A DNA stretch of 64,000 bases, taken from contig JAIQFV010000004.1 of the NCBI GenBank assembly GCA_020073085.1, positions 1 to 64,000 on the forward strand, given 5' to 3'. The stretch comes from Terriglobia bacterium (GTDB lineage: Bacteria; Acidobacteriota; Terriglobia; JAIQFV01). Under the pieces are notes generated by a model that was not told where the DNA came from, did not search any database, and saw only the letters and a list, made by a program, of their open reading frames with translations. Below are positions 1 through 64,000 of this stretch, piece by piece. Both the position numbers and the translations under genes were made by a program. Within the stretch, counting starts at the first letter, position 1. Every line of letters begins with the position of its first letter.

Positions 1-745
1 GCGACTGCCTCAGCCCACGACGAGAAAAGGAACACGAAAGGAGATTCGGATGCGGAGCGTCCCCAGCCGGCCGCCTTAGCAATCGGCGCCAGGCCACCAC
101 GTTGGCCTTGACATTGAATGCCTTCTCATGGAAGCCCCACCTGAAGCTCCACGTTCTTTGTGGAGCAAGGGTGGGGGAGAGGTGAAATGAGTGCAATAAG
201 GCCCGTAGGGCCGACAGAAAACTGGATTCGCATCTTTCCATTTTTCGTGGATTCAATAAATTCTGATGAATTCAATCTCCTCTTAAGATGAGGCTGATTC
301 ACGACTCTACTTACGCTCCATATACCGCCACTGCATCTTTCACCCCGCGAGCGGGGCTCTCAAATCTCCTCTCATTGCTTACCCCACCCTCGCTCCGCCC
401 CGCAAGGGGCGCAGGACGGAGCTTCCCGCCACGGCGGATCTTCGACAGGTGGGGCTATGCGCCGCGGCGCAGTGGCCCTCCGGGCCTAATTTGAAACTAC
501 TTTCATTCCTGACTCTATCTCGCCCTTCCAGCCACGTGACCGGAGGCCGCTTCTGCCCGCCCTGCGGATCTCTGTCAAAAACGGGATTCCAATCTTCGAC
601 CGGCTCCTTTCATACCCTCCAACTTTGGAACCCAGATTGATTCGAACACCGGAGAGGCGTAGACTGACCACACTGTTTGCGGACGAACGAGCGGGCTCAG
701 GCTGAAATATGAACTGATCCGGCCGGGAGCTGAGGAGGCTTCGAT
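1..745. other. Non-coding stretch at window start with inverted repeats
   Basis: I see no convincing gene here. A frame open from base 1 to a stop at 109-111 could be the tail of a gene entering from outside, but nothing in it is recognisable. A 7-bp hairpin (GCTCCAC, 7-nt loop, GTGGAGC) lies at 146-166. The 15-mer GGAGCAAGGGTGGGG at 162-176 recurs inverted with one mismatch at 382-396. Short GC-rich palindromes around 395-480 resemble repeats seen elsewhere in the window. Confidence 0.4.
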
Positions 746-2512
746 ATGAAACTGATACGATCTCGATTGGGGATCATTTTCTGCATTGCCTTGGTCGCAA
801 GCGTCGGGACCCTGGCGTCCCGACAGCAACCACCCGCTTCACCCAAAACCCCCACCGGCCAGAACCCCCCGCAGGTTGGAAAGTCGGGTGCCCCTTCAAC
901 ACCCGATCAAATGAAGCAGAGTGGGGTCGCCTCGAAAGAAAAGAAAAGTGCCCCGGCAAAGACCAGCACTGAAAAAGCGAGGCTCATTCTGGATCAAGCC
1001 TACCAGTTGGCCCTGAATGCGAAGCCGGCGGCAAGAGCGGAGGCTTTAGCTGAAATTGCAGATGCGCTGGCTCAGGTCGATAAACCGAGGGCCGCGGTGA
1101 TTTACCGGACTGCCTTTGAAGCCACCCAAGACATGCCAATCGAGGAAGAGCAGAAGAACGGCAGGATAGAGGTTCGCGCTCAAATTCAGAGCTACCTTGC
1201 TGTGGGGTTGGCGGACATCGATCCCGAAGCGGCCATGGAATTGGCCAACCGCGTCGATCCGCCCCTTTATACCGACGAATCCATGTCGGTCTTCCGGCGG
1301 GGTGGAGGAAACAACTATCGTGCGCGAGCCATCCAGCAGGTCGTCATGAAACTGGCGGACAAAGACCTTTCCAAGGCAATGATCCTGATTCTGCCGACCC
1401 TGAAGGATAATGAATTCCCTTATAGTGCCATTCTTCCCCTGGCAGGCCGATTGAAAAAGGAGGCGCCCGACAAGGCCGAACTTCTCTTCAGTGAACTCTT
1501 GCGGCACTTTGCCGCCTCGCCGCCGACAGTCAGCGAGGTGCTGGCGTTCCCAACGGTGATTCGAGCCTTTGCTGACTTGAATCGCAACCTTGCGTTGCAG
1601 GCCGTTGACACCACGCTTCAAAAGATCCCTCAGATGGAAGAAGCGGTTAAGAAGGAGACTGAAAAACATCCGGCACGACCAGGTCAACCCAGCCCTGATT
1701 TTGGCGCACTGACAAAATCCTTGCTGCTGCCTACCTTGCGGATGCTGGATCCCCAACGTGCCGCAGCGCTCGAAAAGGAGGTTCAACCGTACGTTGAAAA
1801 GAGGGACAAGGAAACAGGCGGCATGTTCAGCGCCGCCCGGATGAATCCAGAGGTCGACCCCACAAGTTCCGGGCAGAGGCAGCAGGAGAAGATGTTGGAA
1901 AAAGCCGATCTCGATAAAATGCCGGAGGCGCAGCGCGACCGGTTCAGCATTTCCACTGCCTTAAGCCTTGCCCAGTCGAATCCGGCCAAGGCCCAGGATG
2001 TCTCGAAATACATCACCGAGGACAGAAATAGGGCCTGGGCTCTGGCAGCCATCGCCGGTGGTTTTGCCGCGAGCGACAAGGAGAAAGCACGCAGCGTGCT
2101 CAGCGAGGCTGCCTCGCTTGCAGAAAAAGTGAAGGTGAAGGAGGACCGTGCCGTTCTCTTTGCGATGCTCGGCGAAGGTGCTGTCCGGATCGATCGCGAG
2201 CTGGCCAAACGGTATTACCTCACTTCGTTCGAAAACTTCGATCAGACCCTGGAAGAGCTCAAACAACCGGCCGCCACAGAAAAGGAGCAGACGGCGAACG
2301 AGGAGAAGATCGAGCAACTCTCACAGCGCTATTCGATGGCTGTGGCCGACTACTCGAACGTTGATTTTGACGGGGCGGTGGAGCGTGCCCGGCAGATTAA
2401 GAATGAAGAGGAGAAGTTGCCTACGCTGATTCGCCTGGCGACGCGAGTCCTCGCTCCAAACAGTCGGATTCCGCGCATTCAGTTTCTTGGCAAAGATCCA
2501 AGGCTCCCCTGA
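746..2512 (+). CDS. Secreted helical-repeat protein of unknown function
   Basis: A 588-residue protein with an N-terminal signal peptide (basic start, hydrophobic core to about residue 25). A Pro/Lys/Ser-rich linker runs to about residue 75. The rest is long and alpha-helical, with many Ala, Glu, Leu and Lys residues and TPR/HEAT-like helix pairs. The ATG is preceded by GAGGAGG seven bases upstream, which fixes the start. I recognise no catalytic motif. It stands alone, with non-coding DNA on both sides. Export to the periplasm is inferred from the signal peptide, and a scaffold role would fit the helical repeats, but the function is unknown. Confidence 0.8.
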   Translation: MKLIRSRLGIIFCIALVASVGTLASRQQPPASPKTPTGQNPPQVGKSGAPSTPDQMKQSGVASKEKKSAPAKTSTEKARLILDQAYQLALNAKPAARAEALAEIADALAQVDKPRAAVIYRTAFEATQDMPIEEEQKNGRIEVRAQIQSYLAVGLADIDPEAAMELANRVDPPLYTDESMSVFRRGGGNNYRARAIQQVVMKLADKDLSKAMILILPTLKDNEFPYSAILPLAGRLKKEAPDKAELLFSELLRHFAASPPTVSEVLAFPTVIRAFADLNRNLALQAVDTTLQKIPQMEEAVKKETEKHPARPGQPSPDFGALTKSLLLPTLRMLDPQRAAALEKEVQPYVEKRDKETGGMFSAARMNPEVDPTSSGQRQQEKMLEKADLDKMPEAQRDRFSISTALSLAQSNPAKAQDVSKYITEDRNRAWALAAIAGGFAASDKEKARSVLSEAASLAEKVKVKEDRAVLFAMLGEGAVRIDRELAKRYYLTSFENFDQTLEELKQPAATEKEQTANEEKIEQLSQRYSMAVADYSNVDFDGAVERARQIKNEEEKLPTLIRLATRVLAPNSRIPRIQFLGKDPRLP

Positions 2513-3061
2513 GGACATAAATTCCGTCCCGTCAGGCCACGGGGCGTGTATTCTCACCGCTGATGAATCGGGGCGCGGACTGAGGACCAATCCGTCGGGA
2601 CGGATTCAAAACCAGCCCCACTTCGTGTGGTTTGTGCTGTATTGTTTTGTCGTGTCGAGGGGGAAGAGCCAAATCCTCACTTGCGAAACACGGCGAGCTT
2701 GCGCGCAAGTTCCAGGAGGAGAATCCTCAGTGCCTGGTTATTCGACTTGATGAGAAGGAGTAACTGTTCCATTTTGATACCCGCTGGTTCACTTTGAATT
2801 GAATTCCGCATCGTCTCAATCAACGATGCAGATAAGAAGCAGAGGGAGCGAGTCGGGTTGCATGAATTTCAAAAATGATGAGTGTTGGCGCGCCCTTCAA
2901 TCCTGCCTCGAGAAACCGTCTCGCAATCTGTAACGAGGAGGGCCGGATCTTCGTCATTTCATTCTTGAGCGAGGGTCAAAAGAGGTGAAGTGTGCGTGGC
3001 TTGCGGCTCTCGTTGAAAGAAAAGTTTTCATACCTCAAAGGCGTCGGTTCTCGGGGATAAA
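2513..3061. other. Intergenic region, possible 31-codon minus-strand ORF
   Basis: No ordinary gene is seen. On the minus strand, 2677-2772 encodes a short Leu/Lys-rich peptide starting MEQLLLLIKSNNQALRILLL and ending in RK. It is amphipathic, but there is no clear ribosome binding site. A GATGAATCGGGGC motif at about 2561-2573 matches half of the palindrome at 28215-28254. Confidence 0.25.
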
Positions 3062-4279
3062 ATGAGTTTCCTGGCGATTATTAAAGTGGCGGTGATGGCG
3101 TTAAAGCGCCACAAGCTGCGCTCCGTGTTGACGATGCTGGGCATCATCATCGGGGTGGGGGCGGTCATTGGCGTGTTCGCCATCGGAAGCGGCGCGAAGA
3201 AGATGATCGACGACCAGATCGCGCAGGCCGGCACCAACCTGATTTTCATCAGTCCCGGGACGCAGACGGCGGGCGGGATTCACTGGGGCATGGGATCCAT
3301 CACCACGATGGTGGATGACGATGCGAAGGCCATCGAGCGCGAGTGCACGGCGGTCTCGGAGGTCACTCCGGGCATGCGGACCCAGTCCCAGGTGGTGGCG
3401 GGGGGGCAAAACTGGTCGACCGGAATTACGGGGCACAACCAGCTCTTTCCCACGATCCGCAACTGGCCGGTCGAATCGGGCGCTTTCTTCTCGGAACAGG
3501 ACGTGGCTTCGGTGGCGCGCGTTGCCGTGATCGGCAAGACCGTCGGCGAGAATCTCTTTGGAAACCAGGATCCCATCGGGCAAATGATCCGCATTAAGGG
3601 CCAGCCGTTCAAGGTGGTGGGGACCCTGATCTCCAAGGGCCAGGACGCCATGGGACACGATCAGGACGACACAGTCGTTATTCCTTACACCACCCTTCAA
3701 AAGAAACTGCTGGGCATCACCTATCTGCACTTCATTATCGCCTCGGCCTCAACCACGGAGGCCATCCCGCTCGCGCAAGAGCAAATTGATTCTTTATTGC
3801 GCCAGCGGCATGGCATCCAGCCGGGCCAGGACGCCGACTTTTTTATTCGAACCCTTTCTGACATGGCCAAGATGCGCAACGAGTCGAACCAGGTGATGAC
3901 CTACCTGCTTCTGGTGATCGCTTCCGTGTCCCTGCTTGTCGGGGGGATCGGTGTCATGAACATCATGCTCGTCTCCGTCACCGAACGGACGCGCGAGATT
4001 GGCATCCGCATGGCGGTCGGCGCGAAATCCCGGGATCTCCTGCGTCAGTTCCTGCTTGAAGCCAGCACCCTGTCCTTGTTTGGCGGTTTGGTTGGGATCG
4101 GCCTGGGGACCCTCGCTTCTTCGCTGATCACAAACTTCCTTCAGTGGCCGACCACGATCTCGGTCTTGTCAGTCATACTGGCCTTCACGGTGTCCGCCAC
4201 CGTCGGCATCGTCTTCGGTTTTTATCCCGCCTGGAAAGCCGCGCAACTGGATCCCATCGACGCCCTGCGGTACGAGTAA
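3062..4279 (+). CDS. MacB/FtsX-type ABC transporter permease
   Basis: A 405-residue inner-membrane permease of the MacB family. The first transmembrane helix lies at about residues 16-40 (LRSVLTMLGIIIGVGAVIGV). A large periplasmic MacB_PCD domain follows (about 45-270). A C-terminal FtsX core has three helices and the coupling motif ERTREIGIRMAVGA near residue 320. MacB-type permeases work with a separate ATPase and a periplasmic adaptor in mechanotransmission or export. Neither partner gene is adjacent, so this is an orphan permease whose ATPase must lie elsewhere. The substrate is unknown. Confidence 0.9.
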   Translation: MSFLAIIKVAVMALKRHKLRSVLTMLGIIIGVGAVIGVFAIGSGAKKMIDDQIAQAGTNLIFISPGTQTAGGIHWGMGSITTMVDDDAKAIERECTAVSEVTPGMRTQSQVVAGGQNWSTGITGHNQLFPTIRNWPVESGAFFSEQDVASVARVAVIGKTVGENLFGNQDPIGQMIRIKGQPFKVVGTLISKGQDAMGHDQDDTVVIPYTTLQKKLLGITYLHFIIASASTTEAIPLAQEQIDSLLRQRHGIQPGQDADFFIRTLSDMAKMRNESNQVMTYLLLVIASVSLLVGGIGVMNIMLVSVTERTREIGIRMAVGAKSRDLLRQFLLEASTLSLFGGLVGIGLGTLASSLITNFLQWPTTISVLSVILAFTVSATVGIVFGFYPAWKAAQLDPIDALRYE

Positions 4280-4397
4280 AACAAGTCAAATTGCGGACGG
4301 TGAAACGTGTGACCGCTGACGCCGGGAACCCTCTTAGCTATAAAAGCCTTTCGGTGGTATCCTGCCTCCCACATAAGAGTCCTGGGCTGCTTGCATT

Positions 4398-5213
4398 ATG
4401 AATTTAGAAAGTTACCCGCTGGATAAACTTTTCCATTTTGTCGCTGGAATCATTCCGGGCTTCGTGGCCCTCTTGATTTACGAAGCAGCCACTCCGGGGA
4501 CACTCAGATGGTTCTTCACCCTCGGATCCCTGGGATACAACACAAAACTCCTCCTCGTTTTCATTGTGGCGTTCATTATCGGAAACAGCCTCACTGCATT
4601 CCTAAACCTCTTTCTGGGATTCATCTGGAGCGTGTTCGGCAGCTTCTTAATCGGGCGAGGGTACGGATCAGCGCGTTCCCGCGGCATCCCTCCCTGGCAG
4701 GATCCCCGGTGGCGGGCAGTTTTGAAAGATCACCTCGGACCGCACGCGCCGAGCGACAGCGGCGTGATTTCCGAATATAGCTTCAAACAACGGACTGGTG
4801 TGATCGATCTCCTGCCCGAAGATGAACGGCCTGCAAAGCGCGCTGAGCTCGAACGCGAGCGCATCAACGCGGATATAGACGACACCGCTTGGGAGCGATG
4901 GTATGAACATTACCATCAGGTTGTTCTCCAACAGGAAAACCAGGATTTTGAATACAAAATGAGAGAGGGGTTGTATTTCAATTTGGAAACAACCTCACTG
5001 TACGTTGTGGTTAGCGCCACCTTTGTTCCAAGCCTCCGGCACTGGTGGTGCCTTTTTCCAGCCTGCCTGTGGCTTGTCATTTTTGTATGGAAGATGAATT
5101 GGGAATTTCGTCGAATCACGGACAAGTGGTTAACGTTGCAGGCCCAGATCAAATTTCTTTCAGAACGTGCCCATTCACCGGCAGGGGCTGATAAGCCCCC
5201 TCAAAGCAGCTAA
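4398..5213 (+). CDS. Hypothetical membrane protein, about four TM helices
   Basis: A 271-residue protein I do not recognise. Two hydrophobic segments lie near the N-terminus (about residues 14-28 and 45-80). A charged cytoplasmic-looking middle (about 90-195) contains an Asp/Glu/Arg-rich stretch. Two close hydrophobic segments follow at about 196-230, then a short charged tail. It lies 118 bp after the permease and on the same strand, and may be cotranscribed. No enzymatic motif is visible. Confidence 0.65.
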   Translation: MNLESYPLDKLFHFVAGIIPGFVALLIYEAATPGTLRWFFTLGSLGYNTKLLLVFIVAFIIGNSLTAFLNLFLGFIWSVFGSFLIGRGYGSARSRGIPPWQDPRWRAVLKDHLGPHAPSDSGVISEYSFKQRTGVIDLLPEDERPAKRAELERERINADIDDTAWERWYEHYHQVVLQQENQDFEYKMREGLYFNLETTSLYVVVSATFVPSLRHWWCLFPACLWLVIFVWKMNWEFRRITDKWLTLQAQIKFLSERAHSPAGADKPPQSS

Positions 5214-5331
5214 GGTCTCTTCGCTTTGGAAACTTCTGGTCGGCGAAACATAGGCTCCTTGTCGGACCCGAACGAGGTGTCTTGGGATCTGTGCCGTAGC
5301 TTGAGATGACCACTCCGTGTACACTTTGGAC

Positions 5332-5688
5332 ATGAGCAACTCCACCGTGAACTGCCTTTTTTGCAGGATTGCTCGGCGTGAAGCGCCGGCCAAGTTTGTC
5401 CACGAAGATGATTCGACGGTGGCGTTTGAGGACATCCGGCCGCGTGCCCCCACGCATCTCGTCGTGATTCCGCGCAAACACATTGAATCGCTCAACGCGT
5501 TGACGGCAGAGGATGAGCCGGTCATCGGTCACTTGAACCGGGTGGCGGCGGGCTTGGCCCGGGAACGTGGCCTCGATCAAACCGGCTACCGCGTGGTCAT
5601 CAACACCGGCCGCAATGCCGGCCAATCCGTCTTCCACGTGCACCTGCATCTGCTGGGCGGCCGTCCCATGATGTGGCCGCCAGGATAA
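5332..5688 (+). CDS. HIT family nucleotide-binding protein
   Basis: A histidine-triad protein of 118 residues from the ATG at 5332; an upstream in-frame start at 5317 adds only five residues. It begins with the zinc-type CLFCRIARRE segment and carries the HIT signature HVHLHLLGG near the C-terminus, where the middle histidine is the nucleophile. Length and motifs match bacterial Hint/HinT purine nucleoside phosphoramidases, which hydrolyse AMP-lysine and related adducts in the cytoplasm. The gene is monocistronic and converges on the XRE regulator across an inverted repeat. Confidence 0.92.
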   Translation: MSNSTVNCLFCRIARREAPAKFVHEDDSTVAFEDIRPRAPTHLVVIPRKHIESLNALTAEDEPVIGHLNRVAAGLARERGLDQTGYRVVINTGRNAGQSVFHVHLHLLGGRPMMWPPG

Positions 5689-5699
5689 TTCGAAAAGCG

Positions 5700-5819
5700 A
5701 AGAATCAACCGCAAAGAACGCCAGGTAGGCGCAAAGGACGCCAAGACACTTAAGGTTGTAGCAATGGCTCTAACGTTGCGCTCATTGCGCCTTCTCAACG
5801 TTCTTTGCGGTTGATTCTT
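5700..5819. repeat. 21-bp perfect inverted repeat between convergent genes
   Basis: Bases 5700-5720 (beginning AAGAATCAACCGCAAAG) are exactly reverse-complemented at 5799-5819, with a 78-bp spacer and a T run after the right arm. The spacer contains further related units (GCGCAAAGGACGCCAAG). It sits between the convergent ends of the HIT and XRE genes, where it could act as a two-way terminator. The unit also resembles the ACCGC-GAG repeats near 20197 and 24218. Confidence 0.75.
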
Positions 5820-5829
5820 TTCACAATTC

Positions 5830-6618
5830 TTATCTTTTCCTCTCATTCTTCGATAACCGCATCGTGACCCCGACAACTTGCCCCACCACGTCGACGCCCT
5901 GCGGATAGGGCACGGTTTCCGGCTTGCAGGGAGAGAGCGGATGCGGGACAAGATGCAGCCGGTCTTTCACGAGACTGCACCAGCAGCAGGCATAGCGATC
6001 ACGGAGTTCGAGCAGGTAAACGGGCCGGTCAAATTCACTCCTCCACCCTTCCCGTGAAATCGTGTTTCGCTTGACATCCACCTGGACGAGGCTTCCCGGC
6101 TTGATCATCGGAAACATCATGAAGTCGTCCAGCCCGAGCGAAAAATAGGCGTGCCTCTTCAAGTCCAGTTGTGTGAGGAGCCCGACCGGCACCTCCTTCC
6201 AGGTCTTCACCATCCGGCTTAGAAAACTGGTGGTTCGGGGATCGAACCCAGGATCCAACTGGGCCGGGACCGGCCGGGTCTTGCCGTTTCGCGATAGGGC
6301 ATGGTTCAACGTAAGGCGGTGTGTTTTGTTCACCCGCGCCAGTTTGCGAAACTTCGCCGTCATCTCGTGCTCCAGTCCGTACCACTCGAGCACGTCTGCG
6401 AGGTCGAGTCGGTAAATGGCGCACAGTGAAAAAAGTTTGTAGATGTTGGGCACTGAATTGGCATTCTCAATGACCGAGAGATGACTGTGGCGGATGGCGT
6501 ATTGAGGGTTTCCTTCAATCCGCGCGATCTCGAGGCTTGCCGCCTGGATGGCCTCCTGCGTCAGTCCCAATTTCTCGCGGATTTTTTTAAGCTGATAGCC
6601 GGCATCGTGAGAGCGCAT
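5830..6618 (-). CDS. XRE-family regulator with degenerate LexA-like C-terminal domain
   Basis: A 262-residue protein starting at the ATG at 6618, which has an AAAGGG-like ribosome site; an upstream start at 6657 would overlap the probable operator. The N-terminal helix-turn-helix (about residues 5-75) contains LKKIREKLGLTQEAI and a later SHLSVIEN recognition region. The C-terminal part has FMMFPMIKPGSLVQVD, which resembles the LexA/S24 pattern D-S-M-x-P-T-I-K-P-G-D. The catalytic serine position is not Ser and no obvious catalytic lysine follows, so self-cleavage is unlikely. It probably represses its own promoter, inferred from the palindrome at 6651-6668. Confidence 0.8.
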   Translation of the reverse strand: MRSHDAGYQLKKIREKLGLTQEAIQAASLEIARIEGNPQYAIRHSHLSVIENANSVPNIYKLFSLCAIYRLDLADVLEWYGLEHEMTAKFRKLARVNKTHRLTLNHALSRNGKTRPVPAQLDPGFDPRTTSFLSRMVKTWKEVPVGLLTQLDLKRHAYFSLGLDDFMMFPMIKPGSLVQVDVKRNTISREGWRSEFDRPVYLLELRDRYACCWCSLVKDRLHLVPHPLSPCKPETVPYPQGVDVVGQVVGVTMRLSKNERKR

Positions 6619-6650
6619 GGAATCCCTTTCCCGGGGAGTGCTCAGAAGCC

Positions 6651-6668
6651 TTGTCAAGATCTTGACAA
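6651..6668. promoter_or_regulatory. 18-bp perfect palindrome, probable XRE operator
   Basis: TTGTCAAGATCTTGACAA is a perfect palindrome 33 bp upstream of the XRE start codon. Perfect dyads of this size next to an XRE gene are typical operator sites. It includes a TTGACA -35-like hexamer on both strands, so repressor binding could block RNA polymerase. I found no convincing -10 box at the right distance. Confidence 0.55.
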
Positions 6669-6948
6669 AATGAGATCACTTCACCCTGTTCGCTGATTTC
6701 ATGAAATAATGTCGACAGTATCAGCGTACGACCCCCAGAAGAAGATTGGCTCACGCAACTTTTCAGATCCAATCAGGTTCCAGAGCGGCTCAAGAAGGAG
6801 TCTTTAAGGTCGATCAAGCGATGACACTTCAGGACCTCCGGAGCCGGGTCGGGCCGGTACAGGCAAACGATATTGTCGACCGCGGAGATCATGGACACCC
6901 TGAAAGTAAGAACTCCAGGGGACCAATCACGCCGTTCTCTTATAGCGC

Positions 6949-7329
6949 TCAGTGACGGGGGAAGCGGGCTTCAACAATGCTGTGCATGCCGCCACGACTG
7001 GTGAATTCGCCCTTGACGCGGGCCCATCGCGGCCGGCACGCGGCAACAAAATCCTTCAGGATCTTGTTGACGGCGTTCTCGTAAAAGATTCCGAGATTTC
7101 GATACGCCAGGAAGTACTGTCGCAGGGACTTCAGTTCGACGCAGTGCTGGTTCGGCAAATAGTGGATCGTAATCGTTCCGAAATCAGGCAGGCCGGTCTT
7201 GGGGCACACGGAGGTATATTCGGTATTCACAATGGTGATTTCATAACGGGGAAATTGATTGGGCCACACGTCGATCTTCGGCAGCTTGGTATCAATTCCC
7301 GACTTGGCGTGCTCTTTGGTGTATCCCAT
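6949..7329 (-). CDS. queF: NADPH-dependent 7-cyano-7-deazaguanine reductase
   Basis: A 126-residue QueF of the short (type I, unimodular) class. It reduces preQ0 to preQ1 in queuosine tRNA modification in the cytoplasm. The catalytic cysteine and aspartate lie in SVCPKTGLPDFG (about residues 40-51). The NADPH/substrate loop reads ELKSLRQYFLAYRN (about 67-80), and a conserved TSRGGMHSIVEARF sits at the C-terminus. No other queuosine genes are nearby. I looked for an upstream preQ1 riboswitch and could not make a convincing one by eye. Confidence 0.95.
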   Translation of the reverse strand: MGYTKEHAKSGIDTKLPKIDVWPNQFPRYEITIVNTEYTSVCPKTGLPDFGTITIHYLPNQHCVELKSLRQYFLAYRNLGIFYENAVNKILKDFVAACRPRWARVKGEFTSRGGMHSIVEARFPRH

Positions 7330-8375
7330 GGAAATGTCGAATGATTCTTTTGGGACTGCCTGATTCTTCTTAAATTCTAGTCCAACTTTTGTCGGTTGTC
7401 CATTGATTTTGTTTTGACTCGCTCCGTCGTCATTTGGGTACCATCAAAAAAGACGACGGGTATTCCCCCAGCATCCCCGATCGTGAGTGAAGAGTTTATT
7501 TAAGTTCGCTTGAGCAGGAAAAAGCTTGGGGTGGGTGACTCGTCGACTAATGGGGGGGTCGTCCGGTTAACCTGTCCCGGGGGTTGAGGGGATCCCATTC
7601 ACCCTGGCGGATCCCCTCGTACTCATATCTTCTTAAAGAATCCTCCTGCCGGGCGAGGCACAGACTTATGACGGAGCCGCAGGAGTGCTTTTTCGGCCGC
7701 TCCGGTTCTAAACGGGAAGCCCAGTTTTCAAGCATCCAGCTTCCCCTCCGTGTCTTTTCTCTCCTGCCCTGTCTAGTCGAGGTGAGAAAGAGCCCGGCGC
7801 CATCCTTCCTCCTCGGAGAAGGCGCCGGGCTGTAACTTCTCTAAAAAGTTCAAAGTTCCAAGTTGAAATTCCACGGTCCCAAGTCCAAGGTCCAAAGTCT
7901 AAAAAACAGTTCAAAGTTCAAGGTTCAAAGTCAAGAACCCCAAATTGAACATCAAATAGGGTTCTCACTTTTCGTCCACTTCTGATGTCTGCCTTCCGGC
8001 CTCAGAATTCTGACATCGGACTTCCGACTTCTGACGTCCGGCCTCCGACTTCATCCGGGGGCGCACCTCTGTGCGCCCCTACAGGAGAATTCCGGCCTCT
8101 GGCTTCCGTTTATTTCCTCTGGCACTGAGAACTGTCAACTTTCTCTTACGACTTCTGACCTTCGACTTCTGACTTCCGACCTTTGGTTCCGGCTTCTGTT
8201 TCGATCCTCTGGCAACTGACAACTGGCAACCTTCGAATGCGCGTCATTGTTCGTTTGACTTCATCCTGCGGACAACCTACAATCAGGTTTGAATTTAAAT
8301 TCAACCACATACAACGAAATTTGATTTATTGAGGTCTAATAAATCGAACTTGAAAATTGAGGTTAGAAGAATCAA
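7330..8375. other. 1-kb intergenic region, hairpins then heptad repeats
   Basis: No gene is visible. The left part holds two perfect hairpins: GAGGGGATCC at 7586-7595 with its complement at 7609-7618, and AGCCCGGCGCC at 7791-7801 with its complement at 7821-7831. The right part (7845-8240) is filled with degenerate 7-bp repeats, described separately. The last 100 bases before 8376 are AT-rich and probably carry the promoter of the VWFA gene. Confidence 0.6.
7845..8240. repeat. Dense degenerate 7-bp repeat tract
   Basis: Units of seven bases follow one another with few breaks. At 7845-7933 they read like AAAGTTC, CAAGTCC and AAGGTCC. At 7976-8053 and 8147-8195 they read GACTTCC, GACTTCT and GACGTCC. 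At about 8120-8142 and 8211-8231 they read ACTGACA and ACTGGCA. A 9-bp hairpin (GGGGCGCAC, CTCT, GTGCGCCCC at 8058-8079) interrupts them. Unlike other loci, the arms here are not paired as inverted repeats. Confidence 0.7.
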
Positions 8376-9623
8376 ATGACTCGCCATGTGAGAAAAATCT
8401 GGATTTCCATTCTGGGGATATTCCTGCTCTGCCTTGCGCTCGGCGTGGAATACTCGTCCGGATCGTCGGCATCCAATTCGGGACCGGCCGCTTCCCCGCA
8501 GAATCCTCCTCCCGCCAATCCTCCCTCGTCCGATCCACAGGGCCAGGAAAAACCCAAGCCGGAAGGGGAGCGCCCGGAGGGGCCCCAGCAGCCTGCCGGC
8601 GAAGCCCCCATCAAGGGACCCAAAAAGAAGAAGAAGGCCGAGGAGGAGAAGCCGAAGGAGAAGATCAGCGAGAAGGCCGGCGACGTGGCCCGGATCACCG
8701 TGAACGTGGAGCTTGTGCGGCTGGACATTGTTGCGACCGACGGGCACGGGACGCCCATCCCCGGGCTGACGGAGAAAAACTTCCGCGTGTACGAAGACAA
8801 GGTCGAACAGAAGATTCAGAACTTCCAGCCCACGGAGGCCCCGCTGACAACCGTGCTCATGATGGAATTCAGCCGCGCGACGTGCCCCCTGATGTACAGC
8901 ATGTGCGACTTCGGCTATTACACCCTCACCTCGGATGCCCGCCAACTGGCGAACATGCTGTTCCAGGGATTGCGCCCGGAAGACTGGATCGCGGTGGTGG
9001 CCTACGATATCAAGCCTGAGATTCTGGCGGACTTTACGCAGGAAAAGCGCAATCTCTACGACGCCTTGCGCCGCATGCAGGTCCCCGCGTGGAGTGAGGC
9101 GAATCTCTTTGACGCCCTTTCCGACACGCTCGGCCGGTTGGATGAGGTTGACGGCAAGAAGTCGGTCGTCCTGTTTACGACCGGCCTCGACACCTTCAGT
9201 AAATTGACCTACGACAAGATTCTGAAGAGAGTCCAGAACACCGATGTCAGCATTTACCCAGTCAGTTTCGGAGCCTCACAACGCATCATGAATGACGACC
9301 GGATGGGTCCCATCAACCGGCTCAATTTTCTGCAGGCCGACAATCAACTGACCACGTTTGCACGGGACACTGGCGGGAAGGCCTATTTCCCCCGCTTCGA
9401 AGGGGAATGGCCGGGCATTCTGCAGGATATCATGGCAAACCTGCGCAGCCAGTACTCCATCGGCTATGCCCCCTCCAATCCGGCACGCGACGGGAAATTT
9501 CATAAGGTCAAGGTGGACCTGGTCGCGCCCGATGGCGGCCCGCTCAAGGTGGTGGATCAACACGGCAAGACCTTGAAGGTCGACCTGCGATACCGGCCGG
9601 GCTATTATGCACCGAAAGCATAG
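8376..9623 (+). CDS. VWFA-related protein of the acidobacterial type
   Basis: A 415-residue exported protein. Residues 8-25 form a signal/anchor. Residues 30-105 are a Pro/Lys/Glu-rich linker. The rest matches the acidobacterial VWFA-related family (TIGR03436), including VELVRLDIVATDGHG and GLTEKNFRVYEDKVEQKI, then a Rossmann-like VWA core with SVVLFTTGLDTFSKLTYD. The metal site (MIDAS) is weakened: the usual D-x-S-x-S appears as EFSRA at about residue 168. Family members are abundant in Acidobacteriota, and their role, probably protein-protein contact in the periplasm or on the surface, is not established. Confidence 0.88.
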   Translation: MTRHVRKIWISILGIFLLCLALGVEYSSGSSASNSGPAASPQNPPPANPPSSDPQGQEKPKPEGERPEGPQQPAGEAPIKGPKKKKKAEEEKPKEKISEKAGDVARITVNVELVRLDIVATDGHGTPIPGLTEKNFRVYEDKVEQKIQNFQPTEAPLTTVLMMEFSRATCPLMYSMCDFGYYTLTSDARQLANMLFQGLRPEDWIAVVAYDIKPEILADFTQEKRNLYDALRRMQVPAWSEANLFDALSDTLGRLDEVDGKKSVVLFTTGLDTFSKLTYDKILKRVQNTDVSIYPVSFGASQRIMNDDRMGPINRLNFLQADNQLTTFARDTGGKAYFPRFEGEWPGILQDIMANLRSQYSIGYAPSNPARDGKFHKVKVDLVAPDGGPLKVVDQHGKTLKVDLRYRPGYYAPKA

Positions 9624-9843
9624 GGGGAGGTGATAGGTCATAGGTAATAGGTGGTAGCTAGTAGAGAAGAGAAGTCAGAGGTCGGAAGTCGGAGGTCAGA
9701 TAAGGTATCCAATCCTTACTGGGCCTTTTCCCTTGTAGCGCATCTTATTTTCAAATTCAGATATGCGCTTGTTTTTTTTCTGACATCTGATTTCCGACTT
9801 CTGACTTCACTCCCCTACCACCTATTCCCTATCACCTGAAACC
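9623..9843. repeat. Mirrored heptad-repeat inverted element
   Basis: The left arm has AGGTRRT units (9623-9664) then GAAGTCAGAGGTCGGAAGTC-like units (9671-9701). The right arm has the complement in reverse order: CTGACTTC-like units (9780-9809) then CCTATCACC-like units (9812-9843). The arms match well apart from the loss of one 7-bp unit. The spacer of about 78 bp has its own weak dyad (GCGCATCT with AGATATGCGC). It lies between the VWFA gene and the MidA gene. Confidence 0.8.
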
Positions 9844-9850
9844 TTTTTCC

Positions 9851-11041
9851 ATGACTTCTGACCTTCCCCTCCCACAAAAATCCCTGAACACCCCCCTCGC
9901 CCGCCTGATCGCTGAACAGATCCAGGAGGCCGGCCCCATTAGTTTTCGGGATTTTATGGAACTGGCGCTCTATCATCCGGAACTAGGTTATTACAATCGT
10001 TCCCACACCCGACTCGGCAAGGCGGGTGACTTCTATACCAGTTCCCACGTTGGCCCGCTCTTCGGTTGGACCATCGGCCGGGCGATTGAAAAGCTTCTCG
10101 CAGCGGGGGAAAACTCTGCGGCGGGGGGACCGCGTGGGTCGAAGCGTCCCCGGAAGCCCTTGCTTATCGTCGAGTTCGGTGCAGGCGAGGGGTTTCTGGC
10201 AAAAGATGTTCTCGAATATTTTCAGCATCTGAGCCCGTCGCTCTTTGAGCGAGTGCAATATGTCATCGTAGAACAAAGCCCTGCGTTACGCCGCGCTCAG
10301 ACCCGGCTCTTTGATCAGAATCCGGATCTTCAAAAGCGTGTCCGCTGGTGTACTGCCGATGAACTGGAACCGTTCTCAGGCGTGGTACTGGCCAACGAGT
10401 TTGCCGACGCCTTGCCCTTCCACCGCGTGGTTCTGACTGACGACGGGTATCGAGAGATTTTCGTTGATTTGAGAGAAGGAGGTTTTGTTGAGAAGTTAGG
10501 GATGATCTCGTCTCCGCGCGTCGACGCCTTGATTCACGAGGTGGAAGTGGAATTTGAAGAAAGCTGGGATAGCCCCTGGCCGGTGGGTCAACAGGCGGAG
10601 ATTTCCATCGATGCAGCGGACTGGATTGGTTCTTTGTCGGAAAGGATGGAGCGAGGACGAGTCGTCATCATCGATTATGGAGATAAGGCTGGGAAGTTGT
10701 ATAGCTACCCCCCGTCACAGGGGACGGTGCGGGCCTTTTATCAACACCGGGTCAGCAATCGATATTACGAACACGTCGGCGAACAGGACCTCACAGCGGA
10801 TGTGAATTTTTCCTTGCTCCTCAAGGCCGCCGTTGGACATGGCTTTGAAGAACCTGAACTCTCCACGCAAGCCGAGTTCTTGCTCGAAAATGAGATACTG
10901 AAAGTCGTTGAGGATCGCGAGGGAGCACTCCACCTTCCTCAGGAGGAGGCCCGTAATGCGCGCCGCCAGATTTTGAATTTGACCCTGCCCGAGATGATGG
11001 GCACGCGGTTCAAGGTGTTGACGTTGCGGCGTGGGATTTAG
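9851..11041 (+). CDS. MidA/NDUFAF7-like SAM-dependent methyltransferase
   Basis: A 396-residue protein of the DUF185/COG1565 family. The N-terminus has the signature ISFRDFMELALYHPELGYY (about residues 22-40) and GDFYTSSHVGPLFG. The SAM-binding glycine motif is VEFGAGEGFLAKDV near residue 100. A later ANEFADALPFHRV and a C-terminal DYGDKAGKLYS also fit. In mitochondria NDUFAF7 methylates an arginine of complex I subunit NDUFS2 (NuoD). The bacterial role is inferred, but a complex I operon lies 8.5 kb downstream. The gene stands alone, with a heptad element upstream and a hairpin downstream. Confidence 0.9.
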   Translation: MTSDLPLPQKSLNTPLARLIAEQIQEAGPISFRDFMELALYHPELGYYNRSHTRLGKAGDFYTSSHVGPLFGWTIGRAIEKLLAAGENSAAGGPRGSKRPRKPLLIVEFGAGEGFLAKDVLEYFQHLSPSLFERVQYVIVEQSPALRRAQTRLFDQNPDLQKRVRWCTADELEPFSGVVLANEFADALPFHRVVLTDDGYREIFVDLREGGFVEKLGMISSPRVDALIHEVEVEFEESWDSPWPVGQQAEISIDAADWIGSLSERMERGRVVIIDYGDKAGKLYSYPPSQGTVRAFYQHRVSNRYYEHVGEQDLTADVNFSLLLKAAVGHGFEEPELSTQAEFLLENEILKVVEDREGALHLPQEEARNARRQILNLTLPEMMGTRFKVLTLRRGI

Positions 11042-11081
11042 AGAGGGAATGAGGGCAACTCCCCCCCCTCTTTCCTTTGAA

Positions 11082-11105
11082 AGCACCCCGATTCATCGGG
11101 GTGCT
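11082..11105. terminator. 11-bp perfect hairpin between convergent genes
   Basis: AGCACCCCGAT, loop TC, ATCGGGGTGCT. It lies between the convergent ends of the MidA and glsB genes. There is no long T run, so it may be a two-way weak terminator or a copy of the CCCCGAT palindrome also present at 28215-28254. Confidence 0.5.
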
Positions 11106-11177
11106 ATCAATCGCGAGATCCTTAACACGATTTTCGGGCCAGATACGAACATTCTTAAAATCTGGTTTGGGTCATGA

Positions 11178-11420
11178 TCACTTTTTAAGATGTCGAATAA
11201 CGGCCGTGAGGATCACCGCACCCAGGATGGCGACGAGGATAGTGTAAATCAACCCACCCTGACCGGCGAATCCCAGGAAGCGCATGATGAAGCCCCCGAC
11301 GATCGCTCCGACGATGCCGATGACGATGTCCATCAGAGCCCCGTAGCCGGAACCTTTCATGATCTTGCCTGTGGCCCACCCAGCAACTAAACCGACAATA
11401 ATCCACCATAAGAGATGCAT
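11178..11420 (-). CDS. GlsB/YeaQ/YmgE family small membrane protein
   Basis: An 80-residue membrane protein with three hydrophobic helices rich in Gly, Ile and Val. Family features include the start LLWWIIVGLVAGWATGKIMK, the central MDIVIGIVGAIVGGF, and a C-terminal AILGAVILTAVIR. The family is linked to general or acid stress (Asr/GlsB), with no known molecular activity. It lies 75 bp downstream of the aquaporin gene on the same strand and may be cotranscribed with it. Confidence 0.9.
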   Translation of the reverse strand: MHLLWWIIVGLVAGWATGKIMKGSGYGALMDIVIGIVGAIVGGFIMRFLGFAGQGGLIYTILVAILGAVILTAVIRHLKK

Positions 11421-11494
11421 AATGATTCCCTCCTCGGGCTAATAATTCTATTGATCGACCGTTCCTGGGCACTGCAACCGCCACTTCAAAGGGA

Positions 11495-12199
11495 CTACTT
11501 CGCTCCACTGCCTGAGGGGAAAGCAGCCAAGACCCCGGACCGGTAGAGCACTCCTCCGACGATGCCTGCCAGGCTGGGAACCAGGAGGAACATCCACACC
11601 TGCGAAAGGGCTCGTCCCCCCACCCACACGGCGGGTCCCAGGCTGCGGGCCGGGTTGACGGATACACCGGTAATATTGATCCCGAGGATATGGATCACCA
11701 CCAGCGTGATACCGATGGCAAGACCTGCCATTTGAGTCGGCGCGCCCGTTTGGGTTGAACCCAGGATCACAATGAGAAAAAGCAGGGTGGCGACAAACTC
11801 AAAAACAATCGCCGCGGTCAGACTGTATCCTCCCAGGTACCCTTCGCCCCAGCCGTTCTGCCCCAGGCCGCTCCCAGTAACACTGTATCCGGCAAGAAGG
11901 CCATTCGCGATCGTCGCCAGCACTCCGGCCGCCGCAAGGGCCCCGAGAATCTGGCCGACGATGTAACCAACCAGGTCTTTGCCGTCCATGCGTCCGGCGG
12001 TAAAGACACCGAGGCTGACGGCCGGATTGATGTGGCACCCGGAGATCGGTCCGATTCCATAGGCCATGGCGATCAGGGCGAAGCCGAATGCAAACGCAAT
12101 CCCCAGGAATCCAACATTTTTACCAGCCACCACGGCAGTTCCACATCCGAAAAAAACAAGCGTGAACGTTCCAATGAACTCAGCCAGATATTTCTTCAT
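11495..12199 (-). CDS. aqpZ: Aquaporin (MIP family)
   Basis: A 234-residue channel with six predicted helices and both half-helix NPA motifs: HINPAVSLGVF near residue 62 and SVNPARSLGPAVW near residue 181. The arginine after the second NPA is the selectivity-filter arginine. The small residues around it and the overall length resemble AqpZ-type water channels rather than glycerol facilitators, which have a larger D-rich loop. An AAGGAGG ribosome site sits just before the ATG. It is expected in the inner membrane for rapid water flux, and the paired stress protein GlsB suggests osmotic or stress response. Confidence 0.92.
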   Translation of the reverse strand: MKKYLAEFIGTFTLVFFGCGTAVVAGKNVGFLGIAFAFGFALIAMAYGIGPISGCHINPAVSLGVFTAGRMDGKDLVGYIVGQILGALAAAGVLATIANGLLAGYSVTGSGLGQNGWGEGYLGGYSLTAAIVFEFVATLLFLIVILGSTQTGAPTQMAGLAIGITLVVIHILGINITGVSVNPARSLGPAVWVGGRALSQVWMFLLVPSLAGIVGGVLYRSGVLAAFPSGSGAK

Positions 12200-12415
12200 G
12201 AGGCCTCCTTAACCTTTGGTGAGCACACAATGCTTCGTTCTGCTTGATTGCCGCCCCATTCTGCGCATAAACTATCATAAAAATTAGGGATAGTCCTAGG
12301 GACTCTGAAATTGGTGGCCGTCCTAAGTGTGGAGGAGAATTCAGGCAGGAGGTGGAGTCTTTACTCTACGGCGAGATGTGACGAAAGTGAATTTGCTACC
12401 TCTGGTGAAGCCAGA

Positions 12416-12890
12416 ATGAAATATGCAACTGCGATTGTCATTCTTGTTTTCTTGTTTATGTTAGGCACCGGAGCGTCTGCCAACGACGAGAGTTCCTCGA
12501 CAGATGGCACGGTGGTTGCGATTCAGAAAGGCAAGCACGAGGTGAGGATGATCGACCCGGATTCGGTCGGTGACCTAGTGGAGGTCTGGATGGTGCGTGT
12601 GGACCATTGGCCTCGGGCTCAGAAACCAGAATTCATCCTTGTCGAATACACTCATAAACGACAGCGAGTTGGACAGCACAACCTGGAAATTTGAACTCCG
12701 TCAGGCGCCATTCCAAAAAAGTGGCACATGCCTGAGCTGGTGGACTGCTGAACGATCCGTTGTCCCGGCTGCCTTTGGGAGGCGCAGAAAACTGCCAGAC
12801 TCGAAAAACCTCTCCTGTTTTTTGATGACGAAGCGACCTGTTTCTGCTCCACCTACAACGATGACGCGCTGACCCACACGTACGGCTGCT
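12416..12890 (+). pseudogene. Decayed small secreted protein gene
   Basis: The ATG at 12416 opens a clear signal peptide (MKYATAIVILVFLFMLGTGA) followed by about 65 residues ending at a stop at 12692-12694. The sequence after EFILVEYTH continues more naturally in another frame (NDSELDSTTWKFELRQAP), and further on in a third (LNDPLSRLPLGGAENC). This suggests at least two frameshifts. An alternative is an intact 92-residue protein ending at 12694. I do not recognise the family. Confidence 0.45.
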
Positions 12891-13270
12891 CAATCCAACA
12901 TCTGCTTCTCTTCTGCCGCCTCGCTAGCGGGGCTCATTCAAGACGGAACGGACTGACCCAGGGTTTCGCGCTCCCTTGGACCGGGAGCGCTCCACCCTGG
13001 GCTAAAGGTATGCCGGCCCTTACGGGCCTGTCATTTGGCCAACCCTGCAGCAAGTAGCTTTTTCAAGAAATTGTTTGGGCAACACCCCGGAAAGGGCGGA
13101 AGTAAGAAATGGAAACTCCTTTGGAGGTCATAGGCGACGAGGAGGAAGAAACTCGAGCATGTGGAGTGCGCCGCTTAAAACGCTGCTATGTGAAAGCCAG
13201 AAGTTATTACAAAGCTTCGTATAGAGGGAGGATGCACAAAGCGGAACTGTGGTTCCGCACTCCAAAGGTT
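12891..13270. other. Intergenic region with a GC-rich inverted repeat
   Basis: No gene is supported. The open frame at 13109-13306 runs into the end of the FAD-subunit gene and has no familiar features. A strong imperfect hairpin lies at 12957-13003: CCCAGGGTTTCGCGCTCCC pairs with GGGAGCGCTCCACCCTGGG across a seven-base loop. Confidence 0.45.
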
Positions 13271-14245
13271 CTACGCCATTATTTGGGAGAGCGATTTGGC
13301 CAGTAATTGCCGTGTCAGATCCACCTTGTAGGCGTTTTGGGCCATGGGCTTGGCCTTCCGCACCGCGGCTGCAGCGGCTCGCTCAATAGTTTTCGGATCC
13401 AGCTTCTTTCCTCGCAATTCCTCTTCGGCTTCGAGAGCGCGCCAGGGAATTGGAGCAACCCCGCCCAGCACGATGCGCGCGTCGGCACACACGCCGTTCT
13501 TCATCGTGCATTGAACCGCCGCCGAAGCCAGGGCGAAGTCATACGACTGCCGCTCGCGGGATTTGCTGAACGCGCCGCGGGCGCCTGCCGGTGGCGCAGG
13601 GACAAAGACCTCGGTGAGAATCTCGTCGTCTTCGAGGATGTTCTCCTTCATGATGTTGACCTCAGGACCGACGAAGAATTTTTCCAAAGGAACAGTCTTT
13701 TCACCCTTGGAGCCCTGAACTTTCGCCGAAGCATTCAAAGCCATCAGCGCGGTCGCGCTGTCTGAAGGGTGCACGATGTAACACAAATGGCCGCCCAGGA
13801 TGGCGTGATACTTATTTTCGCCGTCCACCGCAAAACATTTCGCCCCTCCCTTTCTCAGGCAATCAAAGGGTCCGCGCAGATACCAGCATCGAGGACGCTG
13901 GCAGATCGAACCGCCCAGCGTGGCCTGGTTGCGGATCTGCGGCGCGGCGGTGACATAGAGGGCCTCGACGAGCAACGGGAATGACTTCCGAATGATCGGG
14001 TCCTCCTCAATCGTCGAGAGTGTTGTCAGCGCCCCGATCCGGACGCCATCGGCGGTCTCTCGGACATAACGCATTTCCGGCAACGTCTTCAGGCAAACCA
14101 GCATGTCCGGTGTGTCCACCCCGTCCTTTAATCGTCCGAGGATGTCGGTGCCGCCGGCGCATACCTGAGCATTCCCTCCAGCCTTGCTCAAGGTATGAAT
14201 GACATCCGCAATTTGTTGTGGCGCAAAGTATTCAAAAGCTCTCAT
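13271..14245 (-). CDS. FAD-binding subunit of a PaoABC-like aldehyde oxidoreductase
   Basis: A 324-residue FAD subunit of the xanthine oxidase family. The start MRAFEYFAPQ has AAGGAG upstream. The FAD-binding loops are CAGGTDILGRLKDG (about residues 31-44) and the ATLGGSICQRP region near 108. The segment CQRPRCWYLRGPFDCLRKGG followed by AKC carries four cysteines. This fits the extra [4Fe-4S] cluster of PaoB (YagS)-type subunits rather than ordinary XdhB. It passes electrons between the 2Fe-2S subunit and an acceptor. It is third in the operon, after the molybdopterin subunit, from which a GTAGGGGCG hairpin separates it. Confidence 0.92.
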   Translation of the reverse strand: MRAFEYFAPQQIADVIHTLSKAGGNAQVCAGGTDILGRLKDGVDTPDMLVCLKTLPEMRYVRETADGVRIGALTTLSTIEEDPIIRKSFPLLVEALYVTAAPQIRNQATLGGSICQRPRCWYLRGPFDCLRKGGAKCFAVDGENKYHAILGGHLCYIVHPSDSATALMALNASAKVQGSKGEKTVPLEKFFVGPEVNIMKENILEDDEILTEVFVPAPPAGARGAFSKSRERQSYDFALASAAVQCTMKNGVCADARIVLGGVAPIPWRALEAEEELRGKKLDPKTIERAAAAAVRKAKPMAQNAYKVDLTRQLLAKSLSQIMA

Positions 14246-14277
14246 GAGGGACTCCTTAAAAGTTCAAATGATCTCCG

Positions 14278-14305
14278 GTAGGGGCGTACAGCCGTACGCC
14301 CCTAC
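14278..14305. repeat. GTAGGGGCG palindrome inside the oxidoreductase operon
   Basis: GTAGGGGCGTAC, loop AGCC, GTACGCCCCTAC: a perfect 12-bp stem between the molybdopterin and FAD subunit genes. Related sequences occur at 8058-8082 and 22523-22557, so this is a dispersed palindromic element. In an operon gap it could stabilise or attenuate the transcript. Confidence 0.75.
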
Positions 14306-14349
14306 TTCGAAGCATGCACGAATGGGTGATATCCTCAATGACGTCCGCA

Positions 14350-16731
14350 CTACGTCCTGCTTCCCAAACTCTTCAACCCCTCGACAATCTTCTCGGGCGT
14401 GATGGGATTTGACTTCACGCGCACGCCGGTGGCGTGGAAAACGGCATTGGCGATGGCGGGCGCCGTGGCGATCAGTGGAGGCTCGCCGACGCCCTTGGCG
14501 CCGATGTTATTCGCCGTGTATGGAACATCGACGCTGTACACCTCGATGTCCACGGGAGCGTCCAGCGAGGTGGGAGGCCGGTACTCCAGCAGCGAGGCGG
14601 TCACCGGAACACCGGTATTCTTGTCGATCAAGCGCCGTTCTGAAAGCGCGTATCCCGTCCCCATCGTAATCCCGCCTTTGACCTGGCTCGCGAAGGTGTG
14701 AGGATTGATGACGCGCCCCGAATCGTGGGCCGCAACAAATTTCAACACCTTGACCTCGCCGCTGTGCGTGTCGACTTCCACTTCGCAGAACTGTGCACCG
14801 AAGGCGTTCAGGGATTGACCCTTGGGGTTCGGTCCGCGATAGCCTCGTCCCACCAGCGTGCGTTCGGGCATCGCCCCGGCCGCCGCGTCGAATTTCATCC
14901 GTTTGTCGGGCTGAGCAGTGACGAAAATAAACCCGTCCTTGGAACTCAGCTCCTCCGGCTTCACTCCCAGGGAGCCTGCCGCCAGATCGAGCAATTGACG
15001 CTTGGCATCATTGGCGGCCGAGCGCACCGCCGGACCGCTCGAAGCGAGAGTGATGGACCCGTAGCTCGGCAACGTATACGGCGTGGTTTCCGTGTCGGCA
15101 TTGGTGACATGAATCCGGTCGACGGGCACGCCCAACTCCTCCGCGCAGATTTGAGACATGACGGTGCGCGTGCCGGTGCCGATATCGGCGGCCCCGGTCA
15201 ACAGGTTAATGGAGCCGTCCTGATTGATCTTGACGATCGCGGTCGCCGGTGGACCCCCGCCTCCGCCCCAGATCTGCGAGGCCATGCCGACGCCGTATTT
15301 CTTGGTGCCGGCGGGATCGTTGGGCCGCCTCCGTTTCTCATCCCAATGAAATTTCTCGGCGCCGAGCTGGAAGCACTCCGTCAGGCCTTTGCTATGGTAA
15401 GGCTGGTGAGTGACCTGGTCGGTCTTGACGTCGTTGCGAATTCGCAACTCGACGGGATCCATGTTCAACTTATGAGCGATCAGATCCATCAACTGCTCCA
15501 GCCCCCAGGCGTTCTGTACGTTGCTGGGGCCGCGCATCGCCCCCGGAGGTGGAGTGTTCGTGAACACGGCGTTGTCTTCAGCCCGGACATTCGCACAGGC
15601 GTACATTTGCTGCGTCATGGGACTCGAATTGCCCCACATCGAACCGCTCAGGTAGGCTCCCACGGCGTTGATGGATTTCATGTCGATGGCGGTGAGCCGG
15701 CCATCGTTCTTCACTCCGACCTTGTAATGCTGGATGGAGGCGGGCCGGTACACCCCCATGAAATCCTCATTCCGTGAAAGCACCATCTTCACGGGACGCC
15801 CTGTGCGCCGGGCCATGAGGACAGCGAGCATCGTCTGTTTGCCGGCGCCCCCTTTGCTGCCAAATCCGCCACCCATGTGAGTGCCGATGACCCGGACATC
15901 ATTCATGGGTAGCTTGAAAACGCGCGAGATCTCTTCCTGCACTCCAAATACGCCCTGCGTCGACTCCCACACCGTCAGGTGATCTCCATCCCAGAAGGCC
16001 ACGGTTCCATGGACTTCCATGCAGGCATGTTGTTGGGGTTCAGTGCGAAACGTTTCTTCGAAGATGTGGTCGGCCTCTTTAAAGCCGGCCTCCAAATCCC
16101 CACGGGTATGAACCGATGGTTGGCCGATTTTTCTTTGGCCGAATCCGCCTCCGGTGAAATTGCCTTCGGGAAAGAACTTGACCGGCGATTTATCACTCAT
16201 GGAGACTTCCGGATCGAGGACAAATGGGAGGGGCTCGTATTCGACCTGAACCAGGCGCGCGGCGTCCTCGGCCTGGAACTCGGTCTCGGCGGCCACCACG
16301 GCGATCTCCTCTCCGGTGTATTTCGGTTCCAGGGTCAGCAGGGGGAGAGTCCCGGCGAAGGGATTGCCCATGATATATCGCTCCACGTCCTTCGGAAGCA
16401 GAACGGCGTGAACTCCGGGATGAGCCAGCGCCTTCTCAGCTGAGATGCTCTTCACACGGGCGTGCGGCAACTCGCTCCTGACGGCGATCGCGTAAAGCAT
16501 GTGCGGCAACTGGATGTCGGAGGTGTACTTGGCGCGGCCCGTCACCTTGTCGACGCCATCGACACGCGGGACCGGCTGGCCCACGATCTCGGTCTTCGTC
16601 CAGTCGGGCAAGGGCGGCACCTTGCGCGTCCGCACGATGACCCGCCGGCCTTCAATATTGACTTCGCTCTCTTCGTATTCCTGATCCTGCCCGGGCGGGA
16701 TCGGTTTCTGCGTCTTTTCGTCGTCGATCAT
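14350..16731 (-). CDS. Molybdopterin-binding subunit, xanthine oxidase family
   Basis: A 793-residue catalytic subunit of the xanthine dehydrogenase/aldehyde oxidoreductase family. It oxidises aldehydes or N-heterocycles at a molybdenum cofactor. An N-terminal a/b hammerhead domain begins at VPRVDGVDKVTGRAKYTSD (about residues 54-72). Later are the cofactor-binding GTHMGGGFGSKGG (about 284-296), PPPGAMRGP with the arginine of this family, and GVGEPPLIATAPAIANA near the end, holding the general-base glutamate. The length and companion subunits best match PaoC (YagR), but the substrate is not readable from sequence. Confidence 0.94.
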   Translation of the reverse strand: MIDDEKTQKPIPPGQDQEYEESEVNIEGRRVIVRTRKVPPLPDWTKTEIVGQPVPRVDGVDKVTGRAKYTSDIQLPHMLYAIAVRSELPHARVKSISAEKALAHPGVHAVLLPKDVERYIMGNPFAGTLPLLTLEPKYTGEEIAVVAAETEFQAEDAARLVQVEYEPLPFVLDPEVSMSDKSPVKFFPEGNFTGGGFGQRKIGQPSVHTRGDLEAGFKEADHIFEETFRTEPQQHACMEVHGTVAFWDGDHLTVWESTQGVFGVQEEISRVFKLPMNDVRVIGTHMGGGFGSKGGAGKQTMLAVLMARRTGRPVKMVLSRNEDFMGVYRPASIQHYKVGVKNDGRLTAIDMKSINAVGAYLSGSMWGNSSPMTQQMYACANVRAEDNAVFTNTPPPGAMRGPSNVQNAWGLEQLMDLIAHKLNMDPVELRIRNDVKTDQVTHQPYHSKGLTECFQLGAEKFHWDEKRRRPNDPAGTKKYGVGMASQIWGGGGGPPATAIVKINQDGSINLLTGAADIGTGTRTVMSQICAEELGVPVDRIHVTNADTETTPYTLPSYGSITLASSGPAVRSAANDAKRQLLDLAAGSLGVKPEELSSKDGFIFVTAQPDKRMKFDAAAGAMPERTLVGRGYRGPNPKGQSLNAFGAQFCEVEVDTHSGEVKVLKFVAAHDSGRVINPHTFASQVKGGITMGTGYALSERRLIDKNTGVPVTASLLEYRPPTSLDAPVDIEVYSVDVPYTANNIGAKGVGEPPLIATAPAIANAVFHATGVRVKSNPITPEKIVEGLKSLGSRT

Positions 16732-16858
16732 GACAGTCGCCTTTCTTGCAGTTCGTTTGAAATCTCCGATCTGAAATCTCAGATCATCCCTCTATAAAGC
16801 CTTGGTAGCCGGGATGGATTCGCCCTTTGAATCCCTCCCGGGCTCTTGTGAGATGCCC

Positions 16859-17503
16859 TCAAGCCTTCTTCATCGCGGTCTGCGCCTCCACGGCGGCGTC
16901 GAGGATGTTGGAATAGCAGCCGCACCGGCAGACGTTCCCGGAGATGGCGTAACGCAGCTGCTCCCGCGACAAATCGGGATTACGCCCGATGGCGGCCTTC
17001 AGGGCCATCAACTGGCCGGGAATGCAAAACCCGCACTGCATGGCATCGTGCTTGATGAAAGCCGCCTGGAGGGGATGCAACTGGTCGCCTTTTGCCAGAC
17101 CCTCGATGGTTTCAATCTCGCTGTGTTGGGCGTCGAGGGCCAGCACCGAGCAGGAATAATGCGCGCGGCCGTCCATGACGACGGTGCAGGCCCCACACTC
17201 ACCGCGTGAACAGCCGATCTTGGTGCCGGTCAGGCCCAGATCGTTGCGCAGCACATCCGCCAGCACGGCCCGGTTGTCGACCACCAGACGGTGCGTCTCG
17301 CCGTTGACCTTCAGCATAATCATCGAATGGAACTTGTCGACCTGCGGGGTCTCCGCCGCCAGCAAGGGAGTATCGATGACGCCAAGATCCACGGTCGACA
17401 ACACTGCCGTGGTCGCCGCCGCGGTGCCGACCGTCGCCACAAATTCGCGCCGCGTGAGAGAGAATTCACCAGACTTGGATTGATTTGCTACTTCTTCAGG
17501 CAT
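16859..17503 (-). CDS. Tat-exported 2Fe-2S subunit (PaoA-like)
   Basis: A 214-residue iron-sulfur subunit. The ATG at 17503 has AAGGAG about seven bases upstream, so I prefer it over 17518. The N-terminus has a twin-arginine signal (SLTRREFVATVGTAAATTAV), so the folded complex is probably exported to the periplasm, as for PaoABC. A plant-type ferredoxin domain has CSRGECGACTVVMDGRAHYS and a following Cys. An alpha-helical 2Fe-2S domain has CGFCIPGQ and CRCGCYSNI. It is the first gene of the operon. The order here is small, large, FAD subunit, whereas paoABC of E. coli runs small, FAD, large. Confidence 0.93.
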   Translation of the reverse strand: MPEEVANQSKSGEFSLTRREFVATVGTAAATTAVLSTVDLGVIDTPLLAAETPQVDKFHSMIMLKVNGETHRLVVDNRAVLADVLRNDLGLTGTKIGCSRGECGACTVVMDGRAHYSCSVLALDAQHSEIETIEGLAKGDQLHPLQAAFIKHDAMQCGFCIPGQLMALKAAIGRNPDLSREQLRYAISGNVCRCGCYSNILDAAVEAQTAMKKA

Positions 17504-17759
17504 GGAGAGCTCCTTCATCGTTAAGGCTCTTTCATGGTTAGGGATTGAAGGCTGAAATGGAGATGAAAGTACACTTGTTAAAACACATGGGATTTTTCGA
17601 GGTCCGCCGATAAAGCCGAACGCCCCGGGAAAATCGGAATTTCCTCACCGGACCCCGTGTTACGACGGATCCGTGATTAGGGAAAATTGATGAACCGTAA
17701 TGATAACCCAAATGCAGGGCAAAGAGTGCAAGAAAAATACAAATGGGGAGTTTGAAAAA

Positions 17760-17808
17760 GTATGAATGTCGGGATGTGTTTTCCTTTTATTCATACCTTT
17801 TTGGTATG
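17760..17808. promoter_or_regulatory. Cluster of GTATG/CATAC half sites
   Basis: GTATGAAT and ATTCATAC form an inverted repeat with a 21-bp spacer. CATACC and GGTATG form a second dyad with a TTTTT loop, and the two share the middle half site. The site lies about 260 bp from both divergent start codons. An operator is an inference from symmetry only. Confidence 0.35.
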
Positions 17809-18014
17809 GTCGTGTAGAAACCGAATTGTGGTTCGCAGTCCTTGCGGAGAAACTGCGGTGGCCTGTCACAAAGTCGTAATAGCAGTCTGAATAAATTCGG
17901 AAACTCTGGCTGGTGATTTTAGATAACTGAAGACAGTTGGTGTTTGTCAAACGAACAGGTTTGTGTGAAGTAGAATGTGCATAAGTCTTTTTGTGTTAAT
18001 CAAAATCAAACATG

Positions 18015-18056
18015 CTTTACACAAAAGCGTTGCGCTGTAGTATACTTTACGCAAAA
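18015..18056 (+). promoter_or_regulatory. Promoter with 12-bp direct repeat upstream of fic
   Basis: CTTTACACAAAA (18015-18026) recurs as CTTTACGCAAAA (18045-18056), exactly 30 bp or about three helical turns apart. TTTACA at 18016 with TATACT at 18041 makes a plausible promoter with a slightly long 19-bp spacing. Transcription would start close to the ATG at 18065, which lacks a ribosome site, so the message may be leaderless. The repeats overlap the promoter and could be an autorepression site. Confidence 0.45.
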
Positions 18057-18064
18057 CTACAACC

Positions 18065-19174
18065 ATGAAACCTTTTCAGCCGGAACAATTACCCATCGAA
18101 ACCATTGAATGGAAGTCGCTTATTCCACAGATTGGGAAAGCAAACCGAGCGATTGCTGGTTTTGAAGGTGTTCTTTACAGTGTTCCCAATCCCGATGTCT
18201 TGCTATCCCCGCTCACCACACAAGAGGCGGTCATTTCCTCCCGGATTGAAGGGACCCAAGCGAATCTAGAAGAAGTGTTCAAGTTCGAAGCTGGCGAGGA
18301 AGTGGCAGATGAGTCTCGTCGCTTGGATATCCAGGAAATAATCAATTACCGCCGTGCCCTTTTCCGAGCTGAGGAAATGTTAAAGGAGAAACCCCTTGGT
18401 TTGAATACGCTACTCGAACTCCATAATATATTGCTTGACAGCGTCCGGGGATATAACAAAGGACGTGGAAGATTCCGAACAACTCAGAATTGGATTGGCA
18501 AGCACGGCACTCCAATCGAGCAGGCCGACTTCATTCCGCCATCCCCCATGTTTCTCATGAACCATCTTAGTAATTGGGAGAAGTATTATCACGCAGAGGA
18601 ACGCGATCCCCTGGTTCAATTAGCTGTAGTTCATGCCCAGTTCGAAATCATCCATCCGTTTATCGATGGAAACGGCCGGATTGGTCGCATGTTGATACCA
18701 CTGTTTCTCTCCGAGAAAAAACTCTTAAGCCGCCCCAGTTATTACCTCTCGGCCTACTTTGAAGCCCACCGCGATGAGTATGTACAGGGAATGCGAGAAC
18801 TCGGGTCCCCTGGGAGTTGGACTCGATGGGTCTCTTTTTTCCTTACTGCTCTCATCGCACAAGCCGAAGTCAACTCTGCGAAAGCCAGAGCCATTCAAGA
18901 CCTGTACGATGGGCTCAAGGCTCGGGTAATTGGTCTCACTCGTTCCCAATTCGCGATCCCGATGCTCGATCGACTTTTCGAGCGTCCCATTTTCCGCAGT
19001 AGCGATCTGACCTCGCGCGAGGATATGCCGAGCACCCCCATGGTCATGTCCATGTTGAGGAGTCTGAAGCAAGCCGGTATTCTTAAGGTGGTTCGAGAAG
19101 GGAGCGGGCGTCGACCACAGGTGCTTGCTTTGGCACTGCTCATCAATCTCTGCGAAGGCAAGGAAGTTCTGTAA
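18065..19174 (+). CDS. Fic family AMPylator with N-terminal inhibitory helix
   Basis: A 369-residue Fic protein that would transfer AMP from ATP to hydroxyl side chains of target proteins. The catalytic motif HPFIDGNGRIGR (about residues 199-210) is complete. The inhibitory helix motif S-x-x-x-E-G is present near the N-terminus (SSRIEGT, about residues 58-64), placing it with self-inhibited class II enzymes. A Fic_N domain precedes the core, and a C-terminal winged-helix segment (about 300-360) suggests DNA binding and autoregulation. DNA around it is less GC-rich than the nuo operon. It occupies the place just upstream of nuoC where nuoA and nuoB are usually found, which suggests insertion by transfer. 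Confidence 0.94.
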   Translation: MKPFQPEQLPIETIEWKSLIPQIGKANRAIAGFEGVLYSVPNPDVLLSPLTTQEAVISSRIEGTQANLEEVFKFEAGEEVADESRRLDIQEIINYRRALFRAEEMLKEKPLGLNTLLELHNILLDSVRGYNKGRGRFRTTQNWIGKHGTPIEQADFIPPSPMFLMNHLSNWEKYYHAEERDPLVQLAVVHAQFEIIHPFIDGNGRIGRMLIPLFLSEKKLLSRPSYYLSAYFEAHRDEYVQGMRELGSPGSWTRWVSFFLTALIAQAEVNSAKARAIQDLYDGLKARVIGLTRSQFAIPMLDRLFERPIFRSSDLTSREDMPSTPMVMSMLRSLKQAGILKVVREGSGRRPQVLALALLINLCEGKEVL

Positions 19175-19528
19175 AGGACGCTATTTTAATGATGCGGTGT
19201 GGTGGAAAAGATCGGGAGCGGAGAGAAGTGAGGGTCTGATTCGAATTCACGCGAGATTTCATGGCAGACTTCTGCCGATCCGACGGTTCAATTGACTGGG
19301 AGAAACTCGCCTCTTTTAATTCCTCAAAGAAAGTGTCCAAGTAGGTCCGCTCATTGACCTTTCGCCTCGAACACGCAATGGTGTTCAACCACGGAATCAC
19401 CGATTTTGCGAGAGGGGATAATGAGCGGGCAAATTGACATTTGAATGCCGCTATATTATCATCGCGCCTTTGTTTGATGACGGGCTGACCTGCCACTGAA
19501 ACACACCTCAGAATGCCGCACTTTATGA
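19175..19528. other. Intergenic region upstream of nuoC
   Basis: No gene is supported here, in particular no nuoA or nuoB. The DNA is of moderate GC and presumably carries the nuo operon promoter. I could not single out a convincing -35/-10 pair. Confidence 0.5.
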
Positions 19529-20194
19529 GTGAACATGCCTGACGAAATCAAGAAAGACCAACCCGAACCAAAACCGCCCGCGCCGGATTCCGCCAAACCT
19601 GCGGCCCCTCCGCCGCCGGCGGGACAAATGCCGGGACATCCTTCAGTTAGCGAAAAGAAACTGGCCACCAAGGCGGCCGCCGCCGTCTCGACCCCGTGGA
19701 CCTCACCTTTGGTCGAGGAGATCAATAAACGGTTTCAAGGTTCAGTGATCGAAGCGCACACCATGGTCGGTCAAAACGTCATCATATTAGCCACCCCATC
19801 GCTCATCGATATATGTAAGTTCGTGCGCGAAAACGAAGTCATGCCCTGCGACTACCTGGTAGACGTCACGGCCGTCGATTATCCATCCCGCGAGAAACGC
19901 TTCGATGTGGTCTATGTCCTCCACTCGTTCAAGACGAATGAGCGCGTGCGCTTGAAGGTCTATGTGGCCGAAAACGAAACCATCCCCAGCGTGACCTCTC
20001 TTTGGCCAACCGCCAACTGGCTGGAACGGGAGGTGTTCGACATGTTCGGGATCAAGTTCACGGGTCATCCCGACCTGAAACGGATCCTCCTGCCGGAAGG
20101 ATGGAAAGGGCATCCCCTTCGCAAGGATTATCACATTCAGCAGATGGATGACGAGTGGGTGAAAGCGAATTTGAATATCGAGACCGGGCAGTAG
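19529..20194 (+). CDS. nuoC: NADH-quinone oxidoreductase subunit C
   Basis: A 221-residue NuoC, a peripheral-arm subunit of complex I that docks between NuoB and NuoD. The start is GTG at 19529 or ATG at 19535, two codons later. An unusual Pro/Ala/Lys-rich N-terminal extension of about 60 residues precedes the conserved domain. The family signature is [20 protein letters not shown] (about residues 168-187), followed by [17 protein letters not shown]. It is first in the nuo gene run and is separate from NuoD, not fused as in E. coli. Confidence 0.95.
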
Positions 20195-20230
20195 AAGAAT
20201 CACCGCTGAGGCACAGAGAGCGCGGAGTTT

Positions 20231-21379
20231 ATGGCAGACGTTGAAGAAAAGGTCATCACGGCGCCCCACGACCATGACACGTTCCTGGATTCCAGTGAAC
20301 TGGTCATCAACATGGGCCCGCAGCATCCGGCGACGCACGGCGTGTACCGCGTGCGGCTTCACCTGGACGGCGAGAAGGTCCTGGGGGCGGAGTCCTACAT
20401 CGGGTACTTGCATCGCGGCGTTGAAAAACTCGGCGAGCACGGCGATTACCGCCACTACGGGCCGATCCTCGACCGCATGGATTATGTGGCCTCGGTGTCG
20501 AACAACCTCGGCTATTGCGAAGCGGTCGAGAAACTACTCGGCGTCCAGGTTCCGCCGCGGGCCCAGTACCTCCGGGTGATCCTGACAGAACTTCAGCGGA
20601 TTGCCAGTCACCTGGTGTGGCTGGGAACGCACGCCATGGACATCGGGGCGATGACCATCTTCCTGTATTGCTTTCGCGAGCGCGAGAAAATCCTCAATAT
20701 ATTCGAAAAATACTTCGGGGCGCGCCTCACGACGAATTCATTTCGTATTGGGGGACTGCAATTTGACACCTATGAAGGATTCGAGGCCGAATGCCTCGAT
20801 TTCTGCAACGATTTTCCCCGGCGCATTGCCGAGTATGAGCAGATCCTTAGCGACAATCGAATCTGGATCGGGCGGACCCGTGGCATTGGCATCCTGAAGG
20901 CCGAGGATGCGATTGCCCTCGGAGTGACCGGGCCGGTGCTGCGCGGCTCCGGAGTGAAGTTCGATATTCGGAAGGCTTTCCCGTACGAGTGTTACGCCGA
21001 TTTGGATTTTGATATCCCGATCGGGGAGATGGGCGATACTTACGACCGGTACCTGGTGCGAAACGAGGAAATGCGGCAGTCGCGGCGCATCGTGATGCAG
21101 GCCATCGAAAAGCTGCCGGACGGTCCCGTCATGGGAAAGGTCACCAAGGTCATTCGCCCCCCGGCGGGAGAGGTCTATCACGCCATCGAGGCGCCCAAGG
21201 GAGAGCTGGGTTTCTTCGTCGTGAGTGACGGGACGACCACGCCGTACCGCACGCGCATCCGGCCGCCCTCGTTTGTGAACCTCCAGGCTTTGCCGTCCAT
21301 GGTGCGCGGGCAGCTGGTGGCCGATGTGGTGGCCATTATCGGCACGATCGATATCGTTTTAGGGGAGATTGACCGGTGA
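20231..21379 (+). CDS. nuoD: NADH-quinone oxidoreductase subunit D
   Basis: A 382-residue NuoD (49-kDa homologue), which forms the quinone-binding site with NuoB. It shows [20 protein letters not shown] (about residues 23-42) with the conserved histidines at the quinone cavity, the helix [14 protein letters not shown], and the C-terminal quinone-site region ending in [10 protein letters not shown]. The gap from nuoC is 36 bp and contains one arm of an ACCGCTGAGGC-type repeat. The MidA homologue at 9851-11041 belongs to the family that methylates this subunit in mitochondria. Confidence 0.97.
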
Positions 21380-21485
21380 TCGAAAGCCGACTCCCGGGCA
21401 AAACGGACGACCTTGTTTCGATCGCAGGGGTTCAACGCTTGCCATTCCTGATGATTCCACTCTCCAGGTTCTGACTAAAAATCTC

Positions 21486-22514
21486 ATGGTTGAATTTTTC
21501 CTGATTCCTGCGGCGCAAATCCTCATCATCTTCCTGGTCCTCGTGCTCTTTGTGGCATACACCACATATCTCGAGCGGAAGGTGGTGGCGTTCATGCAGG
21601 TCCGCCTCGGCCCCATGCGCGTCGGTCCATACGGGCTGCTACAGCCCATCGCCGATGCCGTGAAGCTGATGTTCAAGGAAGATATCATTCCGGCGGGGGC
21701 CGACAAGTGGCTCTTCATGTTTGCCCCGGTGATCACGATGATTCCGGCCTTTGCGGTCTTCTCCGTGATCCCCTTCAGCGACAGCCATACCACGGTGTTT
21801 GGATATCCGGTTCATCTCTACATCACGGATGTCAACGTGGGAATCCTGTTTGTTCTCGCCTTGTCCTCGATTGGGGTGTTCGGGATCATCCTGGGGGGAT
21901 GGGCATCGAACTCCAAATATCCCTTGCTCGGCTCACTGCGCTCCGCTGCCCAGATGGTGAGCTATGAAGTGGCCATGGGTTTTGCCATCGTCAGCGTCCT
22001 GATTTACTCGCGCTCGCTCTCCATGATCGACATCGTGAATGCCCAGAAGGACATGGGATGGTGGTTCGCGATCATTCAGCCCGTCGGGTTTCTTATTTAT
22101 CTGATTTGCGGGGTGGCTGAAACCAACCGGGCCCCTTTTGATCTCCCCGAAGCTGAGTCGGAACTGGTGGCCGGGTTTCACACCGAGTACAGCGGGTTCC
22201 GGTTCGCCATCTATTTCCTGGCGGAATACGCCAACATGATCTTGATCTCTTCGATTGCTGTAACACTCTTCTGGGGAGGATGGTTGTCGCCCTTCCCGAA
22301 CGTTAAGGCCCTCTCCTTCCTGCAGGTGGTTCCGGGGGTGGTCTGGTTCTTTTTGAAGGTATATTTCTTCATCTATTTGTATATCTGGTTGCGGGCCACG
22401 CTGCCGCGTTTTCGTTATGACCAGTTGATGAGGGTGGGATGGAAATACCTGATCCCGATTTCGATCGGAAATGTCATCCTGACAGCGGTTCTTAGGTTAT
22501 ACTTTCGCACTTAG
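21486..22514 (+). CDS. nuoH: NADH-quinone oxidoreductase subunit H
   Basis: A 342-residue membrane subunit that connects the peripheral arm to the proton pumps. I start it at the ATG at 21486 (MVEFFLIPAAQ). The frame is open from a TTG at 21369, but the extra 39 residues are not family-like. Signatures are YLERKVVAFMQVRLGPMRVG (about residues 26-45), where the quinone tunnel enters, and AETNRAPFDLPEAESELVAG (about 210-229), a conserved acidic loop. About eight helices are expected. Confidence 0.95.
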   Translation: MVEFFLIPAAQILIIFLVLVLFVAYTTYLERKVVAFMQVRLGPMRVGPYGLLQPIADAVKLMFKEDIIPAGADKWLFMFAPVITMIPAFAVFSVIPFSDSHTTVFGYPVHLYITDVNVGILFVLALSSIGVFGIILGGWASNSKYPLLGSLRSAAQMVSYEVAMGFAIVSVLIYSRSLSMIDIVNAQKDMGWWFAIIQPVGFLIYLICGVAETNRAPFDLPEAESELVAGFHTEYSGFRFAIYFLAEYANMILISSIAVTLFWGGWLSPFPNVKALSFLQVVPGVVWFFLKVYFFIYLYIWLRATLPRFRYDQLMRVGWKYLIPISIGNVILTAVLRLYFRT

Positions 22515-22522
22515 TTCCCATT

Positions 22523-22557
22523 GTAGGGGCGCACTGTCCGCCGCGGCGGACGCCCCT
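22523..22557. repeat. Palindromic element in the nuoH-nuoI gap
   Basis: AGGGGCG (22525-22531) pairs with CGCCCCT (22551-22557). Inside is the perfect 14-bp palindrome TCCGCCGCGGCGGA (22537-22550), which also occurs at 28305-28318 in the nuoM-nuoN gap. It resembles the GTAGGGGCG element at 14278-14305. Confidence 0.7.
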
Positions 22558-22589
22558 CCTGAGCACGGAAAGCTGGTGAATTCCGAACC

Positions 22590-23072
22590 ATGTATCGTGT
22601 GACAACTTTCAAACCCAAGAGCTTCATCTCGGAGTTTTTCAAATCGATTTTCCTGATCGACTTTATCAAGGGCCTGGTCGTCACCTTTTACTATCAGAAG
22701 CCCAGTGAAAACATCACGGAACAGTATCCCAAGGAACGGCCCAGCGTGGCGGAGCGCTTTCGGGGCGCGCCGCGATTAAACAAGGATCCGGAAAACGGCG
22801 AGACGTTGTGCATCGCCTGCAAGCTTTGCCAGCTCGCCTGTCCCATCGATTGTATTGAGGTAGGTTCGGAAAAGATCGAAAAGAAGAACATCCTGACGAC
22901 GTTCACCTATGATATTGGCCACTGCATGTACTGCGGGCTGTGTGAGGATGCCTGTCCCACCCCCGCACTGGAACTGACCCAGGATTTCGAACTGGCCACC
23001 TATCAGCGGGACTTCATCTGGGACCGGAAACGACTTGAGGACGGGCCCGTCATCACAAAGTACAAGAGGTAA
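22590..23072 (+). CDS. nuoI: NADH-quinone oxidoreductase subunit I
   Basis: A 160-residue NuoI, carrying two [4Fe-4S] clusters (N6a and N6b) that pass electrons toward NuoB. Both motifs are complete: CIACKLCQLACP (about residues 73-84) and CMYCGLCEDACP (about 112-123). The N-terminal amphipathic helix (about residues 8-35) lies on the membrane surface. The following 250 bp to nuoJ contain no gene that I can support. Confidence 0.97.
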   Translation: MYRVTTFKPKSFISEFFKSIFLIDFIKGLVVTFYYQKPSENITEQYPKERPSVAERFRGAPRLNKDPENGETLCIACKLCQLACPIDCIEVGSEKIEKKNILTTFTYDIGHCMYCGLCEDACPTPALELTQDFELATYQRDFIWDRKRLEDGPVITKYKR

Positions 23073-23323
23073 TGTGCGGGCTTCGCATGCCGCGTTGAAG
23101 AACCCGGCGCCGTCATCCGAGGGGAGAACTTGAGTGGCTGTGAGCGGATGGGGGGCCGGTCAAAAGAGCCAGTGACACAATCCACGGATTGTTGTCCAGG
23201 ATTGGTGATCTTTCCTGCAGTATTCCGTTTCCCGCGATTTTGTTTGAGGCTGTCTGAAATCTTTAAAGTCAAGTGGACGCCTCGTGCGCCAAGCAATAGC
23301 CGGCAGGGACGTCAGGTTGAGCG

Positions 23324-23848
23324 ATGACTTTTGACCAAATCCTGTTTTACTGTTTAGCGGTGATCGCCATTGCCTCCGCGCTCATGGTCATCACCCGCCG
23401 CAATCCCGTTCACAGCGCCATGTTTTTGATCACCACCCTCTTCTCGGTGGCAGGGATTTATCTCCAACTGCACGCGGAATTCCTGGCCGCCGTGCAAGTG
23501 ATTGTTTACGTGGGCGGGATCATGGTGCTGTTCCTGTTCGTCATCATGCTGGTCAATCTTGAAGTCGTCAGCACCGAGCGACGCTTCAACAAGCAGTGGA
23601 TTATCGCTTTGATTGCGAGTGCGGCGTTATTGGTTGAGTTTGCCTATGTGATTGTGCGGGGGAAGACGACCCTTCTCCCGCCGGCGACGGGACCGGCCCA
23701 GGACCTGACCCGGAAGAATTCCGAACAAATCGGTTTGATGCTGTATCAGAACTATATGCTCCCTTTTGAAATCGCTTCGCTGCTTCTGCTGGTGGCGATT
23801 ATTGGCGCCGTCATCCTCGCGAAACGGCGCTTGACTTCGGACAAATAG
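23324..23848 (+). CDS. nuoJ: NADH-quinone oxidoreductase subunit J
   Basis: A 174-residue membrane subunit with five predicted helices. NuoJ contains the pi-bulge helix that couples quinone chemistry to proton pumping. Family features are [12 protein letters not shown] (about residues 25-36) and [20 protein letters not shown] (about 57-76). It ends in an ILAKRR motif. The start ATG follows a weak ribosome site. Confidence 0.95.
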
Positions 23849-23904
23849 ACGGGCGCCGGCGGACATCCCGGGATTCGAGCCAGTTCAGGCGAGGAAACAG
23901 AACC

Positions 23905-24207
23905 ATGGTGACGACATCAGAATATTTGATTCTTGCGGCGGCGCTGTTCACGATCGGTGTCATCGGAGTGCTGACCCGCCGCAACATCATTATCATCTTT
24001 ATGTCGATTGAGTTGATACTGAACGCCGTCAACATCAATCTGGTCGCTTTTTCAAGCTATTGGCAGCAGTTTACGGGTCAGATTTATGCCATCTTCGTAA
24101 TCACGGTCGCCGCCGCTGAAGCCGCCGTCGGACTCGGCATCATCATCGCGTTGTTCCGGAACAAGGAGACGGTGAATGCCGACGAAATCGATCTGCTGAA
24201 ATGGTAA
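23905..24207 (+). CDS. nuoK: NADH-quinone oxidoreductase subunit K
   Basis: A 100-residue subunit of standard length with three helices and the two conserved membrane glutamates used for proton transfer, in [11 protein letters not shown] and [12 protein letters not shown]. The start ATG at 23905 follows AGGAAAC. NuoK sits between NuoJ and NuoN in the membrane arm and is antiporter-like (MrpC-like). Confidence 0.96.
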
Positions 24208-24217
24208 AGAGAGACTT

Positions 24218-24325
24218 GACCGCCGAGTCGCGGAGACCGCGGAGTATAGATAGATTATAGATAAGGATCAAAACCGCTTTTTACCATTGAAGTTCTGCGT
24301 TTTTGGCGGCTCTGCGGTAAGTTCG
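24218..24325. repeat. ACCGC-GAG inverted repeat in the nuoK-nuoL gap
   Basis: Repeated units like GACCGCCGAGTCGCGGAG (24218-24244) face an imperfect inverted copy at 24294-24325, which reads on the minus strand as TTACCGCAGAGCCGCC. The spacer is AT-rich. A single related arm is found at about 20200-20225 in the nuoC-nuoD gap, and a more distant relative forms the perfect repeat at 5700-5819. Confidence 0.5.
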
Positions 24326-24356
24326 TCTTTGCTTTTCCATGCACCCTTGAATTCTT

Positions 24357-26423
24357 ATGAATTTTCTCAAGTACATCTGGCTGATTCCCCTGCTTCCGCT
24401 GGTGGGTAGCTTCTTCAATGGAGTGTTTGGAAAACGATTCTCCAAAGCCACCGTGGACTTTTTTGCTTTGAGTTCGACCTTGTTATCGTTCCTGTGGTCG
24501 GTGGGTGTGGTGTGGCAATTGTCCCGGCTCGCCCCGGAAGAGCGGGTGTTCAACCTCAATCTCTTCGAATGGATTCCCGCGGGGGCCGCGCTTACCTCGC
24601 ACGGCCTCTCGAATTTCTCGGTCCAATGGGGATATCGCCTGGATCCACTCTCCGCCGTCATGATCCTGGTCGTGACCGGCGTGGGATTCCTCATCCACGT
24701 CTATTCTACCGGATACATGGCCCATGAGCATGGGCCGCGTCTCGGAGGCTATTACCGCTTCTTCTCCTATCTCAACCTGTTCATGTTCTCCATGCTGACG
24801 CTGGTCCTGGCGAACAACTTTGCTTTGATGTTCGTGGGTTGGGAGGGCGTGGGGTTGTGTTCATACCTGCTCATCGGTTTCTACTTTCATAAGAAGAGCG
24901 CGGGGGATGCCGGCAAAAAGGCCTTCATCGTCAACCGGATCGGGGACGCCGGGTTCATGCTCGGCATGTTTCTGATCTTTCAGACGTTTGGCTCGCTGGA
25001 CTTCGGGACGGTCATGGCGAGGGCTGCTGAGGCCCCACGTGAAGCGTTCGGTACGGTCGGAGTGATGACAGCCATTGGAATCCTGTTATTCCTTGGGGCC
25101 ACTGGCAAATCGGCCCAGCTCCCCTTGTACACGTGGTTGCCGGACGCGATGGAGGGCCCCACCCCGGTGAGCGCGCTCATCCACGCGGCGACGATGGTCA
25201 CGGCGGGCGTGTACATGGTGTCTCGCACCAGCGCGATTTACCAGCAAGCCCCGACCGCGATGATGGTGGTGGCGGTGGTGGGAGGGTTGACGGCAATTTT
25301 TGCGGCTTCGATCGGCCTGGTCCAGAACGATATCAAGCGCGTACTGGCCTATTCCACCGTCAGCCAACTGGGTTACATGTTTCTCGCGTGCGGAGTCGGC
25401 GCCTATTTCGTCGGCATCTTCCATCTCATGACACACGCGTTTTTCAAGGCCCTGCTCTTCCTGGGCGCCGGTTCCGTAATCCATTCCTTGAGTGGCGAAC
25501 AGGATTTGCGGCGGATGGGGGCGCTCAAGAACAAGATCCCCAAAACCTATGTGACCATGCTGGCGGCCACGCTCGCGATTTCGGGCATTCCCCCGTTTGC
25601 CGGATTCTTCAGCAAAGACGAGATCTTGTGGCAGGCCTTCTCCAGCGAATATGGCCGGTGGTGGCTCTGGCTGATCGGCGTGGCCGCCGCGCTCATGACG
25701 GCGTTCTACATGTTCCGGCTGATTTTCCTGACGTTTTACAATGAATCGCGGGTCGATCCGGAAGTGGAACATCACATTCACGAATCGCCCTCGAACATGA
25801 TCGTTCCTCTGCAGATTCTTGCCGTGCTTTCGGTGATCGGAGGTTTTGTCCAGATTCCGAAGTTTCTATTCGGAGGCTTTGATGGTTTTGAGCGCTGGCT
25901 TGAGCCGGTATTCAAGCATCCTGCGGCCGAAGCCGGAGCCGCTGCCGTCGAGCACGCCTCACTGGGCGCCGAAGCCAGTCTGGCACTGTTCTCGGTGGTG
26001 GTGGCCTCGATCGGCATCTATCTGGCCTACCGGTTTTATTATCGTCCCTCGTCCGCCCCGGATCGGGCGATGGCATCGGCGCGGCCGGTATATACGGTCC
26101 TGTTCAACAAGTACTACATGGATAAAATCTACGATGCCCTGTTTGTGAACCGCACGAAGGATCTGGGGAATGCCTTGTGGGCCTTCGACCGCGGAGTGAT
26201 CGACGGCGGTGTCAATGGCAGCGGCTGGTTTACGCGGTTCGCGGCCAATGTGTCCTGTTGGTGGGACAAGTGGATCGTCGACGGCCTGGTCAACGTCGTG
26301 GGCTTTACAGTCAAGATCCTGAGCTACCCCCTCCGGATTCTGCAGACCGGCTTCGTGCAGTCCTACGCCTTTTTCATGGTGCTCGGGATCATCGCATTTA
26401 TTTGGCTTTACGTCTTGAGATAG
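24357..26423 (+). CDS. nuoL: NADH-quinone oxidoreductase subunit L
   Basis: A 688-residue distal proton-pumping subunit related to Mrp antiporter subunits. Family features include FVGWEGVGLCSYLLIGFY with the pumping glutamate (about residues 159-176), LYTWLPDAMEGPTPVSALIH (about 257-276) with the key lysine/histidine network around it, and FFSKDEILW. The long C-terminal part (residues 500-688) holds the lateral helix HL that runs along the membrane arm. Length is slightly above typical. Confidence 0.96.
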   Translation: MNFLKYIWLIPLLPLVGSFFNGVFGKRFSKATVDFFALSSTLLSFLWSVGVVWQLSRLAPEERVFNLNLFEWIPAGAALTSHGLSNFSVQWGYRLDPLSAVMILVVTGVGFLIHVYSTGYMAHEHGPRLGGYYRFFSYLNLFMFSMLTLVLANNFALMFVGWEGVGLCSYLLIGFYFHKKSAGDAGKKAFIVNRIGDAGFMLGMFLIFQTFGSLDFGTVMARAAEAPREAFGTVGVMTAIGILLFLGATGKSAQLPLYTWLPDAMEGPTPVSALIHAATMVTAGVYMVSRTSAIYQQAPTAMMVVAVVGGLTAIFAASIGLVQNDIKRVLAYSTVSQLGYMFLACGVGAYFVGIFHLMTHAFFKALLFLGAGSVIHSLSGEQDLRRMGALKNKIPKTYVTMLAATLAISGIPPFAGFFSKDEILWQAFSSEYGRWWLWLIGVAAALMTAFYMFRLIFLTFYNESRVDPEVEHHIHESPSNMIVPLQILAVLSVIGGFVQIPKFLFGGFDGFERWLEPVFKHPAAEAGAAAVEHASLGAEASLALFSVVVASIGIYLAYRFYYRPSSAPDRAMASARPVYTVLFNKYYMDKIYDALFVNRTKDLGNALWAFDRGVIDGGVNGSGWFTRFAANVSCWWDKWIVDGLVNVVGFTVKILSYPLRILQTGFVQSYAFFMVLGIIAFIWLYVLR

Positions 26424-26544
26424 CTAAGCAGGGGGATCCGCCGCGGCCGCTCGCCCGGCAGGAAGCTCGGGTTCAGGTTGGATGCAGATCAACTGTTCAA
26501 TCCAGCCCGTTCATTGATGCGGTTTCATGAGGAGTCATTCGGAC

Positions 26545-28200
26545 ATGGATTTCTTTCGCCAGCACATTCTATCGATCACGACCTTTACGCCACTCGTGGG
26601 GGCATTTCTCCTGCTGTTTGTCGGCAAAGAGAACAAGAATGCGATCCGTTGGATTGCCAACCTTTTCGGATTTCTCGGCATGCTCGTTTCCCTGCCGCTG
26701 TGGTTTTGGTACAACCGCGCCGACGGGGGATTTCAGTTTATCGAGCGGCACGAATGGATCAAGACCATTGGCGCCAACTACAGCCTGGGGGCCGATGGCA
26801 TCTCTCTCTTGCTGATCCTGCTCACTACGGTCCTCGGAGCGATCGCAATACTCTCCTCATGGACGGCCATCGAACTCCGCGTTAAGGAATACTACATCTT
26901 CCTCCTCTTGCTCCAGGTGGGGATGATCGGGGTCTTCTGTTCACTCGATTTCTTCCTCTTTTATGTCTTTTGGGAAGTGATGTTGGTGCCGATGTACTTC
27001 CTGATCGGTGTGTGGGGGAGCGACCGGCGGCTGTACTCCGCGATCAAGTTCTTCCTGTACACCTTGGTCGGTTCGGTCGTGATGTTGTTGGGCATCCTGG
27101 TGCTTTATTTCCACATGCCGGAGGGGCAGCGGACTTTTGATTATGTTCAGATCATGAGCTACCTGCATGCGAGTCCGCTGGCGTCCAACATTGCTCGCTT
27201 TGTGTGGCTGGCCTTCTTCCTGGGATTTGCCATCAAGGTGCCCATGTTCCCGTTCCACACCTGGCTGCCCGATGCGCATACGGATGCGCCCACCGCGGGG
27301 TCCGTCATCCTGGCCGGCGTTCTGCTGAAGATGGGAACATACGGTTTCATCCGCTTCTCTCTGCCGCTTCTTCCCAATGAATCCCAGTATTTCAAAGGAA
27401 TGATGGCGGTGCTGGCCATCATCGGCATTGTGTACGGGGCGCTGGTCGCGATGATGCAAAAGGACTGGAAACGGCTCGTCGCCTATTCCTCGGTCAGCCA
27501 CCTCGGGTTTGTCATGCTGGGAATGTTCTGCTTCAACCCCAATGGGGTGAACGGCAGCGTGCTGCAGATGATCAATCACGGCATATCCACCGGCGGTCTC
27601 TTCTTGATCGTGGGGTTGGTCTACGAACGCCGCCACACGCGGATGATCAGTGAGTACAGCGGCCTCTCCCATGTGATGCCGGTGTATGCCACCTATTTTA
27701 TGATCATCATGCTCTCGTCGCTGGGTCTGCCCCTGCTGAACGGTTTCATCGGAGAATTCACCATCCTCCAGGGCGCGTTTCAGGTGAGTTACGTCTGGGC
27801 GGCCTTCGCCGTGTCGGGCATTATCCTGGGTGCGGCGTACCTCTTGTGGCTCTATCAGCGCACCATGTTCGGCGAGATCACCAACGAAAAGAACAAGACA
27901 CTGAAGGACCTCAACTTCCGGGAAGTGGCCACGTTATTCCCGCTGGTGGTGCTGGCGTTGTGGATCGGGATCTACCCCAAACCCTTTTTCGAGATTCTGG
28001 AACGTCCTGTCAACAAGGTGGTGGCGACCGTTCAACCCGACAAGTTCACGGTCGACTCGATGGGGAATCTAATTATCCCAGGGAAAGCCAAGGCTGGTCC
28101 CTTACCAGCCGCGATGCCCGGAGCAACCGAGGAAGCGAAAGTCATTGAGAATAGCGTCCCTACGGCGAGGTCGGTGACACCCCCGGTGGAGAAGAAATGA
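26545..28200 (+). CDS. nuoM: NADH-quinone oxidoreductase subunit M
   Basis: A 551-residue antiporter-like subunit. The ATG at 26545 has GAGGAG ten bases upstream, and I prefer it over the in-frame ATG at 26527, which overlaps that site. Signatures are FYVFWEVMLVPMYFLIGVWG (about residues 133-152) with the proton-pumping glutamate, and FPFHTWLPDAHTDAPTAGSV (about 233-252). The C-terminal 50 residues (after YPKPFFEIL) are Pro/Ala/Lys-rich and longer than usual. Confidence 0.96.
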   Translation: MDFFRQHILSITTFTPLVGAFLLLFVGKENKNAIRWIANLFGFLGMLVSLPLWFWYNRADGGFQFIERHEWIKTIGANYSLGADGISLLLILLTTVLGAIAILSSWTAIELRVKEYYIFLLLLQVGMIGVFCSLDFFLFYVFWEVMLVPMYFLIGVWGSDRRLYSAIKFFLYTLVGSVVMLLGILVLYFHMPEGQRTFDYVQIMSYLHASPLASNIARFVWLAFFLGFAIKVPMFPFHTWLPDAHTDAPTAGSVILAGVLLKMGTYGFIRFSLPLLPNESQYFKGMMAVLAIIGIVYGALVAMMQKDWKRLVAYSSVSHLGFVMLGMFCFNPNGVNGSVLQMINHGISTGGLFLIVGLVYERRHTRMISEYSGLSHVMPVYATYFMIIMLSSLGLPLLNGFIGEFTILQGAFQVSYVWAAFAVSGIILGAAYLLWLYQRTMFGEITNEKNKTLKDLNFREVATLFPLVVLALWIGIYPKPFFEILERPVNKVVATVQPDKFTVDSMGNLIIPGKAKAGPLPAAMPGATEEAKVIENSVPTARSVTPPVEKK

Positions 28201-28214
28201 GGTTTGCAGAGAGT

Positions 28215-28254
28215 CGCTGGGGCCCGCCCCGATGAATCGGGGCGGGCCCCAGCG
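28215..28254. repeat. Long perfect hairpin in the nuoM-nuoN gap
   Basis: A 19-bp perfect stem with a two-base loop, centred on CCCCGATGAATCGGGG. The inner part recurs at 11082-11105 and as a half site near 2561. The same gap contains the palindrome TCCGCCGCGGCGGA at 28305-28318 and a TGCGGC/GCCGCA hairpin at 28319-28333. There is no T run, so I do not call it a terminator. Confidence 0.75.
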
Positions 28255-28399
28255 GATGAAGAGGGGGAGAATTAGGCGGCCCCCGAAAAGGCGGAGCCCT
28301 TCCGTCCGCCGCGGCGGATGCGGCAAAGCCGCAGACCGGAGAAGGTCCGGGATGATTTGAGTTCCAGATTTCATCATGATGTTATCTTAACCACTGCTC

Positions 28400-29851
28400 A
28401 TGTATAACCAATTCTTTCAAGTCACCGACGTCATTGCGATTTATCCCCAGTTGCTGCTGGCCCTGTTTGGGCTGGGCGTCCTCATTGTCGATCTCTTCCT
28501 CGACCGTGCCTGGAAGGTCTTGAACGCCTTCACGGCGTTGTTGGGCATCGCTTACGCCACGTACGCCCTGATCCAGATCCGAAAGTTCAACGTGAGTGCC
28601 TACAACGGCGCCATCGTGAACGACTCGTTTGCGGTCTATTTCCAGTTTGTCTTCCTGATCACCACGGCCCTGGTGATCTTCATTTCAGCGCGCTATCTCA
28701 CCATCGAAGGCGAACACCGCGGCGATTATTATGCCTTGATCCTTTTCTCTCTGATCGGCATGAATTTCATGGTGATGGGAATGGACATCATCACCCTGTA
28801 CATCGCCCTGGAGCTGATGGCCGTTTCGGAATACATCCTGGTGGGATACCTGCGTACCAATCGTCAGTCGAACGAAGCCTCCCTGAAGTTTTTCCTGCTG
28901 GGCGCCTTTTCTTCGGGCATCCTCCTCTATGGGATCTCGCTGCTTTATGGAATCAGCGGATCGACCGACCTGCGCGTCATCGGGCAGAAACTGGCCGAGC
29001 GCCCTGCCAACGATCCACTGACACTGATCGCCCTGGTCACGCTGACGGCGGGACTGCTTTTCAAAGTGGCGGGTGTTCCTTTCCATCAGTGGCTGCCTGA
29101 CGCTTACGAAGGGGCTCCGTCCCCCATCACAGCCTTCATTTCCGTTGCGCCCAAGGCGGCCGCGTTTGCCCTCACCCTTCGCTTTCTCTTTATCGCTCTC
29201 AAGCCTCTCCAGGTCAACTGGATCCCCATGCTTTCCGTCATTTGTGTGTTGACGATGACGGTGGGCAATATCACCGCGATTTCGCAGTCGAACATCAAGC
29301 GGCTGCTTGCGTATTCCTCCATCGCCCACGCCGGGTACCTGATGCTGGGTATAATCGCGGGAAATGATTACGGGATCACGGGGATTGCCATCTACTTCCT
29401 CGTGTACATGTTCATGAATATCGGGGCGTGGACGCTGGTGGTGGCCATGCGGCGCAAGGACCTGATCGGCGACCAGATTCAGGATATGTCGGGGATGTTT
29501 CAGAAGAACCCGGCGGCGGCCGTGCTGATGCTGATCTTCATGCTGTCACTCGCAGGGATCCCACCGACCGCGGGCTTTATCGGAAAGTACTATCTGTTTG
29601 CCTCTGTCATTCAAACCAAACACTATGCGCTGGCCATCATCGCTGTCCTCAATGCGGCGGTCTCCCTCTATTACTACTTCCGCGTGGTCGTCGTCATGTT
29701 CATGAACGACAAGGTCGATGAGGAAAAGATGGTGCTTTCCCCCGGCGTGCTGACAACCCTGGCCGTGACCCTGGCCTTCACCCTCATCATCGGCATCTAT
29801 CCCGACCCCTTCATTCGCTTCGCCCAGAATTCCCTCGCGCTTTTCCAGTAA
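28400..29851 (+). CDS. nuoN: NADH-quinone oxidoreductase subunit N
   Basis: A 483-residue antiporter-like subunit, last of the operon. Signatures are ALELMAVSEYILVGYLR (about residues 135-151) with the pumping glutamate, FKVAGVPFHQWLPDAYEGAP (about 219-238), and SIAHAGYLMLG. Fourteen helices are expected. After it come 366 bp without a gene and then a gene of unrelated type, so the operon probably ends here, although I see no clear terminator. Confidence 0.96.
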   Translation: MYNQFFQVTDVIAIYPQLLLALFGLGVLIVDLFLDRAWKVLNAFTALLGIAYATYALIQIRKFNVSAYNGAIVNDSFAVYFQFVFLITTALVIFISARYLTIEGEHRGDYYALILFSLIGMNFMVMGMDIITLYIALELMAVSEYILVGYLRTNRQSNEASLKFFLLGAFSSGILLYGISLLYGISGSTDLRVIGQKLAERPANDPLTLIALVTLTAGLLFKVAGVPFHQWLPDAYEGAPSPITAFISVAPKAAAFALTLRFLFIALKPLQVNWIPMLSVICVLTMTVGNITAISQSNIKRLLAYSSIAHAGYLMLGIIAGNDYGITGIAIYFLVYMFMNIGAWTLVVAMRRKDLIGDQIQDMSGMFQKNPAAAVLMLIFMLSLAGIPPTAGFIGKYYLFASVIQTKHYALAIIAVLNAAVSLYYYFRVVVVMFMNDKVDEEKMVLSPGVLTTLAVTLAFTLIIGIYPDPFIRFAQNSLALFQ

Positions 29852-30217
29852 GAACTCTACAGTGAAATTTCTTGCTGACCTGATGCAGTCGCGATATGCC
29901 ATGGCTCCCATGCTCTAGAGGGCGGGATCACTTTTCGTCGCGTTTGACAGAAGGCTTTGAAAGTAATATTCTATTGACGCATTTTAATTGAAAACCACCC
30001 CTGAACAACTCCTTTTGACCATTAGTGAAAGGATTTGTTAGCGCCCCCTAATTCACAATTCAACATGGTCACAGAAAGCAGAGATCGAAAGAATCCACAC
30101 GCTCGTTTTTTCTGAGCCACTGATTTTGACATTGCGCTAGGAAGAAGGAGTAATAACTTGGGAGCTTCGACCTCGCACCACATAGTAAACAGAAGATTCC
30201 TTTCATAGGAGGTTCCT
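29852..30217. other. Intergenic region after nuoN
   Basis: No gene is supported. It is AT-rich compared with the nuo genes and should contain the promoter of the glycine-rich protein gene. An AGGAGG ribosome site lies at about 30206-30212, close to that start codon. Confidence 0.5.
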
Positions 30218-32304
30218 ATGAGGAGATATTTCACCGTCCTCTGTCTTACTCCCTCAGTGATCCTGTACTCGGGTTCGTTGAGTGGCGCCGCCATGAATCA
30301 AAAGGATTCCAGACCATTTGAAGGAAAAGATGCTGAAAAGGAGTTTAAGCAGCAGAGGCGCGAAGCATTTAGTGCGGCGCGTCAGCTACTTCTCAAAGAG
30401 AATCTTCCATTTGATCCAGATGAATTACTGGATTCGAATTGGCGGGAGAAGTTAGCCCCGTTCTTTGAGAGAATGCCGGAAATGAAGTTATATCGATATG
30501 AGCGAGACCGCTTGGAGGGCGTTTATCTGGCGGACACGCTGGTGCTGCCCGAACGTATTGCGCTTTCCAGCGATACAGTGATCTTGGTGAGAAAACTGCG
30601 CTTTGAGGGTTCCGAGGTTGTAATTAAAGGCAATTTCAGTATCGCCATCTTCCCAATTGAGAGTTCGGATGCTAGCCAAGATTCTACAAGAAAATTCTCC
30701 CATGGAACGGATTCTGCCCTGCCGGTCCTTGCATCAGCCGGCTTGTTGAAAAATAATCGATCAGTTGCTCTTACACCCAATTCCCTGAAACAACACATCA
30801 CTATCGACACGAGTGGAATTGGTTACTCCGATTGGATGAAGCCGAGACGGCCTGAGGGTACAAGGATATTGCCTATTGCGCTAAATGCGCTCGATCAAGA
30901 TTATAACGGCGAAGACAGGTCATACTGGGTAGGGGAGCCAGGTCGACCCGGTCTAACTGGGCCCCTAGCCTCCCCTAACCCGGCTCCAAGAGGGCCGAAT
31001 GGACAATGTGGTGGGAACATCGATGGCAGGAATGGCGACAACGGTGCTTTTGGGAATAATGGCGGTGATGGGGATGTTGGTGGTCAAGGGCCGACCGGTG
31101 GAAATGGACAAGCTATAATCGTTGAAATCACACAGAACGGGAATTATATCTTCTCCACTCATGGGGGACAGGGTGGAAAGGGTGGCACTGGAGGTCGCGG
31201 AGGAACCGGGTCCCAGGGAGCAACAGGTGGCAGGGGCGGAGACGGTGCATTCTGTGGTTGCAATCCCCCGGTCGGCAACGGTGGGGATGGCGGCAAAGGT
31301 GGAACCGGTGGTGATGCAGGCTTTGGGGGTAAAGGCGGGACCGGTGGAACCGGAGGAAATGGGGGCGCCATTTCAATAACCAAGCCCGCCAACTTCACTG
31401 GCGTTATTAGCTACGATATCTCCGCAGGCCTCGCAGGACTAAGGGGCGACGGGGGAGTTGGAGGGGATCCAGGACCCGCTGGCACAGGTGGAGAGGCAGG
31501 GAAAGGTGGTCACTTGGATAATTGCCAATATAACGGCAGAGATGGGATGCCGCGTGGAGACGGTGCATGGGGGGCAATACGTGGGTTTGGAGATCCAGGA
31601 GACCCGAGACAACAAGGTCAAGTGGGTTCGTATCGTGAAATAATAAGCCAGAGCGGATATGAGGGATACGCCTCGCCGTCCCTCTGTGAAATTGACGTTC
31701 CTCCCTCCTGTAGTGATGGTATCGACAACGATGGGGATGGCCTCCTTGACGCGAATGACCCAGGTTGTATATGCATGTGTCCTCTTGTCATTGACACATT
31801 AGGTCATGGATTCACTCTTTCTAGTGTGGCTAATGGAGTACTTTTTGATATGACCGGTAGGGGACTTCCGGTTCAAATTGCTTGGATCGAAAACGATGAT
31901 GCATGGGTTGTTTTGGATCGCAATCACAATGGAACCATCGATGACGGCACCGAGCTCTTTGGCAACTTTACTCCGCAATCACCGACGCAGCATCCAAATG
32001 GATTCCGAGCCCTTGCGGAATACGATAAACGAGAAAAGGGGGCAATGATGACGAGACGATCGACTCCAACGATGCGATCTTTGCGCAACTCCGCTTGTGG
32101 AAGGATGTAAACCACAATGGTATTTCTGAGCCTGAGGAGTTATTCACGCTCCCGACTTTGGGAGTGGAGTCGATATCGCTTCATTACAAGTTCTCCAAAT
32201 ATGTCGATGATCACGGAAACCTTTTTCGGTACCGGGCAAAAGTGGACGACGCCACCCACTCCCGTGTCGGCCGATGGATCTATGACGTTTTCCTGGTCCA
32301 TTGA
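30218..32304 (+). pseudogene. Secreted glycine-rich, EF-hand-like protein, frameshifted
   Basis: The first frame (30218-32110, 630 residues) has a signal peptide, an N-terminal domain (about residues 30-230), and collagen-like or PGRS-like glycine-rich blocks (about 255-390 and 410-440; for example GGKGGTGGRGGTGSQGATGG). A Cys-bounded calcium-type loop DGIDNDGDGLLDANDPGC and an EF-hand-like DRNHNGTIDDGTELFG follow. The end of this frame is abnormal. Homologous-looking sequence resumes in another frame ([20 protein letters not shown], then [17 protein letters not shown]) and ends at 32304. Adding one G to the five-G run at 32038-32042 restores one protein of about 695 residues. It may be a true mutation, a phase-variable switch or an assembly error. 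Confidence 0.75.
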
Positions 32305-32823
32305 ATCACTTTCCATCAGGTCTGTGCCGGATGTACTGACGACCGATGGCACTCTCTTTACGGCAGCATGAAGGGAAGAGGGGGCATGTTGCCAAACCAT
32401 GGTGTAAAATAGCCTCGCCTCATAGTCAGACGAAAAAGGGACTTACACCTCAAAGCCTTTCAACTTGACTGTGAAGAAACGGAAGGGTGAGTCCCTCTTG
32501 TGAGTACAGGACATTGGCCCGCTCTTAATCGGCTCATCCGGTTTGTCTTGGGTTTACTCGCAGTGTTCCACGAATTCGTTCTTATCATCATGCGGTCATG
32601 ACTTTATAAGCTAGGCAGCATTTTGGTGATCATATAGTGCGCCGAAGCCAATCCCACAGACGCTGGCTACTCAAGTATAGTGTCCCTGTAGCCCATGTTT
32701 TCATTGGGGATAGCCGCGGCCTTAATTTGTCCCTCAAAATGACAAAGACGTAAGAAAGCCCTGCGTGAACCCAGTTTCCATTCGGGACTCTGTTGAGATT
32801 TATTTAAGAAGGATGGTCCGTAT
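32305..32823. other. Intergenic region, nothing recognisable
   Basis: No gene, repeat or clear signal is supported. A weak dyad pairs AGGGACT (about 32436) with AGTCCCT about 55 bp later. The stretch is moderately AT-rich and separates convergent genes. Confidence 0.4.
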
Positions 32824-33273
32824 TCACAATCTTGAGGAAAGCAAGCCGGCAACGGCTTCAAGAAACTGCTGGTCGGAGCCTAGAAAGGCATTGGGCGCAT
32901 CGCTGTCGATATCGATTTCACCAAAAATCTTCCCGTCGCGCTGGATGGGGACGACGATTTCGGACCGGGTTTCGAGCGAGCAGGCAAGATAGCGGGGGTC
33001 GGCATTTACGTCAGCAACGTTGACCGTTCTTTTTTCCGCCACGGCGGCTCCACAGATGCCCTTGCCGATCGGAATGCGAGTGTGCGGGGAGGGCTTGCCC
33101 AGATAGGTTTTTAGGACAAGCTCGTTCCCTTCCACCCAGTAGATCCCCACCCAGGTGTAGTGGGCAAAATTCTCCTTCAACAATCGAACTGTTTCATCCA
33201 GGACACGATCGTCACTGGCGTGGGAGGAAACCAGCGCTTCAATAGCTTCGAGAACGGGAGTAGAAGACGTCAT
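32824..33273 (-). CDS. GAF-domain protein, free methionine-R-sulfoxide reductase-like
   Basis: A 149-residue single GAF domain. The pattern resembles fRMsr (MsrC), which reduces free L-methionine-R-sulfoxide in the cytoplasm. The conserved cysteine in GKGICGAAV and the second in YLACSLETRSEIVVP align with known redox cysteines, and the SEIVVP and EIDIDSD stretches are family features. One of the three cysteines of the E. coli enzyme is not seen at its expected place. Activity is therefore likely but not certain; a GAF sensor is the alternative. Neighbouring genes (peroxiredoxin, thioredoxin reductase, Rieske) fit a redox role. Confidence 0.8.
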   Translation of the reverse strand: MTSSTPVLEAIEALVSSHASDDRVLDETVRLLKENFAHYTWVGIYWVEGNELVLKTYLGKPSPHTRIPIGKGICGAAVAEKRTVNVADVNADPRYLACSLETRSEIVVPIQRDGKIFGEIDIDSDAPNAFLGSDQQFLEAVAGLLSSRL

Positions 33274-33282
33274 CGTATTTTA

Positions 33283-33460
33283 GATTTCGGGTTGCGGAAT
33301 GCGGAGTTCGGATTATGGAATCATTAATATCTGAGACTTGAAATTTCAGATCCATAATGGAAGTGACTTATCAAGATTGGATCCCTGGAAGGTCTTTGTC
33401 AAATTTCCACATTCCCCGATCCAGAATTCGCAATGAGTTAATCCACAATCCGAAATTGAA
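33283..33460. repeat. TTGCGGA-type heptad inverted element
   Basis: The left arm (33283-33321) is made of units like TTTCGGG, TTGCGGA, ATGCGGA, GTTCGGA and TTATGGA. The right arm (33403-33460) carries TCCACAT, TCCCCGA, ATCCACA and ATCCGAA, roughly the complement. Pairing is partial. The spacer has ATCTGAG...TTTCAGAT. It lies between the GAF and peroxiredoxin genes. Confidence 0.5.
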
Positions 33461-33495
33461 ACGCGCCGCCGGCGCGCTTAGGCATTTTTTGCCCC

Positions 33496-33990
33496 TCAGC
33501 CGGGTTTGAAATCGGGGACGTTGTCGGCCTTGGTGAACACCGGGGCTGCCGGCTGATGGAGCTTCCCCGCAATGGACTTTGAAGTCTCAATCAATCCGGC
33601 CTTGTCGAAACCCACCAGGGTATGAAGGATCTTTCCATCGTGGTCAATCAGGAAGATCGATGGAACATTGGTGAGCCCGTACGCGCTCGAAACCTTGAAC
33701 GGTTCTTCGTCGATGAGGACTGGAAAGGAGAGTTGATACTCTTCGGCGAACTGTTCCGCCTCGTGGGGCTCGTCCTGGGCGATTCCCAGAACTTCGAACG
33801 AAGAGCCGGCGTAAGCTTTCCCGATCCGTTCCAGAAAGGGAAAGGTGAGCTGGCACACCGGACAACTCTTCTTGTAAAACGCCGCGAGAACGAGTTTTGA
33901 TTTTCGCTCGTCATCGAGGGTGTAATTTTTCCCGTCGATTCCCTCGAGCGAGAAATTTGGTGCCGTTTTACCTGGAGTTAGTGCAGGCAT
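33496..33990 (-). CDS. Peroxiredoxin/TlpA-like thioredoxin-fold protein
   Basis: A 164-residue redoxin-family protein. The thioredoxin fold carries FYKKSCPVCQLTFPFLERIG with a CPVC active site (about residues 43-46). FLIDHDGKI near residue 112 and the cis-proline region NVPSIF are also typical. No signal peptide is visible, so it is probably cytoplasmic. The CxxC motif places it with TlpA/ResA-type or AhpC/TSA-like oxidoreductases, and I cannot decide whether it reduces peroxides or protein disulfides. The thioredoxin reductase gene nearby is a plausible electron source. Confidence 0.85.
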   Translation of the reverse strand: MPALTPGKTAPNFSLEGIDGKNYTLDDERKSKLVLAAFYKKSCPVCQLTFPFLERIGKAYAGSSFEVLGIAQDEPHEAEQFAEEYQLSFPVLIDEEPFKVSSAYGLTNVPSIFLIDHDGKILHTLVGFDKAGLIETSKSIAGKLHQPAAPVFTKADNVPDFKPG

Positions 33991-34475
33991 CTTGTAGAGA
34001 CCTCGTGCGACTTGGATTGTAGGAACCGTTTGGTAATCCCTCGATTCTCATTTGAGGGTGAACGAAGTCAGACGTCGGAAGTCAGAGGTCAGAGAAGAGG
34101 TGCCAGGTGTCAGGGGGTTAAGTCCAAGGTCCAAAGTCCAAAGTTCAAGGTCCAAAGTCTGGAAACAGTTCAATATTCGAGGCTCAAGGGTCAAAGTCAA
34201 GTACACAAACCAGGATTTTCGCCTAATCACTCTTGTTCCCGACTTCCGACCTCTGATTTCTGACTTCCGGTCTCTGGCTTCCAGATTTTGATTTCCGACC
34301 TCCGACTTCTGTATCCTCTTGCGATCTAATTTCATTCCCGGCTAGCTGCGGGTGTGCTCAAAAAATGCCCACTTTCGATCCTCTGACACCCGACACCTGA
34401 CACCCGGCACCTCTACTCTGACCTCCGACTTCTGACGTCTGACTTCATCTTCCTGAAGCGAGTAAATCGCATTCC
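33991..34475. other. Intergenic region filled by heptad repeats
   Basis: This region separates the peroxiredoxin and thioredoxin reductase genes and is largely occupied by the nested repeat element at 34064-34447. No gene is supported. Confidence 0.6.
34064..34447. repeat. Nested heptad-repeat inverted element
   Basis: The outer left arm (34064-34117) begins GAAGTCAGACGTCGGAAGTC and ends with GGTGCCAGGTGTCAGG. The outer right arm (34383-34447) is its reverse complement in mirrored order, about 43 aligned positions with about four mismatches. Between them lie AAGTCCA-type units (34120-34203) and a long GACTTCC-type tract (34236-34316). Every tract keeps a 7-bp period. Confidence 0.8.
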
Positions 34476-35414
34476 TCACGACCCGCCATGCGCGCTCAAA
34501 AAATGCTCGGCATCGATCGCGGCCATGCAGCCCGAGCCGGCCGCGGTGATCGCCTGACGGTACACATGATCCTGCACGTCACCCGCCGCAAAGACGCCTT
34601 CGACGCTGGTCCGTGTGCCGCCGTCGCGGGTGACGATATAGCCGGCCGGGTCCATTTCCAGTTGTCCTTTGAAGAGCGTGGTATTCGGGTCGTGGCCGAT
34701 GGCGACAAATAAACCGTGGCAATTCAGCACCGATTCTTCGCCCGTTTTCAAATTCTTCAGCTTGACCGCCTTGACTTCGCCGTCTTTGACATCCTGCACT
34801 TCCGACACGGTGGAATTCCAAATAAATTTGATTTTCTCATTCTTGAAGGCGCGATCCTGCATGACCTTTGAGGCGCGAAGGGAGTCACGCCGATGGATGA
34901 GGGTGACACGGGTGGCATATTTTGTGAGAAACATTCCCTCTTCAAGGGCGGAATCGCCCCCTCCGACCACCACGACTTCCTTGCCGCGATAGAAGAAACC
35001 GTCACAGGTGGCGCAGGTGGAAACCCCGTGTCCCATCAACTGCCGCTCGGATTCCAAACCGAGAAGTCGTGCCGATGCGCCCGTGGCAATGATGAGCGTC
35101 TCTGTTTGAATGACGCGGTCTTCATCCATGTGGATGGCGAATGGCCGGCGCGAGAGGTCGACCTTCGTGACGGCCCCCTGGATGATCTCGGCGCCGAACC
35201 GTTTGGCCTGCTCGCGCATGTCGTCCATTAATTGCGGCCCCATGATTCCATCGCGAAACCCGGGAAAGTTCTCCACCATCGTGGTCAGCATCAACTGTCC
35301 GCCGGCCTCATGGCCTTCCACCACCAGGGGGTTGAGATTCCCCCGTGCCGCATACACGGCAGCGGTGAGTCCCGCCGGACCTGATCCCATTATGAATACC
35401 TTCCTTACGTCCAT
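34476..35414 (-). CDS. trxB: Thioredoxin-disulfide reductase
   Basis: A 312-residue flavoenzyme that reduces thioredoxin with NADPH in the cytoplasm. It has the FAD-binding motif FIMGSGPAGLTAAVYAARG at the N-terminus, the redox pair CATC (about residues 136-139) in STCATCDGFFY, the NADPH motif VVVVGGGDSALEEG (about 149-162), and the C-terminal FAD motif GVFAAGDVQDHVYRQ. Length is standard. It follows the Rieske gene by 38 bp on the same strand, so the two are probably cotranscribed. Confidence 0.97.
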   Translation of the reverse strand: MDVRKVFIMGSGPAGLTAAVYAARGNLNPLVVEGHEAGGQLMLTTMVENFPGFRDGIMGPQLMDDMREQAKRFGAEIIQGAVTKVDLSRRPFAIHMDEDRVIQTETLIIATGASARLLGLESERQLMGHGVSTCATCDGFFYRGKEVVVVGGGDSALEEGMFLTKYATRVTLIHRRDSLRASKVMQDRAFKNEKIKFIWNSTVSEVQDVKDGEVKAVKLKNLKTGEESVLNCHGLFVAIGHDPNTTLFKGQLEMDPAGYIVTRDGGTRTSVEGVFAAGDVQDHVYRQAITAAGSGCMAAIDAEHFLSAHGGS

Positions 35415-35452
35415 GAACGCTCCCTGGCGTGCGTAATTTATTTACCAAACCC

Positions 35453-35761
35453 TCATCCGAGCGCCACCTTGATGTCGGAGCCGTCGACTTCCACGGGATA
35501 GGTGTCCATCATGACATTGGGGTTAAAAAGGGACCGTCCCGTGGTGACGTCGTATTGCCAGCCGTGCCACGGGCAGGTCACGATGTTGTCGTCCAACATT
35601 CCTTCTCCCAGGGGGCCGCCGCGATGTTTGCATACATTGTCGAGGGCATAATATTTTCCGTGGACGTTGAACAGAGCAATGACCTTTCCCTCCACCTCGA
35701 TGGGTTTACCCGTGCCCTCTCGGATCTCCCCGGTGGATGCCACCTTGACAAAGGTTGCCAT
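35453..35761 (-). CDS. Rieske 2Fe-2S ferredoxin
   Basis: A 102-residue soluble Rieske protein. Cluster ligands are in CKHRGGPLGEG and CPWHGWQYD (C-x-H, 16-17 residues, C-x-x-H). It resembles ferredoxin components of non-heme iron oxygenases and the small subunit NirD family. There is no oxygenase beside it, so the electron partner is unknown. Since it leads a short operon with trxB, a role in general redox metabolism is possible but is an inference. Confidence 0.93.
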   Translation of the reverse strand: MATFVKVASTGEIREGTGKPIEVEGKVIALFNVHGKYYALDNVCKHRGGPLGEGMLDDNIVTCPWHGWQYDVTTGRSLFNPNVMMDTYPVEVDGSDIKVALG

Positions 35762-36638
35762 TGGAGCGGACCTCGCTTTCTCAGTTAAAGTCTAAGAATT
35801 AAAGCACGAGTGGATACGTCCTTGAACCAGTCCTTCACGACCGGGCGAACGGGAGGATTCAGAAAATTTGGCGCTCACCCGTTATGGTGGATATCCACTT
35901 CATCTTCATCTTCGTCGGTCGAATCAGAAAAATTAACGTAAATCAGCGAAAAGTGTCAAATGAAACTTCAAGGACATCACGCCGGCGGGCAGCAGCCCGG
36001 ACCTCAATCGAGCCACGTGGATAGCACCCCCACCAGGACTCGGTTCAATCCAGGTTCAAAGCCATCTCACGCATTGCGCGATTTCTCCGGGTTCTACCAA
36101 TCTTTACGTCGTGTCCTAATTTGCAATTTGTGAAGTGGGGTTTCTTGTTGTCTTCGTCGCTGATAGCTGTTCCGCTTCCTTTGGCCATATTTTAATATTT
36201 TCTGATGCCCCCGGAAAGTACGCAGAAGGAGTATGCCAAGGCAGGTCTCGCTGGGCCAGAAACGTATTGCTTTGCGAGGACGAGAGGGAGCACAATTGAA
36301 TCGTTGTGAGGAGGGCGTGGAAGTTGAACCCCAACGCCGTTTGAGCAGCGAGCCGTTGGGGTGTAGACCACTTTTGATCACAGTGAATCGGGACACCTTC
36401 CAAGCATGGGAGCGATCGCAGAGAATGTCCTCTCAGGTTTCACTTGCTGAAGTGTACGCCAGCATTGATAATTGAATTGTCATTTTGTTGCAATGACTTG
36501 AATGTAATATATCATTGTGTAACTTATACGTTACAATAAAATATTGTACATTCCCATCATTCAAGGTACATATCATTGTTGCAAATCGTTGGAGGCGGTG
36601 TTACGCTTACGGGTGTGATTTAGAGATCACATCTTGGC
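35762..36638. other. Long non-coding stretch before the toxin-antitoxin module
   Basis: No gene is supported across about 880 bp. Short frames at 36094-36475 on both strands show no family features, although decayed mobile DNA is possible. From about 36480 the DNA becomes markedly AT-rich. Confidence 0.5.
36518..36535. promoter_or_regulatory. Dyad upstream of the toxin-antitoxin operon
   Basis: TGTAACTTATACGTTACA has perfect 6-bp arms around a 6-bp centre, in AT-rich DNA 104 bp upstream of the toxin ATG. HigBA-type operons are usually autorepressed through such dyads. TTGTGT at 36516 and TAAAAT at 36537 could be a promoter overlapping it, but this is weak. Confidence 0.4.
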
Positions 36639-36977
36639 GTGCCGATAATTACAGCGGAAGCCAACCCGAGGACGCTAAGGTACTATCAGACAGCGGACGG
36701 AATTGAACCGTTCCGAAGATGGATTCGCAAGCTGAAGGACGAGAGGGGGCGTGCCAAAATTCAAGTTCGGCTTGATCGTGTTGAGGACGGTAATTTCGGA
36801 GATTGTGGGCCAGAGGGCGAAGGCGTTAGCGCCCTCAGGATTGATTTTGGACCAGGTTACAGGGTCTATTTTGGGGAAGACGGTTATACTGTCGTCCTGT
36901 TACTGGGAGGAGATAAATCCAGCCAGGTAAGTGACATCAAGAAGGCCAGGGAATATTGGAGGGACTACAATGCCTAA
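36639..36977 (+). CDS. RelE/HigB-like toxin (addiction module killer family)
   Basis: A 112-residue protein matching the small RelE-superfamily killer proteins of the Gp49/TIGR02683 type. Signatures are PFRRWIRKLKDERGRAKIQV, LDRVEDGNFGDC, LRIDFGPGYRVYF and the C-terminal DIKKAREYW. Such toxins cleave mRNA on the ribosome. Here the toxin gene comes first and overlaps the antitoxin start by eight bases (ATGCCTAA), which is the usual order for HigBA. DNA is AT-richer than the flanks, consistent with horizontal transfer. Confidence 0.92.
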   Translation: MPIITAEANPRTLRYYQTADGIEPFRRWIRKLKDERGRAKIQVRLDRVEDGNFGDCGPEGEGVSALRIDFGPGYRVYFGEDGYTVVLLLGGDKSSQVSDIKKAREYWRDYNA

Positions 36978-37596
36978 GCGGACCGGTGACTATCACGCAG
37001 GCTTATTAGAAGAATTAAGAGACCCTCGAATGGCTGTCCAATATCTGAATGCCGCTCTTGAAGATTCGGAGGAAATGTTCTTAAAAGCTCTCCGCAACGT
37101 GGCGGAAGCAAACCAAATGGCAAAAGTTGCCGAGGAAGCAGGGGTTCAGAGAGAAAGTCTTTATCGAATGCTCTCCGAAACCGGGAATCCGACATATCAC
37201 AGTTTTTCGGGAATTCTAAGGGCACTAAAATTACGATTCCAATTTGTGGCCACTCCACTAGTTGAACAACCCATTCCGGTCGGACAAACGACTGACTCTG
37301 AAGTTCTAAATGCAATCTTATCCGAAGAGGGCTTTCCGGAAAGGACAGATGTCGAGGCGCAATTTAGCACAATGGTTCTCCCCCTTGTCTTATCTTCGAA
37401 CAGCCTTGTCTTTTCGCCTGACTGGTTCAAATCGAGCAATGTTTTCCAACTGATTTCGGCTTGGCGTCAGATTCCAACGACCAGAGAGGACGTCTTTACG
37501 CCACCGCCTCAAGAGCCAGCCCCATTGAATATCGCTGATTGGATTAATCCCACCGCAGAAGAGCCGATGGATTATCGGTCTTATCTCCCAATGTGA
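36970..37596 (+). CDS. HigA-like antitoxin with a long C-terminal extension
   Basis: A 208-residue protein from the ATG at 36970. Residues 1 to about 90 match the addiction-module antidote family (TIGR02684): YLNAALEDSEEMFLKALRNV, then a helix-turn-helix with AKVAEEAGVQRESLYRMLSE and GNPTYHSFSGILRALKLRF. Typical members end there, at about 95-100 residues. This one carries about 110 more residues, rich in Pro and Trp near the end (DWFKSSNVFQ, DWINPTAEEPMDYRSYLPM), which I do not recognise. The N-terminal part should bind and neutralise the toxin and repress the operon. Confidence 0.85.
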   Translation: MPKRTGDYHAGLLEELRDPRMAVQYLNAALEDSEEMFLKALRNVAEANQMAKVAEEAGVQRESLYRMLSETGNPTYHSFSGILRALKLRFQFVATPLVEQPIPVGQTTDSEVLNAILSEEGFPERTDVEAQFSTMVLPLVLSSNSLVFSPDWFKSSNVFQLISAWRQIPTTREDVFTPPPQEPAPLNIADWINPTAEEPMDYRSYLPM

Positions 37597-37636
37597 TGGA
37601 CTTACCAGGAAAGGAAGTCCTCTCAGGAGAAAATTT

Positions 37637-38032
37637 ATGAGTGAAGAGAAATCTCCCGCCAGACCACCGTTAGAATTCGTGCGTTTGGAGAATTTTAAGT
37701 CAACATATTCCAACAACGTCCAGTTTGAGGTAACTTCAACAGACCTGAAGATTATTTTCGGTCAGTTCGATCAGCATACCAAGAAGGCGATCGTTGAGCA
37801 ACAAGCTGCTGTAACTCTTTCCTGGATGCAGGTTAAGCTGTTAAGTTACTCTCTTCGCGTTAACCTCGCTTTTTATGAAATACTAAACGGAAAAATCAAT
37901 ATAACGAAGGACCTTCTGCCGCCGTTGCCTCCCCCGCTTCCTTCAGAACTGGAGAATAATCCGCAAGCGCAAGCAGGCTTGGAGGCTGTCCTCAAGGTGA
38001 GAGAAGAGTTCCTTTCCTCTTTGCAGTCCTAA
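37637..38032 (+). CDS. DUF3467 family protein
   Basis: A 131-residue protein matching DUF3467: SNNVQFEVTSTDLKIIFGQF (about residues 25-44), AAVTLSWMQVKLLSYSLRVN (about 57-76) and LAFYEILNGKI. It ends with a Pro-rich spacer and a short helix. The family function is unknown. It lies 40 bp after the antitoxin with an AGGAG-type site, so it is probably the third gene of the same operon. Whether it takes part in the toxin-antitoxin function is open. Confidence 0.85.
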   Translation: MSEEKSPARPPLEFVRLENFKSTYSNNVQFEVTSTDLKIIFGQFDQHTKKAIVEQQAAVTLSWMQVKLLSYSLRVNLAFYEILNGKINITKDLLPPLPPPLPSELENNPQAQAGLEAVLKVREEFLSSLQS

Positions 38033-38180
38033 TCCGACAGTTCTGCTATTGCACCCTCACTTGCCCCAGTGAATCCTAATTAAGACAGTACAATTTCTGA
38101 AATCCGCTTGTCGGGGAAAAGAAGTTCGGGTATGATTTTTCGATTTGATGGGTTGAAAACTCGTTAGGCAGGGCAATCCG

Positions 38181-38477
38181 ATGGGAGGCAGCGACCGCAA
38201 GCCCCGCAACCAGCTTCTCTCCCTTTCGTCGGTGGGGTTAATGTTCCCCATCTCGATTGCCATCGGGTATTACATCGGGAGTACCCTCGACAAATGGTTT
38301 CACACCGGCACCAAGATGATGATGCTGTTTGTCGTCTTTGGGATAATTGGCGCATTCCTTAATCTTTTTAAAGAAGTGAAGCGGTATAACCGGACCAATG
38401 AGTCGGACCGGAAGGACGAAACAGCTGACAAGGAAACCCATGCCTCCAGCGACAAATCATCAGGTCCATCTGCCTGA
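38181..38477 (+). CDS. AtpZ/AtpI-family F0F1 ATP synthase accessory protein
   Basis: A 98-residue protein with two hydrophobic helices: LSSVGLMFPISIAIGYYIGS and MMMLFVVFGIIGAFLNLF. It matches the small AtpZ/AtpQ-type proteins encoded at the head of atp operons, which assist c-ring assembly or Mg2+/Ca2+ handling. The C-terminal 35 residues are polar and charged. It overlaps the next gene by 38 bp, pointing to translational coupling. Confidence 0.88.
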   Translation: MGGSDRKPRNQLLSLSSVGLMFPISIAIGYYIGSTLDKWFHTGTKMMMLFVVFGIIGAFLNLFKEVKRYNRTNESDRKDETADKETHASSDKSSGPSA

Positions 38478-38877
38478 TCCGGAATTCTTCATCCAGTTGG
38501 GTCAGAATTTCGTGGCATTGCTGGCGGCTTCGATGGCTGTCCTGGCCCTGAAATACAACGGTGCCGCGATATGGAGCCTGTTGATCGGTGCGGCTGTCTC
38601 CGCAGCCAATTTCTGGCTGCTCAGCCGCAGTATCCCCAAACTATTGCGCCCGGGGACTGCCGAGGGGCTCCCAGTGCAGACAAGCCGCGTCGCGCGGCGC
38701 GCGTTGATCGAGTTTGTCGCCCGATATGTGATCCTGGGTGGGGTCGCCTATCTCGCCGTTCGAAGTCACTCGGTGGACTTAATGGGGTTCGCGTGGGGCC
38801 TGTCTTTGCCCATCTTTGCCATCATGGTCCAGGGGATTCGCATGCTGTTCTCCCTTGAGCACGTGAAGTCGGCCTGA
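38440..38877 (+). CDS. atpI: ATP synthase subunit I
   Basis: A 145-residue membrane protein with four hydrophobic segments. The ATG at 38440 has AGGAAA at 38431, so I prefer it over the upstream in-frame start. It has the AtpI-like layout: a helix near residue 20-40, a Gly/Ala-rich helix (about 45-65, ending in ANFWLLSRS), a charged loop, then two helices. AtpI helps assemble the c-ring of the F0 part. Confidence 0.85.
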   Translation: MPPATNHQVHLPDPEFFIQLGQNFVALLAASMAVLALKYNGAAIWSLLIGAAVSAANFWLLSRSIPKLLRPGTAEGLPVQTSRVARRALIEFVARYVILGGVAYLAVRSHSVDLMGFAWGLSLPIFAIMVQGIRMLFSLEHVKSA

Positions 38878-38907
38878 ATCAAACTTCCCGGAGATTGAGT
38901 CTCAGTC

Positions 38908-39651
38908 ATGGAAGAGAAACCGCTCCTGATTACGATGTGGGTGAACAAGATGCTGGGCCCGGCCGTAGCCCAGTTGCTGGCCCTTTTTGGAATTCACCAT
39001 ACCGGTCCGGCCCCGATCATCCCGGACCACGTTGTGATGAGCGTGTTGATTGTCCTGTTCATCGTGCTGCTTCTGGCCGTGGTTCGACGCACCTACACCA
39101 TGGTTCCCGGAAAGACGCAACAGGTCCTCGAGATGTTGTACGAGTACTTGAAGAACCTGTTGGAGGAAAACATTGGACACAAAGGGGTGAAGTTTCTTCC
39201 GCTCATTGTCACGCTCGCCCTGTTCATCTTCACCAGTAACATGGCCGGCCTGATCCCCGGCCTGAAATCCCCCACGTCCAACTTAAACGTCACGGTCGCC
39301 TGCGCGCTGATCGTCTTCCTCTATTACAATTTCCAGGGACTGAGAGAGCATGGAGTCTTGAATTACTTGAAACACTTTTGCGGCCCGGTCTGGTGGCTGG
39401 CGCCGTTGATGTTTCCCGTCGAAATCGTGAGCCATCTCGCCCGCCCGCTCTCACTCAGTGTCCGCTTGTTCGGCAATATCTTTGGCGAGGACATGATCGT
39501 GCTGGTCTTCTTCGCCCTGGCGCCATTGTTCGTTCCTCTCCCCATCATGGCGCTTCAAATCGTCACCGCGATCGTCCAGACCCTTGTGTTTGTTCTTCTC
39601 ACGACCATGTACCTGGCCGGAGCAGTCGAAAGCGAGGAGCACGAGCACTAA
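38908..39651 (+). CDS. atpB: ATP synthase F0 subunit a
   Basis: A 247-residue stator subunit that forms the two half-channels for ions against the c-ring. The essential arginine lies in PLSLSVRLFGNIFGEDM (about residues 186-202). It also has FIFTSNMAGLIPGLKSPTSN near residue 110 and ends in a short acidic/histidine tail (ESEEHEH). The order atpZ, I, B, E fits an F0 operon. Confidence 0.96.
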   Translation: MEEKPLLITMWVNKMLGPAVAQLLALFGIHHTGPAPIIPDHVVMSVLIVLFIVLLLAVVRRTYTMVPGKTQQVLEMLYEYLKNLLEENIGHKGVKFLPLIVTLALFIFTSNMAGLIPGLKSPTSNLNVTVACALIVFLYYNFQGLREHGVLNYLKHFCGPVWWLAPLMFPVEIVSHLARPLSLSVRLFGNIFGEDMIVLVFFALAPLFVPLPIMALQIVTAIVQTLVFVLLTTMYLAGAVESEEHEH

Positions 39652-39920
39652 GAGCATTGGATGAATCCATTAGGAGGCCAGGAAACCGGGAGGAGTAAAC
39701 GCTGAAGCGGCTTGGGAAAACCTGCCGGGACCAATAAGTTGACTGCAAGACCAGCCTCTTGGTTTCCTGGCTTCCTAATCAAGAGTTTTGAAGGTCAAGT
39801 TTTACCAGCGTGAGGCGGACGGCAAGAGGGGTGTTCCGCAACCACCCACTGGTAAATGTTCATAATCCGGGGAGACTCCGCAAGGCGGTTCCCCCCTCAC
39901 AGAAAAAGGAGAGTCAACGA

Positions 39921-40232
39921 ATGAAGAAAGCTATTCTGATTGCATTGCTGTTGTTGCTCGCCACCACGGTAATGTTCGCCCAGGAGCCTGCCAAGACAAA
40001 AACGACGTTCGGGGAATACGGGGGTGTGATCACGGGCGGATTTGCATTGGCCATTGCGGCGGCGGCGTGTGGATTGGCTCAAGGCAAGGCTGTGACCTCG
40101 GCGTGTGAGGGGGTGGCTCGCAACCCCGGCGCCGCCAAGACCATCCAGCTGTTCCTGATTCTTGGTCTCGCGTTTATTGAATCGCTGGTACTTTATGTAC
40201 TGTTGATTGCATTTCAAGCGCTCGGCAAGTAG
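39921..40232 (+). CDS. atpE: ATP synthase F0 subunit c
   Basis: A 103-residue c-subunit from the ATG at 39921, with GAGAG upstream. The N-terminal 23 residues look like a signal peptide ending at MFAQ. The mature part has two helices: GGFALAIAAAACGLAQGKAV, then the polar loop EGVARNPGA, then LGLAFIESLVLYVLLIAF with the ion-binding glutamate. A glutamine in helix 1, the Glu-Ser pair and the tyrosine five residues later match part of the Na+-coordinating set of I. tartaricus, but the threonine is missing. No b, delta, alpha, gamma, beta or epsilon genes follow, so F1 is encoded elsewhere. Confidence 0.95.
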   Translation: MKKAILIALLLLLATTVMFAQEPAKTKTTFGEYGGVITGGFALAIAAAACGLAQGKAVTSACEGVARNPGAAKTIQLFLILGLAFIESLVLYVLLIAFQALGK

Positions 40233-40700
40233 TCGCGTCAGTCGATGTAGACCTAGGCGAAAGTTTGATTAAAGGAAGCCCGGAAACGAGCTTCCTTTTT
40301 TTATCCGAGTTGAGAAGTCCAAGGACTTCTGAATCAATACCCACCCCCACCTGTCCCATTTTGTCCATCGCTGTCCCATTTTTACCTAATTATTTAGATA
40401 TTGCAGTCTGATAACCCTTATTTATTATATTTATATTATTGTAAATAAATAGCTTATATATTATTGAGACTTGCTGTCGGGGTTTGGAAGCGCAGATGCT
40501 TTTCAATAAGTTAGGCTTTTGCGGGTGTTTGTGTGCATTAACTTGTATTTGATTTTCAATCAAAGAGTGTGGCTAATCCCGGAGCACTTCGGTCGTTTCC
40601 AGCCGAGCGGATCATGACCAGTTTGCAACAGCAAGTCATCTGAGTTCATCAAATCCTGGAGTGCTTGGGGGAACGCACGAGGGTAGTCAGGAGTATGGCA
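40233..40700. other. Intergenic region with terminator, repeats and AT-rich tract
   Basis: After the atpE terminator, CTGTCCCATTTT occurs twice (40351-40362 and 40371-40382). A tract at about 40383-40470 is extremely AT-rich, with repeated TTATAT-like words. This probably includes the promoter, perhaps with an UP element, of the gene run that starts at 40701. Confidence 0.5.
40272..40303 (+). terminator. Rho-independent terminator after atpE
   Basis: AAAGGAAGC, a ten-base loop, GCTTCCTTT, followed by further Ts. It is a typical intrinsic terminator 40 bp after the atpE stop codon and marks the end of the F0 operon. Confidence 0.9.
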
Positions 40701-41123
40701 ATGGATGTCAACAATCCCAAGACGATCTTAATCGCGGATGACGACAGCACGACTCGTGATTTGCTGCGCGAGGTGTTTGAGGAGCAGCGTTACGTGGTTT
40801 TTACGGTGAACGACGGCCGTCAGGCTGCGGAATGGTTGGAACGGGAGATCCCATGCCATGTGCTCCTGGCTGACTTGCGAATGCCTTACGTGAGTGGCCT
40901 GCAACTGATCCAGGGAGTCAAGAAGACCCATCCTCAGGTCCGTTGTGTGCTGATTACGACTTGTATTGACAGCGAATTGCTCGCGCAGGCCGAAGCCGCT
41001 GGAATCGCGCAGGTCTTTGAGAAACCGGTGAAAGTCCAGCAGCTGCTGGATTGTGTGGAGGGGTTGGTCGCGACTCGGCCGCAGCCAACTTCTGTGAATA
41101 CAAATCCCGTCCCACCGCCATGA
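40701..41123 (+). CDS. Response regulator, receiver domain only
   Basis: A 140-residue CheY-like protein. The ATG at 40701 has AGGAG seven bases upstream; the ATG at 40695 is too close to that site. It has the acidic pocket ADDD (about residues 12-15), the phospho-acceptor aspartate in VLLADLRMPYVSG (about 57), the switch threonine in LITTC and the lysine in FEKPVKV. There is no output domain and no histidine kinase beside it. It lies 85 bp before the acyl carrier protein gene and may regulate the following cluster through protein contact, which is an inference. Confidence 0.9.
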   Translation: MDVNNPKTILIADDDSTTRDLLREVFEEQRYVVFTVNDGRQAAEWLEREIPCHVLLADLRMPYVSGLQLIQGVKKTHPQVRCVLITTCIDSELLAQAEAAGIAQVFEKPVKVQQLLDCVEGLVATRPQPTSVNTNPVPPP

Positions 41124-41208
41124 AGTGTCACGCGGGACCCTGAAATGGATCACTGATAGATCCAGACAAACGCGGCCAAGCTCAGCCAGATGGCAGGAGG
41201 AGAAACCA

Positions 41209-41523
41209 ATGACGATCGAAGAAAGAGTGATCAATGTGATCACGAGAGAGCAGCACCTCGATGCGGGGAAATGCACGATGGATTCCACCTTTCAGGAATT
41301 GGGCATTGACTCGCTCGATGGGGTGAACATCATGTTTGCTTTGGAAGAGGAATTCAACATCTCAATCCCCGACTCCATTGCCCGGCAGATGAAGGGCGTG
41401 CGGCAGGTGGTTGACGATTTGACCCGCTTCATGGAGGATCCCGAGACCTTCAAGGCCCAGCTGGTGACGAGCGCCATGCCGCTCGAAACCGTTCCCGGAA
41501 AGCCCGCGGGAGGCGTCCAGTGA
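41209..41523 (+). CDS. Acyl carrier protein
   Basis: A 104-residue acyl carrier protein from the ATG at 41209, which has AGGAGG eight bases upstream. The phosphopantetheine serine lies in LGIDSLDGVNIMFALEEEF (about residue 37). The C-terminus is about 20 residues longer than in housekeeping ACPs. Its stop codon overlaps the GTG start of the ketosynthase by the four bases GTGA, so they are translationally coupled. The setting suggests a pathway-specific carrier rather than the general AcpP. Confidence 0.93.
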   Translation: MTIEERVINVITREQHLDAGKCTMDSTFQELGIDSLDGVNIMFALEEEFNISIPDSIARQMKGVRQVVDDLTRFMEDPETFKAQLVTSAMPLETVPGKPAGGVQ

Positions 41524-42767
41524 GAAGAGTGGTCGTGACCGGGCTGGGAGTGATTTCAGCCGTCGGACACTCGGTGGAGGATTTTTTTCACGCCCTCGTG
41601 GCGGGGGAATCCGGAGTCGGCTACATCACTCAGATCGACAACTCCCCCCTGACCGTAAAGATTGCGGCCGAAGTGAAGCACTACGACCCCAATCGCTATT
41701 TTTCCCTCAAACGCCAGGATTACCTCGATCGCTTCGCGCAATTCGCCATTATTGCGGCCACCCAGGCGCTTGAGGATTCCGGGTTCACCCCGAGTGAGGC
41801 GGAGAAGTTGCGCCTCGGGGCGTGCGTCGGGACCGGCATGGGGGGGGCCGAAACGCTGGACAATGGTTTTCGACAGCTATACAAAAACAATGCCCAGCGG
41901 ATGCATCCGTTCACGATTCCCAAACTCATGCACAATGCGGCCGCCAGCCATATTTCGATGGAGTTCGGCTGCAAGGGACCCTCGTTGAGTTTTACAACGG
42001 CGTGTTCCTCGGCCGCCAATGCCATCGGTGAGGGATTCCGTCTGATCAAGTATGGCCAGGCGGACACCATTCTGGCCGGCGGTGCAGAGGCTCCAATCGC
42101 CTACGGAATCCTCCGTGCCTGGGAAGCGATGCGCGTCATGGCATTGGGAAATGGCGATCCAAAACGGGCTTGCCGGCCATTTAGCCGGGACCGGGAAGGG
42201 CTCGTCCTGGGTGAAGGGGCAGGAATCCTCTTGCTGGAGGAATTGGAGCATGCCAGGACTCGTGGAGCCAAAATCTACGCCGAGATTTCCGGTTATGGGA
42301 TGACTTCGGATGCCGATCATCTCACCCACCCCACCAGCGAAGGCCCGTCCCGGGCGATGCAGTTGGCCCTGGAGGAAGCACGGTTGAACCCGGAGGAGAT
42401 CGATTATATTAACGCCCACGGTACCGCCACCCCGACCAATGACGTCAATGAAACACGGGCGATCAAAGTGGTTTTCGGGAGCAAGCCGAACCTGGTGGTG
42501 ACCTCGACGAAGTCGATGCATGGCCATGCCATGGGGGCGACCGGCGCGATCGAGATGATCGTCACGGTGCTGGCAATCCATCGGGGTCTGATCCCGCCCA
42601 CGGCAAATTACTCTGTCCCGGATCCTGAATGTGATCTGGATTACTCTCCCAACCAGGCCCGCGAGAGGACCGTGAGGGCAGCCATCTCCAATTCGTTCGC
42701 CTTTGGCGGACTTAATGCCGTCCTGCTCGCGAAGAAGGTTGATTTTGCCGCCGATCGGATTTCGTAG
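41520..42767 (+). CDS. 3-oxoacyl-ACP synthase (FabF/KS type)
   Basis: A 415-residue condensing enzyme that extends an acyl chain with malonyl-ACP. The Cys-His-His active site is complete: FTTACSSAANAIGEG (Cys at about residue 162), NAHGTATPTND (about 300) and SMHGHAMGATGA (about 337). It starts with GTG and RRVVVTGLGVISAVG. It groups by motif with FabF/KAS II and with ketosynthases of lipid or aryl-polyene-like clusters. The neighbours argue for a dedicated, not housekeeping, role. Confidence 0.93.
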   Translation: MRRVVVTGLGVISAVGHSVEDFFHALVAGESGVGYITQIDNSPLTVKIAAEVKHYDPNRYFSLKRQDYLDRFAQFAIIAATQALEDSGFTPSEAEKLRLGACVGTGMGGAETLDNGFRQLYKNNAQRMHPFTIPKLMHNAAASHISMEFGCKGPSLSFTTACSSAANAIGEGFRLIKYGQADTILAGGAEAPIAYGILRAWEAMRVMALGNGDPKRACRPFSRDREGLVLGEGAGILLLEELEHARTRGAKIYAEISGYGMTSDADHLTHPTSEGPSRAMQLALEEARLNPEEIDYINAHGTATPTNDVNETRAIKVVFGSKPNLVVTSTKSMHGHAMGATGAIEMIVTVLAIHRGLIPPTANYSVPDPECDLDYSPNQARERTVRAAISNSFAFGGLNAVLLAKKVDFAADRIS

Positions 42768-42927
42768 GGTTTCACGCGATCATTCACCATCGGCCCTAAC
42801 GAAGACCCGCACACCCTGGAGAAGAGTCTCGCCTGTTCGGTCGGGACTCTCCCGTCAAAAGGTCCTGATTCCGGTTCGACGATTCACCCGTTTTGGAGGA
42901 GCAAGGTCGAGGTTCGTTGCTTGAGTT

Positions 42928-43683
42928 ATGCTAGATCATCCTTGGACAGTCGAGACTCTGGTTGAGGGAGGGGCGCTCCAGGCGAGTGTCGCACTGGTTC
43001 GAAATGCTGAGGAGGTCCTGCTGATCGACAGCGGCTATCCCCGGCAGGAAAGACAGTTGCTGGATGCGCTGGCACAGCGCGGCCTGACGGCCCGGTCCGT
43101 CACCCATGTGGTGAATACGCATTTGCATTTTGATCATTCCCACAACAACTGCCTTTTTTCCCGGGCCAGGATCGTGTTTTCGCGGCGGGAGTTTGAATGG
43201 ATGACCGATTTGTGTGAACATGTGACCAGCGATTCGTTGACCCTGGAACAGCTCTACAAATACTATCCGGAGCTGAAATCCTTCGAAGATGACCCCAGGG
43301 TGGTATGGGGGATGGTGAAGTTAGTACAGCGGTTCTGGTCGGTGGAGCGCCTGGGGCGCCGTGAGCAATTCCTCTGGCTGGAAGAATGGGCTCCCCCTGA
43401 TGGCATGAAGGCGATTCACACGCCGGGGCATGTCCCGTTTCATCACTCCTTTTCCTTTGAGACCCGAGAGGGAGCAGTGCTCGTGGCCGGAGACGCGATG
43501 GTGACCCGAAGCGATGCCGATCAGAATTCGATGACATTTCCGCCCACGCGCCGTGCCGAGTACGAAGAGACCAAAAGGAAACTTCTGGAATTTGAGGGGA
43601 CGATCGTTCCCGGCCATGACTCGTTGTTTACTTTGACGGCGTTGAATCCTGGGGAATCCACAGCACAGGAGAGTACCACATGA
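42928..43683 (+). CDS. MBL-fold metallo-hydrolase
   Basis: A 251-residue metallo-beta-lactamase-fold protein. The metal site is THLHFDHSHNN (about residues 67-77), with a third histidine in HTPGHVPFH (about 167-175), aspartate in VLVAGDAMV and histidine in VPGHDS. It is cytoplasmic, without a signal peptide. In this setting it could be a thioesterase that releases or edits acyl-ACP or acyl-CoA intermediates, but substrates in this fold are very diverse. Confidence 0.88.
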   Translation: MLDHPWTVETLVEGGALQASVALVRNAEEVLLIDSGYPRQERQLLDALAQRGLTARSVTHVVNTHLHFDHSHNNCLFSRARIVFSRREFEWMTDLCEHVTSDSLTLEQLYKYYPELKSFEDDPRVVWGMVKLVQRFWSVERLGRREQFLWLEEWAPPDGMKAIHTPGHVPFHHSFSFETREGAVLVAGDAMVTRSDADQNSMTFPPTRRAEYEETKRKLLEFEGTIVPGHDSLFTLTALNPGESTAQESTT

Positions 43684-43765
43684 AAACGCCTTCGGCTGCC
43701 CTGCCTTGCTGGACCCAATCCCTGGGGATGTTTTGAGGGGTTGATGGGGGAAGAGAAAAGAAACA

Positions 43766-45106
43766 ATGGCGATCTTGACCGCGGTCAGTGAGTTTGTTGA
43801 AGAGCGCATTGTGAACCGCAGGCCTTCCGTGGCTTTGCAGATTGGCACCCATCTGCCCATGTGGTTCATCGACCAGGTCAAGTCGTCCCGCTTTCAGTCC
43901 ATCATCCGTTATGCCGCCGAGAAATCACCTTTTTATCGGCGCAAATTCCGGGAGTTGGGGGTCGACCCGCGGCACGTCAAAACGCCTTCCGATTTGAAAG
44001 ACTTCTTCACCACCTCCGAAGACCTTCGCTCTCATCCGGTCGAAGAGTTTATTTGCGGAGCACCGCAGATCGCCTTTGAAACGACCGGCACCACCTCAGC
44101 CCGCAACAAAAAGGTCTTTTTTGGAGTGCAGGAGATGGAGTCGATGGCACGTTACGGGGCGATTGCATTGACCCACCTCGGGCTGACAGCGTCGGATCGC
44201 GTCGTAAGTGCGTTCGATCATTCCTTCTGGGTTTCCGGCCCCCTGGCCCGCGAAATCACCCGGCTGATCGGTTGTCTTCACGTCGAAGCAGGCAAGATCG
44301 AGCCGGGGGAGTTTTACGGGCGGGCCGCGGAATACAAATTCAATGTCATCATCGCGGAGCCCTCCTGGCTGTTGCGAGTGAGCGAAATTGCCAGCGCCCG
44401 CGGGACCTGGCCGATGAAGTTGTTGCTGGTGGGCGGTGAGAATATGACCGAACAGACGCGCCGCTACATCGAGGATGTCTGGCAGGTGGACCTGATCATG
44501 GAATACGGGCAGACGGAATCGTTCGGCGCCATCGGGGTCGAGTGCCACCGGAAGGACGGTTATCACCTGAATGAACTGAATTTTCTTTTTGAGATCGACC
44601 AGCCGGATCCCGACGGGTATGGGGAGCTGGTTTACACGACGTTGACTCGCAAGGTGATGCCCCTTGTTCGTTATCGCGCCGCGGATATGACCCGGCTGAT
44701 CGATGCCCCGTGCCCTTGCGGATTGCCCATGCGTCGCATCGCCAAAATCCGGTCGCGAAAGGACGAGATGGTTGTCTGTGGCATGGGAAATATTTCCCCA
44801 TGGATCTTTGAGACAACACTGCGGGGGGTGAATGGCATCAGTCCCGATTGGCAGATTCTCGTGACTCGGCCCGCCCATAAGGACCATGTCGAGTTTCAAC
44901 TCGAGCTGACTAACGGAGAGGATCCGGGGCTGGTGACCGAATCGATCCGACAGAGTCTCCGGTCGCAGTTCTCCGACTTTTGGAAGAACTACGAGATGGG
45001 CCTGTACGAGCTTGATTTCAAATTCGGGGCCCGGGGTTCGTTGCGACAGGGCCGGAAGTTGCTTCGCCTTGTGGATCAACGCCGTGGACTGGTGGATTCC
45101 CGGTGA
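43766..45106 (+). CDS. PaaK-like adenylate-forming enzyme
   Basis: A 446-residue member of the phenylacetate-CoA ligase group of the ANL superfamily. It shows a P-loop-like FETTGTTSARNKKVFFG (about residues 98-114), the adenylate-binding MEYGQTESFGAIGVECH (about 246-262), and LVRYRAADMTRL (about 300-311). A PaaK-type cluster CPCGLPMRR (about 315) follows. It would activate a carboxylic acid as an acyl-adenylate and load it on CoA or on the neighbouring acyl carrier protein. The substrate is not predictable by eye. Confidence 0.88.
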   Translation: MAILTAVSEFVEERIVNRRPSVALQIGTHLPMWFIDQVKSSRFQSIIRYAAEKSPFYRRKFRELGVDPRHVKTPSDLKDFFTTSEDLRSHPVEEFICGAPQIAFETTGTTSARNKKVFFGVQEMESMARYGAIALTHLGLTASDRVVSAFDHSFWVSGPLAREITRLIGCLHVEAGKIEPGEFYGRAAEYKFNVIIAEPSWLLRVSEIASARGTWPMKLLLVGGENMTEQTRRYIEDVWQVDLIMEYGQTESFGAIGVECHRKDGYHLNELNFLFEIDQPDPDGYGELVYTTLTRKVMPLVRYRAADMTRLIDAPCPCGLPMRRIAKIRSRKDEMVVCGMGNISPWIFETTLRGVNGISPDWQILVTRPAHKDHVEFQLELTNGEDPGLVTESIRQSLRSQFSDFWKNYEMGLYELDFKFGARGSLRQGRKLLRLVDQRRGLVDSR

Positions 45107-45167
45107 AAATCTGTCTCGGTTCCGTGCGAGTGAACCCAGAATATAATAGAAAAGTTGAGTGTTCTCG

Positions 45168-46187
45168 ATGAGTTTCAAAAAACGATGTGGAGCGGGGGCG
45201 GTAATTGTCCTCGTGTGTTTCTTCTCCTTTGGGGCGAATCATTACGCGGGATCCATCGTAATCCAGGAACCCGCCGTCCGGCAGCTGCTGAAAAGCGGGA
45301 TGGACGCCCTGTTCAACCTCGATTATGCGAAAGCGTGGGATGATTTCCAGAAGGTCAAGCAGTTGAAGCCCGACACCCCGTTGGGAGAAATTTTTGAATC
45401 GGAATTTTACTGGTGGAAGATCTTCAATACCACGGGTGATTTTTACAACCTGGACTACATCGATTCCCTGAAAACAAAACAGTCGGATTTCGATGGTCAG
45501 TTTATCAACACGATGGAAAAGACTTTCACCAAGGCCGATGCCTATCTCAAGACCCATCCCCAGGATGCCGAGGCCTATTTTCATGTGGGCATGGCGAATG
45601 CCCTGCGATCTCGTTTGGAGGCGGGTCGGGACCACACCCTCGCGGTGGTCAAGTACGTGAAAAAATCCCGCGAGTATCTCGACCGCTGCGTGTTGCTGGA
45701 TCCGAACTTCAAGGATGCCTTGCTGGGACTGGGAGCATATAACTATTACGTTGAAGAGTATGGCGGCTTTTACAAACCCTTGCGCTTTCTGATTCGCCTT
45801 CCGGCGGGTGACCGGCAGCGGGGAATTCAGCAGCTCGAGGAGGCGTCGCAGCAGGATGGGTTCATCTCCACCGAAGCCAAGTTCTTCCTGGTGTCCATCT
45901 ACCTCCGGGATTCCCAGAAACGGTATGCAGACGCGGAGCGGATGCTGCATGATCTGACAGAGAAATATCCCAACAACCCGATCTTCCGGTTTGCGCTCGG
46001 ACATGCGCAGATGATGCAACACCAGTATGACTCGGCGCGCGAGAATTTCAAGAAAGTGGCTGCACATCGCGAGACACCGGGGTTGGGAGATCTGGCGATC
46101 CAGGTGAAAAAGGAGTTGGAGTCGCTCAACACGAAAGGCTCCAGTCTGGGCACAGCCATGAGCGAGGAGTCGGGCGGTTCCCGGTAA
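45168..46187 (+). CDS. Secreted TPR protein
   Basis: A 339-residue protein starting at ATG 45168, with a signal peptide (about residues 1-27). TPR-like helix pairs follow, including YAKAWDDFQKVKQLKPDTP near the start, DAEAYFHVGMANALRSRLEA in the middle, and FRFALGHAQMMQHQYDSARE near the end. It would act as a periplasmic or membrane-linked scaffold. Its place between an adenylating enzyme and a glycosyltransferase is unusual; it may be part of the same transcription unit. Confidence 0.85.
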   Translation: MSFKKRCGAGAVIVLVCFFSFGANHYAGSIVIQEPAVRQLLKSGMDALFNLDYAKAWDDFQKVKQLKPDTPLGEIFESEFYWWKIFNTTGDFYNLDYIDSLKTKQSDFDGQFINTMEKTFTKADAYLKTHPQDAEAYFHVGMANALRSRLEAGRDHTLAVVKYVKKSREYLDRCVLLDPNFKDALLGLGAYNYYVEEYGGFYKPLRFLIRLPAGDRQRGIQQLEEASQQDGFISTEAKFFLVSIYLRDSQKRYADAERMLHDLTEKYPNNPIFRFALGHAQMMQHQYDSARENFKKVAAHRETPGLGDLAIQVKKELESLNTKGSSLGTAMSEESGGSR

Positions 46188-46260
46188 AGCGCCGGGATAA
46201 AGGTGCGAAGACAGGGAATTCCTGCTCCGAGTTTGGTTGAGAGAATAGGGTGAAGGTGAA

Positions 46261-47487
46261 ATGGCACGCAAGCGAATTCTGATCCTGACACTTTCGTTCG
46301 GCACCGGCCATGTCGTGGCCTCTGAGGCCATTGCTCAAGCCATCCGCCTGCTCGATCGGGCCGCCGAGGTCCGCACGATCGACTGCATTCAGCTTGCCAC
46401 CTGGTGGTTTCGCGCGGCTTACGTCTGGACATACTGGATGATGATCCGGTTTGCACCCTCTCTTTGGATCCGTTTGTTCAGGGCAAGGCAAACCCGGATG
46501 CATCAGCAGACGGCGCCCGGCTGGATCTTCCGCCTGGGGTGCCGCCGTGTGTTCCAGCAAATACGAGCATGGAAACCTGATGTCCTTGTGGCGACCGAAG
46601 TGGGGGCTTGTGAGATCGCTTCGCTCGCCAAGCGTCATCAGGGGTTAACCATACCGCTCTTAGCCGTGGCCACCGACCACGAATCCGAGCCTGTGTGGTT
46701 GAAAGAGGAAGTCGATCAGTATTTTGTGCCGACGCCGGGAGTTGCCGAGCAACTGAACCGGTGGGGCGTGGATCGACAAAAAATTTCGGTGAGTGGTATC
46801 CCGGTTCACAGCAAGTTTTTCAGGGGGACGGCCGACGGCGAGATCCGGGATAAATTGAAATTTCCGAACGATCGACCCCTGGTCCTCATCATGGGGGGCG
46901 GGATGGGGCCGCTCAGAATGGATCAGATCGTCCGTGAGCTTTCGACTTTGCCCCGGGCCCTCTCTTTTGTGGCGGTCACGGGACTGAACGCCAAAATGCA
47001 AAAGCGGCTGGGGCAGTTGAAGTCGCAAATGCCGCCGGACAAATCCCTCACAATCCACGGATGGGTCGAGAATGTGGATGAATTGATGCGCGCGGCGGAT
47101 GTGCTGGTGACCAAGCCCGGCGGAATCACGCTGACGGAGGCTTGCTCGGTGGGGGTGCCCATGGTCTGCGTCAATCCTATTCCGGGGCCGGAGCAGACTC
47201 ATTGCCGCTTGATTGAAGAGGAACATCTGGGTGTGGTGGCCCGCAGCGTCAATGAAGTGTGTGCCAAGGTGGAAGAGATCATCGATGGCGGCAAGCCCTG
47301 GGCGAGCCGGCCCTCTCCGGGATGGTTGAAGCGCGACGCGGCAAAGCAGATTGCAGGGAGCGCACTCGAAGGTGTTTGGCCCCCCCGCACTCAAGAAGGG
47401 AATGTCTACTACGCGCCGCCTGCGGGCCCAGGTGCTGTTCCCGGCAAAAAAGCGCCCGTGCTGCTCCAGCCATTGGAAACGGAGTAA
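46261..47487 (+). CDS. MGDG-synthase-like glycosyltransferase (GT28)
   Basis: A 408-residue glycosyltransferase. The N-terminal MGDG_synth domain begins ILTLSFGTGHVVASEAIAQA and carries an aromatic-rich membrane-contact helix (about residues 45-70). The C-terminal GT28 part has ILMGGGMGPLR and the nucleotide-sugar motif VTKPGGITLTEACSVGVPMV (about 280-299). Family members transfer glucose or galactose to diacylglycerol, as UgtP and MGD1 do. It therefore probably glycosylates a lipid on the inner membrane. Its stop codon overlaps the region just before the phosphatase start. Confidence 0.9.
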   Translation: MARKRILILTLSFGTGHVVASEAIAQAIRLLDRAAEVRTIDCIQLATWWFRAAYVWTYWMMIRFAPSLWIRLFRARQTRMHQQTAPGWIFRLGCRRVFQQIRAWKPDVLVATEVGACEIASLAKRHQGLTIPLLAVATDHESEPVWLKEEVDQYFVPTPGVAEQLNRWGVDRQKISVSGIPVHSKFFRGTADGEIRDKLKFPNDRPLVLIMGGGMGPLRMDQIVRELSTLPRALSFVAVTGLNAKMQKRLGQLKSQMPPDKSLTIHGWVENVDELMRAADVLVTKPGGITLTEACSVGVPMVCVNPIPGPEQTHCRLIEEEHLGVVARSVNEVCAKVEEIIDGGKPWASRPSPGWLKRDAAKQIAGSALEGVWPPRTQEGNVYYAPPAGPGAVPGKKAPVLLQPLETE

Positions 47488-47495
47488 TGGTCTCA

Positions 47496-48227
47496 ATGAA
47501 GCCCATTGTATTTTGCGATTTCGACGGTACCATTACGCTCGAAGATACCACCGACTTGATCTTGGAATCGTTTGCAGATCCCGCCTGGCGAGCGGTGGAG
47601 GAGCGGTGGCTGGCCGGGAAGATCGGATCGCGCGAGTGTTTGCAGGAGCAGATGTCACTGGTCCGGGCCGGTGAAAAGGAGCTTGGAGAACTCGTGGACT
47701 CCGTTCCGGTGGATCCCCATTTCCTTGAATTCGCCGGGGAGTGGGTGGCCCGCGGGTTCCCGTTCTATATCCTCAGCGATGGGTTCGACTGGGTCATCCG
47801 GCGCACCCTCTCGCGGCCGGAATTGAACGGGAAGGGAATCGTCGAGAGGTTTCGAATCTTTGCTAGTCAACTCGAGATTCGTGAACAAGGCATGAAGACC
47901 ACCTTTCCCCACGGCTCCGTCCAATGTACCCACGGCTGCGCGACCTGCAAACCGCAACTCATGCAGAGCGAGGGCCAAGGTTGTTCACCCCTCATCTTCA
48001 TCGGCGATGGGGTCTCCGACCAGCGGGCGGTAGCGTGCGCCGACTTGGTCTTTGCGCGAAAATCCAAATCCCTCTCACAATTCTGCACGGAACGGAAAAT
48101 TCCTCATATCCCCTTTCAGGATTTCGGGGAAGTGCAGCGGGAACTGTGGCAGCAATTGACTGCCCTGGCCGCCGGAGACACCAGCGCGGCCAACCCCCTC
48201 ATTCTCTCTTACGAAACGGAGTCGTGA
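47496..48227 (+). CDS. HAD-IB phosphatase, MtnX-like
   Basis: A 243-residue HAD-superfamily phosphatase. Motif I is FCDFDGTITLEDTTD (about residues 6-20), motif II is ILSDGFDWVI and motif III/IV is FIGDGVSDQRAV. A Cys-rich segment CTHGCATCKP lies near residue 146. I prefer the ATG at 47496, 11 bases after GGAG, over 47487. MtnX acts in methionine salvage, but no other salvage gene is present. In this cluster it may remove phosphate from a lipid-linked or amino-alcohol intermediate, which is an inference. Confidence 0.85.
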   Translation: MKPIVFCDFDGTITLEDTTDLILESFADPAWRAVEERWLAGKIGSRECLQEQMSLVRAGEKELGELVDSVPVDPHFLEFAGEWVARGFPFYILSDGFDWVIRRTLSRPELNGKGIVERFRIFASQLEIREQGMKTTFPHGSVQCTHGCATCKPQLMQSEGQGCSPLIFIGDGVSDQRAVACADLVFARKSKSLSQFCTERKIPHIPFQDFGEVQRELWQQLTALAAGDTSAANPLILSYETES

Positions 48228-48230
48228 TCT

Positions 48231-49634
48231 GTGACCATCGAATCTCCCTCTCAGAATCGCCGTATCGACGAGCAGGAACTCCTGGAACGCGAACGCGAAT
48301 ACTGCTCCTTCGGGGATACCGTTCATTATTTGGAGCCCCCCAAGGTGTTTGTTCGGAGCGAGGGTTGTTTTCTATACGATGCCGAAGCCACCCCGTATAT
48401 GGATTTGCAGATGTGGTATTCAGCGGCGAGTTTCGGATACGGAAACCCGCGTCTGAACGCTGCCCTCAAACGGCAACTGGATCAACTCCCGCAATTGGCC
48501 TGTCAATACCTGCATGAGGAAAAGGTGGAACTGGCCGCGAAGATCGCGGAGCGGTGCGAGCAGGCGTTCGGGATCAAGGGCCGTGTTCACTTCAACGTGG
48601 GGGGGGCCCAGGCGATCGAGGATTCTCTCAAGATCGTTCGCAATTACACGAAGAAGAATTTGATGTTCGCCTTCATGGGCGGCTACCACGGACGAACGCT
48701 GGGGGCAACCGCCATCACCTCCAGCTACCGGTACCGGCGTCGATATGGTCATTTCTCCGAACGGGCTCAGTTCATCCCCTTTCCATACTGCTATCGGTGT
48801 TTCTACGGGTTGAAACGAGAGAGCTGCGAGCTGTATTGCTTCAACCAGTTCGAAAAACTGTTTGAAAGCGAATACTACGGCGTGTGGGATGCCAAGGCGA
48901 AGGAATGCGAATACGGGGCCTTCTACATCGAGGCCATGCAGGGGACCGGCGGTTATGCCGTTCCTCCGAAGGAATATTTCCAGCAGCTCGAACGGGTTTG
49001 CCGCGAGCGGAAGCTGCTCATTGTGGACGACGAAATCCAGATGGGCTTCTACCGGACCGGGAAGTTCTGGGCAATTGAGAACCTGGGAATTAAGCCTGAC
49101 ATCATTGTTTTTGGAAAGGCGCTGACGAACGGGTTAAACCCGCTCTCGGGGATCTGGGCGCGGGAAGAGCTGATCACTCCGGAGCTGTTTCCTCCGGGGT
49201 CAACACACTCCACCTTCTCCTCCAATACCCTGGGCACGGCGGTGGCGCTCGAGGCCCTGAAGATGATGGAGGAAACGGACTATGAGGCGCTGACCTTGGA
49301 GAAGGGCGCGCGCCTTCTGGAAGGGCTTCGTGACCTTCAGCGGAAGCATAAGGAGGTCATCGGCGAGGTCAACGGCATGGGTATGGCGCTCCGCATGGAA
49401 ATCACACGGGCGGATGGAATTACTCCCGACCGTGCCATGTGCGATAAGATTTTTGCGGAAGGGATACAGGGGCGCCTGGAGCTTAACGGCAGGAAATACG
49501 GTCTTGTGCTCGACGTGGGCGGCTATTACAAAAATGTTTTCACGATCGCGCCGAGCTTTACTATGACGGATGAGGAGATCAATCTCGCCCTGGCGCTCTT
49601 CGACCAGTTGATCGACCGCTGCAAGAAGATGTAA
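48231..49634 (+). CDS. Class III PLP aminotransferase
   Basis: A 467-residue aminotransferase of the GabT/ornithine type. It has the phosphate-binding NVGGAQAIEDSLKIVR, the GGYHGRTLGATAITSS loop, the cofactor aspartate region LLIVDDEIQMGFYRTG (about residues 258-273) and the Schiff-base lysine in VFGKALTNGLNP (about 291). A four-cysteine insert (CYRCFYGLKRESCELYC, about 185-201) could bind metal. The GTG start is three bases after the phosphatase stop, so they are coupled. It would put an amino group on an aldehyde or ketone, perhaps acyl-derived. Confidence 0.9.
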   Translation: MTIESPSQNRRIDEQELLEREREYCSFGDTVHYLEPPKVFVRSEGCFLYDAEATPYMDLQMWYSAASFGYGNPRLNAALKRQLDQLPQLACQYLHEEKVELAAKIAERCEQAFGIKGRVHFNVGGAQAIEDSLKIVRNYTKKNLMFAFMGGYHGRTLGATAITSSYRYRRRYGHFSERAQFIPFPYCYRCFYGLKRESCELYCFNQFEKLFESEYYGVWDAKAKECEYGAFYIEAMQGTGGYAVPPKEYFQQLERVCRERKLLIVDDEIQMGFYRTGKFWAIENLGIKPDIIVFGKALTNGLNPLSGIWAREELITPELFPPGSTHSTFSSNTLGTAVALEALKMMEETDYEALTLEKGARLLEGLRDLQRKHKEVIGEVNGMGMALRMEITRADGITPDRAMCDKIFAEGIQGRLELNGRKYGLVLDVGGYYKNVFTIAPSFTMTDEEINLALALFDQLIDRCKKM

Positions 49635-49641
49635 ATTCATT

Positions 49642-50097
49642 ATGCCCCGTCTGACCCTCGCCGAAATTCAGCAGTTACTCCCGCATCGGTCTCCTTTCCT
49701 TTTCGTCGATGAAATTGAGGACTACGAGTTGGGAATTCGGATTATTGGACGGAAGAGATTTTCAGCGGATGACTTTTTCCTGCAGTCCGGCCTCGAATTT
49801 GTTCCGGAGACCCTCTTGATTGAAACTGCCGCTCAAGTCGGAGCGCTGTTGATCTTGAAAGATCCGGCTTACAGCGACAAGATTCCTTACTTCATGTCGG
49901 TCGAAGGGATGACGTTTCATCGCCGCATCCGGGTGGGTGAAACCGTTCGCGTCGTCGGAACAATTGAAAGGATCCGAGGTGCATTTGGTATTTTGAGCGG
50001 GCAGGCATGGGTCGGTGAGGAGCATGTGGCCGAGGGGACCATGCGGGTTGCGCTCGCCGATCGTTCCTCAGCTGCAGCAGACCGCTCCCCGATATGA
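49642..50097 (+). CDS. FabZ-like 3-hydroxyacyl-ACP dehydratase
   Basis: A 151-residue hot-dog-fold protein. LPHRSPFLFVDEI (about residues 13-25) holds the catalytic histidine, and PETLLIETAAQVGALLIL (about 55-72) holds the catalytic glutamate position. It fits FabZ, which dehydrates 3-hydroxyacyl-ACP, but is divergent in the second half. It lies seven bases after the aminotransferase and its stop overlaps the start of the next gene (ATGA). With the ACP and ketosynthase genes it supports a dedicated acyl-chain pathway. Confidence 0.88.
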   Translation: MPRLTLAEIQQLLPHRSPFLFVDEIEDYELGIRIIGRKRFSADDFFLQSGLEFVPETLLIETAAQVGALLILKDPAYSDKIPYFMSVEGMTFHRRIRVGETVRVVGTIERIRGAFGILSGQAWVGEEHVAEGTMRVALADRSSAAADRSPI

Positions 50098-50714
50098 AAC
50101 CCATTTCGATGTTTTTTGAGGCGGACCCATCAAACAAGCCGGCCCGAGCCTTCTCTCGGGGCGCCTGTTGCGTGGTGCTTGCCTCCGTCCTCCTGGCAGG
50201 GGGTCTCTCGCCCATCAGCGGGGCACAATCGTTACCTGCGGGCACCGTTCCTCAAATGGATCCGCCTACCCCTGCCTCCTGCGGCTCCGGCCTGAAGCTC
50301 TATGACTCCCCCTTCTTCAAGATCTGTTACCCGAGGCGATGGCACGTCATCCGCGGCTATGGGGTAAACTATGCCTGGTGGGTGTTTTCAAAGCGCAAAC
50401 GCGGGGAGCAATTCGACATCCCTTACATTCGCGTCATCATTGCCAAAGGGATTGCAGAACCGCACCTCGCCAAGCAAACCGACTCCACCGTCCTGGGCGA
50501 GCGAACCTATGTCAAGACCACCAACGAATTCAGGGAAGTGACCGGCAAGAAATTGAATGGCCGGTATTGGCGCGAGATCGCTGTCGGTCCGGAATTCGAC
50601 ATCCTCGCCTGGTATGAGCAGATCAAGATGAAGAACTTGAAACTGTTTGAACGGGCGCTGGATTCGTTTTGGGTGCCTCCCCCGCCGCGGGTTCGACCCA
50701 AGCCGGAGAAGTAG
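50094..50714 (+). CDS. Secreted protein of unknown function
   Basis: A 206-residue protein. Its start ATG shares bases with the stop codon of the dehydratase gene. A hydrophobic stretch (about residues 22-40, CCVVLASVLLAGGL) after a basic segment looks like a signal peptide, though the N-terminus before it is long; a later start is possible. The mature part has SPFFKICYPRRWHVIRGYG and a C-terminal PPPPRVRPKP. I do not recognise the family. It is the last gene of the coupled run and is followed by a heptad-repeat element. Confidence 0.7.
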   Translation: MKPISMFFEADPSNKPARAFSRGACCVVLASVLLAGGLSPISGAQSLPAGTVPQMDPPTPASCGSGLKLYDSPFFKICYPRRWHVIRGYGVNYAWWVFSKRKRGEQFDIPYIRVIIAKGIAEPHLAKQTDSTVLGERTYVKTTNEFREVTGKKLNGRYWREIAVGPEFDILAWYEQIKMKNLKLFERALDSFWVPPPPRVRPKPEK

Positions 50715-50939
50715 GTGGTAGGGAATAGGTGGTAGGTGATAGGTAATAGGTGACTAGGGGCCAGAAGTTAGAAACCACAGCCGAGGTGCCAGGGATGCTA
50801 AGGTTCGATGACCACGTGTATCGTCTCGGTCACTTGAACGAAGGCAAAGAAGTTTCGTCCCGCAACTCACTTCAAGGCTACTGTCCCCTGACCACTACCA
50901 GCTATTACCTATCACCTACCACCTATTCCCTACTCCCTC
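50711..50939. repeat. Heptad-repeat element with 32-bp identical inverted arms
   Basis: The left arm (50711-50757) is made of AGGTRRT-type units, such as GTAGGGAATAGG and TGATAGG. Bases 50718-50749 are exactly reverse-complemented at 50902-50933. The spacer is 152 bp and has no gene. The left arm begins inside the stop codon of the preceding gene, so the element starts exactly at its 3' end. Confidence 0.85.
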
Positions 50940-50981
50940 TCCGCTGGGCTGCGGCACCTGTGCTAAAATGCATCTCCACTT

Positions 50982-52013
50982 ATGTTCGAATCCGTCACCA
51001 TCCGTGATCTCGTGATCCGGCCTGCCCTCTACCTGGCGCCGATGTCCGGCGTGACCGACACGGTGTTCCGCCGGCTCATCCGAAGAGTGGGGGGCTGCGG
51101 GATGGTCGTCTCGGAATTCACTTCCAGCGAGGGACTTTCACGCCAGGCCCAAAGGTCCCTGGCACAGCTGGAATTTAGTCACGAGGAACATCCGATTGTC
51201 GGCCAGATCTTCGGAGCGAATCCTGACCGCCTGGCGGAAGCCACCGAGATCGTCGACGAGTTGGGCTACGATGTGGTCGACCTCAACCTGGGTTGTCCAG
51301 CCAAGAAGGTCATCAAGTGCGGCGGCTCCGGTTTGCTCCGTGACCTTCCTCTGCTGCATACCATCCTCCGCCGCATGCGGGCGGCCACGAAGAAACCCTT
51401 CACGATCAAGATTCGTGCGGGGTGGGACGAAAAGGAAATCGTGGCGTGCGACGTGGCGCGGATGGCAGAGGCCAATGGCGTCGAGGCGATGGTCGTTCAT
51501 CCTCGGACCCGTTTGCAGGGTTACAGTGGCAATGCCAATTGGGACATCATTCGGGACGTGAAACAGGCCGTCAAGATTCCGGTCATCGGCAATGGGGATG
51601 TCCGCACCGTTGAAGATGCCATGCGGCTCAAGCAGCATACCGGTTGTGATGCCGTCATGATTGGACGCGGGATCATGTCGAACCCGTGGCTGTTTCGCCA
51701 GATCGCCGAGTTCGATGCGGGGCGGCCCGTGCCGGAAGTGACCATGGGCGACCGGCATCGGTTGATCAAAGACTATTTTCAATTGCTGGTCGAAGAGCGT
51801 CCCCACGGCGCGATTGGCAAGATGAAACAGTTCGCCTGCCACATTACGACCTCGATCCCCCACGGGAAAGAACTGCGCGAGACCATTCATCATTCCCAGA
51901 CCACGCAGGAAATCCTGGAGCGCGTGGACCGGTTTTTTGAGAAGGATACCGAAATCGTGAAACGCGAGACGGTCCATTTCGGGGCCGACTCTTCCGTAAT
52001 CTGGCCGGTGTAA
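50982..52013 (+). CDS. dusB: tRNA-dihydrouridine synthase
   Basis: A 343-residue FMN enzyme that reduces uridine to dihydrouridine in tRNA. Signatures are LAPMSGVTDTVFRRLIRR (about residues 18-35), VDLNLGCPAKKVIKCGGSGL (about 98-117) with the catalytic cysteine, MVVHPRTRLQGYSG, VIGNGDVRT and AVMIGRGIMSNPWLF. Overall it fits the DusB-like group. It is not obviously part of the preceding cluster. Confidence 0.93.
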   Translation: MFESVTIRDLVIRPALYLAPMSGVTDTVFRRLIRRVGGCGMVVSEFTSSEGLSRQAQRSLAQLEFSHEEHPIVGQIFGANPDRLAEATEIVDELGYDVVDLNLGCPAKKVIKCGGSGLLRDLPLLHTILRRMRAATKKPFTIKIRAGWDEKEIVACDVARMAEANGVEAMVVHPRTRLQGYSGNANWDIIRDVKQAVKIPVIGNGDVRTVEDAMRLKQHTGCDAVMIGRGIMSNPWLFRQIAEFDAGRPVPEVTMGDRHRLIKDYFQLLVEERPHGAIGKMKQFACHITTSIPHGKELRETIHHSQTTQEILERVDRFFEKDTEIVKRETVHFGADSSVIWPV

Positions 52014-52152
52014 GCTTCCAGCAAATTTTAGACGCGGATGCCGTGGATGACACCCGACCCATCCAGCCTCAGGGTACGGGGCTACCCTGATCCAATTGGC
52101 TGGACGCAAATCAGGCAAAGGCCTCCGGGCTGGGAGTCCTGACCTTCCCGCC

Positions 52153-52917
52153 TTAACTTCTTTTGGCTTCGCCCACAAACCGCTTGAAGATTGCCTGGGA
52201 GAGGGGATCCCGCTCAAAGTTCTTTTCAGGATGCCATTGCGTGCCGAGCACGAAGTGCCGATCCGATTGGAGTTCCACCCCTTCAATAATTCCATCCGGG
52301 GCCCGCGCGGTAATCGTCAGGCCACGCGCCAGCTTATCAATGGCTTGATGGTGGGAACTGTTAACGCGGACGCTTTTCTTCTTTCCATTCAGTTCGAACA
52401 GGAGGGAATTGGGTTCCACGGAGATGAGGTGAGCACAGAAGTTTTCAGGATTCTTTTTCGTCGGTTTCGCCTTCGAGAGCGAATGATCCATGGCATGGGG
52501 CCACTCGCTGGGAATGTCCTGAACGAGGGTCCCGCCGAGAAAGACATTGAGAGACTGGATTCCAAAGCAGATCGCGAGGACCGGGATGTGTCGCCGGAAG
52601 GCCTCTTCAAGGAGGAGAAAATCGGTTTCATCCCGGGCGGAGTGGATCTCGTCGCATTGCGGGTGTTTGCGCGCCCCGTAGCGGCGGGGATCGACGTCGC
52701 TCCCGCTGCCCGATAAGACGACGGCGTCGAAGGTATTCACCAAATTTTGAATGAAGCCTTTATCCGGAATCAGGGGAACCAGCGACGGGGCGCCGCCCGC
52801 CGCTTCAATCGCCTCGCTGTAATTCGTCTGCAGATAGTATTTTTGCTGTGCCGGGTCCAGGCGCATGGAGATTCCGATGAGAGGACGCATTTTCGGAAGT
52901 TTCTTCAGTTCATTCAT
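52153..52917 (-). CDS. Gamma-glutamyl-gamma-aminobutyrate hydrolase (PuuD-like)
   Basis: A 254-residue class I glutamine amidotransferase-like hydrolase (peptidase C26). The nucleophile elbow is VLAICFGIQSLNVFLGG (Cys at about residue 111). The histidine-glutamate pair is in GTQWHPEKNF near the C-terminus. The N-terminus reads RPLIGISMRLD. I start it at 52917, since the upstream in-frame codons are not family-like. PuuD splits gamma-glutamyl-GABA in putrescine breakdown, but other putrescine genes are absent, so the substrate may differ. Confidence 0.9.
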   Translation of the reverse strand: MNELKKLPKMRPLIGISMRLDPAQQKYYLQTNYSEAIEAAGGAPSLVPLIPDKGFIQNLVNTFDAVVLSGSGSDVDPRRYGARKHPQCDEIHSARDETDFLLLEEAFRRHIPVLAICFGIQSLNVFLGGTLVQDIPSEWPHAMDHSLSKAKPTKKNPENFCAHLISVEPNSLLFELNGKKKSVRVNSSHHQAIDKLARGLTITARAPDGIIEGVELQSDRHFVLGTQWHPEKNFERDPLSQAIFKRFVGEAKRS

Positions 52918-53042
52918 TGGTCCGATTCCACCCAATCTATACATCTATACTCCCCCTTGAGAGTAATCCCCCGGACCTGCCTCTATCAAGCACTCTCTCG
53001 GGAAGGGCTTCCGGAATTCTTAGAACTATGGAGAATTCTAAA

Positions 53043-53786
53043 TCATCCCTCACGCTTTACGAAGTCTCGTACAATGATGTCACGCGTGAGCTGGGCAAGC
53101 TCTTCAATATTCTTGGCCGTGTAAGGTGACACGTCGATGGGATCATGAATGATCATTTCCACGTGGCCGGGGTGCAAATGCCAGGAGTTTTTCTTCAGCA
53201 CGGCCCTCGTGCCATTGAGGGTGATGGGAACGATGGGAACGCCGGCACGGGTGGCCAGGAGAAAGCTCCCGCCCTTGAACTCATGGATAGCCCCATCGAT
53301 GGAACGCGTTCCTTCGGGAAAAACAATCAACGATGTTCCCGACTTGACTCGCTCGGCCGCCTCGTAGAGACTCTTGAGCCCCGATTTCGAGCTGGAGCGA
53401 TCAATCGGAATGTGGCCCGACCGTTTCAAATGCCAGCCCAGAAAGGGAACTGAAAACAGCGACTTCTTGGCCATGATGCGAAAATTCACTGGCAGGTGTG
53501 CAAACAGCGTCGGAATATCAATATAGCTCTGGTGATTGGCCACGTAGAGGTAGGTTCTCGACCGGTTGATCTTTTCAAGCCCTCGGACCCGGACACGCGC
53601 CAGCACGGACCACAGGAGGAGTTGGGCCCATATCCGCGCACACCCGTGCTGCAGTCGGCCGGTGTGATCGAGCAAGGACGCCACGAGCGACAGCGTCCCC
53701 ATGAGAATGGTGTTCAGATAAATGAGCGGAATGGTGATGAGCAGGGAGCGGACGTAACTGAGCGCATTGTAGGTCTTCTTGAACAT
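53043..53786 (-). CDS. plsC: 1-acyl-sn-glycerol-3-phosphate acyltransferase
   Basis: A 247-residue membrane-associated acyltransferase that makes phosphatidic acid. The catalytic motif NHQSYID (HX4D, about residue 86) and substrate motif FPEGTRS (about 155) are both present, along with a hydrophobic N-terminal helix pair. I start it at 53786 (MFKKTYN), since the extra residues from 53825 are not family-like. The divergent polX gene starts 112 bp away. Confidence 0.92.
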   Translation of the reverse strand: MFKKTYNALSYVRSLLITIPLIYLNTILMGTLSLVASLLDHTGRLQHGCARIWAQLLLWSVLARVRVRGLEKINRSRTYLYVANHQSYIDIPTLFAHLPVNFRIMAKKSLFSVPFLGWHLKRSGHIPIDRSSSKSGLKSLYEAAERVKSGTSLIVFPEGTRSIDGAIHEFKGGSFLLATRAGVPIVPITLNGTRAVLKKNSWHLHPGHVEMIIHDPIDVSPYTAKNIEELAQLTRDIIVRDFVKREG

Positions 53787-53898
53787 GGGCAAGGACGAAG
53801 TGGCGCGCGGGGCCGATGGAGCCACTGGATTCTATCGGAGGTCGGCGAGAAAGGCAATTTGCAGTCGAATGTGAGTTTTGGTAGAGTCTAAAAATACC

Positions 53899-55677
53899 AT
53901 GATCGACAACAAGTCCATTGGGCGGATTTTTAACGAGATTGCCGACCTCCTCGAAATCAAGGGGGATAACCCGTTCCGTATCCGTTCCTACCGGAATGCT
54001 GCCACCGTCATCGAGACTTTCGGCGAGAGCTTCGAAAAGCTGGTCCGGGAAGGAACTGTGGATTTGCAGTCCATCTCCGGCATCGGCGAGGCGATCAGCG
54101 GGAAAATCAAGGAAATCGTCGAAACGGGTGACTGTAAGGCCCACCGCGATTTATTGAAGGAGATTCCTCCGACCCTGCTTGAGATCATGCAACTGCAAGG
54201 AGTTGGTCCCAAGACCACTGCCATGCTGTGGAAGAAGATGGGAGTGACGACGGTTGAGGGGGTCGAGCAGTTGGCTGCCGCGGGAAGGCTGCGAGATCTG
54301 GCGGGCCTGGGTGAAAAGAGTGAACAAAAGATTCTGCAGTCGATCCAAAACCGAAAGAAAGTTTCCGGGAGGCATCTGCTGGGAGACGCAGAACAAGCGG
54401 CCCATCAGATTCTTGATTATCTGCATGCCGGGTCGCCTGAGAAGGCGAAACGAGCGAAAACAGCTCGCCAGAAGGCATCCTCCTTTGTCGCGATCCCGGC
54501 GGGCTCTCTCCGCCGTGGACGCGAGACGATCGGCGATGTCGACATCCTGGTGGCCGGAAAGAACTGCGAGGCTATCATCGACCGGTTTACCCAATTCCCC
54601 GAGGTGGAATCGGTGTTGGCGCATGGGGACACCAAGGGGTCGATTCAGCTGAAGAGTGGGTTGCAGATCGACTTGCGCGTTGTCGAGGAGAAGTCATTCG
54701 GCGCGGCGCTGCAATACTTCACCGGTTCCAAGGAGCACAGTGTCGCGCTCCGGTCGCGGGCCCTGAAGATGGGCTATACCATCAATGAGTACGGCTTGTT
54801 TAAGGTCGACAAGCAGGGGGAGAAGGAAAAATGGGTGGCAGGGCGCACTGAGGAAGAGATTTACGAGCGGCTGAAGTTACAATTCATTCCTCCGGAACTC
54901 CGGGAAAACCGGGGGGAGATCGAAGTAGCCGAGAAACACGCGATCCCTTCGTTGGTCGAACAGAAAAACATCCGGGGCGATCTGCACATGCACACCACCG
55001 AGACCGACGGCAAGGCCACGCTTCCGGAGATGGTGGAGGCGGCCCGGGCCCGCGGGCTGGAGTATGTCGCCATCACCGACCATACGAAATCGACCCGCGT
55101 CGCCAACGGAATGGATGAGAAAAGGCTGGAAAATCAGATCCAGACGATTGAAAAGCTGAAACGCAAAACCACCGGGATCACCCTTCTCAAGGGGACGGAG
55201 TGTGACATCCTGGCCGACGGAACGCTTGACCTTTCCGATACCGTTCTCGAACAACTTGATCTTGTGGTCGTGTCCATCCACTCCCATTTTAATCAATCGC
55301 CCCAGGAAATCATGGACCGGTTGGAACGCGCTTTTTCCAATCCGCACGTGAAGATTTTTGCCCATCCGACCGGGCGCATGTTGTTTCACAGGCCCCCCTA
55401 TGCGGTGGATATAGAAAAGTTGTTTGCCCTCGCCAAGAAACATAAAGTGTGCCTGGAGTTGAACTCCCAACCGGAGCGGCTGGATCTCAACGATGTCCAC
55501 TTGCGGATGGCCCGGGACCAGGGGGTGCCCATCGTCATTTCCACCGATTCACACGACACGTCCCAACTGGATCATATGAAATATGGCGTGTTGACCGCCC
55601 GGCGCGGCTGGCTGGAACCGCGCCATGTCGCCAACACCCTGCCCGTGAAACAATTCCTCAAGACGATCTCACGGTAA
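53899..55677 (+). CDS. polX: DNA polymerase/3'-5' exonuclease PolX
   Basis: A 592-residue family X polymerase with a C-terminal PHP domain, used in base excision repair. In order: an 8-kDa-like HhH domain (about residues 1-80, [10 protein letters not shown]), further HhH with [15 protein letters not shown] (about 99-113), the nucleotidyltransferase site [13 protein letters not shown] (about 210-222) with the D-x-D pair, and a PHP domain starting at [12 protein letters not shown] (about 360) with metal ligands in [10 protein letters not shown] and VVSIHSHF. The start ATG at 53899 is family-like. Confidence 0.94.
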
Positions 55678-55692
55678 TTGCATCAAAGAAGT

Positions 55693-56121
55693 ATGCGTTC
55701 TCATGGTGTGACAGACTGGCACTTCCAACATTATCGACTCCTCGCGCTCCTGGTCGTTGCCGGTGTTCTGGTTTTTAGTGGCGATAAGCTTTTACAGGCC
55801 CAGGAGCCTGCCTCTCAGGAAACACAGGCACAGGACGACACGGCTGACCCGGTCCAGGCGTACAATGATATGAAGATCGGGGATTTCTATTTCAAGAAGG
55901 GGCGCTACGACGCCGCCATTGCTCGATACAGGGATGCGGCCCGGCACAGACCAGGCTTTGCGATCCCGTATTTGAGAATCGCCAAGGCGTACGAAAAGAA
56001 GCACGAGCCAAAAGGAGCGATTGAGGCGTATGAGAAATATCTCGAGATTCTCCCCAAGGGGAGCGAGGCTCCGTTCGCGAAGAAGCAGATTGAGAAGTTG
56101 AAGCAGGAAAAGGGAAGCTGA
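55693..56121 (+). CDS. Exported TPR protein
   Basis: A 142-residue protein with a hydrophobic N-terminal segment (LLALLVVAGVLVFSG, about residues 16-30), then a Gln/Glu-rich linker. Two TPR repeats follow: DFYFKKGRYDAAIARYRDAA (about 68-87) and IAKAYEKKHEPKGAIEAYEK. It may be a lipid-free periplasmic scaffold, similar to BamD- or YbgF-like adaptors in layout but much shorter. The start at 55693 is preferred to the TTG at 55678. Confidence 0.8.
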   Translation: MRSHGVTDWHFQHYRLLALLVVAGVLVFSGDKLLQAQEPASQETQAQDDTADPVQAYNDMKIGDFYFKKGRYDAAIARYRDAARHRPGFAIPYLRIAKAYEKKHEPKGAIEAYEKYLEILPKGSEAPFAKKQIEKLKQEKGS

Positions 56122-56139
56122 GGCGAGGCGTCAGGAAGG

Positions 56140-56331
56140 AAGTTGTCAGTTGCCAGTTCTCAGTTGCCAGTGAAGAGCAGCACATTCAGGGGGTAAGATA
56201 CCGAGATATGATTTCGAAGATCCATAATTAAGAGTGCTTTGATCATTGAACTGGAACGTTGAAATTGCGATCTCCGGGGGTTGCATGCCTGATCACTTCA
56301 CGGAGAACTGACAACTGGCGACTGACAACTT
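56140..56331. repeat. AGTTGYC-type heptad inverted element
   Basis: The left arm (56140-56172) reads AGTTGTC, AGTTGCC, AGTTCTC, AGTTGCC. The right arm (56304-56331) reads GAACTGACAACTGGCGACTG and continues, its approximate reverse complement. About 138 bp lie between the arms. CACCCGA-type units follow the right arm at 56338-56352. The whole lies between two genes on the same strand. Confidence 0.7.
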
Positions 56332-56371
56332 TTTTCCCGACACCCGACACCTTTCCAGTAAGGCATGACAC

Positions 56372-56791
56372 ATGAAATTTCAACCCACTCAGTCCGGATA
56401 CATCGTCGTTCTCGTTCCCGGCGAAGAGTTGATCACCTCGCTTACGCGATTCGCTGAACAACAGAACATTCGTTCCGGTTCGATCATGGGCATTGGAGCG
56501 GTAGAGAACACCACGCTTGCCTACTATGATCTGGACCTAAAGAAATACCTTCCGAAGGAATTTCCTGATCGTCTGGAACTTGTCTCCCTCCAGGGAAACT
56601 ATGCGTACCTGAACGGCAAGCCTTTTGCGCATTGCCACGTCGTGATCTCGGGGCGTGACTTTGTGGCTTACTCAGGCCATCTCATGAAGGCCACCATCTC
56701 GGCGACAGGGGAGATTTACATTACGGTGACTTCGAATGAGATTTTGCGTGGGCCTGATGCATACACGGGCCTCAATTTGATAAAGTTGTGA
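56372..56791 (+). CDS. PPC/DUF296-domain protein
   Basis: A 139-residue single PPC (DUF296) domain. In plants this domain accompanies AT-hooks in DNA-binding proteins, and bacterial versions form trimers of unknown role. Family features are GSIMGIGAVENTTLAYYD (about residues 36-53), LELVSLQGNY, and the metal-type HCHVVISGRDFVAYSGHL (about 89-106). No AT-hook is present. It has no operon partners that explain it. Confidence 0.9.
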   Translation: MKFQPTQSGYIVVLVPGEELITSLTRFAEQQNIRSGSIMGIGAVENTTLAYYDLDLKKYLPKEFPDRLELVSLQGNYAYLNGKPFAHCHVVISGRDFVAYSGHLMKATISATGEIYITVTSNEILRGPDAYTGLNLIKL

Positions 56792-56975
56792 TGGGGATTG
56801 TTGAATTCTCGGAGGCTGATCCTGCAGTCGCCGGAAGTGATCTGGCCCGGCCTTCCGAATTCTGAAACCATGAATCCAAGCCATCGTGGTGCCGAGCATC
56901 CTCCTCCTCGAACTTCCGGGCAGGAGTATGAACCTGAACATTCACCAGCCTTTCTGGCGCCATTACCTGAGAACC

Positions 56976-57773
56976 ATGAATAAACAATATAGAAGAACTT
57001 GGTTTTTTCTCTTTTCAGGTTTTCTTGTAATGTTTTGTGGGGGGATGATTGCCTGGTCCCAATCGCCGGCCTTGCAGGGGGACGAGGCCGCGAACCCCGG
57101 ACAGAAGATGCTGGAAGAGGCCATCGCCGCCCTGGGAGGCAATGCATATCTCTCCGTCAGGGACATCACTATTAACGGGCGCGGTTATCAACTCTTTCGT
57201 GAGTCGACCTCCGGGGCGGCGGTGTTTGTCGATTACATCAGGTATCCTGACAAGGAACGTCTGGAGATCGGGAAGAAGAAGGAAATCATTCTCGTTTACA
57301 ACGGGGATCGGGGCTGGGAGATTGACTATCGTGCCGTCCGCGCGATGACTGCCCAAGAAATGGAAGGCTACCAGCGCACTCAGAAATGCAGTATTGACCG
57401 GATCCTCCGGTTCGACTTGAAGGCCAAGAAATACCGGGCCTATTACGAAGGGACCGAGTATGCCCAGACGACAAAGTATGATGTCATCACGCTCGAGGAC
57501 TCAAACCGGGAGAAAATGACCCTGCTGCTCGACGCGTCAACTCACCTGCCGGTGGCGCTTCGGTACCGCCTCGTGGACCCCAAAACAAAAGGCGTCGACA
57601 AAATGGAGATAGGGTACGGCAACTTTCGCGCGGTACAGGGGATCCAAACGCCTTTCCACCGCGAGCGAATTCGCAACGGGGAACGGATTTCTGAGACCTT
57701 TGTGAATGAAGTGCAGTACAACTCGGGATTACAGGACAGCCTTTTTACTGTCCGGGAAGGCAAGTCCAAATAG
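56976..57773 (+). CDS. LolA-like outer membrane lipoprotein-sorting family protein
   Basis: A 265-residue exported protein. I start it at the ATG at 56976, which yields a normal signal peptide (MNKQYRRTWFFLFSGFLVMF); earlier in-frame starts at 56886 and 56928 would bury it. The mature part is beta-rich, with repeated patterns such as RYPDKERLEIGKKKEIILVY, GDRGWEIDY and the late YGNFRAVQGIQTPFHRERIR. This is typical of LolA/LolB-fold (LppX-like) periplasmic proteins, which carry hydrophobic ligands. Confidence 0.8.
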   Translation: MNKQYRRTWFFLFSGFLVMFCGGMIAWSQSPALQGDEAANPGQKMLEEAIAALGGNAYLSVRDITINGRGYQLFRESTSGAAVFVDYIRYPDKERLEIGKKKEIILVYNGDRGWEIDYRAVRAMTAQEMEGYQRTQKCSIDRILRFDLKAKKYRAYYEGTEYAQTTKYDVITLEDSNREKMTLLLDASTHLPVALRYRLVDPKTKGVDKMEIGYGNFRAVQGIQTPFHRERIRNGERISETFVNEVQYNSGLQDSLFTVREGKSK

Positions 57774-57818
57774 AGACGCCTTTCCTCGAAACAGGCAAAG
57801 ATCACCATCCGACGCGGT

Positions 57819-58481
57819 TCAGTTCTTCTTTGGCTTCTCCTTAGCGGGAGACTCTTCCACCTTCAATTCGTTCGTGACTTCAAATACCCCGGACACACTG
57901 CGTGCCGCGGTATAAGCGAGTTGGCCGTCCATTTCGCGGCCAACCACCCCCTTCAGCGTCACCCGTCCATTCTTGACGATGATGTGGATGGGCGGCACCG
58001 CCTGGATGGCATACTGGGTGAAGAGGGGCGAGTCGTAGTTGAAAACGGCACGGTACACGGCAATCCGCAGTCTGTCATCAATGGAGGAAAGCGGCAGGAC
58101 TTCGATACGGTTGTCCACCGTCCGCACGCCTTCGATCTTCTTCACCCCTGCTTCAGCCTCTGATTTGGTGGCGGGTTTTACGGCCTCTCCGCGCAATGTG
58201 ACCCTCCCATCCGGCAGAACCTCTCCTTCCAGCCAGTCGAACACCCCGTAGTATGGGAGCATGAGGAGCTGGTGTCGTACCTCGTCAGCCAGGAGAACCT
58301 GTGAATGCGCTGAGAGTCTTTGAGGCGATGGCCCGCGATGTAACTGGGGCGGATTTTCATCTTTCTGTTCCTGGGGGTACAGAGGAATAGCCGCACAAAT
58401 CGATCTCGTCATGAATAGAGCGATTGCAAGGAACGCGGCGAGCAACAGAGGAGTCAGGTGAATTGAAAATCGCTTTTTCAT
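57819..58481 (-). CDS. Exported BON-domain protein
   Basis: A 220-residue protein starting at 58481, with GAGGTG eight bases upstream. A signal peptide (about residues 1-30) is followed by two BON-like domains. The first is around LPYYGVFDWLEGEVLPDGRV. The second, about 135-205, has IHIIVKNGRVTLKGVVGREM. BON domains bind phospholipid membranes or associate with outer-membrane proteins such as OsmY. A role in envelope stability is likely by family. Confidence 0.88.
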   Translation of the reverse strand: MKKRFSIHLTPLLLAAFLAIALFMTRSICAAIPLYPQEQKDENPPQLHRGPSPQRLSAHSQVLLADEVRHQLLMLPYYGVFDWLEGEVLPDGRVTLRGEAVKPATKSEAEAGVKKIEGVRTVDNRIEVLPLSSIDDRLRIAVYRAVFNYDSPLFTQYAIQAVPPIHIIVKNGRVTLKGVVGREMDGQLAYTAARSVSGVFEVTNELKVEESPAKEKPKKN

Positions 58482-58514
58482 GATCAACACCTCACCTCGA
58501 TTTTTTGGATAAGA

Positions 58515-58576
58515 AGGGACAGACACCTACTTTGCTGCCATTCCGCGAAATGACTTAAGAGAAGGTGTCTGTCCCT
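58515..58576. repeat. 14-bp inverted repeat AGGGACAGACACCT
   Basis: AGGGACAGACACCT (58515-58528) is exactly inverted at 58563-58576 with a 34-bp spacer. GGGACAGACACC is a word often seen in REP-type palindromes mobilised by RAYT (TnpA_REP) transposases. No such transposase is present in the window. Confidence 0.65.
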
Positions 58577-58623
58577 AACGTTCGAGTCAATCGCCCGTCT
58601 CCTGAGATCAGGGACGGGCTCCT

Positions 58624-59226
58624 TCAATTCTGTTGTTGGCGAGGTAGATCATGCTTCACTCTTCGCCGTGAAGTCAACAGCAGGAGGACCAGACCACTCA
58701 ACAGGAACATATAAACAGGATAGACGGCGATCGAAAATCGCCATTTCTCAATGGCAAGCAAGTTGAGCGTGTTGCCGAGAAGGAACAGGCCCCAAGCCAG
58801 GGGATCCTCTCCACCCGGTTCCGAATAAGCCTTGCGGATGGTCGGGAGTGCTCCCAGGAAATCAATGCCCAGGTTGATGAGGAGAGCGATCAGCGGTGAA
58901 CTGAAAGCCCACCAGAGGAGGGCTCCCAGACCGGCCCCGAGCAGGCATACCCGGTCAAAACGAGTCCATCCTCCGACCCCAAACTTTAGAGAGAAGAGGG
59001 CGGTCACCAAGGGGCCGAGGACATAACTCACAGCGACCCAGAGGGTATGTCTAGCCCCTGAGGCGTAGTAGCTCAAGGCCAGCAAGGAGCCGACCACAGT
59101 CCAGATCCACCAGGTGGCCCGGTTTGGTTTGGTCTTTCCACGCAGGGTGCTGAGGATATAGGGGACGAAGGCAGCAAGTGAAAAGAATCCGGCTACTCTC
59201 CCCGCAAGTATGCTGAAGTCAAACAT
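58624..59226 (-). CDS. PQ-loop-like membrane protein
   Basis: A 200-residue protein with about seven hydrophobic helices. Two repeats resemble PQ-loop/SWEET-type units: GFFSLAAFVPYILSTLRGKT with PNRATWWIW near the start, and IDFLGALPTIRKAYSEPGGE followed by LAWGLFLLGNTLNLLAI in the second half. A duplicated three-helix transporter with unknown substrate is the likely fold. It lies after the groESL operon on the same strand but beyond a strong terminator. Confidence 0.7.
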   Translation of the reverse strand: MFDFSILAGRVAGFFSLAAFVPYILSTLRGKTKPNRATWWIWTVVGSLLALSYYASGARHTLWVAVSYVLGPLVTALFSLKFGVGGWTRFDRVCLLGAGLGALLWWAFSSPLIALLINLGIDFLGALPTIRKAYSEPGGEDPLAWGLFLLGNTLNLLAIEKWRFSIAVYPVYMFLLSGLVLLLLTSRRRVKHDLPRQQQN

Positions 59227-59406
59227 TACGGCCTGGCCTTGAGATTGAATTCGGTTCGTGGTCTTCAGAAGGAATTATAACTTGAGTACGACAGTTTCCC
59301 GCCCCTGCGGCCTTTCGTCGAACGACGCTCCCCCGATTTCCGGAGCATCCTATCTGACTCCGATTTGGGTTTCAGTTTATCGGGGTGCCCCCCTGAAGGG
59401 CGGCAC

Positions 59407-59450
59407 AAAAAAAGCCTCCTCTCGTCCGCTGTCGCGAACGGGAGGAGGCT
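59407..59450 (-). terminator. Rho-independent terminator of groESL
   Basis: Read on the minus strand: AGCCTCCTC, a 20-base loop, GAGGAGGCT, then seven Ts. It lies 28 bp after the groEL stop codon. Confidence 0.92.
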
Positions 59451-59477
59451 CGGTAATTTGGCTCCGAGGGCGTTAAA

Positions 59478-61181
<1,704 letters not shown>

Positions 61182-61198
61182 CTATTTCAGCCAGGGTA

Positions 61199-61516
61199 TT
61201 ACTTGGTTCCCTTGGCCGACTTTGCCACGCCCTCGACTACGCCCAGGACTTCGTCCTCGCGCAGAATGAGGAATTCTTCATCTTCGATCTTGATTTCATT
61301 GCCGGAGTACTTGCCAAAAAGGATTCGGTCGCCCGCCTTGACGTCCAAGGGAACCTTTGTGCCATTTTCCATAACTTTGCCGTTGCCGACAGCAATAACT
61401 TCTCCCTGTTGTGGCTTCTCCTTGGCCGTGTCCGGAATGATGATTCCGCCCTTAACCACTTCACCCTCTTCGAAGCGCCTGACGATGATTCGGTCATGCA
61501 ATGGTCGAACTTTCAT
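61199..61516 (-). CDS. groES: Co-chaperonin GroES
   Basis: A 105-residue co-chaperonin. The ATG at 61516 has AAGGAG nine bases upstream. Signatures are [20 protein letters not shown], the mobile loop [15 protein letters not shown], and [15 protein letters not shown]. It is first in the operon, under a CIRCE element and a good housekeeping promoter. Confidence 0.98.
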
Positions 61517-61628
61517 GTGACGCAACTCCTTTCCTCATTGATTTCTATCCCTGTTTAGATTTGTTCTCTGATGACAGCCAAACCAAAGCAATGTAAGTCG
61601 TTGTAAATGAAAAGATTGCTTCCAAGGT

Positions 61629-61655
61629 TTAGCACTCTATTGGAGTGAGCGCTAA
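61629..61655 (-). promoter_or_regulatory. CIRCE element (HrcA operator)
   Basis: TTAGCACTC, nine bases, GAGCGCTAA. This is the HrcA-binding inverted repeat with one change from the consensus right arm (GAGTGCTAA). It lies just downstream of the groESL promoter and would allow HrcA to repress it until heat stress. No hrcA gene is in the window. Confidence 0.95.
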
Positions 61656-61656
61656 T

Positions 61657-61684
61657 ATATTAAGCTCTATTCTAGATTTGTCAA
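61657..61684 (-). promoter_or_regulatory. groESL promoter
   Basis: On the minus strand TTGACA (61679-61684) and TAATAT (61657-61662) are separated by 16 bp. This is a strong sigma-70-type promoter immediately upstream of the CIRCE element. Confidence 0.85.
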
Positions 61685-61698
61685 GGAGGAGGAGCGCT

Positions 61699-62085
61699 TT
61701 AGGGAAGATTTTTGTGCAGATTCGCCGAAGAGTCAGGGAAATCGATGAATTTTGAGCTTTCCAGCTGGCGGAGGAACTGTCCAATCCGGTCGTAGACAGG
61801 CTCGGCGGCGGGGCCGAACTTGTCCATCATCTCCTCGCCGATGGAGCGGACATCTGCCTTTCCATCGCACGAAATCCAGACAAAACTTCCAAATTCGTCG
61901 AGGTTGACCCGGAAGAGGGGGCGACGCAGGCGGGGCTGGATTGTCCTCGCCATAAACCCCTTGCGGAATTTTGGAATGAGAAGGGTGACCCGGTTGTCCT
62001 TTCCCATTTCCCATTCCACCAGGCGGCGGGGCTTCAGTTCATAAAGATTCCTGGGCTCTTTGGGTTTCATCCACCACTCGCTCAA
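61699..62085 (-). CDS. PqqD-family protein
   Basis: A 128-residue PqqD-like protein, a fold that binds leader peptides for radical-SAM and RiPP enzymes. The family core is LDEFGSFVWISCDGKADVRS (about residues 62-81), then IGEEMMDKFG. An N-terminal basic stretch LVEWEMGKDNRVTLLIPKFR looks like an extra domain. No radical-SAM enzyme or precursor peptide gene is visible nearby, so its client is unknown. A start at 62070 is an alternative. Confidence 0.82.
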   Translation of the reverse strand: MSEWWMKPKEPRNLYELKPRRLVEWEMGKDNRVTLLIPKFRKGFMARTIQPRLRRPLFRVNLDEFGSFVWISCDGKADVRSIGEEMMDKFGPAAEPVYDRIGQFLRQLESSKFIDFPDSSANLHKNLP

Positions 62086-62092
62086 AAGTTAA

Positions 62093-62130
62093 GCGGGTTC
62101 GGATACCCGGACATCGGCATTCGAACCCGC
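62093..62130. repeat. 9-bp hairpin between OPT transporter and PqqD genes
   Basis: GCGGGTTCG (62093-62101) pairs with CGAACCCGC (62122-62130), with a 20-base loop. On the minus strand it lies 30 bp after the transporter stop and is followed by TTAACTTTT, so it could be a weak terminator. Confidence 0.5.
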
Positions 62131-62159
62131 AGGACAAAATCATGAACGTTCCACACCCA

Positions 62160-64000
62160 TTACATCATTGCGCTGGGAGGCGCCGGCTCATCGGGGCTCC
62201 CGGCATTCTTAATGGGGAAGAGGATCAGGGCCAGCGCGATAATGGCAAACACGAAAAGACTGGTGATGAAGCTGGGGTTGGCGACAATCACCCAGGTGGC
62301 GATATTCTTGAATGCCATCCAAGCAAAGACCAGCCCGATGAGAGCTTCACCGGCGATCAGCCCCGAAGCAATCAGAACACCGTTATTAGAGGTCCGCGCG
62401 TTCTGAGCGTCATTGAAGCCGCGGCGCTTTGCGATCATCTCCACAATACCGCGGATGACGCCACCCACAAAAATCGCAAACGTCGTGCCGAGCGGCAAGT
62501 ACATTCCCACGCACACCAGCATAGGGCTTCGCACTTGTACCAGGATGAAGCAAACCGCCATCAACATGCCCACGATGATCAGGGGCCAGGCCATATTGCC
62601 CCCGACGATCCCCCGCGAGAGAAGTGCCATCAGGCTGGCCTGTGGCGCCGGCAGGGCGCTCCCCCCAAAGCCGGTTCCTCCCCGGTTGATGTCGCCCACA
62701 TGGAGGATGAGCAAGGGATAATACATCACTGCTCCAGCCATCACCACTCCGACCAAGTCGCCGACCTGCATCTTCCAGGGAGTGCCGCCCAGGATGTGTC
62801 CCACTTTCAGGTCCTGCAGCATCTCCCCGGCCACCGCGGCGGAGACGCAGACCACACCCGCGACGCCAAGCACGGCCGCCACCCCCATTTCGCCTTTCAT
62901 CCCGAGGGCGACCATGAGCAATGCGGCGACCAGCAAGGTGCAGAGCGTCAGTCCACTGATCGGATTGTTGCTGGATCCAATCAGTCCGACCAGATAACCG
63001 GAAACGGCGGCAAAGAAGAAGCCCGCGATAACCATGACGATCGTGGCCACGAGCGCGGCCATGGTGTTACCGCTGAAATGGCGATAGATGAAGAAAGTGA
63101 GGACGGAAGCGATCAGGACGATCAACCCCACCCAGTTGAGGCTGATGTCCTTCTCCAGCCGGTTTTCCGAAGCCTTCGCAGTGGCCGCCCGTTTGGCATC
63201 GGCGACGGAACGCGACAGCCCGGTGATCAGACTCTTTCGCATCCGGTACAAGGTAAATCCCGCGCTCACGAGCATTCCGCCGATCGCAATCGGCCTCACA
63301 ATGCTCTGCCAGATCGACGTCGAGATTGCGATCCAGTAATCGCTCGAACTCATTCCGCTCGACGACAGCGCGGGTTCGAACTGGGGGCCCAGGAAGTAGA
63401 GCAACAGGGGTACAAACAGACCCCAGGCAAGAAGTCCGCCCGCGAAGTTCCACCCCGCAAGTTTGGGTCCGATGATGTACCCTACGCCAATATAAGCGGG
63501 GCTCACGGCGGGGGTGGAGAGCACGGCGCCTCCGCTTCCCGTAATCGAAGCCCCGCCCTTCAACCGGATGACCGACTTGCTGAAGGCCACGAACTTTACC
63601 CAGGTTGAGGCAAAGGCCGAAAGCGTACCCAGGGCTTGGATGGCCGCGCCCAGAATCATAGCCCCGAACAGATAGATCGCTCCCGTTCCTCCCGCGCGCC
63701 CGGCTTTATGAATTTCCGAGGCGGCCACCGATTCCGGGAACGGCAACTCCACGTCTTCCACCATGACGCGGCGCAACAGCGTCACGAACATGATGCCGAT
63801 GATTCCCCCGACGATCATGATGGCGGTGGCCTCAAAATACCGCAGGGGCGTGTCAAACCTGTTCCACACCCCGGCAATCAGAAACGCGGGGATGGTGAAG
63901 ATCGCGCCGGCGGCCACGGACTCACCGATGGAGCCCACCGTGCGTGCGATGTTTTCTTCGAGAATGGAGCCTTTCATGAGCTTCAACAGCGCCATGCCGA
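62160..64000 (-). CDS. OPT family oligopeptide transporter, partial
   Basis: The frame is open to the window edge, so the N-terminus lies outside. About 613 residues are seen. It is a polytopic membrane protein of the OPT/YSL family, which imports peptides or metal chelates. Family features are ILEENIARTVGSIGESVAAG, GAIFTIPAFLIAGVW and EVELPFPESVAASEIHKAG-like segments near the visible start. Repeated Gly/Ala helices continue to the C-terminus, which ends in a short Pro-rich tail. The family core suggests the EspB/OPT prokaryotic group with 14-16 helices. Confidence 0.9.
   Translation of the reverse strand, partial: GMALLKLMKGSILEENIARTVGSIGESVAAGAIFTIPAFLIAGVWNRFDTPLRYFEATAIMIVGGIIGIMFVTLLRRVMVEDVELPFPESVAASEIHKAGRAGGTGAIYLFGAMILGAAIQALGTLSAFASTWVKFVAFSKSVIRLKGGASITGSGGAVLSTPAVSPAYIGVGYIIGPKLAGWNFAGGLLAWGLFVPLLLYFLGPQFEPALSSSGMSSSDYWIAISTSIWQSIVRPIAIGGMLVSAGFTLYRMRKSLITGLSRSVADAKRAATAKASENRLEKDISLNWVGLIVLIASVLTFFIYRHFSGNTMAALVATIVMVIAGFFFAAVSGYLVGLIGSSNNPISGLTLCTLLVAALLMVALGMKGEMGVAAVLGVAGVVCVSAAVAGEMLQDLKVGHILGGTPWKMQVGDLVGVVMAGAVMYYPLLILHVGDINRGGTGFGGSALPAPQASLMALLSRGIVGGNMAWPLIIVGMLMAVCFILVQVRSPMLVCVGMYLPLGTTFAIFVGGVIRGIVEMIAKRRGFNDAQNARTSNNGVLIASGLIAGEALIGLVFAWMAFKNIATWVIVANPSFITSLFVFAIIALALILFPIKNAGSPDEPAPPSAMM

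Follow-up and report, generated by a model that had tools for sequence, protein, structure and literature searches.

Comparison of orthologous intergenic regions between two Terriglobia genomes indicates that arms built of degenerate 7-bp units are sites at which short intergenic segments invert in the course of evolution. We propose, with a probability of roughly 60%, that these mirrored arrays belong to intergenic hairpins at the 3' ends of genes and act as substrates of strand exchange, which flips the spacer lying between them. The window analyzed here comprises bases 1-64000 of contig 4 in the 5.79 Mb draft genome of a soil Terriglobia bacterium (Acidobacteriota; hereafter the focal genome). 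The nearest relatives found for it are two Terriglobia metagenome genomes, one of the same genus (the sister genome, in which contig SRVP_39 corresponds to the window) and one of the same family (in which contig STD1_3 corresponds to it). Exact gene starts are approximate, as a simple codon model was used for gene calling.

Examination of the window shows that the 227-nt gap at 9624-9850, between the stop codon (9623) of a gene for a VWA-domain protein (8376-9623, + strand) and the next ATG at 9851, is nearly all occupied by one mirrored structure. The upstream gene has an orthologue adjoining the element in both relatives, and orthologues were also found for the downstream gene, which codes for a SAM-dependent methyltransferase (Methyltransf_28; 9851-11041, + strand). 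From left to right the structure consists of an outer arm of type A units (AGGTRRT; 9628-9657, + strand), an inner arm of type B units (GARGTCR; 9671-9703, + strand), a spacer (9704-9775), an inner arm of type B complements (9776-9808, - strand) and an outer arm of type A complements (9814-9844, - strand) that stops 6 nt short of the ATG. The main inverted pair (9635-9703 with 9776-9844) has 69-nt arms that are 75% complementary and lie 72 nt apart; a second register, offset by 7 (9628-9657 with 9815-9844), is 83% complementary and reflects an arm difference of one unit. The initial annotation, made from the sequence of the window alone, had described mirrored AGGTRRT and GAAGTCR units in register at 7 bp, which are indeed present, and arms differing by a whole 7-bp unit, which the second register bears out. 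The structure it delineated also stands, with the amendments that the spacer measures about 72 rather than 78 nt and that the element fills the whole gap.

The orthologous element of the sister genome is 89.5% identical, a level like that of the genes, with a colinear spacer (~90% identical), and lacks exactly one 7-nt unit in the outer left arm. The growth and loss by heptamers that had been suggested is weakly supported, as the indel lengths in element gaps (7 nt, 15 cases; 6 nt, 12; 8 nt, 12) show only a slight 7-nt excess. In the same-family genome, whose flanking genes are 76% (VWA) and 54% (methyltransferase) identical to those of the focal genome, the gap between the same two genes has outer arms of type D instead of A and keeps inner arms of type B. 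The 227-nt gap is predicted to fold very stably both as RNA (-101.5 kcal/mol, z = -9.05) and as DNA (-49.9 kcal/mol, z = -8.24), with no shuffle equaling either value. The spacer is single copy in the focal and sister genomes (whole-genome search, E<=1e-3); a first impression that this core was common to another contig of the sister genome (C9) was not upheld by that search. Within the spacer a GC stem is followed by a T run, to which a terminator scan gave no terminator score, and a scan of the same segment scored no promoter-like site. Searches against Rfam gave 0 matches at the gathering threshold across the 64-kb window.

Related heptamer loci occur elsewhere in the window at about 7845-8190, 34064-34446, 50713-50938 and 56127-56344. 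The first holds composite tracts (7845-8186) of type C (CAARGTY) followed by type B complements, with poorly mirrored arms. At the second, a 51-nt left arm of types B then D (AGGTGTC; 34064-34114, + strand) is 92% complementary to a right arm (34396-34446, - strand) that is absent from the sister genome. The third combines a 40-nt type A arm (50713-50752, + strand) with type A complements (50899-50938, - strand; 93% complementary), and the fourth a type E arm (CAGTTGTC / CAGTTCTC; 56127-56175, + strand) with its complement (56296-56344, - strand). The window also contains non-heptameric dispersed repeats at 133-640 and 58509-58579, which have many copies in the same-genus genome.

A genome-wide search revealed a marked excess of 7-bp periodicity, with 48 lag-7 tracts in an unselected 400 kb sample as against 0-2 in shuffles. 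Much smaller numbers of tracts came from the other lags in that sample, multiples of 7 aside; among these, lags 6, 12 and 15, which are codon-related, stood highest. A match-enriched 457 kb sample yielded 78 lag-7 tracts against 0 in shuffles, and 0-1 at lags 5, 8, 10, 11 and 13. In a census of 1.39 Mb of the focal and 0.87 Mb of the sister genome the tracts were chiefly intergenic (137 intergenic to 13 genic and 78 to 8, respectively). Rather than one fixed unit in direct orientation, we found at least seven unit types in mirrored arms; read in the purine-rich direction, they are A (AGGTRRT), B (GARGTCR), C (CAARGTY), D (AGGTGTC), E (CAGTTSTC), F (CCAAATT) and G (CAGCRRT). Complementarity of the arms exceeds that obtained on shuffling the order of the heptamers (mean z = 4.0 over 33 purine-then-pyrimidine pairs), and in 25 of these 33 pairs at most 5 of 100 unit-order shuffles beat the real arms. 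Thus, the suggested recurrence of mirrored multi-type arms holds genome-wide, above shuffled-unit expectation. As the 33 pairs come from about a quarter of the genome, the system probably numbers over a hundred loci. More widely, among 250 genomes from the class, 14 carry the B-unit pattern, with 69 hits in the focal and 149 in the sister genome and a patchy presence in the others.

Several further features of the repeats were seen in this survey. One heptamer run of nearly 1 kb combines types C, B, A and D (L112:9398-10374). A REP-like palindrome, GCAGGCATGCAAAGAACGCATGCCTGCGGCACCC, is present in several copies, some of which adjoin heptamer tracts (L142 and L146, on contig C2 near 8810, 9830 and 89195, and L136:3597-3642). 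Arrays of GAAGTCA in other Terriglobia genera (L171, L174, L175, L297-L317) are less degenerate, and several are mirrored with the purine-rich arm first; these genera offer a second lineage where inversion could be tested.

The arms of paired tracts follow a strongly preferred order, purine-rich then pyrimidine-rich in 55 cases and the reverse in 4 (focal and sister genomes combined). This order does not depend on the strand read and therefore belongs to the element itself. Loci outside the main comparison gave 9 to 1, a count that includes one sister-genome locus and one element twice. We found no explanation for the purine-rich arm coming first, on either strand, in 55 of the 59 ordered pairs. 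Accounts invoking stop codons, Shine-Dalgarno sequences or Rho sites, considered by reasoning only, were dropped because solo tracts in codirectional gaps lack a strand preference (15 to 13). It might be supposed that these are plain short tandem heptamer repeats, known in several bacteria (PMC4679880), with a symmetry that arose by chance; the unit-shuffle test, the order bias and the dependence of inversions on arms, described below, already contradict this idea, to which we assign a negligible probability.

To compare orientation, orthologous gaps of the focal and sister genomes were taken, and the alignment, in forward and reverse, was confined to the spacer enclosed by the best inverted arms, with per-locus significance derived from the alignment score against 200 dinucleotide shuffles. 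Among mirrored heptamer loci the spacer was inverted at 12, colinear at 13 and without clear orientation at 10; in every inverted call the reverse score lay above all 200 shuffles, and z was at least 10. The first 160 orthologous gaps contributed 6 inverted and 4 colinear heptamer loci; among those of them in which arms were weak or absent, 53 were scorable and 0 inverted (Fisher p = 3e-6). A second set of 24 loci was picked on the arm score in the focal genome alone, and orthologues were sought via one joined-flank search; the 23 recovered comprised 6 inverted, 5 colinear, 7 without clear orientation and 5 with no right flank, with arms still there in 17 of the 18 loci compared. The first outcome was thereby reproduced. 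The comparison of orthologous gaps, which the initial annotation had recommended, thus uncovered inverted spacers in roughly half of the loci that could be scored, a feature missed in that annotation because a second genome was needed.

Strong examples of inverted loci, with reverse/forward scores, are C4:208439 (144/16), C1:53122 (167/24), C2:346715 (108/19), C4:158859 (87/15) and C2:307844 (81/17). Even the weakest calls, including that at 50715 in the window (38 reverse versus 21 forward), have z near 10. In the window, the segments 50719-50949 (reverse z = 10.0, forward z = 2.1) and 56127-56242 (reverse z = 13.4) are inverted relative to the sister genome, whereas 9624-9850 and the segment 33991-34475, which holds the second element, are colinear. 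Also inverted is the core (5702-5816) of a non-heptamer inverted pair (5700-5741 with 5778-5819), so that inversion mediated by arms may extend beyond heptamers; the pair consists of CGCAAAGGACGCC-like units. At another locus (L157, contig C2:307833-308100) lies a type F element, inverted over its whole length relative to the sister genome, whose outer arms have GTTCCACGTGGAAC-like ends similar to a parS site.

Seven inverted blocks that were examined show 69-83% identity over 115-258 nt, close to or somewhat less than the 80% seen for intergenic DNA, and their flanks are mostly colinear. Spacers at inverted loci span 36-264 nt, and the longest exact inverted words are 10-34 nt, which makes misassembly unlikely given that these are shorter than a sequencing read. 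The near-even split between inverted and colinear spacers implies that flips are near saturation: a stricter count of 12 of 22, with a lower confidence limit of 0.32, corresponds to at least about 0.5 flips per locus in the time that intergenic DNA takes to reach about 80% identity.

The placement of the elements bears on their possible function. Paired tracts start at the stop codon of the upstream gene (median -7 nt) and are rare in divergent gaps (2 of 55, compared with 165 of 817; p = 0.001). This placement and the very stable folds could point to selected RNA hairpins, that is 3'-end terminators or mRNA stabilizers whose symmetry is kept by selection on the transcript. We regard this as rather unlikely: the mismatches on the gene strand do not favor G-U over A-C significantly (84 to 71), compensatory changes are few, element gaps are no better conserved than other gaps (0.794 versus 0.805), neither an Rfam family in the window nor a scanned terminator in the 9704-9775 spacer was recovered, and the placement could equally mean tolerance. 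An apparent RNA constraint in a first sample of such mismatches (51 to 35) was gone with more data. Alternatively, a dedicated invertase could flip the segments as phase-variation switches and thereby alter expression of neighboring genes, for which intergenic segments of fitting size, flanked by inverted repeats and present in both orientations (between species), would be suitable. However, the elements sit at 3' ends and avoid the divergent gaps expected to bear promoters, the 9704-9775 spacer lacks a promoter-like site, and arm sequences differ between loci, which makes a single invertase unlikely; phase variation is hence a quite improbable account.

Arms of the same element resemble each other more (0.68) than orthologous arms do between genomes (0.53; p = 0.003), a comparison biased because the arms were chosen for their within-genome match. 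At several orthologous gaps the unit type of both arms differs between the species and is mirrored in each, for example A/A' versus G/G' at C2:393748 and D/D' versus A/A' at C1:289788. The further claim that inverted symmetry is kept is unsupported as worded, i.e. base by base, as arm changes comprise 4 double and 118 single ones, with compensatory evolution not seen.

We favor strand exchange between inverted repeats because arm-dependent inversion, unit-matched arms and the paired change of type all fit it. Spacer inversion together with arm homogenization has been documented as the mark that template switching leaves at inverted repeats (PMC8604942). In the proposed mechanism, arrays of 7-bp units would lengthen and shorten through slippage, and during replication the arms would fold back, or the template would be switched from one arm to the other. 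Copying of one arm into the other would give the unit-by-unit match and the joint change of repeat type, and a switch starting within the first arm would leave the spacer inverted. We infer that template switching in replication, and not a recombinase or RecA, is the agent, and no particular gene-regulatory role would be needed. Several points tell against template switching: base-level homogenization does not show up as compensatory pairs, the comparison of arms within and between genomes is biased, the inverted spacers of the yeast study are far shorter than those here, and the model alone does not predict the strong 55-to-4 order bias.

Some observations suggest mobility. Spacers are mostly unique, with few common to different loci; one core with E and G arms, however, occurs at three non-orthologous places (one in the focal and two in the sister genome), a distribution which points to some mobility. 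A MITE family with a common core was mostly ruled out by the largely unique spacers, this three-copy core being the one exception. The elements could thus be small non-autonomous mobile elements, the heptamer arrays being terminal inverted repeats for a host or transposon recombinase that inverts or replaces them through excision and reinsertion. The fixed inward orientation of the purine-rich arms, the three-locus core, the full exchange of one mirrored element for another within a gap and the preference for gene 3' ends would agree with such an origin. On the other hand, most spacers, including that at 9704-9775, are unique; in 160 orthologous gaps, elements are nearly always in both species (20 in both, 0 only in the focal and 5 only in the sister genome); the arm sequence family varies from element to element; and the best 8 of 19 Y1_Tnp matches have no heptamer tract within 1.5 kb. 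A RAYT neighborhood was likewise rejected, there being no heptamer tracts beside the Y1-transposase loci examined. We therefore hold a mobile origin to be a minority possibility. The purine-first bias and the movable core, which template switching does not explain, nevertheless leave room for an element with recognized ends. More tentatively still than the strand-exchange reading, and with a likelihood of perhaps one in five, the loci could represent a class of invertible, occasionally mobile intergenic elements at gene 3' ends, with purine-inward heptamer-array ends of interchangeable types that are recognized by period or structure rather than sequence, and with both ends switching type together. 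Any mechanism has to account for the purine-first order and for the joint change of type in the two arms.

In the open-access literature, heptamer direct repeats and hairpin inversions are each on record, and we found there no account of arms made of mirrored heptamers of several types, nor of inversion of such arms. These two phenomena, usually treated apart, are here joined in one genome-wide system, which provides a naturally occurring test case for the making and renewal of long inverted arms in bacteria and cautions that alignments of orthologous intergenic DNA may have to allow for both orientations. The cyanobacterial STRR sequences are heptanucleotide direct repeats, and in the P6b region of the cyanobacterial tRNA-Leu(UAA) intron heptamer repeats build both arms of a hairpin, at one intron locus; we know of no spacer inversion in that hairpin. 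The TAACTGA repeats of Beggiatoaceae, which type E units resemble on the complement, are also 7-bp tandem units, mostly intergenic and with many sets per genome; they are direct repeats that for the most part precede start codons, inverted in one case and lacking a predicted structure (PMC4679880), in contrast to the mirrored multi-type arms at gene 3' ends described here. REP and REPIN sequences are high-copy intergenic palindromes (PMC3116915, PMC3733652), whereas the present elements have no common 20-40-nt palindrome and the Y1-transposase genes examined are without nearby heptamer tracts. Site-specific invertible segments are likewise intergenic, flanked by inverted repeats, a few hundred bp long and inverting, but use inverted repeats of 10-20 nt and dedicated recombinases (PMC5903667); here the arms are long, imperfect and variable, and the orientations were compared between species. 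Hairpin loops in non-coding chloroplast DNA, e.g. trnH-psbA, undergo small inversions with 18-bp stems and 25-27-bp loops (PMC2903610). Like our loci, they lie between genes and occur about half and half in both orientations in related taxa; unlike them, they have no heptamer arrays and form no genome-wide family. Polymerase template switching at imperfect inverted repeats leads to arm copying, inversion of the loop or spacer and reversible flips (PMC8604942, PMC8794818), and such repeats share with the present elements inverted arms and spacer inversion, with arm copying and reversible flips as putative further parallels. The inverted spacers of the yeast study were only a few bases (PMC8604942), compared with 36-264 nt here, and the present elements differ further in having degenerate heptamer arms of ~20-114 nt around spacers of tens to hundreds of bases, and in recurring genome-wide in bacterial intergenic DNA.

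Follow-up and report, generated by a model that had tools for sequence, protein, structure and literature searches.

A seven-gene core containing a phosphatase-aminotransferase pair was found in the window, the 64,000-nucleotide stretch of contig JAIQFV010000004.1 analysed here. The core is read, with a probability of about 0.45, as a dedicated amino(glyco)lipid pathway in which an acyl carrier protein (ACP) and a ketosynthase (KS) would supply the chain, a phosphatase (HAD) and an aminotransferase (AT) the head group, a ligase (LIG) the joining step and a glycosyltransferase (GT) the sugar. It lies within a run of 11 intact open reading frames, all on the + strand, at 40701-50714. The genome comprises 5.79 Mb in 68 contigs, and the organism is apparently uncultured. 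Each of the enzymes belongs to a known superfamily, and no library model matched at or above its cut-off names a pathway.

The eleven same-strand genes, with the overlaps and short gaps listed in a first-pass annotation of this DNA, were all recovered. ACP and KS share four bases (41520-41523), HAD and AT are separated by three bases and AT and a FabZ-like protein (DH) by seven, and DH overlaps the gene for a secreted protein (SEC) by four; a one-base overlap of GT and HAD (47487) had gone unmentioned. The remaining intergenic gaps measure 50-160 bases, the widest falling between KS and a metallo-beta-lactamase-fold hydrolase gene (MBL). A scan for promoters and terminators returned nothing usable above chance. 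Since the neighbouring atp and dus genes share the + strand, the same-strand run alone is weak evidence. That flanking orientation and the lineage-specific distribution of four of the 11 genes would suit a set of unrelated genes lying side by side by accident, an explanation of negligible probability that is contradicted for the core: its seven-gene order is shared by families whose proteins are about 40-75% identical, and this conservation rules out chance adjacency.

Conservation was assessed with LIG as the query, by mapping the window proteins onto 15 neighbourhoods from relatives. The arrangement RR-ACP-KS-GT-LIG-HAD-AT, on one strand, recurs in a second family (f4) of the same class, RR being a single-domain response regulator receiver protein (40701..41123; PF00072, 79 bits) that adjoins ACP in f4 too. 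All seven core genes were present in order in 14/14 loci of the window type (type a) with at least 6 kb upstream. Identities between window and f4 proteins were 71-77% for AT, mostly 63-74% for ACP, about 60-63% for KS, 43-48% for HAD, 43-45% for LIG and 35-44% for GT. AT was found in 38 of the 399 sampled genomes of the class, belonging to the window's own family (f1), to f4 and, in one case, to f3; its nearest named record, the copy in a Terriglobia metagenome assembly (L061), is 96% identical.

The other four genes are family-specific additions, found only in f1 and absent from f4 clusters, with the exception of a weak 31% MBL match on the opposite strand of one f3 genome. MBL (42928..43683; PF00753, Lactamase_B) is lactonase-like, keeps the HxHxDH metal motif and is present in the three f1 genomes. 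A protein with a hydrophobic N-terminus (45159..46187) was matched by TPR models, DH (49642..50097) is discussed below, and SEC (50094..50714), for which Pfam gives no match at thresholds up to E<=1, is present only in the window genome, L047 and L061. This distribution supports the seven-gene core as the candidate pathway and splits it from the four lineage-specific genes. The first-pass annotation had treated all 11 genes as one cluster and had let its reading depend on a neighbourhood conserved in relatives; the order is indeed kept, and it is the core that the conservation holds together.

ACP (41209..41523; PF00550, with the phosphopantetheine serine in a DSL motif at 41311-41313) and KS (41520..42767) are a second set, separate from housekeeping fatty acid synthesis. 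KS passes the FabF model (TIGR03150, 530.5 bits with a cut-off of 493.75) and carries the Cys (TACSSA) and His (NAHGTAT, KSMHGHAMG) motifs. A housekeeping plsX-fabD-fabG-acpP-fabF cluster lies on another contig (C6) of the same genome, and the window KS and ACP are 46% and 39% identical to the FabF and AcpP encoded there. A housekeeping role for the window pair was rejected: it is not linked to plsX, fabD or fabG, KS is not the only FabF of the genome, and KS groups elsewhere in the tree. In a quick maximum-likelihood tree, the type-a KS grouped with the KS neighbouring HAD-AT in Pseudomonadota, Thermodesulfobacteriota, Gemmatimonadota and Thermoanaerobaculia, a group spanning two classes of Acidobacteriota and standing apart from housekeeping FabF (SH-aLRT 99). 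The same grouping was obtained in a quick tree after all KS of ten named genomes were added (SH-aLRT 93); across these trees the housekeeping FabF compared came from those ten genomes and from seven genomes of the class. KS from Omnitrophota and Pyrinomonas fell separate from the type-a group. An exclusive clade of cluster KS was rejected (constraint holding 23 rows together, p-AU 0.008), because the group includes a KS which, in a genome bearing HAD-AT, lies apart from the pair and beside an ACP of its own.

KS of this group was missing, as judged by tree, from seven of the eight tested HAD-AT genomes without a linked KS, some of them drafts, which argues that chain building is accessory to the HAD-AT pair. 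A KS was also found within 12 kb in just 4 of the 20 loci of an alpha/beta hydrolase (ABH) type having 8 kb or more of sequence on each side; chain building is therefore optional to the pair, and the chain step may not be intrinsic. The genomes with HAD-AT and no KS of the group count against the main rival explanation, itself unlikely, in which AT would aminate the beta-ketoacyl-ACP formed by KS and so produce a beta-amino fatty acyl chain. Such a chain is made by the AMT domain of mycosubtilin synthetase. This chemistry would explain why the cluster has no ketoreductase, and it is consistent with the co-inheritance of KS, ACP and AT across phyla and with a class III AT that has no arginine for an alpha-carboxylate and whose invariant basic YRYRR motif (166-170) could contact ACP or phosphate. 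It leaves the constant phosphatase partner unexplained, however, and FabG-like SDRs are present in the Omnitrophota clusters.

The preferred amino(glyco)lipid reading gives the central place to HAD (47487..48227) and AT (48231..49634; PF00202, class III, PLP-dependent), the hub of the family. AT relatives 61-77% identical were found in at least seven phyla; those beyond Acidobacteriota (61-71%) came from Omnitrophota, Pseudomonadota, Thermodesulfobacteriota, Myxococcota, Gemmatimonadota and Chlamydiota, plasmid copies included. The class III paralogs of the same genome are about 31-33% identical to AT and fell outside, on a long branch, in the AT tree. An MtnX-like HAD was located within 2.5 kb of AT in 69/69 loci flanked by sequence on both sides, and close to AT in every one of the 84 loci examined. 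At least 550 related stretches were found, with carriers including Rhizobium and Agrobacterium plasmids, Legionella, Xanthomonas and Acidobacteriota; the cultured carriers of the pair include Pyrinomonas, Extensimonas, Telmatospirillum, Oleiagrimonas and Agrobacterium. The wide spread of this pair as a core had been missed by the first-pass annotation.

The partners of the pair change with lineage. LIG was present in 39 loci, ABH in 37 and neither in seven, and the two never occurred together; the LIG and ABH contexts largely track the AT tree. Type b loci (gp4/gp6, Pyrinomonas) contain a radical SAM protein, an ABC transporter, one or two GTs, a polysaccharide deacetylase, HAD, AT and LIG, and the deacetylase in some Acidobacteriota relatives is of the NodB family (PF01522). 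The Omnitrophota context has two KS, ACP, AcpS, two FabZ-like proteins and LIG, and that of Pseudomonadota has ABH, an EamA pair, a FemAB/GNAT protein, an arginase-family protein, often DegT and sometimes ACP-KS. In Legionella an AMP-ligase, ACP and ABH are fused in one protein, which suggests that ABH acts on ACP-bound acyl groups. LIG and ABH would then be alternative ways of joining an acyl chain to the head group. No description of the HAD-AT pair or of the pathway was found in the open-access papers searched. Tentatively, HAD-AT may be an undescribed, horizontally spread module for one specific amino head group, carried by bacterial lipids of a new class that would be exported or sit in the membrane, with lineage-dependent ACP-KS, LIG/ABH, glycosylating and flipping partners.

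Residues of AT bear on its likely substrate. The fold, the PLP lysine (K296) and the switch glutamate (E234, corresponding to E211) of GABA aminotransferase are all conserved, whereas Thr438 stands at the position of Arg398, MWYSA replaces the usual glycine-rich stretch, and identity is about 27%. Arg398 of GABA aminotransferase binds the alpha-carboxylate. The threonine was invariant in 32 sequences, and the arginine is retained in three paralogs of the same genome. Assignment of AT as a GABA aminotransferase or other alpha-keto-acid-dependent class III enzyme was rejected on this replacement, the kept glutamate notwithstanding, and the invariant Thr438 at the Arg398 position suggests that the substrate lacks an alpha-carboxylate. 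An AlphaFold model (pLDDT 75.5, low at residues 150-193) confirmed the class III fold and did not resolve the pocket.

The loss of the carboxylate-binding arginine would also suit formation of a long-chain alkyl amine, in which AT aminates an acyl chain after its release in aldehyde form, and a NAD_binding_4 (thioester-reductase-like) gene does lie in the same stretch in the Pyrinomonas and gp6 clusters. That route is improbable here: neither the window cluster nor the f4 clusters contain a reductase, and HAD would have no explained part in it. About as improbable is that AT is a racemase or lyase whose substrate is an amino acid or amino-alcohol phosphate; the head group supplied by HAD-AT would then be a D-amino acid or something similar. 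By sequence, the best match of AT in the PDB is to an archaeal Ala/Ser racemase; by fold, racemases are among its high-ranking matches, and for HAD the phosphoserine phosphatases come second in structural closeness. Yet identity is below 30%, E. coli GABA-AT ranks equal by fold, and racemase 9wqz keeps the arginine at the Thr438 position and has HGQT where AT has HGRT.

The family calls of the first-pass annotation were matched by profiles for the receiver, ACP, FabF, MBL, PaaK-like, MGDG-like GT, HAD and class III AT proteins; the exception was the dehydratase. DH matches PF07977 weakly, and when aligned to E. coli FabZ, the three f1 proteins lack the GHFP histidine motif and keep the catalytic glutamate. 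With that catalytic histidine lost, DH is probably no dehydratase. HAD scores above the cut-off of the MtnX-like HAD-IB subfamily TIGR01489 and its nearest structure is 2fea, but it reached only 112-117 bits against the MtnX model itself (TIGR03333, cut-off 303), and no methionine-salvage genes were seen around it in the neighbourhoods examined. GT (46261..47487) shares PF06925 and the GT core with diacylglycerol glucosyltransferases and MGDG synthases, its nearest structures by sequence being 9wde and 4wyi, but it scored 198 bits with the diglucosyl diacylglycerol synthase model NF010135, for which the cut-off is 500. The resemblance to lipid glycosyltransferases was counted in favour of the lipid pathway. 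LIG (43766..45106), a PaaK-like adenylate-forming ligase, fell below the cut-offs of the NF045666, FlxY and PaaK models; PaaK structures 4r1l and 2y27 match it, and its identification as the phenylacetate-CoA ligase PaaK was rejected at 133.5 bits for TIGR02155 (cut-off 646).

The relation of LIG to FlxY (108 bits) raises the question of membership in the aryl polyene and flexirubin pigment class, to which the FAS-II-like Omnitrophota relatives, with their KS pair, two FabZ-like proteins, ACP and AcpS, would lend some colour. Such membership is very improbable, and it was rejected for the window cluster, which has a single KS with no chain-length-factor partner, no ketoreductase, a FabZ-like protein without the histidine needed for an active dehydratase, and an added HAD-AT pair; the LIG score is also far below the FlxY cut-off of 520 bits. 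A sphingolipid pathway starting from serine palmitoyltransferase was set aside, no alpha-oxoamine synthase domain being found among the 11 proteins. These results agree with the first-pass annotation, which had noted that a ketoreductase, serine palmitoyltransferase and an aryl-polyene core set were missing.

In the amino(glyco)lipid pathway proposed here, ACP and KS would build or extend a particular acyl chain. AT would aminate an aldehyde or ketone that carries no alpha-carboxylate. HAD would remove a phosphate before or after amination, and together the two steps would give a small head group of the amino-alcohol type, the starting compound being, for instance, a phosphorylated aldehyde or ketone; any particular head-group substrate is a guess. 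LIG would adenylate a free acid and join it to the amine, a step that in Pseudomonadota and some other lineages would be replaced by ABH acting on acyl-ACP, and LIG could instead load ACP rather than form an amide. GT would attach a sugar, MBL, DH, the TPR protein and SEC would provide family-specific trimming or export, and RR may be regulatory. Serinol was considered and rejected as the product of HAD-AT: the bacterial example concerns the Campylobacter capsule, and nothing here singles serinol out. The first-pass annotation had proposed one uncharacterised pathway for chain building, amination, dephosphorylation, activation and glycosylation, and the conserved neighbourhood and separate KS/ACP set favour that view, without the dehydratase role and without equal membership of all the genes.

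NodF and NodE of Nod factor synthesis provide a known type II fatty-acid-like cluster with its own ACP and FabF-type KS. Such clusters resemble the present one in having a dedicated ACP-KS pair apart from the housekeeping genes and, in some Acidobacteriota relatives, a NodB-family deacetylase; they differ in that no NodA or NodC equivalent was seen here, where a class III aminotransferase and a HAD phosphatase are central. Published polar-lipid profiles were also considered. An unknown aminolipid has been reported for Extensimonas soli, and E. vulgaris was reported without it (PMC11936349). Both genomes carry the HAD-AT pair (L137 and L103, respectively), and these reports are uninformative as to a link between the pair and an aminolipid.

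Insofar as the product can be predicted from gene content, the cluster probably makes an undescribed amino- or glyco-lipid. If this is true, many bacteria living in soil or in association with plants would be producing a lipid or amphiphile that has yet to be described. Species descriptions commonly list "unknown aminolipids". The cluster would offer a concrete genetic handle on them that is open to knock-out, and the cultured carriers make such a test practical.

The gene pair at the hub of the cluster, encoding the MtnX-like HAD phosphatase and the class III aminotransferase, was also found on plasmids. In all three plasmids opened for its neighbourhood, from Agrobacterium, Xanthomonas and Sinorhizobium (records L141, L142 and L143), the pair was accompanied by arginase-family, EamA, alpha/beta hydrolase and FemAB genes. 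A match to the aminotransferase alone returned 34 plasmid records, with Rhizobium and Bartonella also among the hosts, and 17 of the 34 were predicted to be conjugative; the pairing itself was seen on the three plasmids opened. In Legionella, a gene next to the pair encodes an AMP-ligase, an ACP and an alpha/beta hydrolase fused in a single protein (L128:12043-15075).

Immediately 5' of the cluster (38181-40232) are genes for an AtpI-like protein and for the a and c subunits, AtpB and AtpE, after which genes for b, delta and F1 subunits are absent at this locus. The junction between atpE and the receiver gene is also present in the related genome G002 (L147). An HI1420-type addiction-module antidote-like protein is encoded at 36931-37596 (PF21716). 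In several genomes of f4, a second family of the same taxonomic class (L051, L055 and others), the cluster is followed, downstream of the aminotransferase gene, by a gene for a large SBBP/DUF7948 beta-propeller protein, beyond which lie pilM/pilN/pilO-like genes, assigned by eye.

A third FabF-like ketosynthase of the window's own genome lies on contig C8 (L145:8162-11981). The separate cluster to which it belongs also encodes proteins assigned by eye as a thioesterase-like protein, a flavin oxidoreductase and a possible methyltransferase. Relatives of this ketosynthase were found in genomes of both f4 and the window's own family, f1.
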